The notes under the pieces are model-generated. The model searched no databases, was not told the DNA's origin, and saw only the letters and a list, made by a program, of their open reading frames with translations. 7,168 bases of DNA from an uncultured Paraglaciecola sp. (GTDB lineage Bacteria > Pseudomonadota > Gammaproteobacteria > Enterobacterales > Alteromonadaceae). Position numbers and translations under genes: made by a program. Within the stretch, counting starts at the first letter, position 1, and every line of letters begins with the position of its first letter. Shown one piece after another: positions 1 through 7,168 of this stretch. The stretch spans positions 1 to 7,168 of the forward strand of contig CAJQKX010000673.1 of assembly GCA_905479025.1 (NCBI GenBank), given 5' to 3'.

Positions 1-247
1 TGATGACCTCCGTGAGTCGCCGGCTTTTGATATTGTCAAAAGACTGCAAGCCGAAAATGTCGGTGAGCTATTGATTTGCGAGCCGAATTTAAAGGCAAGT
101 GATCATTTTGAATTATCTGATTTTTCTAGCGCTATTAAAAAAGCAGATATTATTTTGCTCTTAGTTGATCATAGGCAGTTTAAATATATGAAAGCTTCGG
201 ATCTGAGTGAGAAGGTGGTTGTAGATACGCGGGGAGTGGTCAAGTAA
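1..247 (+). CDS. wecC: UDP-N-acetyl-D-mannosamine dehydrogenase, C-terminal end (partial)
   Basis: This is the last 81 codons of a gene that begins before the window; the frame runs from base 2 to a TAA at 245-247. The visible part opens with DDLRESPAFDIVKRL, continues through ADIILLLVDHRQFK and ends VVDTRGVVK. These are hallmarks of the C-terminal UDP-binding domain of nucleotide-sugar dehydrogenases, and the DDLRESPA and LLVDHRQFK wording fits the WecC branch better than the UDP-glucose dehydrogenase branch. The family oxidises UDP-ManNAc to UDP-ManNAcA with two NAD+ in the cytoplasm, supplying an acidic sugar for enterobacterial common antigen or O-antigen-like polymers. The catalytic cysteine and Rossmann domain lie outside the window, so the substrate is inferred from these motifs. 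A WbpA-like UDP-GlcNAc 6-dehydrogenase is the main alternative. No terminator follows immediately. Confidence 0.78.
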   Translation, partial: DDLRESPAFDIVKRLQAENVGELLICEPNLKASDHFELSDFSSAIKKADIILLLVDHRQFKYMKASDLSEKVVVDTRGVVK

Positions 248-356
248 TTGTCATTGATTTTGTAGGCCACAGATGGCGTGTCATCGAAAAATTTTGTTCT
301 TCGAAGTATTGCACTTCAATCAAGGCTGGCCTGTTACAAGATTCACCTATGTTGGG

Positions 357-384
357 GCACTCAGAGTTTTATAACTCTGAGTGC
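357..384. repeat. Perfect inverted repeat, 12-bp arms, 4-nt loop
   Basis: The left arm GCACTCAGAGTT (357-368) and right arm AACTCTGAGTGC (373-384) are exact reverse complements separated by TTAT. A G-T wobble pair could add one step at 356/385. The hairpin lies 109 bases after the wecC stop and has no T-run behind it, so it is not a classical intrinsic terminator. It could be an mRNA 3'-end processing or stability hairpin, a REP-like unit, or a binding site for a dimeric protein. The sequence shows only the symmetry; the role is unknown. Confidence 0.85.
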
Positions 385-440
385 TGCGCAGTTAAAGGTT
401 CATTTTAGACACGAAAGGATCAATCAGTGAGGTATTACTA

Positions 441-545
441 ATGGTTGAGTATAATAAGGCTGAACGGTTTAACGATGGCGATCCGAGCGAGGTAGTGCTT
501 GTGGGTGCACTAGGCATTGATAAATTAAATTTATCACCCCTGTAA
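441..545 (+). CDS. Possible 34-residue small protein, unknown
   Basis: This ATG-started frame encodes MVEYNKAERFNDGDPSEVVL followed by VGALGIDKLNLSPL and a TAA stop. A GAGG motif at 429-432 sits 8 bases before the ATG, a normal spacing for translation. The product is acidic and soluble in its first half and mildly hydrophobic in its second, with no signal peptide or membrane segment. I recognise no family. The last codons overlap a near-perfect AT-rich inverted repeat (518-536). It could be a true small protein, the 5' remnant of a decayed gene, or chance. The ribosome binding site is the only positive evidence. Confidence 0.22.
   Translation: MVEYNKAERFNDGDPSEVVLVGALGIDKLNLSPL
518..536. repeat. 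AT-rich inverted repeat, 9-bp arms
   Basis: TGATAAATT and AATTTATCA are exact reverse complements around a single central A at 527. A one-base loop cannot form a relaxed RNA hairpin, so it looks more like a symmetrical protein-binding site (operator-like) or chance symmetry in AT-rich DNA. It overlaps the end of the small ORF at 441-545. Confidence 0.5.
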
Positions 546-735
546 ATGTGGAGCTCCATGTCAGAATTTTAAGGATGAATGGGCTAGCGGCGGCAAATGT
601 AGTTCCCCGGCGTCTGATTTTCCCAGTATTTGATCTTGCCAGGATTGGCTGGCTTTTAGCCGGTTGTCTCTATAGGCTGTAACTCTGTGAGTATTTGATT
701 TTCGGGGGCTTCGCCAGCAGTTGGCGTTCGTATTT

Positions 736-764
736 TTGGCCTCGTAATCCAACGAGAATAACAT
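736..764 (+). promoter_or_regulatory. Candidate sigma-70 promoter upstream of wzy
   Basis: A TTGGCC (736-741) and a TAACAT (759-764) are separated by 17 bases. Each hexamer matches 4 of 6 consensus positions. Transcription would start near 771, exactly at the base of the terminator-like hairpin that follows. If both are real, the wzy transcript would begin with a strong hairpin and T-run and might be attenuated. If the hairpin is simply a terminator for upstream transcription, this promoter is likely a chance match. Confidence 0.25.
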
Positions 765-770
765 TTTAAT

Positions 771-804
771 AATGGCCGATTTTAATCGGTCATTGTAATT
801 TTTT
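771..804 (+). terminator. Rho-independent terminator-like hairpin before wzy
   Basis: Arms AATGGCCGAT (771-780) and ATCGGTCATT (785-794) pair over 10 positions with one G-T wobble around a TTTA loop. A run of six T follows at 799-804, after a 4-base GTAA gap. The stem is only moderately GC-rich and the T-run is slightly displaced, so efficiency is uncertain. It would end transcription coming from wecC or the small ORF, or act as a leader attenuator for wzy, whose start codon is 85 bases further on. Confidence 0.55.
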
Positions 805-889
805 CTAACTGACGACGCGTGGAAGTTGATAGGGGATTGAAGGCGGCATAGTTGTTTGAAGTAGCGATTAACAGTTGAGATAAGGTTAG

Positions 890-2077
890 ATGAATAAATT
901 ATCAGCTATTTTTTGGTGGTTATATATTGCAGTGTCACCAGTGTACTGGGTGCCGCTTATAGGGGTGGCTACTTTTTCTTTTTTCAAGATTTTTCTGATT
1001 GCGGTAGCTGCAATAACAGCTTCTTTGACCTTAATCACCGAAAAGCGAATCACTCTTCCATTTGGTTATCTCGGTATGTTTGGGTTTTTTATATTGTGCT
1101 TCTCATTCTTGCCGGGGGTTATTGGCGGCACGCCGGGTGCAGGCTATAAGATGTTACTTAACGTCTTTTATAGTTTTACTACATTTATAGCGATTGCATT
1201 GCTCTACCAAAAGAATCAGCGCTTGGTGGAGCATCTTTCGTATACAGGATTCATTATCGGTGCTCTGTGTTTCTACGTTGTCTTGGCAGGCCAGGGAGTT
1301 GTGGAAAATTATCGATCACCCATTAATCTAGGCGGTTTTCCTGTGTCCGTTTCAGGCTTTACAGGCCTTAGAACTGGTTGGTCAAACGGCACTGCTTTTT
1401 TCATCCCTTTTTTAATCTATTTGGCCTTTCATAAAAAATCTTACATAATTAAGGCGTTATGCATAGCATGCATCTGTTCCATATTTCTTTCTCAGGTTAC
1501 CGTAGCAGGCCGGAACGGAATGCTTGCATCGGTTCTGGGCGCCTTCCTCATGTTGTACTTCATGAAAAAGCGTCTGCTGCTCATGCTCTTTGGTTTTGTT
1601 ATTTTAGTTTTGGCTTTAGTTTATCTCCCACTCCTCCTTGAGCACCTGCGGTTTGATCGAATAGAATCTTCTGCATCCGTTGATGATTTCAACAAGTTTT
1701 CTGCGGGGCGCCTGGAGAGCTATTATTACGCATTATCTATTATCTTGAAGAACCCTGTGTTCGGTGTTGGGTTCGGCAATACCGATATTGCAGGTCACTC
1801 GATACACAACATGGTTTTAAGATACACCGCGGAAACCGGAATTATTTTTCTGTTTGTATTTTTAGGCTTAGTTGCAGCAGGGCTTTATAAATTGTACCCC
1901 TTTAGAAATAACCCAGCGGCATGTGTGCCAATGGTAGTTATTATTCAGGGCGTGTTAGAGTCGCAATTCGAGCCTGGTGTGTTGTTAGGAAGCTTTCAGA
2001 ATTCCGCGCTGTGGTGGGCATGTGTTGGAATAGCGGGCGCGATTAGCGTTAAGCCCTCTCTGGGTCATATTAAATAA
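890..2077 (+). CDS. wzy: O-antigen polymerase / ligase family membrane protein (Wzy-type)
   Basis: This 395-residue, very hydrophobic protein has roughly 10 to 12 membrane segments, for example near residues 6-20, 22-47, 61-77, 91-106, 118-134, 166-180, 186-204, 229-250, 316-336 and 372-385. The Wzy_C/O-antigen ligase pattern is clear. A GRNG motif lies at 207-210 after a membrane helix. A large periplasmic loop (about 251-315) carries GRLESYYYAL (273 onward), then KNPVFGVGFGN (287-297), then a HN pair at 306-307. Family members join lipid-linked repeat units at the periplasmic face (Wzy) or ligate glycan to lipid A or protein (WaaL/PglL); the two are hard to separate by sequence. Direct linkage to a flippase two bases downstream and to glycosyltransferases favours Wzy. 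AAGG at 882-885 supports the ATG start, with GAGA just upstream; the spacing is a little short. Confidence 0.85.
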   Translation: MNKLSAIFWWLYIAVSPVYWVPLIGVATFSFFKIFLIAVAAITASLTLITEKRITLPFGYLGMFGFFILCFSFLPGVIGGTPGAGYKMLLNVFYSFTTFIAIALLYQKNQRLVEHLSYTGFIIGALCFYVVLAGQGVVENYRSPINLGGFPVSVSGFTGLRTGWSNGTAFFIPFLIYLAFHKKSYIIKALCIACICSIFLSQVTVAGRNGMLASVLGAFLMLYFMKKRLLLMLFGFVILVLALVYLPLLLEHLRFDRIESSASVDDFNKFSAGRLESYYYALSIILKNPVFGVGFGNTDIAGHSIHNMVLRYTAETGIIFLFVFLGLVAAGLYKLYPFRNNPAACVPMVVIIQGVLESQFEPGVLLGSFQNSALWWACVGIAGAISVKPSLGHIK

Positions 2078-2079
2078 TT

Positions 2080-3450
2080 ATGCGTCCATTAAAGATGACG
2101 AGATCGCTTGCTTTTACATTCATAGAAGTTCTTGTGAGGGGGATTAATTGGTCTTTCTTATTTCTGGCTGCTCTTTTTTTGCCCACCGAAAGCTATGGAT
2201 CATTATCGATAATAGTTGCAATCGAGGCAATGTTAGTAGTCTTGTTAATTGCTGGTTATGACAAAAGCGCATTGCGCTTCTTAGCTGATGGCGAACAAAA
2301 TTGTAATTCGAATGAGGTTTTCAGCGGGTGGGTTGTCGTTTCGTTAGCTGTGTGCGTTTTAGTTATAGTGTCTCATTACTTCATTACTTGGAATGAACGA
2401 GTTTATTTGAAAGGAGGTATGTTTTATTTGGGGTTGGCAGCCTTTTTTTTAGTGGCTTTGAATCGATTTTTTGCTGCCATATTTAGGGCCACTGATGGCA
2501 TATGGGAGTTTGTTTTTCTAAGGTTGGGTTGTTTGTTTTTGAAATTAGTTATATTTATATATTTTCTGGAACATTATGCAGTAGCAGCCGAGAGCTATGT
2601 ACTCGCTACTTTTGTGGCATTTTTAGCCAGCACTTTTTTAGTTTTCAAAGTTTCGAAATCCGAGTCATTTAGTAAAAAAAACGTTAAGGCTGCCTCATTG
2701 TATGCTCTGCCGTTTCTTCCTCATGCGCTGAGTGGAATTTTACTGGCCAACATTGACAGAGTGATGATCGATTCTTTTCTCACCCTTAACGACGTTGCTG
2801 TTTACAGCTTTGCCTATACACTGGGCTCGGCATTGTCTTTCTTTTATGCGATTGTTGCTGTGACCTATGAAAAAAAACTTTTTTCGGTTGCCTCTGATTT
2901 CTCTGCAGTCCATTCACTTCAGAAAGAATATTTTATTTTTCTAAATGTGATTGGTTTTTTGATGCTTCCGGTAGTTTATGGAATTGCGTTTTTTATTGGT
3001 AACTTTCGCGAGGGTTATGCAGGTGAGGAATTTATTCAAATAGTTTTGATGGTGTACGTCTCATATATTGTGAACGTTCAGTATTTGAAAGCATCTTATG
3101 GCTTGGCGGTGCATAAACAAAGCGTTTCAATTGCGTGGGTAACAATGTCCAGTATGTTTTTGAACGTCGCGCTAAATTTGATTCTTCTTGAACGGATCGG
3201 TGTAATTGGTGCCGCAGTTGCGACGTTGCTAAGTTACATATTTTTATCAATTGTCATAACTGGAGTCGCCCAGCAAAAAACAAAAATAGTAATATTTGAT
3301 TATGACAGTAAAATATTTTCTTCTTTAATTGCCGTACTGATAGTTTTGTTATGGTATAACCCTTTATGGGGGGTGCTTTTTGCTGTGCTGGTGGCGCTAT
3401 TTCAAATCACGCGTTGTGCCAAGGCTGCTAAGATCTTATTTTTGGATTAG
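2080..3450 (+). CDS. wzx: Polysaccharide flippase, Wzx-type (MOP/MATE-like superfamily)
   Basis: This 456-residue protein with about 12 to 14 hydrophobic segments matches the polysaccharide biosynthesis (Wzx/RfbX) family in length and layout. Around residues 210-230 it has LPFLPHALSGI followed by NIDRVMID, the usual half-way signature of these exporters. Near 364-386 it has ALNLILLERIGVIGAAVATL, typical of the family's second half. Wzx moves undecaprenyl-diphosphate-linked repeat units from the cytoplasmic to the periplasmic face of the inner membrane. The ATG lies two bases after the wzy stop with no clear Shine-Dalgarno, so translational coupling to wzy is likely; Met6 (2095) is an alternative start. 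The last 15 bases overlap the 3' end of the convergent hydrolase gene, leaving no separate terminator between them. Confidence 0.87.
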   Translation: MRPLKMTRSLAFTFIEVLVRGINWSFLFLAALFLPTESYGSLSIIVAIEAMLVVLLIAGYDKSALRFLADGEQNCNSNEVFSGWVVVSLAVCVLVIVSHYFITWNERVYLKGGMFYLGLAAFFLVALNRFFAAIFRATDGIWEFVFLRLGCLFLKLVIFIYFLEHYAVAAESYVLATFVAFLASTFLVFKVSKSESFSKKNVKAASLYALPFLPHALSGILLANIDRVMIDSFLTLNDVAVYSFAYTLGSALSFFYAIVAVTYEKKLFSVASDFSAVHSLQKEYFIFLNVIGFLMLPVVYGIAFFIGNFREGYAGEEFIQIVLMVYVSYIVNVQYLKASYGLAVHKQSVSIAWVTMSSMFLNVALNLILLERIGVIGAAVATLLSYIFLSIVITGVAQQKTKIVIFDYDSKIFSSLIAVLIVLLWYNPLWGVLFAVLVALFQITRCAKAAKILFLD

Positions 3451-4308
3451 GTTGTTTTTTTGTATGAAGTCCTTTGTTGCTTGCCACCACTCTGCTTCGG
3501 GATTCCATGCGCTTTGGTGGGTCCCTCCTGGCGACCAGATTACTATGCCGTCAGCATGTTGATATACTACTTGAAGCTGGAGTAACCAGAATTTATAGTC
3601 GATGAATTTATATTTTTTAGCTTTGTTACTTCCATGATACTGCGGCCAGACAAAGGCTATAACGGTTTTGCCGTATTTCTTTGCTTCGTTGATATTCGCA
3701 ACTGCATATTTTTTCCAGTTATCCGGGTCATCGTAGAACGTATAAAGAGATGGGTAAATGACGTCGGAGTATTGGGCTATGGGATTCAAAAACGTATTTG
3801 CTTGCTCCCACTTGTGTACATTTTTGTTTTTAGTGGGGGTATGGTAATCCCTCAAGGGAAACATCGAGTAAATCCCGATTTTTTTTTCAGGTTGAATGGC
3901 CCGGATCGTAGCAATAGTGCTGGCGTGCTTTGCGATGCTTCGCTTCACGGCGGTTGTCCGATGCCTTCTTATGTCAAGCGGCCAATGTTCGATGTCAATG
4001 CAGACGAATTCATCAGGGCCTAATTTATTCTCTGCTAGCGTAGTGATGTGAGCGATATTTGGAAATTTTTCTGCTTTTTTTGAGGGCCAGAATTCTGAAG
4101 CGTAAATTACACGAATACCGTCGAATCCATGCTGTTTTAAATTAGGCTGATTTTTAAAGCGCATCTCGTTGAGCAGAAAAAAGGGTTTATCGCTTATAGG
4201 CGAATTTGTGGCGGTATTGTTGGTTGCGTGACTGGTTATATGGGTAGTTGCGACAGAAAAAAATAAAAGGAAAGCTTTTACATGAAAAACAAAGTTGTGA
4301 TTATCCAA
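3436..4308 (-). CDS. Secreted hyaluronidase-like glycoside hydrolase (TIM-barrel type), putative
   Basis: This 290-residue protein starts at a TTG (4308-4306). The start is supported by a perfect AAGGAGG (4324-4318 on the minus strand) 9 bases upstream and by the lack of another in-frame start before Met49. Residues 12-20 (AFLLFFSVA) and a possible Ser-His-Ala cleavage site at 26-28 suggest a signal peptide, although its n-region is weakly charged. The mature part carries, in order, CIDIEHWP (103-110), IYPSLYTFYDD (184-194), AFVWPQYHG (218-226) and DGIVIWSPGG (253-262). A D-x-E at 105-107 followed by W-P, then YPS.Y, then G.V.W near the end, resembles the strand-end motifs of GH56 hyaluronidases and other retaining hydrolases that use substrate-assisted catalysis. 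By that analogy Asp105 and Glu107 would be catalytic. The fold and chemistry are inferred from these motifs; the substrate is unknown, plausibly the polymer made by this locus. The gene overlaps both + strand neighbours. Confidence 0.6.
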   Translation of the reverse strand: MDNHNFVFHVKAFLLFFSVATTHITSHATNNTATNSPISDKPFFLLNEMRFKNQPNLKQHGFDGIRVIYASEFWPSKKAEKFPNIAHITTLAENKLGPDEFVCIDIEHWPLDIRRHRTTAVKRSIAKHASTIATIRAIQPEKKIGIYSMFPLRDYHTPTKNKNVHKWEQANTFLNPIAQYSDVIYPSLYTFYDDPDNWKKYAVANINEAKKYGKTVIAFVWPQYHGSNKAKKYKFIDYKFWLLQLQVVYQHADGIVIWSPGGTHQSAWNPEAEWWQATKDFIQKNNLIQK

Positions 4309-5331
4309 GAATTTATCCCTCCTTACAGGGTTCCTTTTTTTGATCGGCTAAATGTTGCGTTGAATGGTAATCTGACTCTATATGTGGCTCGGAAAAATGC
4401 TGACATTTCGTGCGAACAGCGGCTTTTGAAAATCAGGTCTAAGGCCGGCTTTAAGTTTGACAATTGTAGCACGAGCGAATTTGCCGATTACGATGTGGTT
4501 GTAATGATGTTTGATTTGCGTTGGTTTTTATTATATCGACTGCTATTTCGTCTTCCCAAAAAAACAGTGCTCTGGGGGCACGGCATGGGGCAGTATGCGC
4601 TATTAGCCAGGGTCAAAGCCATCCTTATTAAGCGCTCTATGGGCTTCATTGCTTATGAAAGTGACGGTGCAGATTATTTTGAGCCTTATGGTGTTGAACG
4701 AAATAAGCTTGCATATATGGGAAATACCGTAGAGGTCTGTGATTACCATTTTTCTGAGAAAGATAGGTGCTTTTTTACCTACATGGGGCGATTGCAGCCT
4801 CGGAAAAGACTTTCCGATTTTTTAAAAGCATATGCTTTGCTTAGCGATGAGCATCAAAGTCGGGCGCAAGTATTGATATTAGGTGATGGAGAGATAAAGT
4901 TTGAGCTTGAGGTGCTATCGAAAAAATTAGGAATTTCGAGCAAATGCAGATTCGTGCCAGGGGTTTATGACCAAAGAGAGATCGGGAAGTGGCTCGAGAA
5001 ATCCATTGCTTACGTAAGCCCTGGCCACGTTGGTTTAGGCGTGTTGCATACATTTGCTTATGGTGTGCCCGTAATCACAAGGGCTGGCGCGCCTCACGCG
5101 CCTGAAGTCTGCAATGTGATTGACGGTGAAACGGGCTTCTTAGTCGGGGATACATTACAAGCGTTGGTAGAAAGCATGGCCCTCTATATGTCGGATCCTG
5201 AGCAGCATATGCGGCATTGTCGCGCAGCTTATAAGCGCTATGCGAACGAGCGAACAATGGCGAAAATGGTTGGGCGTTTTGTTTCTGGGTTAGAGCAATT
5301 TACTTCTAATAGTTCAAATGAAATTAATTGA
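4282..5331 (+). CDS. GT4-type glycosyltransferase with altered EX7E motif
   Basis: This 349-residue cytoplasmic, GT-B-fold enzyme is expected to add one sugar from a nucleotide donor to the growing lipid-linked repeat unit. The N-terminus has IPPYRVPFFDRLN (12-24), an acceptor-domain signature, and VLWGHGMG (96-103). The C-terminal Glycos_transf_1 domain has YMGRLQPRKRL (167-177), VLILGDGE (197-204), SPGHVGLGVLHTFAYGVPVI (246-265) and VIDGETGFLV (279-288). The usual E-x7-E of GT4 enzymes is replaced by Gly248 and His256. I recall a subgroup with SPGNVGLTAIH-like motifs, so this may be normal for its clade. An AAGG (4267-4270) lies 11 bases before the ATG; the start is fixed by IPPYR. The first 27 bases overlap the divergent hydrolase gene. 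Donor and linkage cannot be read from sequence. Confidence 0.85.
   Translation: MKNKVVIIQEFIPPYRVPFFDRLNVALNGNLTLYVARKNADISCEQRLLKIRSKAGFKFDNCSTSEFADYDVVVMMFDLRWFLLYRLLFRLPKKTVLWGHGMGQYALLARVKAILIKRSMGFIAYESDGADYFEPYGVERNKLAYMGNTVEVCDYHFSEKDRCFFTYMGRLQPRKRLSDFLKAYALLSDEHQSRAQVLILGDGEIKFELEVLSKKLGISSKCRFVPGVYDQREIGKWLEKSIAYVSPGHVGLGVLHTFAYGVPVITRAGAPHAPEVCNVIDGETGFLVGDTLQALVESMALYMSDPEQHMRHCRAAYKRYANERTMAKMVGRFVSGLEQFTSNSSNEIN
4318..4324 (-). promoter_or_regulatory. Perfect Shine-Dalgarno of the antisense hydrolase gene
   Basis: On the minus strand this reads AAGGAGG, 9 bases before the TTG start at 4308, and decides that start. On the plus strand the same bases are the two proline codons and first tyrosine base of the conserved I-P-P-Y-R motif (residues 12-16) of the divergent glycosyltransferase. 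One short segment therefore serves as a ribosome site on one strand and a family motif on the other. Confidence 0.75.
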
Positions 5332-5406
5332 GCGGGTAGATTTTCAAGTATTGCGATGTTTCGAATATTTCAATATTTTCTGGCCTACCATAAATAGGGT
5401 TATTCA

Positions 5407-6546
5407 ATGAAAATAGCAGTAATCGCACACGGCCTTAGAGTTGCTGGCGGCCGCTCGGTCGCGCAGAATATCATTGCATCTCTCGCGCGTGCGGGAGTTG
5501 AGCATGAATATCTGCTGGTAATGCCGAAAGGTGTGGGTTACGAGGAAATAGAGCAGCCCTATTCGGCCACAGCATATTATGTCGCGGTTCCCGGTGGATT
5601 CATCGGGCGTGCTGTATATGACGCAATTTTTTTACCCGCACTGGTCAAACGCTGGGAGCCTGATTGTATCTTCTGTCTCGGTAATTTTGGATTAAGTGTT
5701 GGGGGAGCGAAACAAGCTGTGCTTTTTCATAAATCTCACTTTGTTTATCCCGAGGTATCATTTGCCCTCACCCCTTCTGACCGGCTTAAAAACTGCATTA
5801 TCGAATCGCAGATTCGTAGATCCTTGCCGTTTACCGATCTTGTTTTTTGTCAAACTGAGGCTTTGAAGCAGCGCTATATCGCTCGCTTCAATCCCGTAGC
5901 CAATGTCGAGTTATTGCCAAATGTAGTGTCGAAAAGCGTACTGGCCGGTAATTCTGATTTATCGATTCTGCCCGCGCCGCTTCAGCGTGATGTTGTGCGG
6001 TTAAAATTTAAGTTATTTGCACTAACACGCTACTACTCGCACAAAAATCTTGAGGCATTACTCGCCGTTTTCGACAAGTATCGATCGGAGTTGAAGGATG
6101 TTATTTGTATATTAACGATTGATGCGAGCGACCATGCTGATGCAGCACGGTTACTCAAGAAAATCGAAACGTTGGGGCTGTCGAATCAGTTAATCAATAT
6201 CGGCTCGGTAGCGCAGCAGCTGTTGCCAACACTATATGAATTCAGTGATGCTCTGATATTGCCTACGTTACTCGAGTCTTTTAGTGGTACTTATGTTGAG
6301 GCAATGCGTTACCGTACTCCAATACTAACCAGCGGGCGTGATTTTGCTCAGGCTGTTTGCAAGCAAGCCGCTTTATATTTTGATCCACTTGATCCTGAAA
6401 GCATTCTCGATGTTATTCTTAGGCTGAAAACTGATACAAAGCTCGGCGATGAGCTGGTAGCACTTGGAAGTGAAAGATTGCAGGAACTACCCAGCGATTG
6501 GGATCTTGTTGTGACCGATGCTCTTGCCAAACTTGTAGCTTTATAG
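5407..6546 (+). CDS. GT4-type glycosyltransferase, second copy
   Basis: This 379-residue GT-B enzyme is unrelated in detail to the one before it. The N-terminal domain begins MKIAVIAHGLRVAGGRSVAQ, with the glycine-rich first loop typical of GT4. It continues with CLGNFGL (90-96) and VFCQTEALKQRY (146-157). The C-terminal domain has LFALTRYYSHKNLEALL (203-219) and LPTLLESFSGTYVEAM (285-300). The complete E-x7-E motif is present as Glu290 and Glu298; the first contacts the acceptor or donor phosphate region and the second the donor ribose in characterised relatives. It probably adds another sugar of the repeat unit in the cytoplasm. AGGG (5396-5399) lies 7 bases before the ATG. It is separated from the previous gene by 75 AT-rich bases without a clear terminator or promoter, so co-transcription is likely. 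Donor and linkage are unknown. Confidence 0.86.
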   Translation: MKIAVIAHGLRVAGGRSVAQNIIASLARAGVEHEYLLVMPKGVGYEEIEQPYSATAYYVAVPGGFIGRAVYDAIFLPALVKRWEPDCIFCLGNFGLSVGGAKQAVLFHKSHFVYPEVSFALTPSDRLKNCIIESQIRRSLPFTDLVFCQTEALKQRYIARFNPVANVELLPNVVSKSVLAGNSDLSILPAPLQRDVVRLKFKLFALTRYYSHKNLEALLAVFDKYRSELKDVICILTIDASDHADAARLLKKIETLGLSNQLINIGSVAQQLLPTLYEFSDALILPTLLESFSGTYVEAMRYRTPILTSGRDFAQAVCKQAALYFDPLDPESILDVILRLKTDTKLGDELVALGSERLQELPSDWDLVVTDALAKLVAL

Positions 6547-6595
6547 GGGTTTTTCGCTTATTTTCTGATTTTTGACTATGCAGATTTTGGAGCTG

Positions 6596-6611
6596 GATTT
6601 AAACTTAAATC
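6596..6611. repeat. Short perfect inverted repeat downstream of the second glycosyltransferase
   Basis: GATTTAA (6596-6602) and TTAAATC (6605-6611) are exact reverse complements around AC. The two-base centre is too short for a good RNA hairpin, and no T-run follows. An operator-like site or chance symmetry is more likely than a terminator. Confidence 0.4.
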
Positions 6612-6751
6612 GGCGAGTTTTCAACATGTATTGCTTTGGTCATTTTAAGGTTGGGAGTGTCGAGTATGGCGACAGCGTTACGTTGTGTGCACTCTTGTTG
6701 GCAAAGTCATGCTAAATTCAGGCAGTTAGGTTTATTTTAATCTGCTAATCT

Positions 6752-6780
6752 TTGTTAGATCGCTAGGGTATTGATATACA
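6752..6780 (+). promoter_or_regulatory. Candidate sigma-70 promoter for the bi-domain oxidoreductase
   Basis: TTGTTA (6752-6757) and TATACA (6775-6780) are separated by an ideal 17 bases, each matching 4 of 6 consensus positions. Transcription would begin near 6787, giving a leader of about 18 bases before the ATG at 6805. It lies in a 258-base gap (6547-6804) where I see no gene, only a 7-bp-arm inverted repeat (6596-6611). If real, the oxidoreductase opens its own transcription unit. Confidence 0.4.
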
Positions 6781-6804
6781 TACAACACTGGTCTTGAATA
6801 ATTT

Positions 6805-7168
6805 ATGAAGCAAATCCTCCAGAATCTCAATTCCGGCGAAACAGTATTAGAAGAAATTCCTGTTCCGCATTGCAGCAATGCTAGCGTACTGATTGCAACC
6901 TCCACTACGTTGCTTTCTGCGGGCACAGAACGAATGCTGGTGGATTTTGGCAAGGGTAACCTGCTTCAAAAAGCACGCCAGCAGCCGGATAAAGTTAAGC
7001 AAGTGCTAGAAAAAGCGAAAACAGATGGAGTGGCACAGACGCTTGACGCCGTCCGAAATAAGCTGGATACCCCGTTGGCGTTGGGCTATTGCAATGTAGG
7101 CACCGCAGTTGAAAGCAGGTGCGAGGAAATTGCTGTTGGAGACCGCGTGGTTTCTAATGGTAAGCATG
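6805..7168 (+). CDS. Bi-domain oxidoreductase (MDR alcohol-dehydrogenase-like plus Gfo/Idh/MocA), N-terminal part
   Basis: The first 121 residues are visible before the window ends. They begin MKQILQNLNSGETVLEEIPV and contain LLSAGTERMLVDFGKGNLLQ (37-56), KARQQPDKVKQVLEKAKTDG (56-75), LGYCNVGTAVE (93-103) and VGDRVVSNGKH (111-121). This series, especially SAGTERM at 38-44, is diagnostic of a roughly 700-residue family that fuses a GroES/Rossmann alcohol-dehydrogenase-like half to a Gfo/Idh/MocA half. The usual zinc-ligand cysteine of ADH enzymes is replaced in the SAGTERM stretch, so ordinary alcohol oxidation is doubtful. Family members sit in polysaccharide loci, commonly next to a heparinase II/III-like gene, which I would expect just downstream. 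Their substrate is generally unproven; a sugar or uronic acid is likely. No clear Shine-Dalgarno precedes the ATG; family alignment supports the start. Confidence 0.87.
   Translation, partial: MKQILQNLNSGETVLEEIPVPHCSNASVLIATSTTLLSAGTERMLVDFGKGNLLQKARQQPDKVKQVLEKAKTDGVAQTLDAVRNKLDTPLALGYCNVGTAVESRCEEIAVGDRVVSNGKH

What the first reader, a model, noticed from the sequence alone, without database searches (positions are those of the whole stretch)
3436..4324. Reverse-strand hydrolase gene embedded in a + strand polysaccharide operon, overlapping both neighbours
The minus-strand gene shares 15 bases with the end of wzx and 27 bases with the start of the next glycosyltransferase. There is no free space for a separate terminator or divergent promoter region. 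I see no good promoter for the glycosyltransferases inside the hydrolase gene. If the + strand transcript runs from wzy through to the second glycosyltransferase, it contains a full antisense copy of the hydrolase mRNA. That is the layout described as a noncontiguous operon or excludon, in which expression of the two strands is mutually regulated. Here it could tie polymer synthesis against polymer degradation.
Basis: partly seen in the sequence, partly recalled or inferred. Interest (0 to 1): 0.72.

Follow-up and report, generated by a model that had tools for sequence, protein, structure and literature searches.

The report
Backward hydrolase gene inside polysaccharide operon
A gene for a secreted enzyme that probably cuts sugar polymers sits backwards inside a polysaccharide-making gene cluster and overlaps both neighbours; most relatives examined carry it forwards, so the layout is a local oddity in which the two strands may interfere, not a proven switch.

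Summary
The overlaps are real. The minus-strand gene 3436-4308 shares 15 bp with wzx and 27 bp with the next glycosyltransferase, GT1. The 27-bp overlap depends on a TTG start. That start is well supported: a perfect TAAGGAGG Shine-Dalgarno (-12.6 kcal/mol, strongest of seven starts tested) lies inside GT1's Pro-Pro-Tyr codons, and the alternative ATG would remove the signal-like N-terminus and F43, invariant in all 26 aligned sequences.

The product has the fold of GH56 hyaluronidases. Such genes recur in bacterial exopolysaccharide and exosortase clusters. Of 55 related genes, 46 point the same way as both neighbours, 3 are embedded antisense, and none overlaps both neighbours. In one probable gammaproteobacterium the order wzy-hydrolase-GT4 occurs on one strand. 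The reversed orientation here is most simply a lineage-specific rearrangement; the closest relatives' DNA was out of reach.

The layout fits a noncontiguous operon, and terminator- and promoter-like sites are at chance numbers. Overlapping transcription is likely; mutual regulation is untested. The "synthesis against degradation" logic is weakened, because relatives mostly encode the hydrolase on the same strand as the synthesis genes.

The parts
769..796 (+). intrinsic-terminator-like hairpin upstream of wzy; possible upstream border of the transcription unit
   Evidence: 12-pair stem followed by T-run
890..2077 (+). wzy-like O-antigen polymerase/ligase
   Evidence: PF04932 E 1.1e-11
2080..3450 (+). 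wzx-like polysaccharide flippase
   Evidence: PF01943 E 3.2e-15
3436..3450 (.). 15-bp tail-to-tail overlap of wzx and hydrolase
3436..4308 (-). GH56-like glycoside hydrolase with signal-like N-terminus, 290 aa, TTG start
4318..4325 (-). Shine-Dalgarno TAAGGAGG of the hydrolase, inside GT1 Pro-Pro-Tyr codons
   Evidence: -12.6 kcal/mol duplex with anti-SD
4282..4308 (.). 27-bp head-to-head coding overlap of hydrolase and GT1, codons in exact complementary register
   Evidence: 27 is the only compatible overlap length of 9-69 bp for this pair of proteins
4267..4271 (+). AAGGA, likely ribosome-binding site of GT1, lying inside the hydrolase gene
   Evidence: -5.6 kcal/mol
4241..4307 (+). 14-bp hairpin (4241-4254 with 4294-4307) holding the GT1 start in its loop on a read-through transcript
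   Evidence: 4 of 200 shuffles as stable; same stem, whose overall stability is ordinary (86 of 200)
4282..5331 (+). GT1, GT4-type glycosyltransferase
   Evidence: PF00534 E 2.5e-22
4530..4559 (-). candidate promoter TTGGGA-18-TATAAT for the hydrolase, inside GT1
   Evidence: 10 of 12; 122 of 2000 shuffles as good
5407..6546 (+). GT2, second GT4-type glycosyltransferase
   Evidence: PF00534 E 8.5e-15

Best explanation
This is an exopolysaccharide (or O-antigen-like) synthesis cluster whose accessory polymer hydrolase, a probably secreted GH56-fold enzyme, lies reversed relative to most relatives. The hydrolase starts translation from a ribosome-binding site that exists because GT1's Pro-Pro-Tyr motif reads as TAAGGAGG on the other strand. 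Shown: coding overlaps, ribosome-binding site, predicted fold, unusual orientation among the relatives examined. Inferred: the plus-strand transcript reads through from wzy to GT2 and carries a full antisense copy of the hydrolase mRNA; the hydrolase is transcribed from inside GT1, so the paired RNAs cover both translation starts. Some transcriptional interference or RNase III cutting is likely to follow. The enzyme probably trims or clears its own polymer in the periplasm, as AlgL does for alginate. It need not act as a switch.
Against: No RNA data; co-transcription of wzx and GT1 is assumed. Terminator-like plus-strand hairpins do exist: inside wzx at 3359-3374 (about -7.5 kcal/mol), at the end of wzx (-4 to -5) and inside the hydrolase at 3662-3674 (up to -9.7); any could end some transcripts. 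The candidate hydrolase promoter is not significant on its own (122 of 2000). Reversal rests on relatives at most 38.5% identical. When only rows of known orientation are kept, well-supported branches force just one change, so one antisense origin is not excluded, though no bootstrap tree shows it. The orientation in the closest relatives (P0002-P0010) could not be read. The window protein itself has no Pfam GH56 hit.
Confidence: 0.57

Rival explanations
1. A true regulatory noncontiguous operon/excludon: hydrolase and synthesis transcripts shut each other off, giving cells that either build or release polymer.
For: Layout as published for menE-menC-MW1733-ytkD (PMC7154746 passages). Both translation starts lie in the shared stretch. 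A hairpin holds the GT1 start on the read-through transcript. A candidate minus promoter lies inside GT1.
Against: Not conserved: 46 of 55 relatives are co-directional and none overlaps both neighbours. No feasible start overlap in 3 of 3 linked relative pairs, one of them with a doubtful N-terminus.
Confidence: 0.25
2. Neutral rearrangement: the hydrolase gene was inserted or inverted backwards and tolerated; overlaps are incidental and GT1-GT2 have their own promoter.
For: Antisense orientation is rare among relatives and not clustered on the tree (500 of 500 label shuffles need as few changes). GH56-like genes are sparse: 1 of 397 other Pseudomonadota genomes sampled and 4 of 219 in the class of G030.
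Against: The gene has an unusually strong SD and intact conserved residues, so it is probably in use, and no promoter for GT1 exceeds chance.
Confidence: 0.32
3. The overlap with GT1 is an annotation illusion: the hydrolase starts at ATG 4164 as in P0001, leaving 117 bp between the genes.
For: The database call P0001 is 242 aa; my own gene caller also chose the short form.
Against: It loses the signal-like N-terminus and invariant F43; SD -1.8 against -12.6 kcal/mol. My caller disfavours overlaps and the database's may too.
Confidence: 0.04

Closest known systems
Noncontiguous operon menE-menC-MW1733-ytkD-MW1731 of Staphylococcus aureus (described in PMC7154746, passages read)
   Same: One opposite-strand gene between co-directional genes; a plus transcript would hold a complete antisense of the inner gene.
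   Different: There the shared transcript, transcriptional interference and RNase III cleavage are reported; here only DNA layout. Here both coding ends overlap the neighbours and the inner gene's SD lies in the neighbour's codons.
GH56 hyaluronidases (bee venom 1fcq, human HYAL1 2pe4)
   Same: Same fold over about 226-243 residues; a D-x-E motif is conserved among the bacterial relatives.
   Different: 14-17% identity, bacterial, small, encoded in a polysaccharide synthesis cluster; substrate unknown.
AlgL and PslG, degrading enzymes encoded in exopolysaccharide clusters (PMC8829089 abstract and outline; PMC9075953 passages)
   Same: A polymer-degrading enzyme encoded with the synthesis genes; AlgL clears the periplasm.
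   Different: Different enzyme families (recalled for PslG); algL is described as in the same operon as most alginate synthesis genes, not on the other strand.

Membership tests
Noncontiguous operon / excludon | opposite-strand gene between like-strand genes of one cluster | tested here: met
Noncontiguous operon / excludon | flanking genes on one transcript across the inner gene | not testable with these tools
   no RNA data; terminator- and promoter-like sites at chance number are only compatible with it
Noncontiguous operon / excludon | reciprocal regulation by interference or RNase III | not testable with these tools
   needs RNA work
GH56 glycoside hydrolases | GH56 fold | tested here: met
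GH56 glycoside hydrolases | catalytic D-x-E motif (role recalled, not from a call) | tested here: inconclusive
   D105 nearly invariant and E107 invariant in A1; superposition on the GH56 active site not examined
GH56 glycoside hydrolases | Pfam PF01630 gathering score (a detection threshold) | tested here: not met
   no hit for the window protein at E<=1, nor for L042's at E<=0.01; a relative, L130, passes at 24.8 against 23.2 bits; 2 of 120 listed homologues, P0055 and P0058, carry PF01630. I therefore call it GH56-like
GH56 glycoside hydrolases | hydrolysis of hyaluronan | not testable with these tools
   needs enzyme assay

The most novel reading that the evidence does not exclude
A glycosyltransferase motif (I-I-Q-x-x-x-P-P-Y) doubles on the opposite strand as a ready-made translation start (TAAGGAGG, 9-base spacer, TTG). 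A polymer hydrolase has been captured on that start, so the two enzymes share locked, complementary translation starts and their mRNAs pair across both. This would be a compact reciprocal control of building and cutting a polysaccharide.
Probability: 0.2. Interest if true: 0.65.

Novelty: new variant of a known kind. Interest (0 to 1): 0.42.

Why it matters
If read-through is shown, this would be a polysaccharide-cluster example of a noncontiguous operon with shared start regions as well as a shared transcript. Apart from that, it points to a little-described group: GH56-like enzymes as recurrent parts of bacterial exopolysaccharide and exosortase clusters. In the open-access library searched, no paper holds GH56 with hyaluronidase and exopolysaccharide or with bacteria, gene cluster and biofilm; the 9 papers naming PF01630 or Glyco_hydro_56 are, by listing, mostly about venoms and animals; of 190 papers with 'bacterial hyaluronidase' or 'glycoside hydrolase family 56' the 15 listed do not treat such clusters by title. 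Subscription papers are mostly not covered.

Tried and rejected
Close relatives' DNA: the genome-contig scan gave 19 loci, none above 38% identity; the viral scans gave 0 and 1 loci; plasmids and phages had no GH56 match. GT1 against plasmids gave 29 records, all below 60% identity. The third protein search, with wzx, gave only 12 hits, among them one 35% full-length relative, and no usable context.

Antisense trace in relatives' proteins: a first script had an off-by-one error and was replaced. There P0003's N-terminus fits the antisense of the GT1 start (12.87, best of 119; about 1.5e-5 of random peptides score so high). But its further residues allow no GT1 start codon, and one search found no feasible overlap above 13 bp in 1785 GT1 x GH56 pairs (1781 none, 4 with 11 or 13 bp), and none in the three linked pairs. 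I do not count P0003 as support.

Genome samples with GH56-like matches, centre included: phylum of G011 (Pseudomonadota) 2 of 398; class of G102 1 of 385, G102 itself; class of G005 (Nitrospira) 27 of 196; class of G012 (cyanobacteria) 4 of 194; phylum of G003 (Planctomycetota) 6 of 294; order of G030 1 of 247; class of G030 4 of 219. Only 2 of 17 genomes gave a 16S match.

Rows left out of the orientation count: three duplicate loci (L001, L002, L099); L019 and L011, called but with no counted hydrolase; L136, where the caller found no hydrolase; L005, L007, L008 and L013, never put through that caller; L003, L009 and L016, whose contigs were fetched again as L097, L096 and L095; and genome hits not fetched at length (for example G878, G891, G1305, G1365, two contigs of G1343). 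So 55 genes in 49 loci were counted. Gene calls in these loci are from my own simple caller, not a curated annotation, and 'neighbour' means the nearest call of 100 aa or more.

Tree: one search held 22 database proteins of unknown orientation as 'not antisense'. Without them (44 rows) the best tree still needs 4 changes, but starred branches force only 1 instead of 2. I lowered the best explanation from 0.60 to 0.57 and raised neutral rearrangement from 0.30 to 0.32 for this and for the hairpins named under evidence against.

Rfam: no match in the window at gathering scores. PDB by sequence with the single protein: no convincing match; with the profile, bee hyaluronidase E 7.8e-06.

Full report
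What is there. The window carries the end of a UDP-ManNAc-type dehydrogenase gene, then wzy (890-2077), wzx (2080-3450), a minus-strand gene (3436-4308), GT1 (4282-5331), GT2 (5407-6546) and the start of a further plus-strand ORF. A terminator-like hairpin with a 12-pair stem at 769-796 precedes wzy.

The start of the minus gene. Between the in-frame stop at 4350 and ATG 4164 the only ATG, GTG or TTG is TTG 4308. It follows TAAGGAGG by 9 bases, with -12.6 kcal/mol against the anti-SD. The other six tested starts give -1.8 (ATG 4164) to -5.6 (GT1). The SD is the reverse complement of GT1's Pro-Pro-Tyr codons; among 12 aligned GT1 proteins Y15 and R16 are invariant and 9 have Pro-Pro-Tyr. The ATG 4164 form, which the database has (P0001), lacks F43, invariant in the 26 aligned sequences, and lacks a signal-like N-terminus. 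The 27-bp overlap is therefore well supported.

Where relatives keep it. In 49 loci with 55 related genes (at most 38.5% identical), 46 are co-directional with both neighbours, 6 with one, 3 are embedded antisense (L042, L092, L093), and none overlaps both neighbours. 13 of the 55 overlap one neighbour by 1-4 bp, all on the same strand. Among 51 nearest 5' neighbours up to 21 match GT4-type models and 6 match Wzy_C at E 0.001; among 51 nearest 3' neighbours 12 match exosortase. In L130, a probable gammaproteobacterial locus, the order is wzy-like (below Pfam's cutoff), hydrolase, GT4 on one strand, the last two with a 4-bp overlap. On the best tree the antisense state needs 4 changes for 4 rows; starred branches force 2 with all rows but only 1 with rows of known orientation. 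Single antisense genes of any kind are rare in these loci: 6 of 421 internal genes; one of the six is a GH56-like gene, in L042, with 40- and 170-bp gaps.

Closest relatives. Their DNA was out of reach. Three GH56/GT1 pairs share the same longest-contig length (P0004/P0126 124456, P0010/P0124 27916, P0009/P0136 17399), which implies linkage, orientation unknown. None of the three pairs allows an antisense overlap of the recorded proteins' starts (9-69 bp tested); the window's own pair allows exactly 27 bp. P0004's N-terminus looks truncated, so that one is inconclusive.

Transcription signals. Terminator-like sites in the window number 11 against 8.8 expected. On the plus strand near the junctions they include 3359-3374 inside wzx, a weak hairpin with a T-run at the end of wzx, and 3662-3674 inside the hydrolase (-4 to -9.7 kcal/mol); none stands out, none can be excluded. 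No hairpin with a T-run was found on the minus strand at 3000-3436, so the hydrolase transcript may run on into wzx. The best minus promoter match lies inside GT1 (10 of 12, 122 of 2000 shuffles). Plus matches inside the hydrolase are at chance (1189 of 2000). On a read-through transcript the GT1 start sits in the loop of a 14-bp hairpin (4 of 200 shuffles as stable); the stem persists in a longer fold whose overall stability is ordinary.

Reading. The DNA layout is that of a noncontiguous operon (PMC7154746 passages). Overlapping RNAs are the simplest expectation. That they regulate each other, or set polymer building against cutting, is not shown, and the same-strand arrangement in most relatives speaks for a helper role of the hydrolase, as for AlgL (PMC8829089 abstract and outline). 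I rate it a new variant of a known kind, of moderate interest.

Noticed in passing
L130, L135, L131, L104-L119, L089, L090, L095, L096: GH56-like enzymes are recurrent parts of exopolysaccharide and exosortase clusters in Nitrospira-class, cyanobacterial and probable gammaproteobacterial genomes; 13 of 55 genes overlap a same-strand neighbour by 1-4 bp.
   Followed up: partly
L134:8947-9645 (-) and L136:1947-2504: A GH56-like gene lies in a stretch that looks prophage-like by eye (L134, not tested) and another on an IMG/VR viral contig (L136); these may be phage depolymerases.
   Followed up: no
window 250-889: 640 bp without a convincing gene between the dehydrogenase and wzy, with two terminator-like hairpins at 712-726 and 769-796.
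   Followed up: no
P0003 N-terminus (54% relative): Its first six residues fit the antisense of the GT1 start profile far better than any of 118 other homologues, yet no compatible GT1 start codon follows and no full overlap is feasible; unexplained.
   Followed up: partly
L101, L102, L105, L109: Four Nitrospira-class loci carry two tandem GH56-like genes 444-599 bp apart.
   Followed up: no
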